64,000 nucleotides of DNA from Hexactinellida sp. DTS-2022 (Eukaryota; Porifera; Hexactinellida): positions 3,224,001-3,288,000 of the forward strand of contig JAPNXP010000005.1 in assembly GCA_028753945.1 (NCBI GenBank), read 5' to 3'. Position numbers and translations under genes: made by a program. A model generated the notes under the pieces. It did not search any database. It was not told the DNA's origin and saw only the letters and a program-made list of their open reading frames with translations. Of this stretch, positions 1-64,000 are shown one piece after another (within the stretch, counting starts at the first letter, position 1; every line of letters begins with the position of its first letter).

Positions 1-536
1 ATAATTTTTAAAATTTAGACAAAAAATATAAGCGTTCAGTCAGCAATAATTTTAACTACATTCAAGTTTACCATATAATTATATGTAAGTGCTTATTTCG
101 TTACATACTTCTTGGTATCAAAAAGATCCCGTGAAATATTGTATATAGAATCGAGCGGAATATAATATCGAAACTAGATTTACTTACAATATAAAAAGAA
201 GTCTGTGATAACTAGAAGAAAAAAAGTGATGAATTGCAATTTGATTTTTATGTCTTTCTACATTAAACTACCCGAGGTAATGGGAACTTAATAACTTTTC
301 GTTCCAAGCGGATAAATCAATTGAAAGTTTAAGGTGTAAAACCCTTTAATCAGAGGCGGATCTTAGGAAGGGGGCCAGCTTCTTCGAGAATTAGCAATTT
401 ACTTGCTGAGAAATATAATTAAGACATAAATAAAACTTTCAGGCAGTAGGAAGTTAAACTTCGTATCTTTCATATAAGTATTCCATAAGAATTATAAGTA
501 TTTATTATATACTTGTTACAAAGGGAGTTTATGGCA
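1..536. other. AT-rich stretch, no gene seen
   Basis: I see no coding region. Near 351 a short segment starting CAGAGGCGGATC followed by a G run looks like one end of a hAT-type element, but no partner end or duplicated flank is visible. Confidence 0.4.
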
Positions 537-867
537 CAGTACACCCTCGCTAATCCAAACAGCGGTGTTCCGATTAAATAATTTTCTGTTCCGATCTGTG
601 AATTTGTTCGAATTAGTGAAGTACAGTAATACATTTTTATTGGCATCTATAAAATGAGAACCTCGATAATAAACCACGAGAACACTCAGTCCCCAATGAG
701 ATAAGAACCAAACTTATCCAAAACAAGCTTTTACCAGTTCGTCAATAAAGTCCCGTACAGACAAAAAAAATTGCGTTTTAATATATAGGATACATTCAAG
801 AGATATTTGCAAATTCTTTTGACAATAAATATTGGATCTCCAGTTCGGATTAGCCAGGGTCCTACTG
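537..867. mobile_element. pogo/Tigger-like MITE, 331 bp
   Basis: The ends are inverted repeats: CAGTACACCCTCGCTAATCC on the left and, reading in from the right, CAGTAGGACCCTGGCTAATC, matching at about 20 of 24 positions. The right end is followed by TA, the target of Tc1/mariner/pogo elements; the left flank is CA, so one TA has decayed. No transposase is inside. A truncated relative lies at 4206-4345. Confidence 0.75.
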
Positions 868-877
868 TATTTAATTA

Positions 878-955
878 AAACTAGCGCGCTTCGCTTGCTA
901 GGTCGCTTCGCGACAAAACACAACCACACACCAACCGCTTCGCGGTTGGTGTTTG
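878..955. repeat. GC-rich cluster of mini-hairpins with TTC loops
   Basis: In strongly AT-rich surroundings this segment is a run of short hairpins whose loops are TTC: GTCGC-TTC-GCGAC near 902-914, then ACCAACCGC-TTC-GCGGTTGGT near 928-950 with a long perfect stem. It opens with an imperfect palindrome CTAGCGCGCTTCGCTTGCTAG. Relatives occur at 3513, 6836, 12.8 kb, 19.9 kb, 21.7 kb, 50.7 kb, 51.2 kb and 55.7 kb. The function is unknown. Confidence 0.7.
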
Positions 956-3288
956 GTTTAATTTATATACTTCTAACGTTAACAAAATGAAATTTTAATG
1001 ATTACGTCATCATGCGATAATAAGTAAGCATATTGGTGATCTGGTGTACCAACGTGTCTGCATCATTAATGTGCATGTTCTATTAAATTTTCAGATTTTT
1101 ATCTCTTAGAGGGCGGGAATTATGTGCGATTAAGTGAGTTTTAATGATTCTCAAAATGTGACAATGACGTCATAACTTGTCGAGGTGTGAGAAATTTTGA
1201 GTGGAAACCTCAACTTGTTGGCGGGGGCCAAAAGTTAGCACTATATGCCAAAAATCTCATTTGGAAACCGCCCAGTTTTTTCAATCAACTCGGAACATAC
1301 AAACAAATATTATACACACATACAGGTTTGTGTTTAACTTACATTTTAAAGGTCTTCAGAATCCTAGGAGAAAACAATATAATATTTTACTGTGCCGACT
1401 ATACTAAAGTATAGTGGCCCAATTCTCAGAAACCCAGGTGTATGATGGAAACTTATTTATGGGACTAAGTGGGATTTGATACCTTGGGGTGACGATGAAA
1501 TCAGCGATGCCAAACTGGGGGCCACAGGATGAAAAAAATGTATTACGGTCTATGGAAAAGGGCCCACAGAATGCTATAGGGCGTCCACGGATGAAAAAGA
1601 TCGGGACCCACTGCCTTAAATGTATATTTTCATAATTTCACAAATTTGATCATACAAAAGTAAATGAATAGTTTTGTACACAATTGGAAATGTATATGGA
1701 AGTGTATTAAAAATGTTGAGTAATAGTCGATTAAATGATAGTGAAGCTCAAATAATTAAGAAACGCAATGGGCTAAAAACAAAAATCTCATAGTGTCTAA
1801 ATTGCTGCAAGCTGCAAAGCTGCAAATTTTGTTGTGAATTAAAATGTACTTACCTCATCCTTGAATAGTTCTCTCGGGACTAAAAGATTATTTAAAAGAT
1901 GGGTAAATAGAAATCAATTACAAATGATATATATAGGTAGCAAAATACGTGAACTCAAAACCCTGAAATTGTTTTAACCAAACACTTGTAAAAACATCAA
2001 AATAATAGTTGCAAGCCCAAACCCGCAAAGAAAATGTTTTACACTCCTTAACAATCGATAGAGACACTAAAATCCTTTTATACTAATTGAATGCTAGCTG
2101 CTAATCCATACTGGGAAACCCTCGAATTTAATAGGCTAAAGTTTTTCTCACCTTTAGGGAGAGAAGATATGAATATTTTTCTTAGATATTATAACATGTT
2201 CCTAGATACACTATTCCCCACCCCCCTGCCAAATTTCAAGTATGTGGCTCTTACATGTTCCTCAATCAATTCCGAACAAACAAACAAAAACCCTCGCGAT
2301 TTAATATATAAGATATTTATAATTCAGCCGTGTCAAATTCTATATCCTGCTAACACAATCAAGAAAATATAGGTAGAAGATAGGAGAATTATAATATAAA
2401 TACAATCAATTACCCTTTTTGGATTTTGGCTTTGGGGGGCTATGGAAGAACCTAAAGAGTTAATAGGTAATCAGGTCCAATTATAATTTACCTGGGTTAA
2501 TTGAGACGTACGCGTACAATGGAGTTCGCTTAATTAATTAATTAATAAGTTATGTTAATTGGAATTTACTTTCAGTTCCAAAATAGTTTAATTTAATTCC
2601 ATTCATCAATAGCAAATTCGCTATTAGCAAGGAAATTTTGATCAAAATGCGAATTGATATTACGCGACCCCCTGATTGAATACTCATTAATTTTAACTGT
2701 GCCGATTACGCTTTGGTATATTCTAATTTAATACCTTGTTTAGCTAGTTAATTACTACGTCCACTATATTTTTTGCCAAAATGACATGCACAAAAAAATA
2801 AAATTGCAGTGTGCAGACTAAGTGATACTAAATGTATATTATGGAGGCAGGATATTTTTGCTGCATAAATAACGAAACATGGTCGGAAGAGTGGTAATTT
2901 TAGATGTTTTAAAAGGAACAAACCGTCACTTCAATTATAATAAGAGTCGCTCATTATGAACACTCGTGTATTTTGAACTAACCCTCTGGTCCCAATGGGA
3001 TAGTCCACTTCCTTATTGGGAAGTCTTTGAAATATAAACACAATATTTTCGGTCACCTGAGAGTAATAATAACTAACCCTGACTATAGTAATAATTGCGA
3101 GCGTAAAAGATAAAATAAGAACAAGTATCGGTAGTTTGCTAACCTTCTCAACTTCCCGGCCTTTCGAGGGGCTGCAGGAATACTAAAATGGATAGCTCCT
3201 CTTGATCAACAAATGAAAAAATATGAAAAGTTTATCGAAAAAATATAACTCACATCGGCCCTCTGAGAGGTGTCAAGCTAGAGTATAA
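956..3288. other. No gene recognised
   Basis: The short open frames here (for example 1187-1414 and 2091-2372) have no recognisable motif and a length expected by chance. Around 1500-1620 there are G/C-rich repeat-like remnants (GGGCCCACAG, CGGGACCCACTGCC) that may be hAT ends. Nothing else is supportable. Confidence 0.4.
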
Positions 3289-3289
3289 T

Positions 3290-3605
3290 CAAAGTTTAGA
3301 ATAATACTCAAAATAATCGATATTGAAAATGGTGTTTCAATAATACCCAATAATAATAATATAATTTCATTGAAATAATTAAATCATTCAGTCCTTCTAT
3401 GCATTTCAGAAGTTTGATTAAGGGAGACGAACTCCTATGTTCGTTTGTAAAATTTTCTAGCAGAAATCAGAAAGCCACCAAAAAAAGAGCAATCTAATAA
3501 TGAACTATAGTAACTAGCGCGCTACGCTTGCTAGGTTACTTGGCAACGTGTGAGGCGCATACAACACACATAAGAATTGTTTTAATAGTATAAATATTCA
3601 CCTAT
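3290..3605. repeat. Copy A of a duplicated segment (pair at 6510-6910)
   Basis: About 200 bp from CAGTCCTTCTATGCATTTCAG to GTGTGAGGCGCAT is nearly identical to 6713-6884, in the same orientation and about 3.3 kb apart. The part upstream is a more diverged match. It includes one GC hairpin motif (3513-3535). The pair could be LTR-like, but no TG...CA ends or polymerase were found between them, so dispersed or segmental duplication is more likely. Confidence 0.65.
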
Positions 3606-3997
3606 TCGATGGTATTGTGGCAGTTGGCGGTTGGGAGCCCCGATCCCTGGCGATGGATACCCCGAACCTCAGGGCTCCCAACCCCAGGATGATCCGCACC
3701 AGCTGCCCCTGGTCTGTTACATGATCGGACATCGTGTAAAAGAGTTTCGTGTGGCCGCTCTGTGTGACCATACCAGGGGCAGCTGGTGAGGTGGCGAAGA
3801 GTGGCAAGGGCTCGAATAGTGTCTGGTACGGTGGGAGTGTCTGGTACGGTGGGAGTGTCTGGTACAGTGTCGATGGAGCGGTGGTGGGAGCGGCGCTGGT
3901 AGTGTCTGTGGGAGCGGCGCTGGTAGTGTATGTGGGAGCTGCGCTGGTAGTGTCTGTGGGAGCTGCTCCCGCAGAAAAATATCTTGTTGCCATCTAA
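3606..3997. repeat. GC-rich minisatellite, 24-bp and 18-bp units
   Basis: Four units of about 24 bp (GGGAGCGGCGCTGGTAGTGT plus TGT) at about 3886-3965 follow three units of 18 bp (GTGTCTGGTACGGTGGGA) at about 3825-3865. All units are multiples of three. On the minus strand one frame (3598-3993) reads as Thr/Ser/Pro/Ala repeats such as PTDTTSAA and TLPPYQ, mucin-like. Four frames are open here, so coding status is undecided; it could be an exon of a mucin-like gene or just a minisatellite. Confidence 0.6.
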
Positions 3998-4205
3998 CAT
4001 AACAACAATTGGAAGTAGTGATATTGAGCTCAGTAATAGGATCATGTAAAAGAATATACATTACGAATTTTAAAGTTTCCAGGGGTCGACAACCCACGGC
4101 AAGCGGGCCAGATCTGGCCCGCAAGGCGAAATTATCCAGCCCGCTGCTCTCTATAAACAAGCTCATCTTGATCTCCGATTCGGCCATTAAAATGAAATCC
4201 AAATA

Positions 4206-4345
4206 TAGTACACCCTCGCTAATCGGAACAGAGGTGTTCCGATTCAAAAAAAAATCTGTTCCGATTTGTGAATTCGTACGATTTAGTGAAGTAATACGAT
4301 TATATAGGCCTCTATAAAATGAGACCCCGATAATCCGAACAAAAC
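4206..4345. mobile_element. Truncated pogo-like MITE end
   Basis: AGTACACCCTCGCTAATCGG and the following GTTCCGATT segment match the left end of the 537-867 MITE. A faint continuation (CCCCGATAATCCGAAC) is seen near 4325, but no right inverted repeat. Just upstream, 4082-4130 holds CAGGGGTCGACAACCCACGG and CCAGATCTGGCCCGC, which resemble a hAT terminus. Confidence 0.6.
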
Positions 4346-5123
4346 AAGTCCAAACCTTTTAAATCAAAACTAAAATCTCACGAAACAGTATACTACCTAA
4401 ATACTTCTCTAAGACATTTATTCATAACTAGTCAGTACCCGCGCTTCGCCGCGGTATTCAAATTCACGGGATGTCTTATAATGAGTAAATTATCATATTT
4501 ACATATGTCATTGATAGTATTACTAATAGCCGAAGCGCCGCCCTCCGCCACAAAAAGGCTTCTTGGTAGTTCCTGCAAAATATCATTATGTTCCAACGAA
4601 CTTGTTATATCTGTACCTCTTTAGTGGTTCTACCACTTGGGAAGTACAGAAGATAACTGTATATTCGAAGTATCATTTGTCAGTATTGGGGCTTAGAGTG
4701 TTGTAAAAATAAATAAAACTCGAGTCAGAATAATGTGAGAACTCTGCGATCTGATAGGTCAAGGTCGGTACCCTCGCGAAGTGTGAAAAATATGCATGTG
4801 GTAAATTGCAAATTATGCATTATATTGACTAAAAAATATCATATTTGGATTCCTCATACACTGAAACCTAGATAGCACGTTTGAAATGTTTTTCTAGCAG
4901 CACTGTGAACTTTTAATAATTCCCATTGAAATGTATGGGAAGGTGCCAAAAAATCACATATTTTGAGTTAACTTCGCGAGGAATGTAAATATCTCTTAAA
5001 ACTCCTTATTCAGGGTGGTTGGGTAACTCCTAGATGGCATACAAATTTTTGTTCAGATCTGTTGAGAACTCTCGGAGGAGATGTGAGGACAGACATACAC
5101 ACACACAAACCTACTACTTTATA
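4346..5123. other. No gene seen
   Basis: Ordinary AT-rich DNA. Short GC pieces such as CGCGCTTCGCCGCGG near 4440 recall the hairpin clusters but are too short to assign. Confidence 0.35.
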
Positions 5124-5125
5124 TA

Positions 5126-5370
5126 CCGTATTGCTTTGAATAGTAGCCGGGGCGATTATTGTTTTTAGGCGATTTTCTGACCAATAATTTTTGTGACTTT
5201 TCGAGAATATCACATGTTGATACAAATTATTTAGTATTAGTCGGTTGATAATCGTATTGCCATTAAAATTCAATAAATATATTTACTCCGGGCAGCGGTA
5301 GTAAAATGTTATTTGCCAATTTGGGGGGGGGCGATTATTCGAGGGGGGGCTACTATTCAAGGAAATACGG
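5126..5370. mobile_element. CCGTAT-type MITE, copy 1
   Basis: The element begins CCGTATTGCTTTGAATAGTA and ends CTACTATTCAAGGAAATACGG, an inverted repeat, and is flanked by TA on both sides. The interior (GATTATTGTTTTTAGGC, ATCGTATTGC) matches copies at 22868-23129 and 41194-41451; 16574-16781 is a shorter variant with the same ends. Confidence 0.85.
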
Positions 5371-6509
5371 TATATAGATTCCATTGTAATATTCAATTTT
5401 ATGCATATTTACTCAAAATTAACAATTCTACAATGGAAAAAGCACGAGTAAGACCAAAGGATGGTAAATCGCTTGGCCTGACTAATGAGGTAAATTACTC
5501 AATCAGGTCCGCAGGCTCAAAAGTTTGCCGACCCCTGCAGTTTAAACGATAAAAGAAAAATCTAAACTACAAATAAATATGGGGTTGTCATAACTGCACT
5601 TCTAAAGCGGAATGCAAAACATTAATGAACCAATTATATAAATACCAGGAAGCTAAGGTGCCAACTTGATTGCGTGATTTGGAATACACAATTCTAAATA
5701 TTAACTGACTTGAAAATAAATAGGAGAACACAACAAATCACAAAAAGGTCGAGGAATGGAAGTAATGAAACATGATCAATAATTAATTAATTAAACAATA
5801 ACGAAAAAAGTAATATATAAATTACTTACAAGGACTTGAATAACAAACGATTAACAGCTGACAAGAAAAGAAGGTATACATAAGAGGTGACAGAATGTCT
5901 GAGTGTTTTTCAAAGGCTATTTTAAAGGCTAGAAAAAATTGGATATTGATCAAAAAGAAACAAAAATGGAAATTTTTGAAAAAATAACCCAGTGCAAATG
6001 AAGGAAGTTGAATTAAACAGGATGAAACAATAAATGTGGGGTGAAAACAAAAATATTGGATATAAAGTAGTTTCAAAATATCAAATCGTCAGAATGGAAA
6101 GATACAGGCTGTGGGGAAAGAGGGCTGATAAACACAGCAAAATCAACCTCCTGAGGGGAATAATACTGCATAAAACACTGCACTGTTAAAACTAGTAAAA
6201 TATACAAATGCAATGGTGATTCGTGGCCTTGGTAGATAAAACAGAGATAATAAAGGCAAGTGCATATTAGAAAAGACTCACACATAAGCAGGAACTCTGA
6301 AGTCAGAAAGGTGTCAGGTAGAGTTGGGATAGAGTCTGAACAGTTGAGATCAGCAGAGAAGTTCTGACAAGAACAGTTCTTAAGGAACTTCGAGTAGAGA
6401 ACGAGGTATTTACACCAGAGGGTCACGTAATTGTAACTTCAACAGGAAACACGAGCAAAAATGTCAATAGCTAAAAAACTCGAAAATGGGAGAAGTCAAT
6501 ATAAATAAT
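5371..6509. other. No gene recognised; one hAT-like end
   Basis: The end at 5500-5536 (GTTTGCCGACCCCTGCAG) is a hAT-like terminus without a visible partner. Minus-strand frames at 5822-6076 and 6073-6426 are open for 84 and 117 codons but are Phe/Tyr/Ser/Leu-rich with no motif, so I do not call them. Confidence 0.4.
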
Positions 6510-6910
6510 TGTCATTTATTGTCATTTCTAATCTCAAAATAATCAATATTTGAAGTGGTGATTCAATTATACACTATTTTTGGAATTATATTTTATTGAA
6601 ATAATTATATCATCTGTCAAATCAATATAGGATGATATGCTCAATCAGAATATATAAACTTGATCCCATATTATAGATTTGTGAGTTAATTAAACTAGTC
6701 CAAAGGACCTTTCAGTCCTTCTATGCATTTCAGAAGTTTGATTAAGGGAGACGAACTCCTATGTTCGTTTGTAAAATTTCTAGCAGAACTCAGAAAGCCA
6801 CCCAAAAAAGAGAAATTTAATAATGAACTATAGTAACTAGCGCGCTACGCTTGCTAGGTTACTTAGCAACGTGTGAGGCGCATTGTTTTAATAGTATAAA
6901 TATTCACCTG
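6510..6910. repeat. Copy B of the 3290-3605 duplicated segment
   Basis: The segment shares TCAGTCCTTCTATGCATTTC, the AGGGAGACGAACTCC stretch and the CTAGCGCGCTACGCTTGCTAG palindrome with copy A. After the shared block it runs into a different GC-richer segment (6915-7120), which aligns weakly to 3606-3690 (GGGAGC... CCCCAAACCTC). No gene is supported in 6910-7300. Confidence 0.65.
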
Positions 6911-7308
6911 TTTTTACATGGGAGCACTGGCACCCGTTTCGCTCTCTGATGAGGAAACCCCAAACCTCTGGGCCCCCACATCAATTTAGCGCCAACAAAC
7001 TTGACATGCTGGGTGACAAGCCCACTCAGTGTCTGAAAAGGAAGGGGGATTCTGAGGCAGGCGTGTGTCCGAAACTTTGGGTTCTGACTAAGTCCCTACA
7101 AACCGGGGTACTCATTTAAATGCTGGGGCCACTGTGATAGAGTACGTATAGTTGGCTCAGTAAAAATATGATTAGGACAGTTGGTGGAAGTATCATTATT
7201 ATGGATAACTCCAGATAATATCATATTAAAGTGCATTTTAAAGTGCAAAAATGCTTTTCTTGTGTTTCGTGAAACAGTTAAGCATACGTATACGTATATG
7301 TGCAGTGG

Positions 7309-7632
7309 TTACGCTTGCTTGCGGTGTTTGCTTAGGAGAATAAGATGGCATGGGGCTAAAGTGGCAGCCTGCGGGCTATTACGACAGATCTTCTTGGTGG
7401 CGTGAAGTCTGAGTGGTGATTTCATGAGACTAGCTTGCGCCTTTCTCTTCTTCGAACCATATTTCGTCTTGCCAGTGAATTTCCTAGGACAAGATTTCTA
7501 CTGAATGCCACAGAAATCGAAGGTTTGGGACAATCCAGTGGTAGGAGTGACATCAAGGTCGTATTCAGATGGGCTTTCGCTACGGGGGTCAGTAGAAGTT
7601 TCCGGTATATAGTCTGTGTCGTGTTTAGACAT
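7309..7632 (-). pseudogene. Degenerate N-terminal-like frame with basic NLS-like patch
   Basis: From an ATG at 7630-7632 the minus strand reads 44 codons rich in Asp, Glu, Ser, Thr and Pro (MSKHDTDYIPETSTDPRSES and on), then an in-frame TAG at 7498-7500, then about 62 more open codons including the basic patch YGSKKRKAQ. The composition (acidic Ser/Pro-rich start, then Lys/Arg patch) is like the N-terminus of the intact transposase at 17217-19679, and unlike random AT-rich sequence. I infer a decayed 5' part of a transposon or nuclear protein gene; no domain is recognised. Confidence 0.4.
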
Positions 7633-8094
7633 AAAGGTGAATTAGGATTCTAATATTCAAAACAACAAGCTGAAAATATAATTGAAAATCATAAGAATTC
7701 ACAGACCTATAACAAAAATAACTAGAGAGAAAATAAGCTAACAAACAGCTCGGCAATTTGAGAAGACTCAAGTAGTGAAAAACATGGCAATATATATAAC
7801 GCTGGAGTGCATATTGATGTATGTAGTATATTGTGATAGTATGACATGAGTTTATATAAATATATGATATCACTTATGAGTTCTATTCCCACATAATTTT
7901 AATTGATGGAAACTGCCAAACTGTATAAAATTTTCTCGAGTATTACTGTCGAAGTATGCTGGCATTATTATAATGTAGAAAAAGGACAATAACAATGTCG
8001 GGAAATGTAATTTCAGGAGTAAATCTAAATTCACACCATTCCAATCAAACTTTGAAAACTACAGCCCTTTGATGTCAGACTTCGAGTGCCACCC

Positions 8095-9425
8095 TCAAAA
8101 TGACGTTTTATATATTTATTTGTATGGAAAATGTAAAATTTATGCTGTGCAGTGATATTAATATGATTTAAAATAATCAAATATCATGGTGTCATATGTA
8201 ATTTTAGGTTTTACCTAAAGTTACACCATTTCCAAAAGAAACTTTGTAGATTACAGCGCTTTGATTTCAGACTTCGTTTTCGTACCCTCAAAATGACGTT
8301 TCATTTATATATTTGTATGAAAAATGTAAATTTTATGCTGTGCCCAGTGTATTATACAGCCATTTGTAAATACGCTCCTGATCCTGGTCTGATCCAATTT
8401 TCATACGCCTAAATCACAAATTAATGTTACGGTATAGGAGAGGATTCCAAATTTTCGCGCTCCTAATTAATATTTTTCCTAAAATCATGCTCCAAAAGGA
8501 GCGTCTCGCGCTCCTGGATAATTCCTTGGCTGTGCCTTGAAATAATTATGATTGAAAATCATGAATTATCATGGAGTCATATGTAATTTGAGATTTTAAC
8601 CTAAGTCACACCATTTCCAAAAGAAACTTTGAAGATTTCAGCGCTTTCATTCAGACTACGGGTACCACCCTCAAAATGACATTTCATAAATATATTTGTA
8701 TGAAAAATGTAAAATTTATGCTGTGCCGTGACATAATTATGATTGAAAATCATGAATTACCATGGTAGCATATGCAATTTTAGATTAATACCTAAAGTCA
8801 CACCATTTCCAATACAAACTATGAGGATTGCTGCGCACTGATGTCAGACTTCGACCGCCACAGTCAAAATGACTTTTCTATTATATATTTGTATGAAAAA
8901 TGTAAAATTTATGCTGTACCGTGATATAATTATGATTGAAAATCATGAATAACCATGGTATCATATGCAATTTTAGATTTTTACCTAAAGTGACACCATT
9001 TCCAAAAGAAACTTTGAAGATTTCAGCGCTTTCATTCAGACTACGAGTACCACCCTCAAAATGACATTTCATAAATATATTTGTATGAAAAATGTAAAAT
9101 TTATGCTGTGCCGTGACATAATTATGATTGAAAATCATGAATTACCATGGTAGCATATGCAATTTTAGATTAATACCTAAAGTCACACCATTTCCAATAC
9201 AAACTATGAGGATTGCTGCGCACTGATGTCAGACTTCGACTGCCACAGTCAAAATGACTTTTCTATTATATATTTGTATGAAAAATGTAAAATTTATGCT
9301 GTACCGTGATATAATTATGATTGAAAATCATGAATAACCATGGTATCATATGCAATTTTAGATTTTTACCTAAAGTGACACCATTTCCAATACAAACTAT
9401 GAAGATTACAGCCCTTTGAAATATT
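8095..9425. repeat. Satellite, ~190-bp unit with 385-bp dimer
   Basis: Tandem units share AAAATGTAAAATTTATGCTG, ATTATGATTGAAAATCATGA and TCACACCATTTCCAA. Copies fall about 190 bp apart. From about 8640 two variants alternate: ATGAGGATTGCTGCGCACTG recurs at 8821 and 9206, and GCGCTTTCATTCAGACTACG at 8641 and 9026, each 385 bp apart. This is a small higher-order repeat. The first unit is interrupted by 8345-8530. Conserved palindrome ATGATTGAAAATCAT occurs in each copy. Confidence 0.85.
8345..8530. mobile_element. Unclassified insertion inside the satellite
   Basis: This about 186-bp block breaks a satellite unit between TTATGCTGTG and CCTTGAAATAATTATG. It carries ACAGCCA near each end in opposite orientation and CGCTCCT/AGGAGCG motifs in both orientations, as expected for a small element with poor inverted repeats. 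No clean target duplication is visible. Confidence 0.4.
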
Positions 9426-9633
9426 AATAATTTTTTAATCAAATTATAAATATTTTGTGATGTTTCGAGGTGTAAACTGACCTAAATTGTGATTTTTTCA
9501 AAAAGAATCTGAAATTGACCTCCTATGATATATCTCTGCCATATCCAGCAAACAAATTGTGTTGGAATTTTTCAAATGTTTTCTTCGAAATTCACTTAGT
9601 GTCCCCCTAAGAAGGGGGTTTGATTTAGAATAC

Positions 9634-9910
9634 ATGTAGCCTGTATACCAACTGGAGAACCTATAGTAAATGCTCATATAACAAGAATAACAGTTAGTAA
9701 GTGTAATTATGAGCGACCTACCGGGATAACGTCTGTAGGGAGATCCAACAGTACAAACATCTTATAAGGTAACTGATAAATTCAGAGAGATCTGCGGAAT
9801 ATGTAGCCTGTATACCAACTGGAGAACCTATAGTAAATGCTCATATAACAAGAATAACAGTTAGTAAATGTAATTATGAGCGACCTACCAGGATAACGTC
9901 TGTAGGGAGA
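9634..9910. repeat. Direct duplication, ~109 bp, 167-bp spacing
   Basis: ATGTAGCCTGTATACCAACT begins copies at 9634 and 9801. The copies run to about 9742 and 9910 (GATAACGTCTGTAGGGAGAT) with only a few differences, so the duplication is recent. No coding content is seen. Confidence 0.85.
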
Positions 9911-9929
9911 TAATGTAAGTCAAACTGTA

Positions 9930-10026
9930 ATTTTGTCCTATAAATCCTGTGAAATCTTGACCCGATTAAGCGATAAAACCGATTAACCGCAATAACCGGT
10001 GTCCCAATTAAGCGGAGTTGACTGTA
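9930..10026. mobile_element. Tc1/pogo-type element end
   Basis: The segment ends CAATTAAGCGGAGTTGACTG followed by TA, and contains repeated CGATTAA/ACCGGT motifs, as in other CAGT-type termini here (compare 12895). The left half of the element is not visible. Immediately after it, 10069-10102 forms a perfect 13-bp hairpin, CTCCAAATGATCC with its complement and an 8-nt loop. Confidence 0.55.
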
Positions 10027-10102
10027 TATGAAAAAAGACTGTTCCAACGTCAAACGATCAAAGTGAGACTCCAAATGATCCAATAAACCGGATCATTTGG
10101 AG

Positions 10103-10896
10103 TGGATTTATTGAAATGTGAACAGTTTAAATTTACTTTGCTCTAAAATAATCTTTTTGAAACATGGGCGCTGAGGGGGGGATTTATTCGCTACGCCCAC
10201 TGTGGGCGGCGAGTTGTGCTGGTAACGTTGACCCAGTGGCACTAAATATAAATTTTAGTCTTAACGGTCCGTGCGCCTGTGTACAGACCCTCCAGGTTTA
10301 TATGGTTCTTGTGTTTACTAAACATTTATATGAATCAACATTTAGGTTTTTGGACAATAAACCCTTCAGAATACAAGATAAAGTTAACCAAAGCAAGTAT
10401 AATTTTATATTTGAATATTCATGTGAAAAAAGCCAGGACCAGTCAAATGTTTTCAGGATATTTATTTTTCCTTACAAACAATATTGTACCAATGCCAGAA
10501 GAGATGAGAAAAATAATTTAGAGTTCGGGTGGCAGAATGTTTAATAGCTTAAATAATCTTAGTTTTCCCTTTCTCTTGATAGCTTGTGAAAAAGATCTTC
10601 AAGTTGTCTTTACAACTCTAGGAAATCCTCTATCAAAAACTATTAAATTACTGTCAACCAAATTTGTTTTGACAAGTATTCTCCGGTAATCCGAGATTTT
10701 TCATTTTGCGGAACTAACAACCTGAAGACAAATTGCGCTAACGATTACCCAAAGAAGAGAAAAAGATCTCAGTTGATGTATGCTACAATTTCCGTGTATT
10801 AAGTTAACAGTTTGATTACCTCATTTTTTACAGCACCTTGCCTAGTATTGAATCGAGTTCCAAACAAATACTGTATACTATCGTTAATAGGGGTTC
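10103..10896. other. No gene recognised
   Basis: A 126-codon plus-strand frame (10164-10544) starts in a GC-richer patch but shows no motif or repeat-family match; I regard it as probably random. The rest is featureless. Confidence 0.35.
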
Positions 10897-11003
10897 ATTA
10901 AATCACCAGGGGTTCATTAAATTTGTTCGTTTTATCAGGAAAATCATATAAACTAGATTCACTTTTATGTTCTGTAGTGCAGGGTGTACAAAATCAATGT
11001 TAA
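10897..11003. repeat. Dispersed repeat, copy 1 (copy 2 at 15341-15440)
   Basis: GTTCGTTTTATCAGGAAAAT through GTAGTGCAGGGTGTACAAAA is shared with 15341-15440 in the same orientation with few changes. Part of the repeat (GGGTTCATTAAAT) is itself duplicated at 10890 and 10910. Family unknown. Confidence 0.7.
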
Positions 11004-11107
11004 CTTAGCAACATTTACAACGAAAATTAATCAATGGCCAGTAAATATACTACATTCGTATATTATCCCTTTGTCCAAATTTCATTGAATGTCAACTTGT
11101 TGTCGTT

Positions 11108-11521
11108 CGCGTTCCAATCTATATTATTAAATCTCGATTGTTGTTAGTGTGGTTTGTTTGTTTGTTTGTTTGTTTGTTTGTAGTTTGTTTGTTTGTTTGT
11201 TTGTTTGTTTGTTAGTCCGTATTGTATTAAAGTGATGGGGGAATAGAATTCGCATATATATATATATATATGAGAAAGAAACTAAGTTCCAAATGTTATA
11301 ATAGGTAAACAAGTATGCTGACTTCTAAATTCGCGTTTATAAATTTTTATATGAATATTTGTTGTTGTTGTTGTTTACATAAAATAGGTAAACAAATTGA
11401 TGAAATTCAGAATCTACCTAGAAGTTAGCTTTCAACGGGTTACTAATATAGATAAACAAGGTATGTAGGTATGTAGCACCGATCCGTCGCAAAGCAACCG
11501 ATACCGAAGAGCTCGTGTATA
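11108..11521. mobile_element. HINE/pearl-like element (Helentron-derived?), copy 1
   Basis: It begins CTATATTATTAAATCTCGAT, carries a (GTTT)n microsatellite near 11150-11210, then GTATTGTATTAAAGTGATGG, one ~140-bp core repeat (AGGTAAACAAGTATGCTGA, (GTT)n, AGGTAAACAAATT) and ends in the GC hairpin tail (GTAGCACCGATCCGTCGC to AGAGCTCGT). Head, microsatellite, core repeats and hairpin tail is the architecture described for Helentron-associated HINE/pearl elements of invertebrates; assignment to that group is inference from architecture only. Confidence 0.5.
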
Positions 11522-11523
11522 TA

Positions 11524-12085
11524 CACTAAACGGCCAAAAGTAATTGAACAGCAATAATTTGTATTCAGATATTTGAGGTTATACCAGCATAATACATTAG
11601 TAGATGCTACAAAATGGCTATTTACATGAAACGATATGTAAAGAATAATAAAACGGCAAAATTTTCGAATTTGAATTTTTATGGAGGCGTTAAACTGATT
11701 AAATATATAATTAGTTAATTAAAGAATTAAGTTGTGATCATTAAGATGCAGTGTTAATATATGAATTCTGATAGCAGATTTGAATTCCTCATCGTTAAAT
11801 TACTCTAACTGCATAATTTCAAATCAATCCGAATATTTTCCACTGCTATACAGCCACATTTACATTTGTGCCACTTATGCCACAAGTGGCACGTGGCAGA
11901 ACACTTATGCCACTTCATGGATATTTGATAAATTGAATTGAAATCACAATATTTTGCAATGCATATCTATAATCAGATATTTTTAGTCATTTCGGAGTAG
12001 TTTAAATAGCCGTTAATAAGTCACCAGACGAGTATCGTGTGTGCACTAGAATCCCTGTTGTTCAAATACTTATGGCTGGTTAGTG
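11524..12085. mobile_element. Tc1-like MITE, 562 bp, copy 1
   Basis: It has ends CACTAAACGGCCAAAAGTAA and, from the right, CACTAACCAGCCATAAGTAT, flanked by TA on both sides. GGCCAAAAGT is typical of Tc1-family termini. The middle contains TGCCACAAGTGGCA, an inverted repeat shared with 43519-44081 and 55752-56310. No transposase. It sits directly behind the hairpin tail of the preceding element. Confidence 0.85.
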
Positions 12086-12087
12086 TA

Positions 12088-12878
12088 TCTACTATATTAT
12101 TAAATCTCGATTGTTGTTTGTTTGTTTGTGTGTTTGTGTGTTTGTGTGTTTGTCCGGATTGTATTAAAGTGATGGGGGAATAGAAACCGCATTTATATAT
12201 GAGATAGAAACTAACTTCCAAATGTTATAATAGGTAAACAAGTATGCTGAACACGAATTTCGCGTTTATAAATTTCTCATATTAATATTTGTTGTTGTTG
12301 TTTTCACAAATAGGTAAACAAATAAATGAAAATTTAAAATCAACCTAGAAGTTAGCTTCCAAATGTTATAATAGGTAAACAAGTAAGCTGAACACGAATT
12401 TCGCGTTCATAAATTTCTCATATTAATATTTGTTGTTGTTGTTTTCACAAATAGGTAAACAAATAAATGAAAATTTAAAATCAACCTAGAAGTTAGCTTT
12501 CAACGGGTATTATAGGTAAACAAGTATGCTGAACACGAATTTCGCATTTATAAAATATAATATGAATATTTGTTGTTGATGTTGACACAATAGGTAAACA
12601 AATTAATGAAAATTCAAAATCAACCTAGAAGTTTGCTTTCAACGGGTATTATAAGTAAACAAGTGTGCTGAACACGAATTTCGCATTTATAAAATTATAA
12701 TATGAGTATTTGTTGTTTACACAAATAGGTAAACAAATTAATGAAAATTCAAAATCATAACGTCCCTTTCTACCATTTCCAAGGTAGAAAGTGTGAGGAG
12801 TAAGGCCGTATAGCGGCCGTTAATTTGAGGTGCGTAGCACCGATCTGTCGCAAAGCGACCGAGACCGAAGGGCTCGTA
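12088..12878. mobile_element. HINE/pearl-like element with four ~140-bp core repeats, copy 2
   Basis: The head ATTATTAAATCTCGATTGTT is followed by GTTTGTGT repeats and GTCCGGATTGTATTAAAGTG. Core units beginning near 12231, 12371, 12512 and 12651 (ATAGGTAAACAAGTATGCTG) are 139-141 bp apart. The tail is four consecutive hairpins: GGCCG/CGGCC at 12804-12818, GGTGC-GTA-GCACC at 12829-12841, GTCGC-AAA-GCGAC at 12847-12859 and CGAGACC-GAA-GGGCTCG at 12860-12876. Related copies: 11108, 23130, 50195. Confidence 0.6.
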
Positions 12879-12894
12879 TATATATATACTTATA

Positions 12895-13050
12895 CAGTAA
12901 ACTCCGCTGAATTGGAACACCGGTTAATCGGGAACACCGGTTAATCGGGACAACTCCCCAAGAAACAAATCTTTTCCATAGAAGCTAGTAGAAAAATTTC
13001 CGGTTAATCGGGACAAACTCAAGTATAATTGGATTCAAATTGATGCTCGC
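12895..13050. mobile_element. Tc1/pogo-type element, left end only
   Basis: TA is followed by CAGTAAACTCCGCTGAATTG and repeated ACCGGTTAATCGGGA units, the same terminus class as 9930-10026. I could not find a matching right end in the next several hundred bases, so it is probably truncated. Confidence 0.55.
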
Positions 13051-13715
13051 TCGATAGAAAATTCATATTAATCAAAACAAATTATAATAATCTTGATCAA
13101 TTCTGATAAAGGTATAACAAATACCTAAATAAATTTATTGTCTTATTGATTTCCGTAAAATCGAAATTTACCAGAGATTATGACTTTTGTGGTGCACGAA
13201 TAGTTCCAAACGGTCCACAAAATAATATCTAAGCATTATGCAATGGTTTATTTCTAAGTTGAGAAGTATTAAGCAATAAAAATATGATAATTTCTCTATA
13301 AAATGTAAAATTATTTCGTGGTACGTCAGTGGCGCAAGGTGGTATATTTCCTAAGTATTTCGAATTTCTGGGTAAAATTTGGTGTGAATACAACCAACGT
13401 ATATACCATGCGATATATGCAATGCAATTAAATTCGAGATTGTCGCATCAATGGTTTAGTCGAGCCTTAAGGCTTATACTATGGATGTGAGTGACCTTCA
13501 AGTGTCTGCAAGGAGGAATTGTTATAACAGATTTAAGGGCTTACCTATATTGGCAACACTTTCCATTTAGCTTTGCAAAGGTGAATTGATGTCAAATTAC
13601 CCACCTGATATTATATTTCCTCAATAAATGGAGTGCTAAGTTTTAATACTGTATAGTGTGTACTCATCTTAATAGAGCCACCTTTTAATTTGGAACCCAT
13701 AAAGGTGTGAAAAAG
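13051..13715. other. No gene seen
   Basis: AT-rich and without recognised repeat ends or coding signal. Confidence 0.35.
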
Positions 13716-13717
13716 TA

Positions 13718-13874
13718 CAGTATAACCTTGTTAGTACGAACACGGTCAATAAAAACACTAATTCAGTCCCCTTCAAAGCCTTTTCAATTGAAATGACATT
13801 GGTTAATACGAATTCCGGATAAGGCGAAATAATTTTTACGGTCCCCTGATGTTCGTACAAACAAGGTTCTACTG
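13718..13874. mobile_element. Complete TA-flanked MITE, 157 bp
   Basis: Left end CAGTATAACCTTGTTAGTAC and right end (read inward) CAGTAGAACCTTGTTTGTAC match at 22 of 24 positions, and TA lies on both sides (13716-13717, 13875-13876). This is a Tc1/mariner/pogo-type non-autonomous element of a family distinct from the other CAGT elements here. Confidence 0.9.
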
Positions 13875-13904
13875 TATTTGATATATTTCTCAAATATTTG
13901 TTTT

Positions 13905-14035
13905 GAAGGCTAAAGCCCACCATATACAAAGTTGCATGCAACAAGGTAACATACACGGTGCAATAATGTTGCATGCAACACAATTTCCTGAAACAATGTT
14001 GCATGCAACATTTATTTTCGTGCAACATTGTTGCA
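13905..14035. repeat. Cluster of GTTGCATGCAAC palindromes
   Basis: GTTGCATGCAAC occurs three times (near 13932, 13968 and 13998) with a variant at 14022. The cluster starts AAAGCCCACCATATACAAAG, the same start as the small element at 16316-16434, so it is probably a damaged relative of that element. Confidence 0.65.
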
Positions 14036-15630
14036 TTAAAATTGCTTTATTACAATGGTAAAATATTATTTTAAAACTTAAATTGTTGTAAATCGCTACT
14101 TTCACTTATTTTCACTGAAACTTTTGATGGAGGGATATACAATGAAGCAGGCTAGAGGCGTATAAATTGGGCTATGTTTGCGTTTAGGAGCGCGAAAACT
14201 GCCGAAACTCCACATAGAGTAATACAAAACTAACCTTTTAGGTGTACAAAATTCATACTCTAGTGACATTAGGGCAATTAGGAGCGTTCAATTTGAGTCC
14301 TGTATAATACCCTGCAATGAAGGTCAATGCTATTTGACTAATACTATTATAGATATGTAATCAGGCACATTTTGCAGTCTAAATATCGGAACTACGAAGG
14401 TATAACACGTAGTATACAAATTACATACTCAGTCTCAGATACATAGTACTATTTAGTAAATTCAAATATAGATGCGGATATTGTCCAGGTTCGATCATAG
14501 GGACTGGCCAACTGGAGCAATGATTCCATGTACCTGGGCATTGACAGCACAAATGTCCACTAATTGGAAAATTCATTGCAGAGTATGCAAGAGGCAGCTA
14601 AGACATACCCGCTAATAATGCAAGAGAAGGTTCTTAGTTGAACAAAAGTAGCAATCCAACATGTTCAGGGCCAGGGCCGGGGAGAAGACTCTGAACCGCC
14701 ACTGGTTATGTAAAGTAAAATAAATAATATAAGCAAACTTTCATCGTATACATACACGAATAAAATAGTTACCTTAGTGGCTTTCCAGAAGAACATTTTA
14801 TCGAGTTGAATTATGAAAAGTAGAAATAATCTAATCACAATGAATATATAGTATATACATAGTGTATACACTGTAGTCACAGTAACCATTTATTTGATAT
14901 GAAATTTGTTCGCATTTACATCATACTTATATAAGTTATAACATCATTTCCTGTTGAAGAATAAATTCACATTCTTGAAACTGTCTGCGGTTAGTTTTTT
15001 GAGTCATATGATATCCTTCTCAAATGTGAATAAATGGTTTCAAATTTTGTATAGGTAAGCATGTTCGCGATTTGGGATGGGGAATATGTTGGTATTATTG
15101 GTAAATTTGGTATACAGTGTATACACATTGTTTGAAATTTCTCGTTTCTATCTTCTCACTTTGCAAAACGTGAGAATATGTCATAATTTTGAATCCTAGG
15201 ATCTTCGCATTTTATAGTTACTTGCATAGGTACAAAGTGCAAATGAATAAACTATTTACTTGGTATTAAACTTGTGTTACCAAAATATTTTAAATTACTC
15301 ACATAGTATTGAAAAGAACAGGACACATCTTAATAGCAACACCAGAGGCTCATTAAATTAGTTCGTTTTATCAGGAAAATCATATTAACTAGATTCACTT
15401 TTATGTTCTGTAGTGCAGGGTGTACAAAAACAATGTTAAATATAAAAGTAAATTAATGAAAAAAATGTAAACTGTTACACAAAAAAGAGTCAATCAATTC
15501 CTTGGAATATTAAAAATTTCAATTGTGATTTAAGATATCATTAGAATAACTTGGCAGTCAAATATACATACATCGGGGAACTTAGTTGGATTTTACTGTA
15601 GCTGAAATATGAAATTTAAATATCACTAAG
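14036..15630. other. No gene recognised; two small repeat pieces
   Basis: 15341-15440 is copy 2 of the dispersed repeat at 10897-11003. Near 14665-14700 CAGGGCCAGGGCCGG and ACCGCCACTG look like two abutting hAT termini. Around 14155-14280 there are GGAGCG/GCGCTC motifs resembling 8380-8510 and 28560-28750. No coding signal. Confidence 0.4.
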
Positions 15631-15633
15631 GTA

Positions 15634-15711
15634 CAGTCGAACCCGGTAATCAAAAGACAAATCTACCACCCAGGATGCTTAACTTTGAGTATACAAACAG
15701 AGCTAATTATA
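15634..15711. mobile_element. CAGT-type MITE end, truncated
   Basis: TA followed by CAGTCGAACCCGGTAATCAA is the same class of terminus as 49103-49287 (CAGTCGAAACCGG). The next element (15718) starts within 80 bp and no right end was found. Confidence 0.45.
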
Positions 15712-15717
15712 GTAACC

Positions 15718-16013
15718 CATACCTGCCAACCGCAGGGATTTTAACCATTTGCTGTTCTTTACAGGGAATTATTACAATTGTACAGGGAATTTAACTCGGG
15801 ACAAAATTAATGATTGGAAGTCAAATAATTCCTAATAAATGTCTACACTCTCAAAATGTAAAATTCTGTTAAATTAACAGTTCCTAATCAAACGTATAGT
15901 GTTTTCCTAAACGAGCGAGAGAAAAAATTTCGGGTGTACAGGGATTTTGGTCAATGACAGGGGAAAATTGGAGCCCAATACAGGGATATTACTCAAATAG
16001 GTTGGCAGGTATG
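15718..16013. mobile_element. MITE with CATACCTGCCAACC ends, 296 bp
   Basis: The inverted ends CATACCTGCCAACC are perfect at both sides. GTAACC stands immediately outside each end (15712-15717 and 16014-16019), a 6-bp duplication, possibly longer with mismatches. Inside, CAGGGATTTT/CAGGGAAT motifs repeat. The superfamily is not clear from this alone. Confidence 0.85.
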
Positions 16014-16315
16014 GTAACCAGGTGATGCCTAAATTGTGTTGCTATCTAGTAGATAGTCAAGTTGTTAGATTTAACTAGTAAAGTGTGTTTCATGGACTAT
16101 GAATAGACAAAAGAAAAGAGAAGGGGGGAGGCCAAATAATAATAATAATAATTATTATTATTATACATTAATATTATTGAATTTCAGGCGCCACCCTTGA
16201 CCATTATTGCTATTCACAACGGAAAGTAAATTCTGCGCTGACCTATCTTTCTACCGAAATAGCTGTCCGCCTAAATTTTTCTTTTAGGAAAATCCTCACT
16301 GAGAATTTGTTTAAA

Positions 16316-16434
16316 GCCCACCATACAGATTCAACTTCGTTGCATGCAATAAGGTAATATAAAACGATATAACAAAGTAGCATTAAGATCGAACACTGAT
16401 CTATTTTTTATGTGTCACGTATGGTGGGCTTGAT
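16316..16434. mobile_element. Small element with GCCCACCATAC ends
   Basis: AGCCCACCATAC at the left and GTATGGTGGGCT at the right form a perfect inverted repeat around about 120 bp; GTTGCATGCAA lies inside. The flanks show no clear duplication. Surrounding bases to 16560 and 16135-16165 (TAA/ATT triplet runs) hold no gene. Confidence 0.65.
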
Positions 16435-16573
16435 GCAACAATGTGCAGGCTTTTGTGTTTGTCACATTTATTAACAAAAAGGAGCTAAACTACTAGTCGT
16501 AAACTCGTGATGCAGTTAGTCAAACATGGCAGCAGGTCCTAAGGAAAAACATTAGACAAGAAAACAATAATTA

Positions 16574-16781
16574 CCGTCTTTACTCGAATAGTAGCCTCAC
16601 CCACGGATTATTTCTCCCCAGGTATAATACTATTGGAATCAAATACATGCTAAATATCTATAAATAGCTAGATAACTAATCAAGTTGGGTACAACGCCAA
16701 GTCAGCATGTGAGGGGAGTTGGTTTATGGATAAAGTAACCCACAAGAAATAGTCGCCAGGGCTACTATTCAAGTAAAACGG
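16574..16781. mobile_element. CCGTAT-type MITE, short variant
   Basis: CCGTCTTTACTCGAATAGTA and GCTACTATTCAAGTAAAACGG are inverted ends, with TA outside both. The interior differs from the three longer copies. Downstream to 17210 there is only AT-rich sequence; TTTATT near 16882 could serve as a poly(A) signal for the minus-strand gene that follows. Confidence 0.8.
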
Positions 16782-17216
16782 TATATTAACAATTTGAAGA
16801 CTCTCACCTTATAGTATCATGGCTGCCAAACCACTCATTGTTGCCTGCTTTTGTTTTCAGAATACATCACAAACAATACAATTTTATTAGAAAAATAAGT
16901 AAGCATATATAGAATAGAAATACTATAGTAAATATATTACTAGCAGGTATAATATAATATAATAATATGCTTATAAGTTTGTTTTTGTATATTTTATAGG
17001 AGTTTTTTGTTTTTTTTGTATATTTTTATAGGAGTTTTGTTTTTTATATTATTAAAGTAAGTTGTAAGGAGTAACTATGGAGTAGTAACAGATGTTAACA
17101 ATACGAAATGAATAAATAGAAAATGAAGTATGTGTAACTATATCTAATAAGAATTGATAAGAATGGTAATTTTTAGAGGATAAATGGAAGGGATATACCA
17201 AAAAACAACTCACGAA

Positions 17217-19679
17217 TCAAGTACACTTATCACAGGTGAAAGAGCCAACAGAGACAATCTCGTATACTACATCAGCACAGTAGCAGTGTATCCAGTCTGA
17301 GCATTCATCACAGCATACCCATTGAGATTCAATCTTCTTTCCAACTCGTCTGAGTGCTACTGGGTCCGGCTCTCTCTTATCGCAGATGGCACAAAGGGTT
17401 GTCGACTCGTCTGAACTACTTGAAGCATCACCAGAAGACTGACTAGAGACAGAAGGCGTACTACGCTCCTTGAGTTTTCTCTTCACACCTGCTGTAGAAA
17501 CCCTTCTCGCCTGTCTACCCCGTCCTCGGGTCTGCCTACCTCTCTTGCTTTGTATGTTCTCAGCTCCAAAACGTCCCCCTCTATAGCTACCGCCGCCTTC
17601 TGATTTCAGCAGTGCCTTTTCTCGGTACTGTTTGACTAGTTTCATTCTTCTTCGCCGTCGCTGGAAATGTGACTTAATCATGGAAGTTCGAGAACTTTGC
17701 AACTTATGAATTCGGCTGACGATTGACTGGTAGGCTTGCCGAGAAGGAGATAGTCCTAGGTCATGCATTATCCCGAAGAGTGACAATTCTCCCTCATTGA
17801 AACTCAGAACAGTGATGGCAGTGCTAATCCTGATAGATTGAGGAGATACATACTTGTTCTTGGAACAAAGACACCATATCATACTGTGCAATGATTCATT
17901 TGAATTCTGAGTTAAACCTAGTGTCAGATGGCTGCAGAACTCTGTCGTGGCATATGTGTTGAAGGCCTCGCGTACCTTCTGGATTTCAATTGCTGTAAAG
18001 GTAGTCAAGGTCGCTGGTGTTGCGGAGCTTGATGGTTTATTCCAGCGACACCATGTGTTCTCTCCAGTAGGACAGCCAGAATGATTTCCTGCCGCATGAT
18101 CGAGGAGAATGTGCAAAGCTCGTGACAGCTTATCAGGTGTTGTTCCACGGTTCTGTAAGATAACGGTAGAATAGTTCGCGGCGATATAGTCAGCTTTCCA
18201 TTCTGGGAGCTTATGTTGGATATAAGTTTTTGTCTTTGTATTAAGCTTAATTTTCTTTAGGTTCTTCTTCAGACGCTTGGCGACATGCGTTAGACATTCT
18301 TCTTTCTGCACTTTCACAAGAGGATATGGATTAAGTCTTGTCACATGCTGAAAGGCCTTAGAGTCTCCGTCACCAACAAACACGGAATACACCAAGTGGT
18401 TCTTCTCCAAGCTGCGACCCCAAATTCTCTCGGCAGCTTCGGGCTCCATTGCTTGAGAAGAACCAGTGTAGTTTCTGTTGCAGTTCGGCTTATGACGCTC
18501 TAGCCACTTCTCGTACTCAGATGGTTTGTCTTTCTGTTTCTCTTCCGTCCAGATAGAGCACTTCTCGCATAGTCGACTCAACACTTCGTAATCCAGTACT
18601 TTCTTGGTGGAGGTAGAGATGGCAGCACCGAAACCTATATTTGAGTAGAAACCCCTGGTCTTCCAGGAGCTGTCGAAACTGATTGTAACGTTGACAGCTT
18701 TTGGCTCGGGAGATGGTTCTGAATCTACCTTCCTGTGCAGCTGATCAGCAGCTTCCAACATCGATTCTTGGACTGCGCTCTTAGTAACAGCCTCAAGACG
18801 AGTGGCATATCGAGATGGCATTGCTTGAACTGGGGGTGGCATATCAAATACTGTAGCAATCTTGTGTAAATCACGCCATGACATACCGGTTGAATGTGTA
18901 GCCAGTACCGACCTCATTGTGACTTCATTCATATCTTTGGGGGTAAACGGCACATTGACACAAGTATTGCGGTTAGGTATGTCTAAAGAACGTGAGGAAG
19001 GGAAGGTAGCGTGTTCTGAATTACATTTATGGCATTTGACCCTAAAGAATGTCTGCCAGCCGTGCTTCCATTCCTCCTCATACAGAGCCAGAGTACCATT
19101 GCATTTGTTACACCGAATTGTAGAGAATACCTCTGCTAAAATGCCTACATCTAGAATTCTCATACCTTTTGGTCTAGAAACGATCCTCTTAGTATCGCCC
19201 TGAGATGTTGTAAATTCCAACGGTCTAGGATAGTTACATACAGGAATACGGAATTTAGAGGTATATCCTCGACGGGGATGGGTTTTCGAGAATTTGTGAC
19301 CCCTGGGCTTGCTCATCTTTGGAGTATAGTCTGCAGGCTTGACTAAGGCATCTTCTTTGGTGTTAGCTTTGCCTAGAGTATGCCTTCTGGCGTAGATTCG
19401 CTTGAAAGGGCGACCCCTACGTCTCCGATTTGGCAAACTGTCTGCATTCTGAGGCTCTATGTCAAGTTTGAAGAAGGACTCCGATATCCCAGGTGTTGGT
19501 GGAGGGATAGATGTTTGGGATGATGTCGCTATAGGTGGAGGAGGTCCTTGAGAAGAGATGGCTGCATGGGGAGACTCGGGATCGGAAGGAATACAGTCTG
19601 AATCTGTTGAATTGGGCTTCGGAACAAAATCATCAAACTCATTGAAAAGTTGAGCGTCGAAGCTTGACTCGCTTGACAT
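17217..19679 (-). CDS. Mutator-like transposase with C-terminal PHD finger, intact
   Basis: This 820-residue frame is uninterrupted. I start at the ATG at 19677-19679: upstream codons only add a low-complexity glycine run, and TTTTTCAG about 40 bp upstream looks like a splice acceptor, suggesting a 5'UTR intron. From the N-terminus: an acidic Ser/Pro-rich region, a basic patch (NRRRRGRPFKR, about 84-94), a CxxC...CxxC zinc site (Cys190/193/216/219), then a DDE-type core with DSSW (Asp336), GDGDSK (437-439) and SNESLHS (Glu595). This pattern fits the Mutator-like transposase domain of animals. Then Arg-rich/RGG stretches and a C4HC3 PHD finger (about 763-819; CAIC, CCDEC, WIHCYC, CDKC) end the protein. 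PHD fingers bind histone tails, so it may steer integration to chromatin. No terminal repeats were found. Domestication cannot be excluded. Confidence 0.85.
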   Translation of the reverse strand: MSSESSFDAQLFNEFDDFVPKPNSTDSDCIPSDPESPHAAISSQGPPPPIATSSQTSIPPPTPGISESFFKLDIEPQNADSLPNRRRRGRPFKRIYARRHTLGKANTKEDALVKPADYTPKMSKPRGHKFSKTHPRRGYTSKFRIPVCNYPRPLEFTTSQGDTKRIVSRPKGMRILDVGILAEVFSTIRCNKCNGTLALYEEEWKHGWQTFFRVKCHKCNSEHATFPSSRSLDIPNRNTCVNVPFTPKDMNEVTMRSVLATHSTGMSWRDLHKIATVFDMPPPVQAMPSRYATRLEAVTKSAVQESMLEAADQLHRKVDSEPSPEPKAVNVTISFDSSWKTRGFYSNIGFGAAISTSTKKVLDYEVLSRLCEKCSIWTEEKQKDKPSEYEKWLERHKPNCNRNYTGSSQAMEPEAAERIWGRSLEKNHLVYSVFVGDGDSKAFQHVTRLNPYPLVKVQKEECLTHVAKRLKKNLKKIKLNTKTKTYIQHKLPEWKADYIAANYSTVILQNRGTTPDKLSRALHILLDHAAGNHSGCPTGENTWCRWNKPSSSATPATLTTFTAIEIQKVREAFNTYATTEFCSHLTLGLTQNSNESLHSMIWCLCSKNKYVSPQSIRISTAITVLSFNEGELSLFGIMHDLGLSPSRQAYQSIVSRIHKLQSSRTSMIKSHFQRRRRRMKLVKQYREKALLKSEGGGSYRGGRFGAENIQSKRGRQTRGRGRQARRVSTAGVKRKLKERSTPSVSSQSSGDASSSSDESTTLCAICDKREPDPVALRRVGKKIESQWVCCDECSDWIHCYCADVVYEIVSVGSFTCDKCT

Positions 19680-19882
19680 TATTTTGTATCTAATGTAGTT
19701 GAAAAAGATAATCTGAAAAATTAATGCATTATGACTACACATAGTTTGTGTATAACTTATAAGTCCTCCAATAAACACGCCCGCCCCCCCCCCCCCTCCC
19801 CCCCTTAACCCCATTGAATGATACGTTTGAATAAACGTAAACTACCATCAAGTGTCGAATTTTATTGCGCATTCAATGCATA

Positions 19883-19926
19883 CTAGCGCGATGCGCTTGT
19901 TGTCGCTTCGCGATTGTTGTGTGTTG
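19883..19926. repeat. GC hairpin motif
   Basis: CTAGCGCGATGCGCTTGTTG is followed by GTCGC-TTC-GCGAT and GTTGTGTGTTGTA, matching the 878-955 cluster in shorter form. It lies about 200 bp upstream of the transposase start. Between them, 19781-19806 is a poly-C tract. Confidence 0.6.
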
Positions 19927-19978
19927 TACTCGAAACTCCTATCCGGATATCGGATAGCTGTGATGGCTTGAATGAATC

Positions 19979-20075
19979 CCGGAAGTCTCGTCCCCGGAAG
20001 TTTCGTCCCCGGAGATTTCGTACCGGAATTTTCGTCCAGGGAATTTTCGTCCCCAGAATTTTCGTCTCCGCGAAT
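19979..20075. repeat. Tandem GGAATTTTCGTCC units; MULE terminal repeat
   Basis: About six 16-18-bp units (CCCGGAAGTTTCGTCC, CCGGAATTTTCGTCC, CCAGAATTTTCGTCT) stand just beyond the 3' end of the MULE relic. GGAATTTTCGTCGCC also forms the ends of the MULE at 33505-35271. Tandem short units at the termini are known for MULEs, so I read this as the 3' terminal repeat. Confidence 0.65.
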
Positions 20076-20144
20076 TTTTAATTTATTTAGAGAGTTAGAT
20101 ATGGTTTAATTAATGAAATAAGTATATGAAGGAATAATGCAGTA

Positions 20145-21070
20145 TCAAAACTCAAAATTATATGCGATTCCCCTAAGATAAGTTGTTATTTCCCGGTTCC
20201 CATAATCTCCAACAAGTAACTGTATCCGCTCATCTCGTTCAATAGACTTTATGCTATGTACCATCGTACTACCAGACTCCCACTTTATCAGTTTGGCTTC
20301 CTGTAGTGATTGTTCTCGTTGCAAGAATTTGAAAAGCTTTGACACGCTTGGGTGCGAACAACAAACACTAGAATTAAATGCATTGTGCCATCCCTCAACA
20401 ACATTATTAGTTCGAGGTAGTTGTTCAGGTACCCTTTCATACATGTTCCAGATTCTGATAGGAAAGGGTGGGGACCTTCTACTGTTATTAGGAAGTCTTT
20501 TACCAATATACGTATCTTCAAAATAAGTAGCAACAAGTAGAGCAGATTCTGGAAATTCTGCCCTCAGAATAATGAAACAGTCCACAACATCATGTTCTGG
20601 CACAAAAGCAAGGCTGGTAAGCATCTTTAACTTCAGGTGGAATTCTCTATCTTCTTGATAGATTGTTGTTAACCCCTCTGATTGTATTTTTCTGTATATA
20701 TTTTGGGAGAGATGAAAGAAACAACCCGAAATTACAGCAACAAATTTGTCCTCAAATGCATTTATTGCTGCTTTTTCGAAATCGGTCATTATCGTGGAAG
20801 GGTTTAATTGTGGTTGTATTTCGAGGAGTTTAGTGAGAAGTCTATTGTAAGTAGAACCAGCTTTATCAGGTGGTAATGCATATACGCAAGGGTAGACGAA
20901 TCCATCCTTCTCTGCATGAATGGTATACAACTGAAAGAAATATTCTGGTACAACCTTGAAGGTTCCATCAGCATACCAAGTTTCAGATACTGTAAGAAGA
21001 AAAACTTGGGGTTTGCAAAGATAATCATCCGATTGACTTTGGCAGCTTCGATAAATTTTACTGTGAGAAC
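20145..21070 (-). pseudogene. FLYWCH-type MULE transposase relic
   Basis: The C-terminal 261 codons are open (20145-20930; the first codon is TTG, so the frame really runs on upstream). Visible MULE marks are WYADGTFKV (first Asp) just upstream near 20960-20985, MTDFEKA (second Asp, residue 50), GCFFHLSQ, LAFVPE, and NNVVEGWHN (Glu, residue 179). Near 21000 the reading continues in another frame (RMIIFANPKF), so there is a frameshift, and no FLYWCH zinc finger is seen upstream. It closely resembles the MULE at 33.6-35.1 kb. The triad is present but the gene appears dead. Confidence 0.8.
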
Positions 21071-21718
21071 CATTTGAACCGAACTATAGATTATTTTCTG
21101 GGTTTTTCAAACAAATTTAGGATAAATTTGGTCCACAAAACAATAAGCGCCGGGCCGCTTATTCGAAGCAATACGGTAAGTTATATATTTATCAGTCCCC
21201 AGTACCTATTTAGATATGACAGGTTCTAACAAGAGTTGACTGTATATTTAAATACAATATTATACTTGTTATAGTATCTAGCTGTACAATGACTATGGAA
21301 GATCTCATACTGCTACAAACCACACTACGGAGATAGATACTAAATTAGAAATGATATTTTGTATGAGTGAGGTTATAACTTCGCCTCGTACAAACCATAT
21401 TACAATCGACCCTACAACTATTAAACAACAAGTTTTTGATGTCCTCTATGAATTGTATGGATCTCTCAGTGAAGTCAAAAGAGCTAATTGCAGATATTGG
21501 TTTACAAATCGAAGAATATGGTTTACAAATCGAAGATTTTGTACCTGTGGTCGTACAACAATAAGGGCCCTCGCTACAAACATGGATAGAGGCATTGGAC
21601 ATAATAAAATCATTCGACCAAAACTAATTTTTTGTTCTTTTTCTAACAATTTTTCCTATTACGTAGCTTATTAATTAACAAAACTTATGAAATGAAATTC
21701 CAAAATATTTTAAATTTT
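21071..21718. other. No gene recognised
   Basis: A single CCGTAT-type end (TTATTCGAAGCAATACGGTA) is at about 21160-21180. GATATTGGTTTACAAATCGA shows a local 18-bp tandem duplication near 21494-21535 (ATGGTTTACAAATCGAAGA). Open frames on both strands at 21345-21674 mirror each other and have no motif. Confidence 0.4.
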
Positions 21719-21830
21719 CTCCTTCACGAGGCACGAAGTGCCGAGTGCAACACACAACAACCGCGAAGTGGTTATGTGTGGTTGTCACACGTTGCGAAGT
21801 GACCGAGCAAGCGTAGCGAGCTAGTATATA
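21719..21830. repeat. Full-length GC mini-hairpin cluster
   Basis: Four hairpins follow each other: GGCAC-GAA-GTGCC (21730-21742), AACCGC-GAA-GTGGTT (about 21759-21773), GTTGC-GAA-GTGAC (about 21789-21801) and a GC-GTA-GC stem in GAGCAAGCGTAGCGAGCTAG. Three have GAA loops and one GTA. 51222-51331 is a close homologue in the same orientation; 878-955 is an inverted, shorter one. Confidence 0.75.
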
Positions 21831-22345
21831 CTATTTATATATATATATTCATATTATTATTTATTAATCAAGGAAAGTACTATATTCCATTTCTTTATAG
21901 AAGAGTAAACTATACTGTGCTAATAATTTGAACATTTCAAAAAATTATTTGCTAAATTTACAGCACATAATACGGAATATCGGCCTGCTTCTGGAAAAAT
22001 ACTCACAAATGTTACTAATCGAAATTAACTTAATTAAGGACAAAATAAGTAAACAGATTTTCAATTGTTTATATCCCCAAATAGAAAAAAATCGATAAGA
22101 CAAAATCCCGAATATTGTATAATGGAATTACGAATAAAATAATTTTTACAAGGATTTTACGACAAAAACACCCGATTTCGACTGTATATACAAAGATAGA
22201 AATCAACAAAATTCAGACAATAAAGAAGCAGAAAGTTACAACATATATAAAACACACGTTTATGAAAATGATAAAGAATGTACGTACAAATATACAACAG
22301 AAACGTATAACAAAATACATTTAGGAAAAAACTACAAATAGCAAA
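21831..22345. other. No gene seen
   Basis: Very AT-rich sequence; the 69-codon frame at 22115-22324 is Lys/Ile/Thr-rich and looks random. Confidence 0.35.
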
Positions 22346-22474
22346 TTAACATAGAACAGGTGTCATAGTGCCAGACTGCCAGTGTCCCCTAATCTTATAT
22401 CCCTGGACTTTAACCTTAGGAACAGACTTCTCCCAGTTATATGGCACTAGTGTCAGCTGTGCTTTGTAGTATAC
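22346..22474 (-). CDS. Coding-like terminal segment, unrecognised
   Basis: The minus strand reads 42 codons ending at a TAA (22346-22348): VYYKAQLTLVPYNWEKSVPK and on, with a non-random mix of residues (Trp, Pro, Lys, Gln) and local GC near 46%. TTGTGAG just upstream could be an acceptor, and a GTGAGT donor-like site sits at about 22553-22558 after another open stretch (22559-22766). It may be the last exon of a host gene. No family is recognised and the length alone is only weakly significant. Confidence 0.25.
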   Translation of the reverse strand, partial: VYYKAQLTLVPYNWEKSVPKVKVQGYKIRGHWQSGTMTPVLC

Positions 22475-22867
22475 TCACAATGATGTCAGCTGACCCACTC
22501 AAATAATCCAATACTATAATTAATTAATTAATTAAAATAGACTGTAGATAATCAGAAACTCACTTGTTGTCCTGTGCTCGTCTGCATAATCCAAAGCAGA
22601 CGACTTCAATAGAAAGCTTGAATATCGAAGATAATAAGATAGCGATAGTTGCCTCATCAAGTTGTCTAATAAAAAATTGCCGCAAAAGAGAATGAGAAAG
22701 TTGCCTCAAGAGTGAAGAAAAAATAAAAGGAAATATATTGTAAAACTCAGGTGCGGGCAGTTGCATACGAGTGCCGGTGTAAGCACGTTTTCCCAGGGGT
22801 AAAACGCTAGCGATATAAAGGGGAAGGAGGGGGCTCTAAAGAACTTTTGTATATTACTTACTATATA

Positions 22868-23129
22868 CCGTATATACTATAATAGTAGCCCCTATTCGAA
22901 ATAATCGCCTACCTCCAATAATAGCCCCCCAAATTAGCAAATACAAATTTACCACGGGTACCCTGAGAAAATTTCTTTATCTAATATTAGTCGCAATACG
23001 ATTATCAACCGACTATATAAATAAATTGTATCAACATGTGATATTCTCGAAAACTCACAAAGATTATTGGTCAGAAAATGGCCTAAAAATCAATAATCGC
23101 CTAGGCTACTACTATTCGAATAAATGCGG
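22868..23129. mobile_element. CCGTAT-type MITE, copy 2 (inverted)
   Basis: CCGTATATACTATAATAGTA and CTACTATTCGAATAAATGCGG are inverted ends; TA flanks both. The interior is the reverse complement of copies at 5126 and 41194 (for example ATCAACATGTGATATTCTCG). Confidence 0.85.
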
Positions 23130-23600
23130 TAATAAAATTCGATTGTTGTGTTTGTGTGTGTGCGTTTGTCCGGATTGTATTAAATGATGGGGTAAAGAAA
23201 CTGCATTTATATTTGAGAAAAAGCCTAAACTTCCAAATCTTATAATAAGTGAACAATTATGCTGATTTCGAATTTCGCATTTATAAATTTATAATAAAAA
23301 TATTTATTCCTGGTATTTACAAAAAGAGGTGAACAAATCTATTTGAAATTCAAGTCAACTTATGGACTAACTTCCAAATGTTAGATAAGGTGAACAAGTA
23401 TGCTGACACGAACTCAATTTTTTCAAATTTTTAATGTGTGTATTGCAGTAGTGTAGAAGCAAGATTGGTGTACCAGCAAGCACACCAACTCGCTAGTGTA
23501 CGTTCAAGCACACCAGTGCGCATGCACATACACCATCTTGATTCTACACTACAACATAAATATGTATTGTTTATTGAGAAAAGCGAGACCGAAGGGCTCG
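23130..23600. mobile_element. HINE/pearl-like element, copy 3, with nested small element
   Basis: AATTCGATTGTTGTGTTTGT, GTCCGGATTGTATTAAATGA and two core units (AAGTGAACAATTATGCTGA near 23251, AGGTGAACAAGTATGCTGAC near 23388) follow the same plan as 12088-12878, and GACCGAAGGGCTCGT near 23587 is the end of the hairpin tail. 23448-23552 is a separate 105-bp insertion with inverted ends GTAGTGTAGAA(G/T)CAAGAT. Confidence 0.55.
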
Positions 23601-23639
23601 TTACTTATATTGTACCTTATAAATTCATTTGAATTAGAT

Positions 23640-25113
23640 TATATTTCTAAGATCAGGACAAATCCATAATTCAGATTATCCTTCACTTTTCACCCATAAA
23701 ATGGCACGGTAGATTAATCTATTACTACCAACATAGCAATATGTATTCATTCGAGTTAGATTTGATTTATAAAGTCCGGGCAAATCCAGAAATTAGGTCT
23801 AAATTATCTGGGGTAAGTAACCTTGTACATTTGCTACTGAATAGTGAATATTTTAAGGGCGTGCGCACCAAGGCACGCCAATAAACTGCAACATTTGTAT
23901 CATATAACAATATATGTTACAGTGTATGAACGTACCACATGTACACACCACACCAATAGGCCGATTTATAGGTAGATGTAGTATATACATAGATAATGGA
24001 TTTAGTCAGATATTGGATATAGTCATAAATTTGCCGCTTTAGGTGTGTCCCCGAGCAAATCCCATACAAATTTTATTGGTTATAGTGATATCATTATTGG
24101 ATATAGTCATAATTTGTGCACCGATTATACAATAATATTGGATTTTTACCCTTCCTTGGCCCATAATTTCATATTTTACAATATAAATATCGTTACCAAT
24201 TGAATTTGATAAGGAATTTGATTATACTTATGAAAATATTTGTATTGACAATGCATACAGTCATATATTAGATGTAGACTAGTGACGATGAATTTAGTGA
24301 TATATATTGGATATTATAGAGATATATTGCATATAGTGAAATTTGGCCAAAAATCCCATGTCCCACCATTATCACTATATCCATTATGTACTGTAGTGTG
24401 CCAATAAACTCAACATATTACAATGATATGTGCTACTATCTAAAGCTCAGTTCAGGTAAACAACTCCGTTGAAAATGGGATGTATGTACGTGCTATTAGT
24501 GTATAATTTATCCAATATAACTAAAAAGAAATCAATAGTTTGCTAGTTTAGCGACCTAGGATGTGAGAAAAGAGCGTGAAATGATTGTACGGACTGTCAA
24601 GAAAATTGTTTATATATATACATTGGCTATGTTGAATATGAATGAATACTATGGGTCGATAGTAAATATCAAAAATTGAAAATGGGTGTATAATAATGAT
24701 AATGTTTTTTTTTTTTTAAGTAAAAGACGATTGGATTCACAAAAAGAGGAATTTAATAGTATAAGTAGCAAGCGAAGCGCTAATAATAATAAAATAGTTA
24801 CAAAGAATAGTAATAATATAACCGAAAAGTAGTTGAATCAAATAGTTGGACAGATATATGTGGTTCACAACCGAATAGAAAATGCCGAAATATTCTGCTT
24901 ATCAAATACAGGGGCTATATAAGCAGTTCAATAGTGATCAGCCCATGACATGACTGGCTTGACAAACAAATTGTAACGCCTATAAAACATAACAGCATGC
25001 GTACTCGACTTTTCATGTTATGGTACACTTATTTCTGAAGGTGAACCGGCCGAATTTTGAACATTTTATTGCAACCCTAGTTCAAATGCAGTTCTAAGCT
25101 TCGATAATGTAGT
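23640..25113. other. No gene; local degenerate repeats
   Basis: Between about 24000 and 24400 motifs such as TTGGATATAGTCATAA and GTGATATCATTATTGG recur irregularly. A poly-T tract is at 24705-24718 and a lone GC motif (AGCAAGCGAAGCGC) at 24767-24780. No coding signal. Confidence 0.4.
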
Positions 25114-25361
25114 CATAGGCGCCGAAAGTGGGGGGGTCAGGGAGGGTGTCACCCCCCCTGGCCGAGGAGAAGTCAGGGAAGAAAAATGGAAAATTAATGA
25201 TTCCATAATGAGTTTGTATAAATTTCAGTTGATGATGTATATATCTATGCAATTATCCCCATCCAACATTGATTTTATCCCCATACGCATTGTTTTTTTA
25301 ACTTTGACATTTGAATATTACGTCACACCCCCCCTAGCGTTTGAGAGTTTCGGCGCCCATG
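25114..25361. mobile_element. hAT-type MITE, 248 bp, perfect 8-bp duplication
   Basis: Ends CATAGGCGCCGAAAG and (inward from the right) CATGGGCGCCGAAAC are inverted repeats followed by G-rich/C-rich tracts. AATGTAGT flanks both sides (25106-25113 and 25362-25369), the 8-bp duplication expected of hAT transposition. Confidence 0.9.
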
Positions 25362-25372
25362 AATGTAGTATA

Positions 25373-25532
25373 CAGTGAACTCTCGTTATAACGAAGTGCT
25401 TGGGACCTGTAAATTCATTCGTTATATCCGGATATTCGTTATAAGCGGATAATAATTAAATAATGCAGTTAGTGCTGTGTGGGAGAATCTCAATTTCGTT
25501 ATATCCGACTTCGTTATAACGGGAGTTTACTG
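25373..25532. mobile_element. Tc1/pogo-type MITE, 160 bp
   Basis: CAGTGAACTCTCGTTATAACG and, from the right, CAGTAAACTCCCGTTATAACG match at 19 of 21 positions. The left flank is TA and the right is CA. It begins only 3 bp after the target duplication of the preceding hAT MITE. Related to 42966-43340. Confidence 0.85.
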
Positions 25533-25662
25533 CATATTTGCAGGCGAGTTTGAATATTCAGTTAGGATAGACGAAAATGTGTTTATTTATTTGCAACAAC
25601 ACCAATAAGGCAACCGATAATAATAAAAAATGATTGAGATATGCGGAATGACAATATTAGGA

Positions 25663-25924
25663 CTGTTGTATGACGGTTTACTTACCTGAGTTACCTCTAT
25701 TACTTTTACTATAATTAACCATGGATACTTTATATCCACTTATAAGGATTCACATTTGAGATGTGAATCCTTATAAGTTTAGGTGTGTAATAGGATGTAT
25801 AAAGTGTGAAGCCATTGCAAAGACGGTAAGTAAACCGTCATGGATATAAAGTATCCATAGTTAATTATAGTTATAGTAATAGAGGTAAGTAAACTGTCAT
25901 GGTAAGTAAACCGTCATACAACAG
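25663..25924. repeat. Foldback element, 262 bp
   Basis: CTGTTGTATGACGGTTTACT at the left is exactly mirrored at the right end (24-bp perfect outer arms). A second pair, ATTAACCATGGATACTTTAT with its complement, lies inside, and the centre is a perfect 17-bp hairpin (CTTATAAGGATTCACAT, 5-nt loop). GGTAAGTAAACCGTCAT is also repeated directly. The whole could fold into one near-continuous cruciform. Confidence 0.8.
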
Positions 25925-26254
25925 GATTTATGTGGCATAAATAGATATAGCATAATAAACTTAGCCTCATCAGGATCTGTAAAGGAGAGTAATTAGTCTG
26001 GCTACAAACATCAGAATATACTTGTGTGTCTCACCATTGATGACAAACTGTGATCAATCTCTCTCGTACACTTAAGTATTGTTAATTAAGAACTGGAAAT
26101 GGAATGTTTCGTATGGCTATGAGTCGTTAGAAAGTACATCAATGGAAGACATCCTTGAATACATGGACGATTGCGGTCCCCAACATGAGACATATTTATT
26201 GTTTACCGCTTTTTAGTAACATAAATAATTGTCCCCCCCCCTCCTACTTGAAAG

Positions 26255-26409
26255 CAGGAGCGGTCGTAGGAGAGGCGCTTTTAGTATAAATCCGGGGCAC
26301 GCCCCATGTAATTATACTAACAACTGGGCTGGGACCCGGGGCATAATGTTTTAATCCGAGGCTTTAGCCCCGGATGCCCCCCCCCCCCTAACCCCTTGGA
26401 CCGCCACTG
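26255..26409. mobile_element. hAT-type MITE, 155 bp, perfect 8-bp duplication
   Basis: CAGGAGCGGTCGTAGG and, from the right, CAGTGGCGGTCCAAGG pair at 12 of 16 positions. CTTGAAAG stands on both sides (26247-26254 and 26410-26417). Confidence 0.85.
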
Positions 26410-27130
26410 CTTGAAAGTTTAAAGTGATGGGGCTGATAAAATAGTGCTAAGAGCGTTCACTAGACAAGTTAAGCCGGAATATAATCGGAGGATTATTTCA
26501 AAGCCTATAATAACCAATGCCTTGGGGGATGGGGCAATGGCGCTATATCGCTATCCGTAATTTAGGTACTTTGATATTCCGGAATGGTACCGTTCAATTC
26601 CGGAAATTAGGTACGTGTATGTCCAATGTTTTTGAAGAATTTATAATACAAGTAATAACATCCAGAAAAACACACAAGGCGAAAGAATTAGCTATTTTTA
26701 GTGTGCACTGTACAATGAATTGATATTTATAAATACGTAGAGTTTCTAGCACATAAACAACGTAGGAAAGATTAGATTTCAACCCGGTGTAAGCGTGTTT
26801 TGGGTATCCAGCGATTTAGGGATCCCCGTCCCTAAAACGCTAGCGTTTTGGGTCCTCTGGGTCCCTAAAACGCTAGCGATATAGGGACGGGGATCCCTAA
26901 ATCGCTAGCGTTTTGTGATCAAGGGGTCCCTATATCGCTAGCGTTTGTGGTCGTGGGGTCGCTATATCGCTAGCGTTTTGTGGTCGTGGGGTCCCTAAAT
27001 CGCTAGTGATACAGGTACGCCAGCGTTTTGGGTATCCTCGTTTCTGTGCCCTAAATTATCTAAAGTACTTATGATTACTTGATGATATATAGATATGTAA
27101 TTATACTTCCTACGGTAGGCCTAACTAACA

Positions 27131-27313
27131 CTACATTTCTTTGCAAATTTCACTCGCCAACTTATAGTTTGGCTCTGTCCACGCCAGTATCGGGATCCGC
27201 ATACAATCTTCGTGAAACCATTCTTGACAATCTGCACATTGTATCATTTTGCCTGCTTCCTGAGTACGGTATTTACAAAATATATCGATCCTCTTTCTAT
27301 TTTCTATTTTCAC
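27131..27313 (-). pseudogene. Decayed PHD-finger fragment
   Basis: The frame shows IFCKYRTQEAGKMIQCADCQ, then EWFHEDCM and IPILAW, the central and second half of a PHD finger (CxxC, WFHxxC). The last zinc pair is damaged: the expected W-x-C-x-x-C reads LASEIC. Its first CxxC is not complete either. It lies inside the long-TIR element, so it may be the tail of that element's transposase or a captured host exon. Confidence 0.6.
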
Positions 27314-27410
27314 TCACAAACTAAAGATAGTGAAGGATTTGGGAAATATATAGAAGACTATGCCTTGAGCCTATAGGTTATATATGGGTGGCCTTAGGTG
27401 GGGTGACGGT

Positions 27411-27642
27411 CCAGGGTTGCCGTGGGTATGGGAATCAGATTTCCCTGTGGGGATACCCATATGGATCCCCATAGGAAATCCTTATGGATATCAATACAAG
27501 TGATACAGAGCCGTTACACCAGTTACGACATTTTTTCTGAAATGTTATAGCAGCCTATTTGTATGTGTGGAAAGTTGCAAATGATTCATATGGGAATGGG
27601 ATGGGGATGGGAATGGAAATTCCACTCCCACGGCAACCCTGG
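27411..27642. mobile_element. MITE with CCAGGGTTGCCGTGGG ends
   Basis: CCAGGGTTGCCGTGGG and its exact complement bound 232 bp. It splits the long-TIR element. The host piece GAGCCTATAGGTTATATATG just left of it is duplicated at about 27687-27725. No clean target duplication next to the ends. Confidence 0.65.
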
Positions 27643-28022
27643 CACTTGGGTCCCTATATCTCCGAATTGATCCCTAAATCGCTAGCATTTTTGAGCTTAT
27701 AGGTTATATATGGGTAGCCTTGGGTGGGGTCCCTATATCTCTGAATTGATCCCTAAATCGCTAGCGTTTTCGGGATCCATGGGGTCCCTAAATCGCTAGC
27801 GATATAGGGACGGGGATCCCTAAATCGCTGGATACCTAAAACGCGCTTACACCTGTGTAAGCAAGTTTTAGGGTCCCCAACCCTAAATCGCTAACGTTTT
27901 ACGGCCCAACAGCCCCCCGGGGCTAAATCGCGTTTACTTCCGAACCAAACCAATATATTGAACGTACTACGTACAGCATAAACATTGTTCTGGTAAAACT
28001 GTTTTTGGCTTTAGCATCGAAC

Positions 28023-28440
28023 TTATTTCCTCAACAACTCGACTTGAACATTATCTCGCTTCCAGCACTCGTGCCTGCATCGGTCAAGTGTGGCATTCTC
28101 CTCTAAATTTTGCCAGAAATCCAACAGACCCTTCAGATTAGCCTCAATAAGGTGCATTTCAACATTGTCTCTCAGCTCCTGCTTCAGACATAATTGATTT
28201 TCAGTTGGTGCGATAGCTAGCGAGTCCTCCACGTGCTCCGTGAACCAGTCAAACAAGTCGTCTCAAACCTTCTTTGGATGCGGCGGACGAGCTTCCTGCT
28301 CCTGGACAGCTTTGGATTCTTCATTCGAACGGGAAATGTTCAGCCACAATTTTAACAACAGTTGCCAACAGCACTTAATGATCTTGAATTTCAAGGGTCG
28401 GTTGCTTACAGGTCTTTCTTCGGGTAGGTATCAAGTTAGT
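28023..28440 (-). pseudogene. Coding-like segment, function unknown
   Basis: One minus-strand frame is open for about 135 codons except for a single TGA near 28265. It reads like real protein (LLLKLWLNISRSNEESKAVQ; LFDWFTEHVEDSLAI; ANLKGLLDFWQNLEENA), with amphipathic, Leu/Glu-rich helices and unusually GC-rich codons for the region. The 28023-28256 part is fully open. I do not recognise the family. It may be a host exon, a helical repeat protein, or a transposon protein. No splice sites are clear, though the frame contains AAG followed by GTTTGA at the stop. Confidence 0.4.
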
Positions 28441-28449
28441 TACTAATAA

Positions 28450-29260
28450 CTTACTATGAAATATAAAGTTACTAATCCAATACAAAAAAATAACAAGTGA
28501 ATATTCATTATTTAATTATGAATTTTCAGTGATTACTTCTACTTTCCATGGCTAAGTACCAAATATTTGATTTAGAGGGGATATGCAGGTTAGTATACAG
28601 GTTAGAATTGAACACTACTAAGGTCACGACTCACGAGTGTATGAATTTTGTACGCGTAAGCTGTAAAGGGCTAATTAGTTTTGTATGACTCTATGGGGAC
28701 TTCCTGTCCAAATTTAGACGTCTCTAGGCGTATGGCGCGCTCATGGGTAAAGCCTGGGATAAGTCCACGCCCCTAAGGTAAAAAAACAAAGAATGTCTGT
28801 ACTTTAAAATAACCCATAAATTACAATTAATATTTGGAAAATTTATGTACCATGGATTAATAAGATACTTGTCTTTTGTTCAGCAATTTACAACGTATAA
28901 TTTCAATAACATGAACATGAATTACTTCAATGATTTATCCTATACAATACACACGAGATAGAGCCGACTTTCCAATACAAAAGTTATTGCTAATGCTGCA
29001 CACGATCAGAAACAATTCATTATTTTGCTAATGATTATGAGAAATTTCTGATTTTTTAATTTATTCTACCAAAATGCCAATAAATTGGTACTTGATTATT
29101 ACACTTCTTAAAAAAATGATTATTGAACAAAATTAGGTTGCTATTAGTCTACCTTGCAATTAACTAATGTCGATTGATGTGTCAGCTATAAGATAAACAA
29201 ATGTTACTTCTATATTAGCTTATCTCCAAAGCAGCATAATTCGTGGAGTTATTTAGAAAA
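28450..29260. other. No gene seen
   Basis: AT-rich; near 28560-28750 GTATGAATTTTGTACGCG and GCGCGCTCATGGG resemble 14150-14280 in inverted order, so a decayed repeat is possible. Confidence 0.35.
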
Positions 29261-29269
29261 TGTATTAAA

Positions 29270-29611
29270 TCGACCGCCCATATTGAAACTAAAATGGAGT
29301 AAAACTCAACTTCTAGTATAGACAATCACTTGATATTGCATATTTTGTATGCATATATCCTGGTGAATCGTGTCCACTAATTAAAAGTTTTATTTGTGAA
29401 GAAATCTTAGAAATTTATATTGTCGGCCATTGTTCACATACTTTAATTCAATCGACCCCCCATATTGCCCACTACTCAACTTCTAGTATAGACAATCACT
29501 TGATATTGCATATTTTGTATGCATATATCCTGGTAAATCGTGTCCACTAATTAAAAGTTTTATTTGTGAAGAAATCTTAGAAATTTATATTGTCGGCCAT
29601 TGTTCACAAAC
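29270..29611. repeat. Tandem duplication of ~170 bp
   Basis: CTCAACTTCTAGTATAGACA begins at 29305 and again at 29475; 137 bp are almost identical (to TGTCGGCCATTGTTCACA). The upstream ATCGACC(G/C)CCCATATTG is also doubled. Confidence 0.85.
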
Positions 29612-29906
29612 TTGCAGATTCCTTAATCTAAATATCGTATAAACTGTCATTTTCACAAGAGTTTCTACAGATGAGTTAAATTTAATATTTTTTAAAAATA
29701 ATTATTTTTGGCAAAATTTGGAAAGTTTGAACCGCCATAATTCAACAACAACTGGACCAAACAATCTAAAAGTTACACATATCTAATGGTTAGATTGGGG
29801 CTTTCAGCTAACCGACTTTCAGAGAAATCGATTGATGTTGGTGAAATGGCTGGATGATTTGACATGGAATTCCTCTTTGGTATTTTATTCATATTAGCTT
29901 CTATTC

Positions 29907-31940
29907 ATGCCTAACTCGTGTTCTGTTCCCGGTTGCAAGAGCAACTACAACCCGGATGACCATGTTCCTGTGTTCAAGATGCCTCAAATCCACCAACCCT
30001 GAATCATGCCTGGACATGCGCTCTTCGTCGCGAGGATATCGGTTACCTGAAGGTGGTCTATGTATGTATCAACCATTTTCAGAAAGAAGACATAGACTAC
30101 ACTTTCCAAGTCCCAAGAGGGATAGTACTTTTACTGAAGTACCGCGGGCAAATCCAAAGCTGAAGGAAGGCGCTGTACCAAGTTTGCTGCCCGGCTGCCC
30201 AGCGTATTATTCAACCAAACCTACCAAACGGAATCGCTTGTCATACGATGCAAAAGAAGAAGACTTGATGAACCAAACACTACAACTCAGCTTGAGATCC
30301 GAGAGTCAAGAGATAGAGAAGTTTGTGGTCAACTCTCTACAGGACTTGAAAGATAAGTTAACCTTGATTTGTTTACCTAATAGTTGGTTGGTGTGGTTCC
30401 GTAATGAAAGTAACATAACGTTTGTTCTCGCTAAATTGGCTGAAAAAAATATCTCAGTAGATTTGTACCTTGAAATCAATGCTTATTTATCCACCTCAGC
30501 CTATTTTAATGGACAGAGTATATCCGTTTCCATTGCTGCAATTAGTGACATCCGAGAAATTGAATCTGTTTTGCAGGAACTTGCTTTAAAATACAACTCT
30601 AGTTCTTATTGTGATTACCCCCTTAAGTTCGGTTGTGCATACTTTGAAGATGTACGTCAATTATATAATTCAGAAAGAACAAGTTTATCCAAGTTAGCTC
30701 CTCATTTGACTATGGAATCATGTTTTCCGTCTTGCAATGAGCGTCAAAATGTCAAACTGGTTTTGAAAGTCGTTAACGAATTAACTATATCTGCGCTAAC
30801 TATCCAGAATATAGAAATAATACTCCGGAGTTTGTTGATACCCTTCTTACTGTTTGGTAATTATTCAACCTTAACACACCATTTAAAGGAATACGTTTGA
30901 ACGATAATTTCTCTAGACCTTTGACTTTTAATGACGAGCGATTTCTATTTTTGACTCGTGTAGTTTTGGTTAGATGCTTGGCAAACTTTACCAGAAAAAA
31001 TTGGCAAACTGAGTAAACAAACATACACCAGTTTTAGACATGCTTGTATTGCCTTACCACAAATTACCAACCATTTGACTCAACCTTGTGGCTTTACATA
31101 TCTGTTGTCCTCCTTTCTACAGACGGATCCCTTGGAACACCATTTCGGTCTATACCGTATGATGTCGAGTTCTAATTATCACATCTCCTATCTTTAAATC
31201 CTTGAACCGAGCGTCGACTTAAACTTTCTAGCATAATCAAACATATTCACTGACCAACAAGACACTTCCTTTCAATCTATTCAGTAATTTCTGAAGTAAT
31301 TTTCTTCTCCGTATAGCGTATTCCACTACTGATGGTGAGTTCAATTTGGAGCCATTTCTTGATGCGATTAATGATTTATCAACAATTGATTGTGGTTCAC
31401 AGTTGCTTCAATCATTAGCCTTTATTGCAGGCTATACTGTCCATCAGTACCTGAAACAAACAAAACCGTGTCATGTCTGTCTACATATGCTAACAGTTGA
31501 TAAAGAATTTCTGTTTGATTTATACCTGGACTCTCAGTATAAACTCCTGCAGCTAACGGACCGTTGCGGACTTAAATATCCATCTGAGCCAGTTTTAAAT
31601 TCCATATTTGTTATATGGAAGACCTTTAGTGCCATCGAAAACAATAAAGAGCTGATGGCGAAGCTTGTAAGTGGAACTTCTAGAAAATACTAGTTGAACT
31701 CACGTTGATGTATTTGGAAGATAGTGATAATCATGATCCAAGTATTTGGAAGTCTACTTGTATTAGCTGTGGTGTGTTTAGTTGGAACATCTTATCGAAG
31801 CTTGTCGTTATCGCAGCGAATTGCTTTCTTGCAAACAAAGTTAAGAATTATAACTCGCTGGTTCTTTCAAAAAGTATAGAAAGCGTAAATTTAAGAAACT
31901 CTCTTAATTATGTGTCTACTTATTTGTATTTACCATGATT
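29907..31940 (+). pseudogene. THAP/P-element transposase pseudogene
   Basis: The ATG at 29907 opens a THAP zinc finger (MPNSCSVPGCKSNY, VFKMP, later VCINHF and EGAVPSLLPGCP), spread over frames by small indels. Long open blocks follow: 29956-30900, and 31346-31693. The late part shows EHHFGLYRMMSS near 31135-31170 and AFIAGYTVHQYL plus CHVCLHM, then HSWNIL/AANCFLANKVKN-like sequence to about 31940, which match the C-terminal half of THAP9/P-element transposases. Stops and frameshifts (for example near 30900-31200) show it is inactive. No terminal repeats were identified. A very similar host THAP9 exon set is unlikely because there are no introns. Confidence 0.8.
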
Positions 31941-32675
31941 TGTATTACTCTGTTATTCTTATTTCTATTATGTAGTTAAGTGTGTCGTGTGTCACTGCTA
32001 GAGCCAGAGAGAGAAAGAGGAGAGAGGAAAGAAAGCAAATAATTGTGTATTATTTACAGTATATTAATATTAGAAATTGTACTGTTTGTGTTTATTATTA
32101 CTATTAAATTATGAAAATCCAATCACCGTTGTCATTACCTTCTAATATTAATCACGGGCTAGCAGGGCTGAGTTATGTTTACGACCTAGAGACCCATAAA
32201 GAACTTAGTAGTTCAATATAGAAAACATTAAAAAATTAAAATTTCCCATCTTGTGCATCCCTGGTACATCTACTGTCAGGCCATATATAGAGTAGGCTAT
32301 GGTTCAGCGAACCAAATTTGTTGGGTTATAATCGAATTAACTGTGTCTAAATATGTTCAGCATAACCAAATAGTTTCGTGTCGAACTAAACGTATGAATA
32401 CTTTTCCAGCGATGTTTGCAGTGGATCCAAACATGCAGGAAATTTGCTCTGGGTTTAGAATCAATAAAAATAGCAATCCATGGTAGATTAATTCGAATTA
32501 TCACGAAACACCACAAAAAAATATCCGAATCTCGGCAGATTTAAGGCGAGGCGTAACAGTGGCTGCCCCGGCATGGTAGACGCCTATGGTATGAGCAAAC
32601 TCAAACTGCACCTAGGCGCGCAGAGAATTTTGTCTCGAAAAGCCTGTATTTTTGTGTTTTAATAGAATATATATA
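31941..32675. other. No gene recognised
   Basis: A purine-rich run (GAGAGAGAAAGAGGAGAGAG) is at about 32008-32030. 32560-32630 has GCCTATGG and CTAGGCGCGC motifs that recall scattered repeats. Confidence 0.35.
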
Positions 32676-32849
32676 CAGTAGATGTCGGATTTAAGCACAC
32701 CGGTTATAAGAACATATTGGATATAAAAACACTATGTTGGTAAACGGTTGCCATATACCCTATATAATTTATGTCGGGTATAATAACATGACGGTTAGAA
32801 GCACAATAAGTCCAGTTCCCGACGATGTGCTTATAAGCGACATCCACTG
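32676..32849. mobile_element. TA-type MITE, 174 bp
   Basis: CAGTAGATGTCGGATTTAAG and, inward from the right, CAGTGGATGTCGCTTATAAG are inverted ends. The left flank is TA, the right TG. It adjoins the hAT relic that follows and may have truncated it. Confidence 0.8.
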
Positions 32850-32852
32850 TGT

Positions 32853-33395
32853 ATCAATTATTATTTTCCAACAGAATTATAAACATTTAATGGAACCTGA
32901 GATTCCACTAATTTTAAATTTGTTCGAAATTTTTCAAGGTTTTGTACGAAACTGTTGGTAGTAGTTCTTTCGTCGGCTAGTTCAGAAACATATCCTTTCG
33001 AGCCTCCAAGCCTTTTCGAGAACTCAAGAATAGATGCATAATGCTTTCGGAACGATTCTACTATAGGCATTACCCAACGTATGGGACATAAAGGCCGTAA
33101 GTTGTGGTTGTCTTTCTGCTCAATCTGAGCCGAAATTGCATCGAATCGGCCCCACTTTTTTGAAGAATTATTGTGAACTTTTCACCACCATTCATTCGTT
33201 CAAGTGCCACTGAAGCCTCGCTGATGCCATTAAAATATTCTTACAAGACTAAATAAGTCTAAATTCTCCTGGTGATCGAATCAGCATAGGTAGATTGCCT
33301 TAGTATTTAAACTTAAAATCTTAGTTTGCAAACCATTTCTCTACCTGCCATGTTGGCAACTCCATCGTAAACCGAAACTCACCAATTATGTCTTC
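32853..33395 (-). pseudogene. hAT transposase relic (ZMYM1-like)
   Basis: The minus strand contains, in order, YDGVANMAGREMVC (33330-33375), an ADSITRR-like stretch, then SSKKWGRFDAISAQIEQK, LRPLCPIRWVMPIVESF, YASILEF and AKR-like ADERTTTNSF (to about 32861). YDGxxNMAG and LCxTRW are hallmarks of the ZMYM1/TTF-type hAT transposases. The blocks lie in different frames, so the gene is broken; the C-terminal dimerisation part is missing. Confidence 0.7.
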
Positions 33396-33504
33396 ACAAG
33401 GATGTGAAGCGTTTCTGAGTCCGTACTACTATGAAAATCCTAAAAATACTTCTGCTCTGCCATATAAACATAGCAAAAACGCAAACAGAAAGAGTCTTGT
33501 TGTG

Positions 33505-35271
33505 TTCGATTGGAATGGCGGAATTTTCGTCGCCGGGAGTTACTTCGCCAGAATTATGTCTTCGTTAGTGAAAAGTATTGGTTTCACAATACATACTGCT
33601 TCTTATGAATAAACACTATCATGTGTAAATTCACAAATATGACTTGTGATAATTTACAGTATAAATTGCTCTTTGCACCGTTTTCATTTATTCAACAAAA
33701 ATGCAACTAATCTAATTGCAGAAACTATCACAAGCACGAGAGGTAAAGATAAACTTACCATCAACGATTTTATTTATACAACGAATAAATCAACTAGTGA
33801 ATTGCAACACTGGGTATGTGAGAAGCGTGGTCATTGTAAAGCACGAGTGACGACCAATGCTAATTTAGTTATTATTAAACTAAACCCAGAAGAAATACAG
33901 AACAGCCAACGCACGGCCCTGATACTCCTCGGATTGAAATGCTCTAAGGTTATAACCAAATGAAGGAACGTGCTGATGGATATTCGGAGGTAAGAACGAG
34001 GTTAATTTTCGCTTACGGAGTTGCAACTATGGGTGATTCAAGCCTTGCCAAATTACCGAACATAGATTCAATTAAAAGAATGATACTTAAGCACAAGAAT
34101 GGTCTTGAAGTCTTAAGCAATCCAGCACACGCATCAGAAATCCAGATTCAAGACAAGGACAAAGTAACTTCAAAAGGAGAACCATTTTTACTATATGATT
34201 CAGGAATAGGAGGCAGTAACAGATTAATTATCCACACCAAAAATGCTTTCAATTTTAACGTCATCGCAATCTTGGTACGCAGATGGATCTTTTAAAGTTG
34301 CTCCCAACAATTTTACCAACTATATACAATTCATGCGTAAAAAGATAGATATATCTTCCCTTGCGTCTATATATTGTTGACAGAGAAAACCGAACTGACT
34401 TACAAGAGGATGTTAAGAATGGTGTTAGAAATATAACCGGCATTAAACCCTTCGTATTTAATGTTAGATTTTCAAAGGGCAGAGCTATATTAATGCGTTT
34501 GACGAATTCCAGGCCGTTTTATCTGGATGTTTCTTTCATTTCCCAGAATATTTATAGGATGATCCCATCGCTGCGCTAAACAAATCAATACATGGAGGAT
34601 CCTGGTTTCGCTCTCTACATGAGAATGCTTTCAAGTCTTGCATTTGTGCCGGAAAATGAAGTGTGTGATTGCTTTCTTATACTAATGGGCGAGTTTCCGC
34701 AAGATGCATTAGAAGTTGCAGAATATTTTGAAACAACATACCTGGGAAGAAGGTTACCAGACCAAACCAGGAGAACACCGCCATTTCCAATGAGGTTTTG
34801 GAATATGTACGCTCGTGTACTAAATCATACCTCTAGGACCAATAACTGTGTAGAGGGATGGCATAATACCTTCCAGAGTTGGATAACTATCTCTCACCCC
34901 AGTTTCCCTGAGTTGGTCATTCATTTTCAACGGGAACAAGCTGTGCAAGAAGCAAAATATGCAAAGTGGAAGGGAGGGAATAGGCATTCGCAATCAAAAT
35001 CAAGCAAGGATTTTAATGAAAGATTGTATAATCTAGTGCTATTAGACTACGAGAAAGGGGATATAATAAAATTCTTAACGGGGATAGCACAAAATATTAC
35101 ATTAAAGTTATTATTTTCAAATTTCATTATCATTTACTCTTAATTTTCAACTCTAAATCTTTAATATTATCTTAATTAACTTAAATTTTCATTATTATCT
35201 ACTCTTAACTTTCAATATTATATTCTCTTGAAAATTCCGAGCGACGAAAATTCCGTTGCCGTTCGATTGAA
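33505..35271 (+). mobile_element. FLYWCH-MULE element, about 1.77 kb
   Basis: The left end (TTCGATTGGAATGGCGGAAT, TTTTCGTCGCCGGGAG) is mirrored at 35234-35271. The shared core is GGAATTTTCGTCGC. The same core is repeated beside the MULE relic at 20.1 kb, so both belong to one family. Exact outer limits and a 9-bp duplication could not be fixed. Confidence 0.65.
33660..35143 (+). pseudogene. FLYWCH-MULE transposase, frameshifted
   Basis: A FLYWCH-like finger comes first (33738-33875: TSTRGKDKLT, NKSTSELQHW, CEKRGHCKARVTTN), then a linker and LPNIDSIKRM, then SWYADGSFKVAP near 34270-34300 (first catalytic Asp), VLSGCFFHF near 34520, AFVPENEVCD and NNCVEGWHNTF (catalytic Glu) in the 183-codon block 34592-35143. 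The second Asp is not visible where expected. Several frameshifts break the gene. The C-terminal block aligns well to the 20.1-kb relic. Confidence 0.8.
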
Positions 35272-35435
35272 ATCAGTCGTTCATAATTATGATAGAAAAC
35301 AAGGCAAATTAGCCTTCCCAATGGATTCATTTTGATTCTTTTGATAAGAGAGTAGAGATAGAGAGTGGGATTTACATTTCAGTACTTCGTTCTGGATATC
35401 CTTGGAACTGAAATGGTGTTTAGACCCCCCTGGAG

Positions 35436-36066
35436 TAGAGCTCTGCGTGGGTCGTATGCGGGACCCGCTCCCGCCCCGCATCTATTACTGATTGACCTGC
35501 CCCGCCCCGCAAATCCAACAATATAAACAAATGAACCCGCACCAACCCGCAACTAACTCACATTAACCCGCACCAACACTCGATGACCAGTATAATCGCT
35601 AGGAATATATAATAGGGTGTAAACACTCGGCGCACAATGCGGACACAAAAATATTTACATCCTTAAAGAATAAAGAAGACGGCAATAGTTTTTGGGCGGA
35701 AATTTGAAGATGGAATTACGAGTTTATTATTCGGGTACTACAAAATAATTCACCGTAAATTCGTTCCATAGCAAGACTTTTACCATCTTGAGATTATATT
35801 GATCATTAATTTTGTTTAGGAACTATAGAGGGGTGCATTGTTACAATTAGTGGACACTGCGACCCCAAATAATCCCTTGCAAGAACTCTTGCGCAAACCC
35901 GCACCAACCCGCAGTAAGAATATCTGACCCGCACCCGACCCGCAAGACGATTCTGTGATCCGCACCCGAACCGCCACGCAAATATTTTGATCCTTTGACA
36001 CGCAGAAACCCGCGAGTTGCGGGTTCCGCAACCCGCATTTATTAACCCGCCCCGCGCAGTGCTCTA
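35436..36066. mobile_element. hAT-type element, 631 bp, with CCCGCACC arrays
   Basis: Ends TAGAGCTCTGCGTGGG and, from the right, TAGAGCACTGCGCGGGG are inverted repeats. The flanks CCCTGGAG (35428-35435) and CCTTGGAG (36067-36074) are an 8-bp duplication with one mismatch. Near both ends the motif ACCCGCACC is repeated many times in an orientation mirrored across the element, likely transposase-binding subterminal repeats. No coding capacity. Confidence 0.85.
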
Positions 36067-36259
36067 CCTTGGAGGCGAACTTACCAATCAGATTCAGCAA
36101 ACAATGGAAATTCGCAGTATGCTTCTTGTCACGATTCCTTGCTGGGCGCAAAGTTTACGCTTTTAAATATAGCTCTTAATTAACGCCTTCTGTTGACTAA
36201 AAAATCTTATTAGATCGTGTTGTGTCTAGACAATTTCCATGCACTTCTAATAGTCCCAG

Positions 36260-37095
36260 CGGCATAGCCATAAATTTCAACAGATTGTTCATTTTTTTGA
36301 TAAAAGCACCAAAATATGTACACATGTACTTTGATGTAGTGCGAACATTTTTGGATATTGAGGAAATTGGAAGAGTGTTCATAACGGCCATAACAGCTCG
36401 CCAAAGTAACTACGTCCGATAGTGTTCGCCGGACTTGTTTCCCATAAAAACTTGTTCAAATTAAGCTATATCATCTTTTTTTATTGTTGAATTCGGTTTC
36501 AAAGTAAAATTTCCGATAATTTGATATATCACATGACCATATTTGGCCTGAGTAAAATTATACGCATACCGACCCTGTAAAACGTGATTTGATAAAATAA
36601 TTTTGATATTTATGGTAAATCACGGTGAATCTCGAATAATTTTATCTAATCACGTTTTACAGGGTCGTTATGTGTATAATTTTAACTCAGGTAGCTGAGT
36701 GGAGTCGAAAGAGGGGTCACTCGATTGAATAAGGACACAATTGGAGAATGGAATTTTTGACACAATCCTGATACATTCCAGCGTTGCTATGGAAAAATTC
36801 TTCCAAATATGGTCATGTGATATATCAAATTATAGGAAATTTTACTTTGAAACCGAATTCAACAATAAAAAGATGATATAGCTTAATTTGAACAGGTTTT
36901 TATGGGAAACAAGTCCGGCGAACACTATTGGACGTGGTTACTTTGGCGAGCTGTTATGGCCGATATAGACACTCTCCCAATTGCCTCAATATCCAAAAAT
37001 GTTCCAACTACAATGACTACATCAAAGTACATGTGTACAAATTTTGGTGCTTTTATCAAAAAAATGACAATTGTATGGTTGTGCCGCTGCACAAT
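36260..37095. repeat. Foldback element with ~285-bp arms
   Basis: 36260-36546 and 36793-37095 are inverted copies (for example TTTGATAAAAGCACCAAAAT and its complement; TTTGATATATCACATGACCA and its complement). The spacer 36547-36792 contains a separate small MITE (36547-36691). No gene. 36075-36259 and 37100-37399 show nothing more. Confidence 0.85.
36547..36691. mobile_element. Small MITE in the foldback spacer
   Basis: CCTGAGTAAAATTATACGCA through CCCTGTAAAACGTGATT is mirrored at the right (about 42-bp ends, few mismatches). It sits in the loop of the larger foldback. No obvious target duplication. Confidence 0.75.
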
Positions 37096-37407
37096 AAGGG
37101 TTGGTCTGCAACTCGGTGAATGAGACTCTCTTTGTGCTTTTGATGCTTTTTTTGTACCATTTTGAATGTCTAGATTCCTTTGTCGTAATCTATTTAGGGT
37201 ACCTTCGTATTCTTGAGGATGCTGATGTAGCTTAAATTCAGGCGTCATTTTTGTATGCCCAGTGACAGCTACCGCAGTAGATCGATGTCTTGTTTTCAGC
37301 CAGTTGTTGTCATAGGAACTCCTCAAAACAATGATTCTAGATAAAGTGACCAGTGAGTGACCAGTTATAAAACTAATCAGGGAAGGTGCACCAGGCAGGC
37401 TTTAGAG

Positions 37408-37561
37408 CAGGCGTGTCAAACTGGTGGCCCGCGGGACATTTATGGCCCGCCGGTTGGTCAGATATGGCCCGCAATCCATAAAAATATCTGGAATATGGCC
37501 CCCGGGTAAGGGCTGGGGTTATTAAATTGGCCCACTATTCGAATCGAGTTTGACACACCTG
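37408..37561. mobile_element. hAT-type MITE, 154 bp, perfect 8-bp duplication
   Basis: CAGGCGTGTCAAACT and, from the right, CAGGTGTGTCAAACT are inverted ends. CTTTAGAG flanks both sides (37400-37407, 37562-37569). GGCCCGC repeats fill the inside. CAGGGGTGTCAAACTC-like ends are familiar from Charlie-type hAT elements. A second copy, inverted, is at 52751-52903. Confidence 0.9.
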
Positions 37562-37569
37562 CTTTAGAG

Positions 37570-39200
37570 GAAAGGTAACCGCAATCTCCAGGATATATGT
37601 AGAATGTGAAGATGCAACCGCATCGGAACTTGTGACATATTCAGCGACATTTATTTTTTGCGAAAATGAGCCTAATGGAAGGCTAACTATCATGAGTAGG
37701 AATGTCCAAAGAACATTTGGAAAGAGACAAGAGAAATCTACTTTGAAGTAAAACGAAGAGTTATTCCAAAAATATTTCAGTGGATAATTAGTGAATTATG
37801 TTTTAATCCCAAATCTATATGAAATTCACACATATATGCTCAACACATGTTATAATACTTGATAGTTATGGTATACCTAACATTTAAAGCAAAATGGTTC
37901 CAATGCACTGGGTCACACACTTAGAAGTATACAATTATTCAAAATCATCGCATGGTAGCAAATACAGTAAATGTATTAATTTCTGGGGGGGCGACAATAG
38001 TCCACCATCCCTTGTTCATAATCTGGGGTCAGGCGCAACCCCAGCCTCCCTTAACCTTCCGCTTCCGCGTATGGTGAACTCTATCATCTTTGAAAAATGT
38101 TCGAATATCGTAAAATGGTTCCTAACATATTGGAGGTAAGCAAAACCCCGTTAATTGGGTGGAGTCAAAAGATAATTGGCTTCTAGGTACATTGATTCTT
38201 AAACTGAAGGTAATATAGATTTACGGATTGTATACAACTAGTACAATTGTACTACATTCATAGAACTCGGCATATACTATGAAATATACTACCAAACGAA
38301 CATGCAGTCGACTCATGTGCATCTTTAGATTTATATTTAGGTAATATTCCACCTTTCACAGAAGGTGACATTCAAAGATCACTCAATCTATTTGATATAT
38401 TATATTGATGTAAAATTGTACGGTACCCAAAAGGTGTTAGCCATAATACATGATGGGAATAATTCAATGATGCAACATTATTTGATGGAGGTAAAATTGG
38501 TAGGCAACCTAAACAGGGATTGATCCTGGAATTTTTGGCTATGAAATTGATCGGACACCCGGGATCAAATTAAGTGCCAACTCGGCACCTACCAAAATCG
38601 GAACACACTGCAAGCACCTTGGCACCTCAACCGAATCCTGGCTGGAACTTGGAGTTGTCAGGCAGGCAACTAGATAAAATCCTGTTCAGGAAATATGCTT
38701 GGAAGTTGGAACGCACTTTTCTAGAGTCTAAATTTATCTCTGGGAACAGTCATTGTTCACTGTACATATTTGATTGATTATCTTCATTATTGTGATGGTG
38801 TTGTGTTAATGGAGCAATTAATACAATTTCTCTAATTAGTCTGCTTAGTTCCCTTGCAATCATTCTGCCTAAATAAAGCGCATTCCAGGTAGACATATTT
38901 TTCAGTGATTTTTTACAGAATAAATTATGTCCATCTGAAGTTGTAAACATATTCCTTCATGACTTTAGTCCTTTTGTAAAGTGTATTATATATTCGTTTT
39001 TCACTATTACAACTTGATATTCATAAATATATTATATAGTAGTATATACAATTATAGTTCAAATAACAGCCTAATTTCAGTGACAAAAACAAAATCCACT
39101 AATCATAAGAACAGAAGAAGTTAAATAACATGAATTGTATATACAGTGTGAAGTTAAAATCGAGGAATTAAAGTAATTTGGGATTATTAAATTGAGAACT
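37570..39200. other. No gene; one dispersed repeat
   Basis: 38426-38620 (AAAGGTGTTAGCCATAATAC, TTAAGTGCCAACTCGGCACC) matches 51385-51570 in the same orientation. A C/G-rich scrap lies at 37980-38070. The 66-codon minus frame at 38750-38950 has no motif. Confidence 0.45.
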
Positions 39201-39204
39201 GTGG

Positions 39205-39525
39205 CAACACAGTGAAAAAACTAATCTGACGGGTGACAAAGGTCCAAAAAACTATCCTCACTTGTGTCCACAGCCCAAAAACAATTCTGACTGGTCGTGT
39301 CTAAAAATATATTCTAACTTGTGACAAGTGTAACATAACAATTCTGGTTTGTGACACCAGTCCAAAAAAGCTATTCTGAAATGTGTCAAATGACTATAAA
39401 AACTATTCTGACTTATGACAAAAAATTAAAAAAACTATTCTGATTTGTAGCAACCGTCTATAAAAACAATTCTGACTTGTGATAACCGTCAATTTTAAAA
39501 AACATTCTAACATGTGAGAACTAGG
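39205..39525. repeat. Decayed ~31-bp minisatellite
   Basis: About ten units of the type AAAAACTATTCTGACTTGTG plus ACAACCGTC follow each other, spaced about 30-35 bp, with many substitutions. Confidence 0.75.
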
Positions 39526-41193
39526 AAATTCTGAATAGCGCGTGCGCCTCATCTTACAAACCAAGGTGCTAGGACATTTTGCCGAAGACATCGTGCCGAA
39601 AGACACCATGCCGAAAGATATCTCGCCCAATAGACAAACGCTTTCAAGGAGTACTAGACTTTCACGAAATTTATCAACTGAAATTTAATAATGAAGTATA
39701 ATAATTATAATTGAGTAATATAATGATTAGTAAGTTTAATAATTAAATAATGAAATATGATCAACAATTCAGCATGTCAAATTACAGGATATCCCACGAA
39801 GAAATTCTAGGTGTGTTATACGTGGATATTATTCTTCAATAATAATATCCACGTATAACACATTCTTTTATTTATTTTCGATTCTTTTATTTATTTCACT
39901 GTATTTTTATACGGCTTTGGCAACTCGTGGCCATTTCTAAGTATTTCCAAAATTATTTCGCTAGAGCTCTGAACACTTTGTATTTTCTTGATGAGTTTAG
40001 CTGAACGTAGGGTGGGTCGTATCAATTCGCGTGTCAAACGCACTATGCCATCCTTCCACTGAATTATTTGTTCTCGATAAAGCACTCTCAATCCTAGAAC
40101 TAACGTTCCATATTTCAATGTGAAAAAAAGGACGACGTCTTCTTCCATGATACTCTACTCCGATCCAGGTTATCTCAGAATATTGTAGAATATCGCTATG
40201 ATCATCTACTAGTTAGCGAATGTATTAGCTCTTGGTACAAAGTATGACTTCACTTGTTTGAACAAACGCCAAGGCTCGGAATTGTTTAACAAACATAGTA
40301 AACTCTTCCTCGCTTTGGCATTTTTGATGAAATCCTATAAGTCTACATATTGCTTGTCCTTATGATAGTAACATCCATGCGTGACCTACGTTATAATAAG
40401 GCCTATTCAGTGTTATCAAAATGTGGACTATGGATACTGTCGAAGGTCATTGTAAATAGAGGGCACTTCTTTATCTCAATTATTAGTAATGGTAGACCTG
40501 AATAAGTTTTGTAACTACATGGGAACATCCGAATATCATATATAGAGCCTTTCAGAATTGAAATATGTCATCATTTGATGACGTAATCGTCAATTTTCGT
40601 TCGAATTACCATGTTTTTAAAGCCCTGTTTTAACACAGTTAAACGCGTTATATATGTCCAACATTGGTACATGATGATACCCAGACCTAGTTAAATAAAA
40701 TATATCAAAAATATAATAGGAATGTTGACACATTCCTCGGTTGTCAGGCAAATGTATATTTCCTAAAATCAGCCATAACACCAAAACTATAATTGTTATG
40801 TAAACTAGACTACGCCTCATCTATCCGCAATAGGTGAAAACCTATTCATCGATAGTACATTTTCTATGCCTTACTTTGATACTTTTTGAGTTAATGAGAT
40901 AATTAACTCATATTCCGTAAATGGTACTGAGCTCATAAACTCAAAAAGTCTTTCGAAATCAATCATCACGGATTCCGGATATAATGGTTGATCTGTTTCT
41001 TTCAGGGAAGTTAGTATTTTGTCGATGTAACTTCGTTTTTATTTCTAGAACCTAACGGAATGATGACCGTGTTGCTTATCTATGCATTAATAGTATAGAG
41101 TTGGTAACCTATAAGTGCTGAATAAAAATTCCATCGCAATACCAGTGTCGAAATCTTGTCAACAAGTAGAAATTTTCTTCTGTTTCGAGTATA

Positions 41194-41451
41194 CCGTATT
41201 TATTCGAATAGTAGCCTAGGCGTTTATTGTTTTTAGGCCATTTTTTGACCAATAATTTTTGGACTTATCGAGAATATCACATATTAATACAATTTATTTA
41301 GTATAGTCGGTTGATAATCGTATTGCGACTAATATTAGATAAATAAATTTACTCAGGGTACCAGAGGTAAATTTCTATTTGCTAATTTTGGGGGGATATT
41401 ATTGGAGGTAGGCGATTATTCGGATAGGGGCTACTATTAGAGTACATACGG
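41194..41451. mobile_element. CCGTAT-type MITE, copy 3, in the MULE
   Basis: CCGTATTTATTCGAATAGTA and the inverted GGCTACTATTAGAGTACATACGG-type right end bound 258 bp with TA on both sides. The interior matches 5126-5370 closely. It separates the MULE linker from its catalytic core. Confidence 0.85.
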
Positions 41452-41794
41452 TAATTATATCTAATTACGGGTCATTTGAGATTAAAAGTTTAGTCCTCTG
41501 GTTGTATGAACAGATCCAAATAAATCTACCTCTGGCGCTTTTCTTTTTCGTCGCACAATTTTAGACAAACACTCTTTGCATGGTAGCTTGACTGATGCAG
41601 CAAGGGAGATTGTTTGAGTACAGTTATTAATAACAGCAGAAGTCGTTGCATCTGCTAGTGAAGTTCTGAATTAGTTATAATCAATAGTTTTCTCTGCTTC
41701 AATGACCAAATATGAGGGGCATGATTATGTTGCGAAGGATATTTTTAACGGATCCATCTATTCTATCGGTAATCATCCCCCCGTTGCACATTCT

Positions 41795-41939
41795 CAGGGC
41801 CGGCGCCAACGGGGGTGTCCTGAGTGTCCGGACACCCACTGCCTCAAGGAAATGAAGCGGTGCTTGGACAGTGACACCCACTAGACTATACAGTGACACC
41901 CACTACACCCACACCTCATAATACGTGGCGCCGGCAATG
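41795..41939. mobile_element. MITE inside the MULE FLYWCH finger, 145 bp
   Basis: CAGGGCCGGCGCC and (from the right) CATTGCCGGCGCC are the ends. ATTCT is on both sides (41790-41794, 41940-41944). Inside, GACACCCACTA is repeated. A 5-bp duplication is shorter than usual for hAT, so the superfamily is open. Confidence 0.8.
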
Positions 41940-42246
41940 ATTCTCCTCTTTTCACAACGCAAATATGTAGTTTCGACAAAATATTTATCCTTGATATAGA
42001 CGTAGCGATCAAATACCAGTTTCTTTCCTCCAAAAATGGTTTTAAGGATTCCATGATTTTAAGACAACATTTATACATAGTATTTACATAAATTATGCTT
42101 GTCAATTGTTTTTGAAAATTACATCTGTATGTTTACTATGAATATATCGCTTTACAAAAAGAAAACTTGTTAACCTTTTGGTAAAATTGCATAAGCTTCA
42201 AATTTAATTAAGATAAGTCGATTTCATAACATATACTAACCAGTTT

Positions 42247-42433
42247 GTCATTTATACCCCCCTGAAATTCTTTTTTGAGAAAAAAGACCCTCCTGAGATT
42301 TATTTCTGACCCCACTCTCAGGGATGGGGGGGTTAAATTAACTATAGCGAAATGTAAATTACCCGCCCCCCCCCCTGACTTCAATTGGACTTCGTTAACC
42401 CCCCCTGAGGTAAAAGTCTAGATCCATCACTGA
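42247..42433. repeat. C/G-tract repeat, copy 1 (inverted copy at 50500-50685)
   Basis: TATACCCCCCTGA, TTAACTATAGCGAAATGTAA, AATTGGACTTCGTTAAC and TTTAC-type ends GGTAAAAGTCTAGATCCATC recur in inverse order at 50500-50685. The end ATCAGTGATGGATCTAGAC is hAT-like. No duplication resolved. Confidence 0.6.
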
Positions 42434-42742
42434 TACTTACTAACTTGTTTACTCTATACAATTCATAACTTCAAGATCTTCGGCAATATTTCCTATCGGC
42501 AAGATGTCACTCGTCAAGATGAATTTCGGCAAGGTGTCTTTCGGCAAGGTTTGCGGAAACGTAACCAACAAGTCCCTATTCCAAAATTTGGAAATGAGCC
42601 ATTTTCTAAGTGTAAAGAATGCTATCATACAGTGATGATCCTAATCATGATACTTTTAGTTATAAGATGGAAACATTGTACAATTATAAATATTTTTTAA
42701 TCAATAAACAAAATGGCAAATGGTAAAAATCTTATGAGAAAT

Positions 42743-42928
42743 TCAAGGTAGCATTTCACCAATGGAAAATATATTATTTGAACCATCATAATTAAGGATA
42801 ATTACGTGAATATCTTTATCAAACTCAAAGATAAACTGTCTGCAAGAACCACAAGGAAGTATTTCTCCATCCAGTAAATCTGAACATATCATTATAGCAC
42901 AAATCTCCATTTCATTTTCACTGACTGC
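42743..42928 (-). CDS. CDA: Cytidine deaminase, terminal exon
   Basis: Reading leftward from 42928, 61 codons and a TGA (42743-42745) are open. The motif PCGSCRQ gives two zinc-binding cysteines of the CDA family (PCGxCRQ), preceded by AVSENEMEICAIMICSDLLD and followed by EFDKDIHVIIL and IGEMLP, matching the C-terminal half of tetrameric cytidine deaminases, which convert cytidine and deoxycytidine to uridines in pyrimidine salvage. The exon is preceded by TTCATTTAG, a good splice acceptor, directly before GCAGTC. The usual upstream CAExxA zinc/glutamate exon was not found, so it lies upstream or is lost. The stop follows LP directly, somewhat early for the family. No frameshift, so a live host gene is possible; a retained fragment cannot be excluded. 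Confidence 0.75.
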   Translation of the reverse strand, partial: AVSENEMEICAIMICSDLLDGEILPCGSCRQFIFEFDKDIHVIILNYDGSNNIFSIGEMLP

Positions 42929-42965
42929 CTAAATGAATATCAATGATAATCCTAATTATTAAATA

Positions 42966-43340
42966 CAGTCAACTCCCGTTATAAGCGCAGTTTGTTATAA
43001 CCGGAGTTCGTTATAAGCGGAGATCAATTTTAAAAGAGTTCATTACAATTTGAATTTCGATGTAACCGGAGTTCATTATAAACGGATTTAATAGTAAATG
43101 AATTTCATTAAAAGCAGAATTCGTAATATCCAAAGTCGTTATAACCGAAGTAAATCAATAGCTTAGAGGAAATATGGGATGATAAATGACTTCGTTATAT
43201 GCGGAATTTCGTTATAACCATTTCGTTATAAACGAATTTTTAATATTGTTATAATATATAAGGATTTCCAGACTATTGAACGACTTCGCTATAAGCAGGT
43301 ATATAGTTATATCCGACTTGGTTATAACGAGAGTTGACTG
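42966..43340. mobile_element. TA-type MITE, 375 bp, with GTTATAA repeats
   Basis: CAGTCAACTCCCGTTATAAG and, inward from the right, CAGTCAACTCTCGTTATAAC are the ends; left flank TA, right TG. Inside, units such as CGTTATAACCGGAGTT repeat at least eight times. It lies only 38 bp upstream of the cytidine deaminase exon, in its intron. Related to 25373-25532. Confidence 0.85.
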
Positions 43341-43518
43341 TGACATAATTGCTCACAAAGAAAAACAATGGAATTTTAAGAGAATAGGAAATTAATTAAT
43401 GACAGGAAAACACTTGCCTTGAGACTGATCAAATTATGTTTAAGCGTGACCTTCGTTATAAATGGCCTATTCACAACTTGATTACTTTGGATAATGGATG
43501 TGTCCAAAATCCATTATA

Positions 43519-44081
43519 CACTAACCGGCCAAAAGTATTTGAACAATGGGGATTTTAATGCACACACAATACTCGTTTGGCAACTTATTAACGGCTATCT
43601 AAACTACTCTGATATGACTATAAATAACTTAATATAGATATACATTACAAAATATTGTGATTTCAATTCAATTTTGAAAATAACCACGAAGTGGCATAAG
43701 TGTTCTGCCACGTACCACTTGTGGCATAAGTGGCACAAATTGAAATGTGGCTGTATCACAGTGGAAAATATTCGGATTGGTTTGAAATTATGCACTTAGA
43801 GTAATCAAACCATGTGGAATTCAAATCTGCTATCAGAATTAATATATTAACATTGCATCTTAATGATAACAAATTAATTATTTAATTAGCTAATTAAATA
43901 TTTAATGAGTTTAACGCCTCCATAAAAATGTAAATTTGAAAATTTTGCTGTTTTATAATACTTAACATATCGTTTCATGTAAATAGCCATTTTGTAGCAT
44001 CTACTAATGTTAATATGCTTGTATAACCTCAAATGTCTAAATGCAAATTATTGCTGTTCAAATACTTTTGGCCGGTTAGTG
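43519..44081. mobile_element. Tc1-like MITE, 563 bp, copy 2
   Basis: CACTAACCGGCCAAAAGTAT and its complement are perfect for 27 bp or more at both ends, with TA outside each. The central CCACTTGTGGCATAAGTGGC segment is the reverse complement of that in 11524-12085. This is the best-preserved copy of the family. 44090-44760 holds no gene. Confidence 0.9.
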
Positions 44082-44768
44082 TACTACTGGCCCACAAATA
44101 GTATACAGTGGGGTTGCTTTATTAGTAACCAATTTACAGGTGCAGATCAAAAGGATGGGGAATTCTACGAAGTGAAGTTCCCCCATTGTCACTTGTATGT
44201 ATATTTGACAGGTCCTAAAACAAAGTTATCAGTTATTATAACTGTTTTATTGAATAAGATTCCTAGAATTCTTACTATTAATGTGTAATTATGTATAAAT
44301 TAGTTTCGGTTAAATGAACATCGTTGGGACTCGGGAGTAAGCAAAATAAACTAATAATATCTTCGTAATTTTGAAATTTTTTGATTTTTGATGATTTTGT
44401 GGTGAATCGAATGATTTGATGATTGATTTTTTCAATATCACTTTTTTAACATATCTTTGAATGAGATAGATTTGAAATCAAAATTATTGATTTTTGTAAA
44501 GCCCTACGATGATTGTTTACTCGCTAATTTTTATACCAAATCATTATTATTATTTGTGAAAGTAATGTAATTGTTGTTTGTCTATTAGAAACTTTGAAAT
44601 GCTGAAAAGTGAACTTTTTTGTTTGTCTATTTGCAACTTTGAGTTGCTTATAGGGAACATATTTACACATGGTGATGGTACAGAAATAGGTTGCTAATAA
44701 ACCATTATTGCTATTAAGCTAGTTGCTACAATAAAATTAGTAATCAATTTCAAAAGTACCTATTAAAG

Positions 44769-45925
44769 CAGTGATTCTCAAAGTGGGCCGTAGAGTCCCC
44801 TAGGAGGCGTCTATACCACAAGGGGGCGCCACGGGTTTTAGTAGCAAAGCATCTGACAAACATCAAATCACAATTGGTGACAGGATATTCTTGAAATGAA
44901 TAACCAATAGTCAGTGTAAATTAATAAAGAATAATGAATATAATAATCAGTTTAAGTTGTTGATAATATATCAAATAACATAGTTACACTGGGGATGGCT
45001 TCCCCAATAAGAAAAATCATGATCACAATTTTGTTTTTTCATAACAAATGAATATGTGTTAAAGCGGGTAACTATATACTAGCTAAATTTAATGTTGCTT
45101 ACTTATCGGACATATATGACAAATTCAACGCAATGAACTTGCAACTTCAAGGCAGTGTATTACTCTTATTGAGTGCAAGACAGTTATCTGCTCATTTATT
45201 GGAAAACTGACCTTGTTTAAACTAAACATTGGTAGAAGAGAATTTTACCAGTTTCCCCGTTTAGCAGAGCTTGCAGTATCTGATGAAGATTTGCTCGCTT
45301 ACTGTGATCATCTTGATGAGCTCAAAATGGACATGAGTAAGCGGTTCACGGATCTCTTAAAACTGGAAATACCAGATTGGATTATTGACCCATTTTGTGT
45401 GCACGTTGAAACCGTTTCACTGAGTTTTCAAGAAGAGTTAATCGACCTGCAGAATGACTGCGAGGAGAAAGCGGGTTTTAAAATGATGGGTAATGAACAA
45501 TTTTGGCCAGCATTCTCCAAACGTAGCCAATATGCAGCATTATGGAAGAGAGCCAAATTGCTAACTTTGGCATTCCCCACATCATACCTAGTGGAGAAAG
45601 GTTTCAGTGCTGTATTTCAATTGTTAACCAAACAAAGAAATAGACTTAACATATCACAAGGTGGAGATTTGAGATTGCAGCTCACAAATATGATACCAGA
45701 CGTGAAAAGTATAATCCAGAGCAACCACACACAAGTGCACTCTTCAAACTTAGTAGTCTAAACTCTACACTCCATATTCTACACATTATTAGCACATTAT
45801 AACTGATATACGAGTAGCAAAAATATTAGAATTTCATTAGTGTGGGGCTGTGGGCGGAGGGGGGCGATGAAAAGGGTAAATAATTGCTTGGGGGGGCGTT
45901 GTGATAGATAGTTTTAGAACCACTG
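44769..45925 (+). mobile_element. hAT element, complete but internally deleted, 1157 bp
   Basis: CAGTGATTCTCAAAG and (from the right) CAGTGGTTCTAAAAC are the ends, as in Charlie/ZBED5-type hATs. TATTAAAG stands on both sides (44761-44768, 45926-45933), a perfect 8-bp duplication. Inside is only the 3' part of a transposase, so the copy is deleted and cannot move alone. Confidence 0.95.
45085..45761 (+). pseudogene. hAT transposase C-terminal half (ZBED5/SCAND3-like)
   Basis: 45213-45761 is open for 182 codons. It ends with the hAT dimerisation region: FPTSYLVEKGFSAVFQLLTK, KQRNRLNI and LRLQLTNM. Upstream, in another frame, YLSDIYDKFNAMNLQLQGS (45095-45150) is the typical preceding block, so a frameshift lies near 45160. 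The BED finger and the catalytic N-terminal half are absent. Confidence 0.85.
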
Positions 45926-45933
45926 TATTAAAG

Positions 45934-47330
45934 GATCAAAATGGCTGATTCAGAGATTACCCTAATATGTTCAGTCGATAGCAACAGTATATACGTAGAT
46001 AAATTACCCCTTGAACCGGATCAATAGAAGACTAATGGTATAGGGTTGTTACTGATTAAGTGATCCGGATAAAACTTGGGTTTCGATTTAGCAGAGTGAG
46101 TGTGGGAAGGATTGTCAAAAGTTCAGGTCATGACCTGAAGTGACCTGAGGCAATTTTTCTTAAGGACAAAGCCCCTTGAATAAAAAAAATGAATTGATTT
46201 CAAGTTTGATAGCGTTTTTGGACTGTATTATGTGGTAGTAGTTTACCTGGGAAATAGAATTGATTTAGCTTGTATTACTATAGAGTTATTTACTAAATAT
46301 AATTTATCCTATATGAATCAATATAGCCGTTGCCAAATGATATCAATACAACAGTATACAGATAACTTAATTTGAGGTTGTATTTAAACTCTAATTGTCT
46401 GGGATTGAATGACCCTAGGAAGCATTTGTTGAATTTCTTCATATTTCATTTTTAATGTAGATTTTCCTAATATTTGTACTATTGGTGGATAATTTTCATA
46501 ACTAAATTAATATCAATTTCTATATCTTTAAAATGTGTATTCTAAAACTAGCATCAGACGCTAAATTCGATAAGGAACAACTTTGCAATTGATTTTAAGT
46601 CTCTATCTTTTATATTTCTTGAGATAACGACCAACGACCATCTTTTTAGGGAGAAAATATTTTTGGACAAGATTACGACACTGAGCCACTTCTGTGGACT
46701 TTCGTCACCCAAAATTGTCTTACGTCACCCAAAAATTATCGGATTGAAATTTACTTCATATTCGGTAGGTTTACACAGGTACAACCCTTATTTGAACAAT
46801 TTTTAATTTTTGGTCAGATCGAAAGGACAATCTCCTTAAAGACCTGAACTGACCTGACCAAATGTAAGTTTGATCTAAGTTGAGTATTAATTGGTCACTT
46901 TTAGGTAATTAGCCTCCAAATTAAGTTTATATTCATTGATTTGAATGTAAAACACGTACTAAAGTAGAACGACCCTTTTGCTAATTTAAATACGATTCAA
47001 TTTCGAAATTTATGAACAGTCGTTAGTCCAAATTAGCATGTATGCATTTGTCCAAATTTGTCATGTTGTCGTTAGTCCAAATTATAAATTGGCTATAGTC
47101 CATAATACTTGCTTCATTCAAAAATCCTACCATTCACAAACAGACTTGAAATAGTCGTTTATAACTTATTAATATGCCAGTGTGGGTTTATTGTATACAA
47201 GTTGCCACGATCGTAATTTGAACCTGCTAGAATAAGAGTGTTAAAATATAACTGTTTACTAATAATAGTATCTATTGACATACAAAATACTACCTATAAA
47301 GCATTATAATTTTACACATCAAAAAACTAA
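45934..47330. other. No gene; an AGGTCA-type palindrome
   Basis: 46122-46139 is a perfect 18-bp palindrome, TTCAGGTCATGACCTGAA, followed by GTGACCTGA; GACCTGAACTGACCTGACC is at about 46840-46858. The two could be the ends of a decayed element. The rest is featureless. Confidence 0.5.
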
Positions 47331-47344
47331 TTATTTATGGAATA

Positions 47345-48735
47345 CGAGACTGAAGAGTATCGACGCAAAGGAGGTAAATTGCTTCTACCCCTAATAGATA
47401 CAAATATTTCTTGAACAGCAGACCGACATCAACTTGCATTTACTTCAAATGCGTGCTTTTCAGGAAAGCTTGCAAAGGGTCTGCTTTTTGCAATATTTCC
47501 TAAGTCAGAGCATAATCACGATGTGAAGCATAGGCAGGAAAATGGCAGAATCCTCCAGAGAAATATCCAACGATGTTACTAGGGCAGAACCTTCAACTCA
47601 TCAAATCACTTTCAAAGAATGTAAATCCTTAATGTAAATAGCAAGATGTGCCTCTCAGCCTAAAATCCCTAATTATGTAATTGAATTTTTCGAGATGTTA
47701 CCAACGACAAACTTCGCAATAAATTTAAAGGGTTTTCAATTTTTATCTCAATTGGAATACACACCATTTCAGGTACACATTGTCTAATGACGAATAAAGA
47801 CGAGGAACTGTATAACGCAGTCATCCTAAAGATAAAGGAACTTATCCCTCAATTACAACCTACAAGCACAACGTCTGATTGGGAAATAGGATCACGGAAT
47901 GCATTCAAACATGATTATCCAGGAACCAGACCTTTTGGATGCTGGTTCCACTATACACAAGCGATATAGAAAAATATAGAAAAACATGGTTTGGCACCCA
48001 GTTATCGAGATATAGTAGAACTGAAATCATATGTGCAGCAAATAATTACTATTCTTTTCTTACCAGGTGATTTAATCCATTCCAACTACTCTATTCTCCA
48101 AGTTCAGTTACACATAGAAAAGTTGAAACTCGATGATTTTCTGAAATATTTTAAAAGATTTTGGTGGTTAATTCAATTTAAACCAAGTGAGCTATCAATT
48201 TTTGATTTAGAGAATGGGACTAACAACGGTGCTGAAAGCTATCACGGACATCTAAAATCTTTATTCAATCAAGTCTCCCGCAAATATGGAAATTTATGGA
48301 TACTCTAAATAACACAATTGCAGAAAGACAATGAAATCTCTCGATTGGAACAAGGCAAAGATATTACTAGACCAAGGAAAATACACTTCAGGTAAACATG
48401 GAGTATAGAATAGTTTGTAAAGAAAAACTCAGAAGTGGAATCTATAATCCATGGGAATCTTTGGATGCCATTAGCCGAACATTAACAAAAACTGTCTCAT
48501 TTGATAATTCTTCTGTTTTTGATGGCACTGATGACTCTGATGTAGGTGAAGAAGATCCAAAACAGCTTCACAAATCTCATGGCATGGGTTGTTTGTCTTG
48601 GTGAGCGGCATGATACCTGGATATTCCTTCCATGTAAACATGCAAATTGTTGATAGCGATGTACTCAAGCCATTTCACAACTGGAAAATATTTGTCCAAC
48701 ATGCAAAACTCCAATTGTGCACACGTTTTAAATAT
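47345..48735 (+). pseudogene. MULE transposase relic ending in a RING-like segment
   Basis: A weak FLYWCH-like start (SEHNHDVKHRQENGRILQRN, about 47510-47570) is followed by the catalytic region: TSTTSDWEIGSRNAF (second Asp), RPFGCWFHYTQAI (47787-47969) and a stop, then SELSIFDLENGTNNGAESYH (Glu) to about 48300. Near 48590-48720 one frame gives VVCLGERHDTWIFLPCKHAN and ENICPTCKTPIV, the cysteine/histidine spacing of a RING finger. Frameshifts and stops occur throughout. A MULE of this type fused to RING is unusual to me. The subfamily differs from the other three MULEs here. Confidence 0.7.
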
Positions 48736-49102
48736 TCCTAAACTGAAAAATAAATATCAATTATATTTTCAATCTTAGCCTAACCTCTTAAATACATTTT
48801 TCCATTTCTAAATTACTTTCAATCCTTAATATTTCCATTATTTATTGTATTTAATTTCATATCTTGCAATTAAACTACTTGTTCGTCCTAATGACAAATG
48901 GCTTCATTTACGTTACTTCGTAGGATTCCTAAGCTACTAAGAGTTATGTTCGAATGTTTTATAAGTATCATCTCTTACTAATCACAAATATAAAGGCTTC
49001 AAGTTATTGAAAATTCTATTTTGTGGCAACCATTGACTATAATACTATGCATCTCGAAATGTGTGGTCCACTGTGGAGAACACCCAAGTAGGAATTATGC
49101 TA

Positions 49103-49287
49103 CAGTCGAAACCGGTTTATTCTAACTCGGGTTATTCTAACTTATCGGTTTATTCTAACTATTAGTAATGCAATTTTTGTAAGAAATTCCAAATATACTG
49201 TATTTTTCATCGGTTTTTTCTGACTATCGGTTTTCTCTAACAATTTTTATCAGAAAAGAAATGGTTAGAAAAAACCGGTTTAAACTG
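49103..49287. mobile_element. Complete TA-flanked MITE, 185 bp
   Basis: CAGTCGAAACCGGTTTATTC and, from the right, CAGTTTAAACCGGTTTTTTC match at 21 of 24 positions with TA outside both. Internal TCGGTTTATTCTAACT repeats. 48740-49100 and 49290-49660 contain no gene. Confidence 0.9.
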
Positions 49288-49759
49288 TACTATGTTCTCA
49301 GTAGTTTCAATTGATGTATATAAGAAATACGCTTAGCGAGGAATATGCTTACTTCTATAAATATTATGTTCAGATAACTGATATCTGTTAATTTTCACCG
49401 AATTTTCTATTAGACAGAATTTTTATACTAATAACCCAGTAATTTCTAAATTATTAAGAAATTATAAAGTCCGGTTGGTAAATATCAAGTTCACTATATC
49501 TTGCTTATCTCTATTGCATTTTAGCATCCTAGTATCAGTAAACAACTCAGCATGACTCAAAATATTTCGGATTTTACCCTATAAAACTATAGAGAAAACG
49601 CATTTCAAAGTTTTTAGCGTTTCTTTCCCAATATCAAGACAATATAAGGACAAATAATAACAAATAATGAGATAAAGAAAGGTCGGAGACACGTTTGGAG
49701 TCTTCACACTCCTCGCAGAAATAATCGACATCAGTCCAATCGGAGATATTGTTGATGCC

Positions 49760-50868
49760 CAGTGGCCGATTATCATTGAGGCTAATGAGGCTGAAGCCTC
49801 AGTCCTCATAATTTGGGGGGCCTCAAAATAATATGATGAGTCTAAACCCCCATACTATTTATACTATTCTGCCTGCCCCCCAGGTTAGATAATGAACTGC
49901 GTCGTTGTACAATAAACGGTGATGAGGATTCTTAAATTATATTTACACATAATGATAATGTTAAGATTGTTTGTAATTTATAAAAATGTAATTTCCTCAA
50001 TTTTGTGAAATCATATTCTAGAAATTTCAGGTTGTTTCTAGAATTCGAATGTGTTGTTTCTTCATGACTTAATCATTGAATTGGCAATCAAGCAACATTT
50101 GATTCCTTAACATTATATATTCAATATTATTCACCATTAGCTGTTAAATTATATGTTTCTTACGTGTATGAGGTCAGGTAATCGGTATTATATTAATTTT
50201 CCCATTTACAAATTATAATATGAATATTTACTGTTGTTGCTTACAAAAATAGGTAATCAAATTAATGAAAATTCATAATCAACCTAAAAGTTGGCATTCA
50301 ACGGATTTAATAGGTAAACAGTGTGCTGAACACGAATTTCGTATTAACAAATTTATAATATGAATATTTGTTGTTGTTGTTCACACAAATAGGTAAACAA
50401 ATTAATGAAATTCTTAATCAAACTTGAAGGACGTGTAATTTAAGTTTATAAAAAGTTCTATGACAAATATTACTAACTATGTAATCAACGGCCCAGTGGT
50501 GAATCTAGACTTTTAACTCAGGGCGGTAGGGGGGGGGGACTAACGAAGTACAATTGAAGTCAGGGGGGGAGTATTTATATTTCGCTATAGTAAATTAAAC
50601 CCCCCCCATAAGCGAAGGGTCTGAAGTAATCTCAGGGGGGTCCTTTTGTAAAAAATAATTTCAGGGGGAGTATAAATGAAACCTGCAACGGTCGCTACGC
50701 GGCCGTTAACTTGAGGTGCCGAGCACCGATCTGTCTCAAAGCGACCGAGTCCAAAGGGCTCGTCGGTATTATGTAGAAACTTATTATTCAGCAAAAAATG
50801 TGTCAGTATCTAAGAGGGGCCTCAAAGGCAATTAGCCTCAGGCCCCAAGTGCAGTTAATCCGCCACTG
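49760..50868. mobile_element. hAT element, 1109 bp, perfect 8-bp duplication
   Basis: CAGTGGCCGATTA and, inward from the right, CAGTGGCGGATTA are the ends. TTGATGCC flanks both (49752-49759, 50869-50876). It carries no transposase but contains a later HINE-like element (50195-50765) and a C/G-tract repeat (50500-50685). Confidence 0.95.
50195..50765. mobile_element. HINE/pearl-like element, copy 4, nested in the hAT
   Basis: Two core units (AGGTAATCAAATTAATGAAA at 50251, AGGTAAACAAATTAATGAAA at 50391) are 140 bp apart. 50688-50765 is the hairpin tail (GGTGC-CGA-GCACC, then AAGCGACCGAGTCC and GGGCTCG). Between them lies the G-tract repeat 50500-50685. No head or microsatellite is present. Confidence 0.55.
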
Positions 50869-51221
50869 TTGATGCCCACGCATCGCCCGTGGAACCATCG
50901 GTCACAAAATTCACAATTTTTATATTATAAAGAAACAAACTAGTACGATTTGATTGGGGAATTGAAGCTGAAAAATGTTTCAAAATAACATCAAACTGCT
51001 GCCTAAATGTTCTCTAAGTAATCTAGAAAGATATGCAATTTTAACAAAAAAATTTATAAGCCAAAATTCTGGCCCAATGCTGGTGCACTAGCGTTAATAG
51101 TACCAATATATCCCCAACCCAAAATCACAAACATGCATACTCATTGTGAAAATATGACGTCATCATGATAATTAAAAAAATTAAAATAGGTAACTTTTGT
51201 TTTGAAAAAATTAATAGTTTT

Positions 51222-51331
51222 CTCCTTCGAGAGGCACAAAGTGCCGAGTTTAGCACACAACAACTGCGAAGCGCTTATTGTGTGGAGTGCGACACGTCGC
51301 GAAGCGGTCTAGCTAGCGAAGCGCCCTAGTC
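51222..51331. repeat. GC mini-hairpin cluster, homologous to 21719-21830
   Basis: CCTTCGAGAGGCACAAAGTG, GCACACAACAACTGCGAAGC, GACACGTCGCGAAGCGGTC and CTAGCTAGCGAAGCGCCCTA repeat the order of hairpins of 21719-21830, with AAA or GAA loops. 50920-51220 has no gene. Confidence 0.75.
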
Positions 51332-51570
51332 AGGGGTTTATCTAGGATTTTCGTGGCTGGCACTTTATTATGGAGGTATAAATTTTTCGGCACCCTAAAG
51401 GTATTAGCCATAATACATAATCAGTAGAATTCAATGATGCGCATTATTTTACGGAAGTAAATTGCTACGGTGCACAAACAGTTGTATATCAAACCATTTC
51501 TGGACCAGAAAATCTGGCCATACACCCGGCAACTAATTAAGTGCCAACCCGGCACCTAAATCGAATCGCA
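51332..51570. repeat. Dispersed repeat starting AGGGGTTTATCTAGG, copy 2
   Basis: It shares AAAGGTATTAGCCATAATAC and TAAGTGCCAACCCGGCACC with 38426-38620. Its start AGGGGTTTATCTAGG and GGCACTT reappear at 51835-51868. Confidence 0.6.
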
Positions 51571-51852
51571 ATTCACGCACTTTTTCAACACAACTGATGC
51601 CTGGGGCCTTATTCACTAAACTACTTAAACTTAAACCTAAACTTTTACTTATACTTAAACTAAGCAATTACTTAGTTTTTATTAAGTATAAGTATACTTC
51701 TTAAACTTAACTTAGTACTTAGTTTTACTTAGTATATATGCAAAAACTAAGTACAATACTAAGTACAATATTTTTATTTAGTTTGCCATAAAACTAAGTT
51801 TTATTCTGAAAATTGGTTGAACTTTTGTTGGTCCCAGGGGTTTATCTAGGTG

Positions 51853-51882
51853 CCTGGCCGGCACTTATAAGTGCCGGCCAGG
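51853..51882. repeat. Perfect 30-bp palindrome
   Basis: The half CCTGGCCGGCACTTA is followed by its exact complement. It lies where AGGGGTTTATCTAGG and GGGGCCTTATTTACTAAAC meet, so it probably arose as a junction between repeat ends. Confidence 0.85.
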
Positions 51883-52750
51883 GGCCTTATTTACTAAACT
51901 ACTTAAACTTATACTTATACTTAAACTAAGTAAAAACTAAGTATATAGCCAAAACCTTGGTAAAACTAAGTATTATTCCTTATACTTAGCAAAAAACTAA
52001 GTCGGTATTCACAAAGCAAAACTAAGAGAAAATACTTAGTTTTTGTACAATACTTAGTTTCATACTTAGTTTTGTCTAAAACTAAGTATAGTACTTAGTT
52101 TTTTGACCAAATTTACTTAAGATTTCAAGTTAAAATCGGAGGACACTTAAGTTTACATATTCATTAAATTATTAACTTATCGAAGATATTTAGAAAAATA
52201 TTTGTGTAAATGCATCAAGTTTGAATCTTAAATAATATAATATTGATAAGCATAACAAAAGTTCAACCAATTTTCAGAACAAAACTTAGTTTTATGGCAG
52301 GCCAAGTATCCCCTGGAAATCTAAAGTATACTTGGACACGTTAGTCTGTCTCATAATACCCCTTCCAATTATCTATTGTTTAAGACAAAGTTTGACTCTC
52401 TAGCTTATATACTTCCCGAGATACAGCAAGGTATGTGGATATGGAACTAAACGACAAATAATTGACCATAACATTCATAATTTTCAGAATGATGAAACAT
52501 TCCAGAAAATTATGATTAGTCACTCGAGAAATATTTTTAATCAATCACGTAATTGCTTAAAGCTCTCTGTCGCCCCCGTGCTAGTAGTTAGTACTAACTA
52601 TATAGGCATTAACATCGCATTGATAACTACCCAAATTTCAGATCTGACTCTGTTTATAGGAAAATTTCAATTAATGTTGTGGTCAATCATTTGTCCTTTA
52701 GTTCCATATCCACATACCTTGCTGTATCTCGGGAAGTATATAAGCTAGAG

Positions 52751-52903
52751 CAGGTGTGTCAAACTCGATTCGAATAGTGGGCCAATTTCATAGTCCCAGC
52801 CCTTTACCCGGGCCATATTCCAGATATTTTAATGGATTGCGGGCCAAATCTAAGCAACCGGAGGGCCACAAATGGCCCGCGGGCCACCAGTTTGACACGC
52901 CTG
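52751..52903. mobile_element. hAT-type MITE, 153 bp, perfect 8-bp duplication
   Basis: CAGGTGTGTCAAACT and (from the right) CAGGCGTGTCAAACT are the ends; AGCTAGAG flanks both (52743-52750, 52904-52911). Same family as 37408-37561, in the opposite orientation. Its insertion broke an inverted arm of the foldback, so it is the younger. Confidence 0.95.
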
Positions 52904-53227
52904 AGCTAGAGAGTCAAACTTTGTCTTAAACAATAGATAATTGGAAGGGGTATTATGAGACAGACTAACGTGCCCAAGTATACTTTAGATTTCCAGGGGA
53001 TACTTGGCCTTATGGCAAACTAAATAAAAATATTGTACTTAGTATTGTACTTAGTTTTTGCATATATACTAAGTAAAACTAAGTATTAAGTTAAGTTTAA
53101 GAAGTATACTTATACTTAATAAAAACTAAGTAATTGCTTAGTTTAAGTATAAGTAAAAGTTTAAGTTTAAGTTTAAGTAGTTTAGTGAATAAGGCCCCAG
53201 CTGGCCCTAGTGGATACTAATTGTTGA

Positions 53228-53254
53228 TGTTCATATACTTTTGACCGGGAAGTG
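53228..53254. mobile_element. Solo end of the Tc1-like MITE family
   Basis: TGTTCATATACTTTTGACCG then GGAAGTG and TA corresponds to the right end of 55752-56310. No left end. The region to 53970 has no recognised gene; the 118-codon frame at 53723-54079 runs into a MITE and is not real. Confidence 0.5.
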
Positions 53255-53973
53255 TACTTCTACCTTAGTGAAGTTGCATTATATCTAACTCAACATTTCC
53301 TGGCTTAAGATTTGAAATATCTCTTCCATATAACTTAGCCAATTTGAGCGGTAGTAGGTGAGCCACATTGTACCTAATAACTTCAAACTCTTGATAGTAT
53401 CGAAGGCATGCTATCTTGCTCAAATAAATGTATTAATTATGAATAGAAAGTCACCAATTAGCTATCGATTTCCACTTAAAGATAAGCTCTAACTATAATG
53501 TAATTTAAATTAGCAAAAGCTTTTCTGCATTTTCTGTAGGAACCTTAAAATTATCACTGGAATACCTACCCAAGATTTTCTGCCACTTTCCAAAATGTTG
53601 ACTATTAAAGTGTTTCAGAAAACTGAATTGATCCTGAATGGTATTTAATTAACTCTTAGTAATTTTTTGCTAACATAATATGGCAGAATACTCCACTCGT
53701 AGTCAAACTTGTCACACTATATTTGGCGATCCTGAATTATAGCAAGAAAAACAAGTTCCGAACAAAACTAGCTGTCTACAACCACAATCTAAAGATTAGA
53801 GTAAACTGTAAAAATATGGGAAACACAAACGTAAAGCAAAATGATATTGCAAAAAACCTTACGCAGTTAATAGTAGGAACAGCGGCGTGGCTAGACCTTG
53901 AATTCAACCTGGGCATACCAGGGGAACTCATTCACTTTTGGGCACGACCCTGGGTATTATTGTTCTTTGTAGT

Positions 53974-54153
53974 CAGTGCCGGCGCTAGCGAGGTACCACT
54001 GGTGGGGCACAGGTGGAGCACAGCCTGCCACAAGTGGGGCACAGCTTACTTCAGGTGGGTCACACTAACATTAATTTAAGCCTGTGTCCCACCTAAGGTG
54101 GGACATGAGGTGGGGCACAGGCCCCACCTGGCGCCACCCTCCTGCCGCCACTG
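53974..54153. mobile_element. hAT-type MITE, 180 bp
   Basis: CAGTGCCGGCGCTAG and (from the right) CAGTGGCGGCAGGAG are weak inverted ends. TTTGTAGT and TTTGTAAT flank it (7 of 8). GTGGGGCACAG repeats fill the inside. Confidence 0.8.
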
Positions 54154-54159
54154 TTTGTA

Positions 54160-55660
54160 ATACAACGCTGGTTCCGCATTGGTTAAATTAGTGAGTTTAT
54201 ACAACACAGTACTCGTTGATCCTAGTAAGTCTATACTCCATGTATTATTGGGGTCATATGTATAGGCTATTTTAAGACTCCTAGTACTCTAATATAAGGC
54301 TTCTAAGCACTGATTTTTTTAGAAATTCTGGATTTAAGCTCCCATATAGAATAATATAGTACTAAAAGCTTAGTCTTGAAAATTTGAAAAAGGGCACAGA
54401 TCTAATTTTTGATCTAACGATTATTGCATGTCCCCTTGAGACTTCCAAGGAGAATCTTAAGTAAAAAAGTCAAATTTATCTTGGAATGGCTCGATTAAAA
54501 AAACAACGAACGGTTTTCCCACATTTGAGCCACATTTTTGCTCCCAAAGGGCCCAGTTTGTATTTTAAGGACGAATTCGGACAATCGGAACTGAAACAGG
54601 TCTTAGTTTACTTATTAGAGTGCTATATTCCAAATCTCAGCGATATAACTTCATAAAATTCCCCAGAACTAAGCTTCAAAAATTGTGGCATTCTATATTT
54701 AGATATGGTGGTTTTCAGGTGGCAGAGACGATTTTCGACACGTCTACAGCGAAGAATATTGTTCCGGGAGGGAATTGAAACCGGCCATCTACCTGGAATT
54801 CAATCACTGATAGTGTCTGAAAGTTAGAACTAAGCACCAGGTCACTTTCGAATTTGGATTTCTCTCTTTTGATGGTCACATGACACCTCCATATATGGGC
54901 ATTCGAGATTATTAGCAAGGTAACCATTTGGTTTTGAGTGATTTTTGACTTTGCAATGATTTCGAGATGATATATCAATGTGATTAGTAATTTATAGCTA
55001 AGCTCTAGAGTCTATGATTTAGAAGTTTTAAATTTGCATGTGTCATCAAAATTGGTCACATTCACACTACCATATAGGGCATTTTTGAAAACGGGGCGTC
55101 CTAGGCTCACAAAATGTATTATTTGCATATGGGAAACCATGCATGCTGATCATTTTTCACTAGTGCAATTTTAATTTATCTCTTTTCCTCTCCGAGTTAC
55201 AAATTAGTTAAGAATCCGTACCCTGAAGATCGCCGAAGGGCTATAACCTTGCAATTTCCACTTTTTCCTAAAAATATTTGTTGAGTTGTGCAAAAATTTC
55301 CTCAGACTATCATATGTCTGAATATTGAAACGTTGTAAATACAATAAATAGTTATTTTAACGTGGGCAACACCTTCGGAGTTATAAAACCGAGTTTTAAT
55401 ATTAATTGCCGCTCCACTAAAACGGTCATAACTCTGGAAATAATGATCGGATCGATGAAAACCCAAGTCCCATCGAAAGATACCATCCTTCCGCAGTGTC
55501 TGTGAAAATATTGTAAAAATTTGGACATTTCGAACTTTGGTGATTCAAAGGCGGAACCAGCGTTGTAGTACTAGTCAAACAATCATATAAAACAATAATA
55601 GGGTAGGGTAGGGTATCCGATACTACTAAATAATTCTAGCTTTATATAATTAAAGCAATT
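54160..55660. other. No gene recognised
   Basis: No motif in any frame; GGGTAGGGTAGGGTAT, a short tandem, is at 55601-55616. The 87-codon minus frame 54715-54978 lacks any family signature. Confidence 0.35.
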
Positions 55661-55667
55661 TATAAAC

Positions 55668-56345
55668 TACGAGCCCTTCGGTGTCGGTGGCTTCGGGACG
55701 AATCACTCTATCACAAAGCTCGCTTCGCGACCTTTGTTCGTTAGTGTATTACACTTCACTCCCATGCCAAAAGTATATGAACAACAAATATTATTATACA
55801 AACAGTAACGGTTTTTAGCAACAATATTACGTTTGTAGATCCTAATACATGGATATTTATATAAAACAATTGTTCAGTATAATAAAATAGCAAATTTTGC
55901 TAATTTGAATTTTTATGGAGGTCATTAACTCAATAACTATATAATGAGTTAATTAAAAATAAATTTCGGATAGTTATGAGGCAATTAGAATATTCAAAAT
56001 CTGATTTCAGATTTGAATAGCACGTCAATTACTTTAGGTGCTAAATTTATAATAATTAGGATTATTTTTTCTGAGATATAGACACATTCACATTTGTTCC
56101 ACTTGTGCCACAAGTGGCACGTAGCAGGAATACTATGCTACTTCATGGATATTGGCTGAAAATGACCTAATATCACAATGTGTAAATTCACTATTATAGC
56201 AATAAAATATAGTCATTTTGGTGTGTTAAAATGGCCCTTAATACGCTTTTAGAAGATTATTGTGTATGCGTTACAATTCTTGTTGCTCAAAATCTTTTGA
56301 CCAGGAAGTGTACGTAACACAATTAACGGCCGCTTCGTGGCCTTA
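55668..56345. repeat. Inverted hairpin tail split by a Tc1-like MITE
   Basis: ACGAGCCCTTCGGTGTCGG and GCTCGCTTCGCGAC (55669-55725) and AATTAACGGCCGCTTCGTGG (56322-56341) are, together and in reverse, the tail found at 12800-12878. GGCCGC-TTC-GTGGCC is again a TTC loop. The MITE at 55752-56310 lies between the two parts. Confidence 0.6.
55752..56310. mobile_element. Tc1-like MITE, 559 bp, copy 3
   Basis: CACTTCACTCCCATGCCAAA and (from the right) CACTTCCTGGTCAAAAGATT are diverged inverted ends; TA flanks both. The central GTGCCACAAGTGGCACGTAG segment marks it as a relative of 11524-12085 and 43519-44081. Confidence 0.85.
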
Positions 56346-56451
56346 CCCTCCTCAAAATATCACTCGTAATAAATAAATATATTACACAATGTAACTTGAT
56401 TATCCGAACATGCCACTGACCCCAGTTACTATTACATTACATAGTGGCCAA

Positions 56452-56663
56452 CAGGGTTGGGTTCAATTAAAATTACAACTACAATTACGCTATCCTTAGA
56501 ATTTAAACTACAATTACAATAATAGGGATATGTATTTTTCAAATTCAATTACAATTACAATTCACAATTATAGGGATTTGTGTTGTTCAATTACAATTAC
56601 AATTATTTAAAATGTAATTAATTGTAATTGAATAAATTACAATCATAATTGAACTCAAACCAG
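56452..56663. mobile_element. hAT-type MITE of AATTACAATT repeats, 212 bp
   Basis: CAGGGTTGGGTTCAATTA and (from the right) CTGGTTTGAGTTCAATTA are the ends. GTGGCCAA (56444-56451) and ATGGCCAA (56664-56671) agree at 7 of 8. The inside is almost wholly AATTACAATTAC-type sequence. Confidence 0.8.
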
Positions 56664-57215
56664 ATGGCCAATATATAGTAAATTTCGATTGCCAAACCTT
56701 TTTGACTTGTACAACGAGCCCGGATAATCAAAGTGCACATATTATACATAAACAAAAAGCTAGAGAAAAGATGAGAGTTACGAAGTGAGATATAACGAAG
56801 TTATGGTAGAGCAGTAAGGTAGAGGTATCCAATAGAAACAAAATATGTTTGCACAATGCACTCCATTCTTTGGATGTTTCCGCAGTTGCAAGATTCCAGT
56901 GGCCCCAATATTAAAATACTGAGGGGTGGACCCCACCCTAGGTTCGACTATCGAGGCCTGTACCAGCCGCCCCCCCCCCCCCCCCAGATACGCCACAGTC
57001 GCCACTGAATAGGAATATATCTTAAAAAATAATTTCCCTCGATAAATGTATTGAAGATAAGGCAAAAACTCCGTATTAATTATAGAAAGGGCTGGAAAAC
57101 TTTCAAAGAAGGTAGATAAAAAGTAAATATCGACGGATCCCGTCAATAATCTCTACTATTCGACGTTTCGCTTTGAAAATGTTCAATTCAAGGTGAAATT
57201 TCCCATGTTCACTAT
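56664..57215. other. No gene; hAT-like end at 56965-57006
   Basis: A C run then AGATACGCCACAGTCGCCACTG is the complement of a CAGTGGCG...GTATCTGGGGG terminus, well known in hAT elements. The other end is not visible. The minus frame across it (56778-57146) is a by-product. Confidence 0.45.
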
Positions 57216-57580
57216 CCACGAGTATTTTGTTTTAGCTTTACGAACATCAAAATATAAAGCAGTATTTTCATTGTTGGTTTGAGAAGAGTCTAATGATAAA
57301 TCTTTTCTAATGGCAACTGGAGCTATTTGTAATTTGTTTTTGTAATTTACCAGTTCACTATTTTCGCTATTAGCTATTATTCTCTGTAGTAAAGCATTTG
57401 TAATGGCTGCTTTCGCTCGAAAACTAATTTATACCTGCACAAATAGTTGCTAAATGATGTAGGTGATAAAAATAAGGTAAAATCATCTGGGTCTTCCTAA
57501 TCAATGTCCAATAATTGCTGTGGTGGTGTATCTTGATGCGCTCTTTTGTAATCTTTCCCCTTCCTTTTCAATTTCAGGTT
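57216..57580 (-). pseudogene. BESS-like coding fragment
   Basis: 57216-57429 is open for about 71 codons on the minus strand (FRAKAAITNALLQRIIANSE, then KNKLQIAPVAIRKDLSLDSS, to a TGA). Just upstream, in another frame, reads HQDTPPQQLLDID and DPDDFTLFLSPTSFSNYL. D-D-x-F-x-L-S-P...L...RAKxxIxxLL recalls a BESS motif as in MADF-BESS (Adf-1-like) proteins. No MADF domain was seen. The frame change makes it a probable relic, or two exons. Confidence 0.4.
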
Positions 57581-57705
57581 CTTTTATGCAACATTTTTAG
57601 AACAAGTAAATACGATTGCTTCGCTGAATCTAACAGAAATGCCCATTCACGCCGTTGAAATATTTTCAAATGACAATTACAAACTACATATACATTACCT
57701 TATTA

Positions 57706-59120
57706 TAGGAAATTAACGCGAAATTCTCCAAATCGCGTTAAATTCCTTCGCGAACTTTCACGGAGCGTTAATTTCCGTGACCTTAATTTCCTACAAATTT
57801 AGACTATTTAGCAAAATTATACAATGGATGGACAAACTTCCGAGCTACATATTTTCAGATGTGCAACTAGGTTGAGAGGATATACCATGTCTATCAAATA
57901 GATTGTGGCCTATTTGGGCACAATAAATAGTATTTAATCAGGAGATTAATAATCCTGAACTTTTTCAAAATTTAATCGCGTTAATTTCATGTACAGTATT
58001 TGAAATGTTCAGTTCCAATTCGCGTTAATTTCATGGAGCGTTAAAGGGTGAGTGAGTAGATGTTGAATGTCCTGGAATATTGTTAAAAAACATCAATTCT
58101 ATTCTATTTAGTATATGTATGCCATATATATCATACTTGATGCTTATCTAAAAATTAAACTGTCTCAATTACTATTTTTTGTGAAATTAAAAAGTCCCCC
58201 CTCTAAAAAATACCTTTCCCCATATCCTGAGGTTCTTTGGAAATATTTTTGACCTCACACGGTCTGCAAACCTTAATTTGTATCCATATGCTATGTATGA
58301 TGCTATATCTACTAATTAGAATACTTAGTTATATCCATATGTGCTACATTCGTCTATCAAGTGACTTTTTGAGGAAGAATCGCAGGTCGGCATACCCACA
58401 TATTTCTTCCCATATCTCCGGACCAAATTTTTTGCCGCTTGACGACGACAGAATTTGATCCAATAGTCCGATTTTCAAAATTCGCCGATTTTCTGTAGAT
58501 CTGAAAATGTACTTGCGATTAACCTTGGCGTTTGACACTAATAGATAAAACCTACTTACTAATGATCCAAAAATCTCGAATTACAGTGCAACCTCGATTA
58601 TCCGGACTTTGATTATCGGGAATCTTCGATTATCCGGACATGGATCCTAATCCCAATCCTATACTATTATATATAAAATTACCTCGATTATCCGGACTTT
58701 AGCTTATACGGACATTTTCGTTAGGTCCCAATGGGTCCGGATAATCGAGGTTGCACTGTATTGGGAATATTTCTAGCATAAATTGGGGAACCTGAATAAT
58801 TTTTAGTTTTATAGATAGCAATGTTCTGTCAAGATTAATCGCGCATTTGACTGTCAAATGAGCTATTTAAACACTAAACTCGATTAAAGACAAAATACTA
58901 TTTTTAGTAACATTGTCATAGTATACTATACTATGAAAAGTTGAAATTTTTACTCAGTAGACTTTGGTTATATTTTATTGCACTTTTGGCTGTTTCTCTG
59001 CAGTGCGAATGCACACAGTAATTTCAAGTCTTAATGTTCAGTAGTTTTGGTAGAAGTGACCCCTACCGGACTCACCCATTTATTTTTTTCGCGTTAATTT
59101 CATGGCGCGTTAATTTCCTA
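57706..59120. mobile_element. TIR element with GGAAATTAACGCG ends
   Basis: TAGGAAATTAACGCGAAATT at the left and CATGGCGCGTTAATTTCCTA at the right are inverted. The motif CGCGTTAATTTCATGGAGCG also occurs near 58020-58045 and elsewhere inside. About 1.4 kb with no transposase, and a younger MITE (58584-58758). Could also be two MITEs end to end. Confidence 0.55.
58584..58758. mobile_element. Perfect TA-flanked MITE, 175 bp
   Basis: CAGTGCAACCTCGATTATCC is exactly mirrored for 24 of 24 bases, with TA on both sides (58582-58583, 58759-58760). The perfect ends mark it as the youngest MITE of the window. CTCGATTATCCGGACTTT also repeats inside. Confidence 0.95.
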
Positions 59121-59217
59121 TGATCAGGTAGTTTAAGAACACTACACAATTTTATTCTAGCCAGGAAATAAATATGTTGCTCATATAACATCCTAAAAAG
59201 GAAAGGTAAAGACATAT

Positions 59218-59460
59218 AGAGGGAAATTATCTACTTTTTCCACGATCATGATGCAGATATAAAAGCAGTTGGAGCTGATGGAGCTAGGATTAACAATGAA
59301 ATTAATAATGGCTCTATTAGATTAGTAGCCAAGAGTTCATGGCTCCACTACACTGGTTTATCTATCAATAACATTGCAACGAGCTCAATTGAGACATTTA
59401 ATTCAATTAATCAATGGAGAAATGATTGCGAGTTAAAAACTCAATATCTTCCTTATTATC
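59218..59460 (+). pseudogene. Transposon-protein fragment of GxDGxxxNxGxxxGxIR type
   Basis: One plus frame is open for about 75 codons: FFHDHDADIKAVGADGARIN, NEINNGSIRLV, SSWLHYTGLSINNI, SIETFNSINQWRND. AVGxDGxxxN...NGxIRxL...LHW resembles a segment repeatedly seen in transposon-borne proteins of cnidarians and molluscs; I recall the pattern but not a firm family name. No further parts were found; 59470-60000 has no gene. Confidence 0.4.
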
Positions 59461-59999
59461 CATTAGACCATAAATAATATGATGGTTACTATTTATATAG
59501 TTATATACCGCTAAAATAAAATAAGGTGCCTACGAATTTAATTCATTCTTGTACTCATGCACTGAACATTAAAAATGGTTAAAATCCATGTGGTGAACAG
59601 GAATCCCTGTACGGTTGATATGAATGGACTAGTAGTCATCTAGTTACAAACCCAATACACGTTTACTTTAGAACTGTCAAAATTGTGTCAAAACCTGTCA
59701 AAATCATTATGGGGACCAATACCAGCTACATTTTTGACAAAACAACTGAACAGATAAACTTAAAATTTTATGTGTGCATTCGTGGGGCAGAAAAACCGGA
59801 AAAAATGGCCTAAATTTACTCTAAACTACTAAGTAAATTGTATTTCTAAAATACATATTGAGTTTTCCACAGGGATGAGACTGCATCAAAACTATCTTAA
59901 TAAGTTGTTATTGGTATGGATATAGCTTATTTATCTCACAATTCATATAGTAAATACAGCAGAACTTTGATATAAGTAAATATAAAATCTGTGAAATGC

Positions 60000-61090
60000 C
60001 TGATCCTTCAAAAAAAAAAAACCTTTAATTTGAGATTCCAATTAAGGCAGTTGTTATCCAAGTGCGCATCAGTATAATACTTGGTATCATCAGCAAAGGA
60101 AGAAATATAAACACTGTTATCAAGCTGAGGTTTGCTAGAAGGATTTAGATGGGATGTCAAATATGTATATTAAGAAAAGGATGGGCCCTAGTACTGATCT
60201 TTGTGGAATTCCACTAGTTAAAGTATACCATTTAGAAAGAGATTCCTGCAATTTAACTCTGTTTCCTGTTTATCAGAAAAGATTCAAGCCAGTAAAAAGT
60301 TTACCTCGTATGCCTACATAATCTAGTTTATCCAAGAGAATACAATGCTGTATCTTGTCAAAGGCCTTTTCGAAGTCAATATAGACAATATCTACCTATA
60401 ACTTGTTATACAGGGATAGTATCCAATTTTCCAGGGCTTCTAATAGGTTAGACAAGGTTGATCTGCCGGGAACAAACCCATGTTGGTCAGGATGGATAAT
60501 GTCATTATTTATCAGATGGTCAACAATGTGTGGTTTAATGATAGATTCTAATATCTTAATAATTGCTGAAGTGATTTGATATGGGCCTGAAATTCTTTGC
60601 ATGCTCCTTGGAAAGTTTTTTATGAATTGGAATTATGTAAGCATTCTTCCAGTCACTAGGTAGTACACCTCTTGGGATATTTTTTTAGAACAGGATCATT
60701 AGTAGAATAGAAAAATGATGGGAGTACATTTTCAGTAATCTTGATGTATATTATCAGGACCTGGTGATTTAGAAATATCCAAAAGTTCCAATTTCTGAAG
60801 TAGTATCTGTTTTGTGATTATTACATTGTCCAGTGATGTTAGAACTCGAGGAAGAGTGTTTAGGTAATTCCCACGAGCTACAGGTCTGTTATAGACTGTT
60901 TATAAATGTTTAATAAAAGTATCTGCCGTTTCTGAGTCAGTAACAGTTTGGTTTCCAGAATCTTTAAGTAAAGATATATCAGAAGTATTGGAATTTCTGT
61001 ATTGTTTGGCATGTTTAAAGAACTTGCGGACCGAAGAGATGATTTAAAATCGTTTACAAGTTGATTCTCATATTCCATTCTCAATTTTTT
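60000..61090 (-). pseudogene. CR1-like LINE reverse transcriptase, frameshifted
   Basis: Minus-strand blocks in order: FKKLRMEYENQLVNDFKSS (about 61030-61090), KSPGPDNIH (about 60750), ITSAIIKILESIIKPHIVDH with HPDQHGFVPGRST (60440-60600), VYIDFEKAFDKIQHCILLDK (60320-60400), GIPQ/VLGP-like sequence (about 60180-60210) and SFADDTKYYTDAH (60060-60100), the catalytic FADD box. Several frameshifts. This is the RT of a non-LTR element of the CR1/L2/Jockey group; with the endonuclease at 63 kb it forms one minus-strand copy split by an insertion. Confidence 0.8.
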
Positions 61091-61507
61091 GAAGGTTTAG
61101 ATACCATATGATCAGGACAGTGGAGGTGGGAAAAGATACAATATTTGGTACCTTTTAGACGTGTAATCACAAATATCCTCGCTGTTGAGAAATTAGCATT
61201 CTAATACACCCTCACACAGGTTGCGTTTTTAAGTCTAGTTACTTTGAATATACACAAGAGTTTTGGAACTTGCGGTTATATAGTTTTTCCTTAATATTCT
61301 GCAAAATTTCGAACTATAGTATTACGCTTATGAGATGAATTTTGTAACACTATTGAAACAAAGATTATCTAAGTTGTTTTGAACTAAAATCCTTAAACCT
61401 TAGATGTTCTATTAAGTGAGTTAGAGATAGTGAACTACTTACAAATTGGCTAAATATAGAATTCTCTCGTATCGCTAATGCAAACTTCCTCCGAAGCATC
61501 CTTAAAT

Positions 61508-63032
61508 GCTTTAAACTTAAAAAAAATTCAAATTATGAATATTCTGTGTTTCCCATTGAATAATGTTGTGTAACTGCCACCGTCACCCCAATGGTAACTT
61601 GACCTTTTAACTAAGAAAATATACCACCGGATGCTCCCAAAATTGGAGAAGTTATTCATTGTAACAAGACTTAAAAATGGAAGCATTATGGGATATGTGA
61701 GATTTGGACTTTTACCTTGGTGGCATGACAACTGATAAGAGGTGTAAAAGATCCCAAATCTTGATTTTTCCCCACCACAACAGGTCTAAGGGCATGATAT
61801 ATTAATTATTTTGTACCGTACATAGGTTGCGTTTGTTGGTTCTAGTATAAATTAGGGCCTCTAAAAGTTTCAAGTACTCAGGATCAATGTTTTTTAAGAT
61901 AAAAGTCTGAGTTGCCAAAAACCATGTTCTTGGGAAAAGGATGCTGAAATTCTACACATATTGCATAGCATTATCTTCCAGTATAGTCATTAAATATAGC
62001 AATTTGGCATTGCATTCATTTAGTGTTGTAAGGCGTGGACTGCCTTTAACCAATAAACATATAATTAGCTTCAATTAATCGAATTCCATGCAAGTTGCTG
62101 CCATAATAACGGAGTCCGCTTTCTTTTGGGACATTTTTATCTGGAATTTAAACATGGCTAACGTGGTGATTAATGTTCTAATATGTATAATATGTCTAAA
62201 CTAGTTGGGATACAGTATGAATATACTAATATATATGAGAATTGAGTTAAATTATATAATATAGTCAATTAATCTGTTGATGATGCAATAAAAATAAATA
62301 AAAAATGCAGATCAGAATTTCTAACCCATGATCAACTTATTTTTGAAAATATATGCTAACCACTGAGATATTTGTGCTTAATAATGTTAGTTTATCAGAG
62401 ATGCAGCGGTCCGGAAATTTCATGGACCGGACCGGACCGTCATGATTTTTTCTGGACAGTCCAGACCGTATGATCAAAATATTGGATCGGTCTGGACCGG
62501 TCCAGACCGTTGAACCGGTCCAGACCGATGTAATGGTCCAGACCGTTATATCCCTTATTTGGACCGTTACAGACCGCAAAGTAGAGTGGATAAGTATATC
62601 CACTTGTGTTTATAAGATACTTATTACTTATGTGCTTGTAAACAATGGGAAATAACGGACTTGAGCCCGATCGCTTGTCCAAACTAGGATGAGTCCAGAC
62701 CGTTATATCGTTAATTTGGACCGTTCTAGACCGCACTTGAAAACAAGCGGACCGGACCGACCTGAGACCGTTCGGTCCGGTCCGGTCCAGACCGATGCAT
62801 CTCTGGAGTTTATACACGTATATATAAAGTATTTAAGTGCACGATATATTACATATAATACCAAGGAAAGTCAATTTCAATATTTAAAAAAGCTAAATCG
62901 TCAATAATGACGTCAGCAAATTGACATTCTGAAGACTTTGCAGAATATTATTTTTTTTAATTTCATTTCTCACATAATTTTATGATATATCAGCCTCATT
63001 TCAATTTTGTCACCAAAAAACATTAAATTTCA
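61508..63032. mobile_element. Presumed insertion splitting the LINE
   Basis: CCGAAGCATCCTTAAAT stands at 61491-61507 and again at 63033-63049, with further similarity beyond. A 17-bp duplication fits a target-primed (LINE/SINE-type) insertion or unequal repair. The insert has no recognised coding region and contains a complete hAT MITE (62396-62805). Confidence 0.4.
62396..62805. mobile_element. hAT-type MITE, 410 bp, with GGTCCAGACCG arrays
   Basis: CAGAGATGCAGCGGTC and, from the right, CAGAGATGCATCGGTC are the ends. TAGTTTAT (62388-62395) and GAGTTTAT (62806-62813) form an 8-bp duplication with one mismatch. TCCAGACCG occurs six times and GGACCGGACC several times in both subterminal regions, likely transposase-binding repeats. 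Confidence 0.9.
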
Positions 63033-64000
63033 TCCGAAGCATCCTTAAATATTATGGTTTTACAATTAGTAGTAGGGACTAGGGAAAGCAGACGAGAGTA
63101 TAGATCTAAAAAATTATTCCATAATTTATCTAAAGAATGAGCAAGTGTGAAGGCTGGTAGCGAGTCCTTGAAAAGTTGTTCAGCTAGGAACATGTCTATT
63201 TTGTGGTATAGGTATACTTTTCCTAGTCTTTTTGGAACTGCGGTGTTGCTGTAGTTGAAGAAGATAACATCGTGGTCGCATCCACTGAGAGGAGGTCTAT
63301 ATACTAGTTTGCTGACCTGATACTGATTAATTGTAAATACTAAATCCAGTATGGCTTTATAGGAAGCAGTATTAAAAATAGGTTGTAAATTCTTACGTGT
63401 AGGTTCGGTATTATGTTGATAGAGGAATAGGTCATCAATAGCATTTAAGAATTCAGTTGCAACCGATTGATTTTGGCAACCAGAAGCTAGGTGAGAGGAC
63501 CAATCAATCCCGGGTAGATTTAAGTCACCCAATAGAATAACATTTTTACCTTCAAAGGTTTTGATGTAATCGCACAATAATTTTGTATCTTGAGTCGAAG
63601 AGTTTGGAGGTCGATACACTAAACAAATGTAGTTAGACTTGATGAATTCCACCTTGATGACTAATATGTTAATACGGTTAAATGATTTAGATTCTATCGG
63701 ATAGTGCTTTATTGTCATTTTGTCATCTATGTAAAGCGCTACACCTCTATAGTCTTCTCTTGAGCAGAAAAAGCCATGGTACCATGTAATTGTAGTTCAT
63801 ATCCCGGCTTAAACCAAGCTTCAGTAATGGCGGGAAAATGAATTCTTTCTGCATTTATTAACTGCTCAAATTCTAAGTACTTATTGCTGAGTGAACGAAA
63901 GTTTGTGTACACGTGTACATGAAATTAATTCCATTTGGATTAGTGGGAAATTGTGAATCGCTTACAAAGTCTGGTAGTAAAGATAAAGTCGAGTCAAGAG
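63023..64000 (-). pseudogene. CR1-like LINE endonuclease domain, partial
   Basis: 231 codons (63023-63718) are open: CLVYRPPNSS, VILLGDLNLPGIDW, LDLVFT and PPLSGCDHDVIFF, which are the conserved boxes of the apurinic-type endonuclease of CR1/L2-like LINEs. Upstream, in other frames, lie FRSLSNKYLEFEQLI, FPAITEAWFKPGY and GVALYIDD (63730-63920), the domain start. The copy extends past the window edge. Stops and frameshifts near 63720-63800 suggest it is inactive. Confidence 0.85.

Follow-up and report, generated by a model that had tools for sequence, protein, structure and literature searches.

Serial mini-hairpins with triplet loops at the 3' ends of Helitrons in a hexactinellid sponge genome

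Results

Hairpin blocks recur across a 64-kb window

The window, that is, the whole 64,000-nucleotide stretch analysed here, has a GC content of 31-46% per 2-kb stretch and contains a set of short blocks of consecutive hairpins (Table 1). In the block at 0.9 kb (878..955), read on the plus strand, the terminal hairpin is CTAGCgcGC-TTC-GCttGCTAG (881-901) and the penultimate hairpin is GTCGC-TTC-GCGAC (902-914; GTCGC-GAA-GCGAC on the element strand). They are followed by a perfect 11-bp stem with a TTC loop (928-952), which extends to 15 bp with one mismatch (924-956). A preliminary description, made from the sequence alone, had listed nine such places. We counted hairpins whose perfect stem has 4 bp or more, three or more of them G/C, and whose loop is one of the six named there (GAA, AAA, GTA or their complements), and compared the count with 100 dinucleotide shuffles. 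The window holds 10 such hairpins against 2.07 ± 1.35 in the shuffles (maximum 6), an approximately five-fold excess, and two hairpin neighbours within 60 bases against 0.02. Eight of the ten lie inside blocks, the others being at 6701 and 43687. The heptamer GCGAAGC occurs 12 times against 1.8 ± 1.3, a number reached in none of the 100 shuffles. All nine listed places, and a tenth at 11.5 kb, match one of the families described below (A or B/C; BLAST, E ≤ 1e-4), with short matches at some blocks (29 bp at 19.9 kb, 39 bp at 3.5 and 6.8 kb). Thus, the blocks are real and above chance. The base following the final CTCG or CTAG is T in 10/10 blocks.

The blocks do not all conform to one description. 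Serial mini-hairpins with different neighbouring stems and recurrent GAA, AAA or GTA loops are indeed present, but a perfect stem of at least 5 bp with a named loop is found only in the blocks at 0.9, 12.8, 21.7 and 51.2 kb; those at 3.5, 6.8 and 55.7 kb are decayed by this measure, and the loops at 19.9 and 50.7 kb are GAT and CGA. Six blocks were folded as single-stranded DNA. Four are in the window (z in Table 1), and since two of these, at 21.7 and 51.2 kb, reach only -1.8 and -0.9, they have no clear structure on their own; the remaining two blocks gave -3.5 and -3.3. An Rfam search of the window returned three matches at E ≤ 1, all far below the gathering score and none on a block.

Several other repeats were observed in the window. 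Positions 8529-9417 hold a 193-bp tandem repeat of 4.6 copies with a 385-bp higher-order unit (96% matches), and 26828-27829 two short tandem arrays with units of about 33-35 bp and the motif CCTAAATCGCTAGCG. On the minus strand, a long open frame at 17217-19814 matches a Mutator-like transposase (PF20700, 218.6 bits) and has a MULE transposase fragment as its neighbour (20145-20930); an endonuclease-reverse-transcriptase domain fragment at 63023-63718 (PF14529) is probably the remnant of a non-LTR retrotransposon. A lone match to the first hairpin of subfamily A2 (56311-56344, minus strand, 91% over 34 bp) precedes the 55.7 kb block by about 0.6 kb, taken in the direction of the element, and is either a part split off by an insertion or a separate fragment.

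Table 1. Helitron ends and related features in the window (a slash marks an element boundary; z, DNA-fold z)
Feature	Position	Strand	Remarks
Family C Helitron 3' end	881..956	-	Three hairpins; 3' end at 881, next host base T; z -7.6
Non-autonomous element whose 3' end is the 0.9 kb block	881..1310 (approximate; 5' boundary approximate to the base)	-	~0.43-0.45 kb; shared 5' motif TTTGTATGTTCCGAGTTGATTGA
Decayed family B 3' end	3514..3551	-	Terminal hairpin, GTA loop; CTAG then T
Uninterrupted host repeat, the target of a coding Helitron inserted elsewhere	4410..4705	+	No duplication
Decayed family B 3' end	6837..6874	-	CTAG then T; flanks resemble the 3.5 kb copy
Decayed family A 3' end, absent from the preliminary description	11467..11515	+	CTCG then T
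Complete non-autonomous family A Helitron, 789 bp	12088..12876	+	A/TCTACTATATTATTAAATCTCG ... CTCG/T; 141-bp tandem core
Four hairpins of the 12.8 kb copy	12804..12876	+	12804-12818; 12829-12841 GTA; 12847-12859 AAA; 12860-12876 GAA; z -4.4
Rearranged family B 3' end	19883..19932	-	29-bp match; CTAG then T
Family B 3' end, four hairpins	21715..21824	+	CTAG then T; z -1.8
Decayed family A 3' end	50690..50762	+	CTCG then T
Family B 3' end	51216..51329	+	CTAG then T; z -0.9
Family A2 3' end, long upstream hairpin in G-C form	55670..55747	-	CTCG then T

The blocks fall into families that share their last two hairpins

Three families of ends were distinguished. Family A (12.8 kb) has the hairpins GGCCGC-NNN-GCGGCC, GGTGC-GTA-GCACC, GTCGC-RAA-GCGAC and CGAGaCC-GAA-GGgCTCG downstream of a tandem core of about 141 bp; in its subfamily A2 the second hairpin is replaced by a long one, ACAAAR-GTCGC-GAA-GCGAC-YTTTGT. 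Family B (21.7 and 51.2 kb) consists of GGCAC-GAA-GTGCC, a hairpin with a 13-bp stem, GTCGC-GAA-GCGAC and C(G/T)AGCaaGC-GTA-GCgcGCTAG. Family C (0.9 kb) has a hairpin with a 15-bp stem, G(T/C)CGC-GAA-GCGAC and CTAGCaaGC-GAA-GCgcGCTAG. An end thus carries three hairpins in C, four in A and B, and more in composites, and the last two are common to A and B/C in the form GTCGC-GAA-GCGACC(G/T)AG...CT(C/A)G.

The families are abundant in the genome searched (112.4 Mb in 18 contigs), the one genome from which all counts are taken. The sequence GTCGCGAAGCGAC has 862 + 868 matches against 2 + 0 for the reversed control, and the family A anchor 892 exact matches against 0. The family C long-hairpin pattern gives 1418 matches per strand (up to three mismatches; control 0) and, because it is its own reverse complement, these correspond to about 1418 places. 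The copies come from ranked or exact-match searches, many of them on contig C1, and share ancestry, so that counts are not numbers of independent events.

The blocks are the extreme 3' ends of Helitrons

Using the motifs of the last two hairpins, we surveyed the window and 172 loci and obtained 191 ends, of which 178 were distinct after 13 duplicates had been dropped; among the ends listed, the five decayed window blocks at 3.5, 6.8, 11.5, 19.9 and 50.7 kb apparently lie outside the 178. A host T directly follows the end in 170 of the 178 (103/106 in A, 67/72 in B/C), the T not being part of the search motif. The last letters were contained in that motif, with errors allowed, and read CTCG, which is not CTRR, in 101/106 A ends and CTAG in 52/72 B/C ends. 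At the other extremity, family A elements read A/TCTATATTATTAAATCTCG: of 33 motif matches 25 could be parsed, and in 22 of these A precedes TC. The three parsed ends preceded by G comprise two head-to-tail junctions with the CTCG of another element (L031, L110) and a parsing artefact (L034). The eight unparsed matches comprise seven further head-to-tail junctions and one locus (L013) with TT instead of TC. Family B/C 5' ends are not clearly TC. The hairpin blocks are the extreme 3' ends of Helitrons and do not form a stand-alone repeat class, as the preliminary description had proposed.

The head-to-tail arrangement is an observation in its own right. A CTCG end abuts the next 5' end in 9 of the 33 family A motif matches (L017, L019, L021, L029, L030, L031, L110, L113, L130), and a second 5' motif is arranged head-to-tail in two of its four matches (L017, L124). 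These junctions give the impression that elements insert at the 5' ends of others.

A Rep-helicase element with a family A end

The Rep family PF14214 (Helitron_like_N) has at least 151 matches in the genome and none in 14 control genomes. The copy at C1:13949763 matches with 221 bits within a 1453-aa open frame, and it is by PF14214 that we identified the Rep of the coding element. This element was read across loci L072, L070 and L071, with the exception of 1.2 kb between L072 and L070. Its first part (L072 2288-4147, 620 aa) matched no Pfam family. The frame downstream of Rep, in L070, matches PIF1, Pif1_2B and, weakly, OTU (31 bits, cut-off 23), and shows no Exo_endo_phos match. The 3' part carries the family A tandem core and ends with four family A hairpins; the complete family A copy in the window matches it over 662 bp at 88% identity, and the A2 element L174 matches the coding element's 5' end over 250 bp at 90%. 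Thus, the Rep and the PIF1-like helicase encoded by autonomous Helitrons are both found in one element with a family A end, and family A is related to this Rep-helicase(-OTU) element. Between the helicase frame and the 3' end lies a further 291-aa open frame (L070 3619-4494), which is built of a short repeat and has a weak collagen-repeat match.

The host flanks of the coding element, when joined, give the repeat found uninterrupted in the window, TTTACATA/TGTYATTGATAG. The insertion lies between A and T with 5'-TC and has duplicated no target bases; the junction is ambiguous by one base, so that T^G would fit as well as A^T, and an 8-bp length difference adjoins the site.

The block was shown on a single coding element, of the A1 type. 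L174 is a short non-autonomous copy and not a second coding element, the candidates having been picked by position only. L173, on the downstream side of another Rep match, had no match to L070 in the 4.2 kb compared, the 3.4 kb adjoining the Rep match lying outside the comparison. Families B and C yielded no coding partner. A further Rep clade with an endonuclease match, L069, is Helentron-like, and serial hairpins are absent from the 5 kb of it that were examined. Two further observations concern these clades. Downstream of the helicase frame, L069 (2796-2876) and L070 (3470-3552) have a segment in common, GGGGAAAGGTAC...TGTCCCAAGTG...CTGAGGGA, which has no Rfam match and no significant RNA fold. 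Near the Helentron-like element lie long inverted repeats (L069 4779-4897 and 3368-3465), whose matches to unrelated microRNA families are all below the gathering score.

Loop triplets are mostly kept on one strand

We parsed the loops of the last two hairpins in 155 of the 178 ends, reading the 5'-TC...3' strand with patterns that favour GAA- and AAA-like loops. The terminal loop is GAA or GTA in 148/155 ends and TTC or TAC in none; the penultimate loop is GAA in 80, AAA in 67 and TTC in one. Further upstream, the second hairpin of A1 has GTA in 67 of 73 copies, and the family C long hairpin has GAA in 38, AAA in 12, TTC in five, TTT in one and four other loops (n=60). The first hairpin of family A is more variable (ATA 30, ACA 27, GAA 18, GTA 7 and others, n=93) and has an inverted loop in 3/93 copies (TAC 2, TAT 1); the A2 upstream hairpin is inverted in 2/18 parsed copies. 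The preliminary description had held the loops to be fixed: they are mostly kept, but in hairpin 1 of family A the usual triplets are ATA and ACA, and upstream hairpins occasionally show the inverted loop. These counts indicate loops that are mostly purine-N-adenine, and not strictly GNA, on the presumed transferred strand.

The orientation of the loop was also followed genome-wide. With up to one mismatch, AAA being counted as one mismatch of GAA, 1840 matches to the penultimate hairpin of family A are of the GAA type and three of the TTC type (one exact). For the upstream A2 hairpin, whose core is identical, the figures are 649 of the GAA type and 67 flipped (Fisher p 2e-34). This contrast is suggestive only, since the flipped copies probably go back to a small number of events and flipping may be rarer in short stems.

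Stem changes are mostly one-sided, and a few are compensatory

The preliminary description had also suggested that structure is under selection, and compensatory stem changes were sought in an alignment of 41 rows, which we selected from the 72 B/C ends without a formal rule, and in the A2 copies. Some were found. Of 18 A2 copies, 12 have A-T and six have G-C at the base pair adjoining GTCGC, with none mixed. In the B/C alignment, 90.5% of cells are paired against 88.4 in shuffles, 20 cells are changed on both sides against 6.9, and the covariation score is 0.116 against 0.080 (0/500 shuffles as high in each case; best slid version of the score 0.042); all three measures lie above every one of the 500 shuffles and every slid version. 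The count of pairs changed on both sides does not stand out from the shuffles for these rows (6 against 3.8; 69/500). The compensatory events are few: they involve six pairs, one position provides 13 of the 20 cells, and one pair reads C-G in 26 rows, A-U in 12, G-C in one and U-G in one, with one gap. An unaided consensus fold has 16 pairs and recovers the long hairpin, with neither of the last two in register. Some stem changes are thus compensatory, but the majority are one-sided. One-sided changes are what is expected of decay after insertion, and selection, if any, would have acted in active lineages.

Hairpin number varies among ends

The hairpin series itself differs between copies: one GTCGC hairpin has been lost from L119 and from L132, whereas L118 carries an additional one. 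In subfamily B2 (for example L044, L061, L068), a family B end without its last arm is fused to a family C end, and L043 is a B2 copy that has lost part of the second block. The B2 composite looks like a damaged terminator to which a second one was appended.

Discussion

We consider it very likely that the blocks are Helitron 3' termini, mostly of short non-autonomous copies, whose hairpins would serve a Rep-helicase as a stop and cut signal. We infer the terminator function by analogy with Helraiser, whose 3' hairpin, according to PMC4778049, acts as a terminator: once it was deleted, 8.8% corrected transposition remained; with a swapped stem about 90% of activity was retained; and altering the loop, along with one loop-closing pair, was equivalent to deletion. 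The natural pattern, in which stems are free and loops are mostly kept on the 5'-TC strand, matches these results. Helraiser cleavage is reported for the top strand only (PMC5876387, in part). GNA mini-hairpins closed by G-C pairs are described, in the excerpts of PMC4686876 and PMC6479982, as extraordinarily stable in DNA, and the title of a further paper announces the solution structure of an AAA triloop hairpin.

In the mechanism that we propose, the 5'-TC...3' strand would be peeled off as single-stranded DNA during transposition and the triloop hairpins would fold on it. Once folded, the hairpins would mark for the Rep-helicase the point at which to halt and cleave, the last of them lying on the cut site. 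Stems would be free to change as long as pairing is kept, and the triloop would matter more. The transposase may read the loop, or the loop may only stabilise the fold. A damaged terminator would be read through and the terminator of a neighbouring element added downstream, so that the series would grow, and gains and losses of direct repeats would also shape it. Read-through of a damaged terminator to the next one has been seen experimentally with Helraiser (PMC4778049), and the B2 composites fit such an event.

A more far-reaching and less probable reading is that a Helitron lineage has evolved a serial terminator, in which the triloop (mostly GNA/ANA on the transferred strand) would be the recognised signal, the stems would be free, and terminators would have been stacked after damage or read-through, the ends recording bypass events. 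Template switching within a hairpin copies one arm onto the other and inverts the loop. It would keep palindromes paired with no selected loop code, and the additional hairpins of a Helitron end could then be passive, which we regard as rather unlikely. Loop inversions do occur at several upstream hairpins (6/60 in C, 2/18 in A2, 3/93 in hairpin 1 of A, and the 67 flipped A2 copies genome-wide). The inverted shares are higher in the long-stem hairpins of C and A2, flipped copies have multiplied, and stem changes are mostly one-sided, all as passive hairpins would have it. Yet the last two hairpins keep their loop orientation, with three inverted against 1840 and no terminal TTC or TAC among 155, although their short stems may flip less.

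Stable stem-loops and some compensatory change would also be accounted for by a family of structured RNAs or small-RNA precursors that had spread as a repeat of its own. Such a family is very improbable, since the blocks sit where transposons end and the position of the cut is fixed, GNA loops are well known as a stable motif of DNA, and the window has no gathering-score Rfam match; the family matches, the T-flanked ends and the intact target site likewise led us to reject a new repeat class or RNA family. That GC palindromes are merely insertion hot spots, and not part of the elements, might be read from the many elements that adjoin others, head-to-tail junctions included. But the position of the blocks relative to the element body and to the 3' cut is constant, and the uninterrupted target has no block at the insertion point, which contradicts the idea for one insertion; we give it next to no credence.

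What tells a Helitron transposase to stop has yet to be settled. The hairpin ends described here are a natural series in thousands of copies, the 1840 family A ends at up to one mismatch being one example. Its stems are variable and most of its loops preserved, and flipped-loop and composite variants serve as natural mutants. The series makes both a single-strand terminator read by its loop and the gain of terminators by bypass directly testable.

Our search of the open-access literature turned up no Helitron 3' end with serial hairpins of which the last occupies the cut site, an absence that weighs little. GAA-loop terminal hairpins with different stems are already known from Fusarium Helitrons: in the available part of PMC5148889, the Helitron2-like FoHeli1 and FoHeli2 have the hairpins GCC-GAA-GGC and TCC-GAA-GGA at their 5' ends. 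These elements resemble ours in their GAA triloops and differing stems, but they are described there with one hairpin per end, terminal inverted repeats that are asymmetric and a 3' end rich in T, whereas here a series stands at the 3' end. Helentrons and HINE/DINE-1 elements share with the sponge elements short non-autonomous copies, central tandem repeats and a 3' palindrome, as given in the excerpts of PMC4067079; they have subterminal inverted repeats and a preference for TT, where our elements insert at A^T. The Helentron type also has an endonuclease, a match to which is lacking in the L070 frame, L069 being of that type. The mini-hairpins of the d(GCGAAGC) type have the same GNA loop and closing G-C pairs (PMC4686876, PMC6479982, in excerpt); they are described there as oligonucleotides, whereas here they are repeated in a transposon end. 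Canonical Helitrons (Helitron1; Helraiser/Helibat1), as defined in PMC5148889 and PMC4067079, are likewise similar, with the 5'-TC of family A, insertion at A^T without duplication, a Rep-PIF1 helicase, a 3' palindrome and the CTAG end of most B/C copies. Unlike them, family A ends in CTCG and there is an OTU match in the coding frame. Canonical Helitrons have one palindrome about 10-12 nt before the 3' end, whereas the elements described here have several, the last of which includes the terminal bases.
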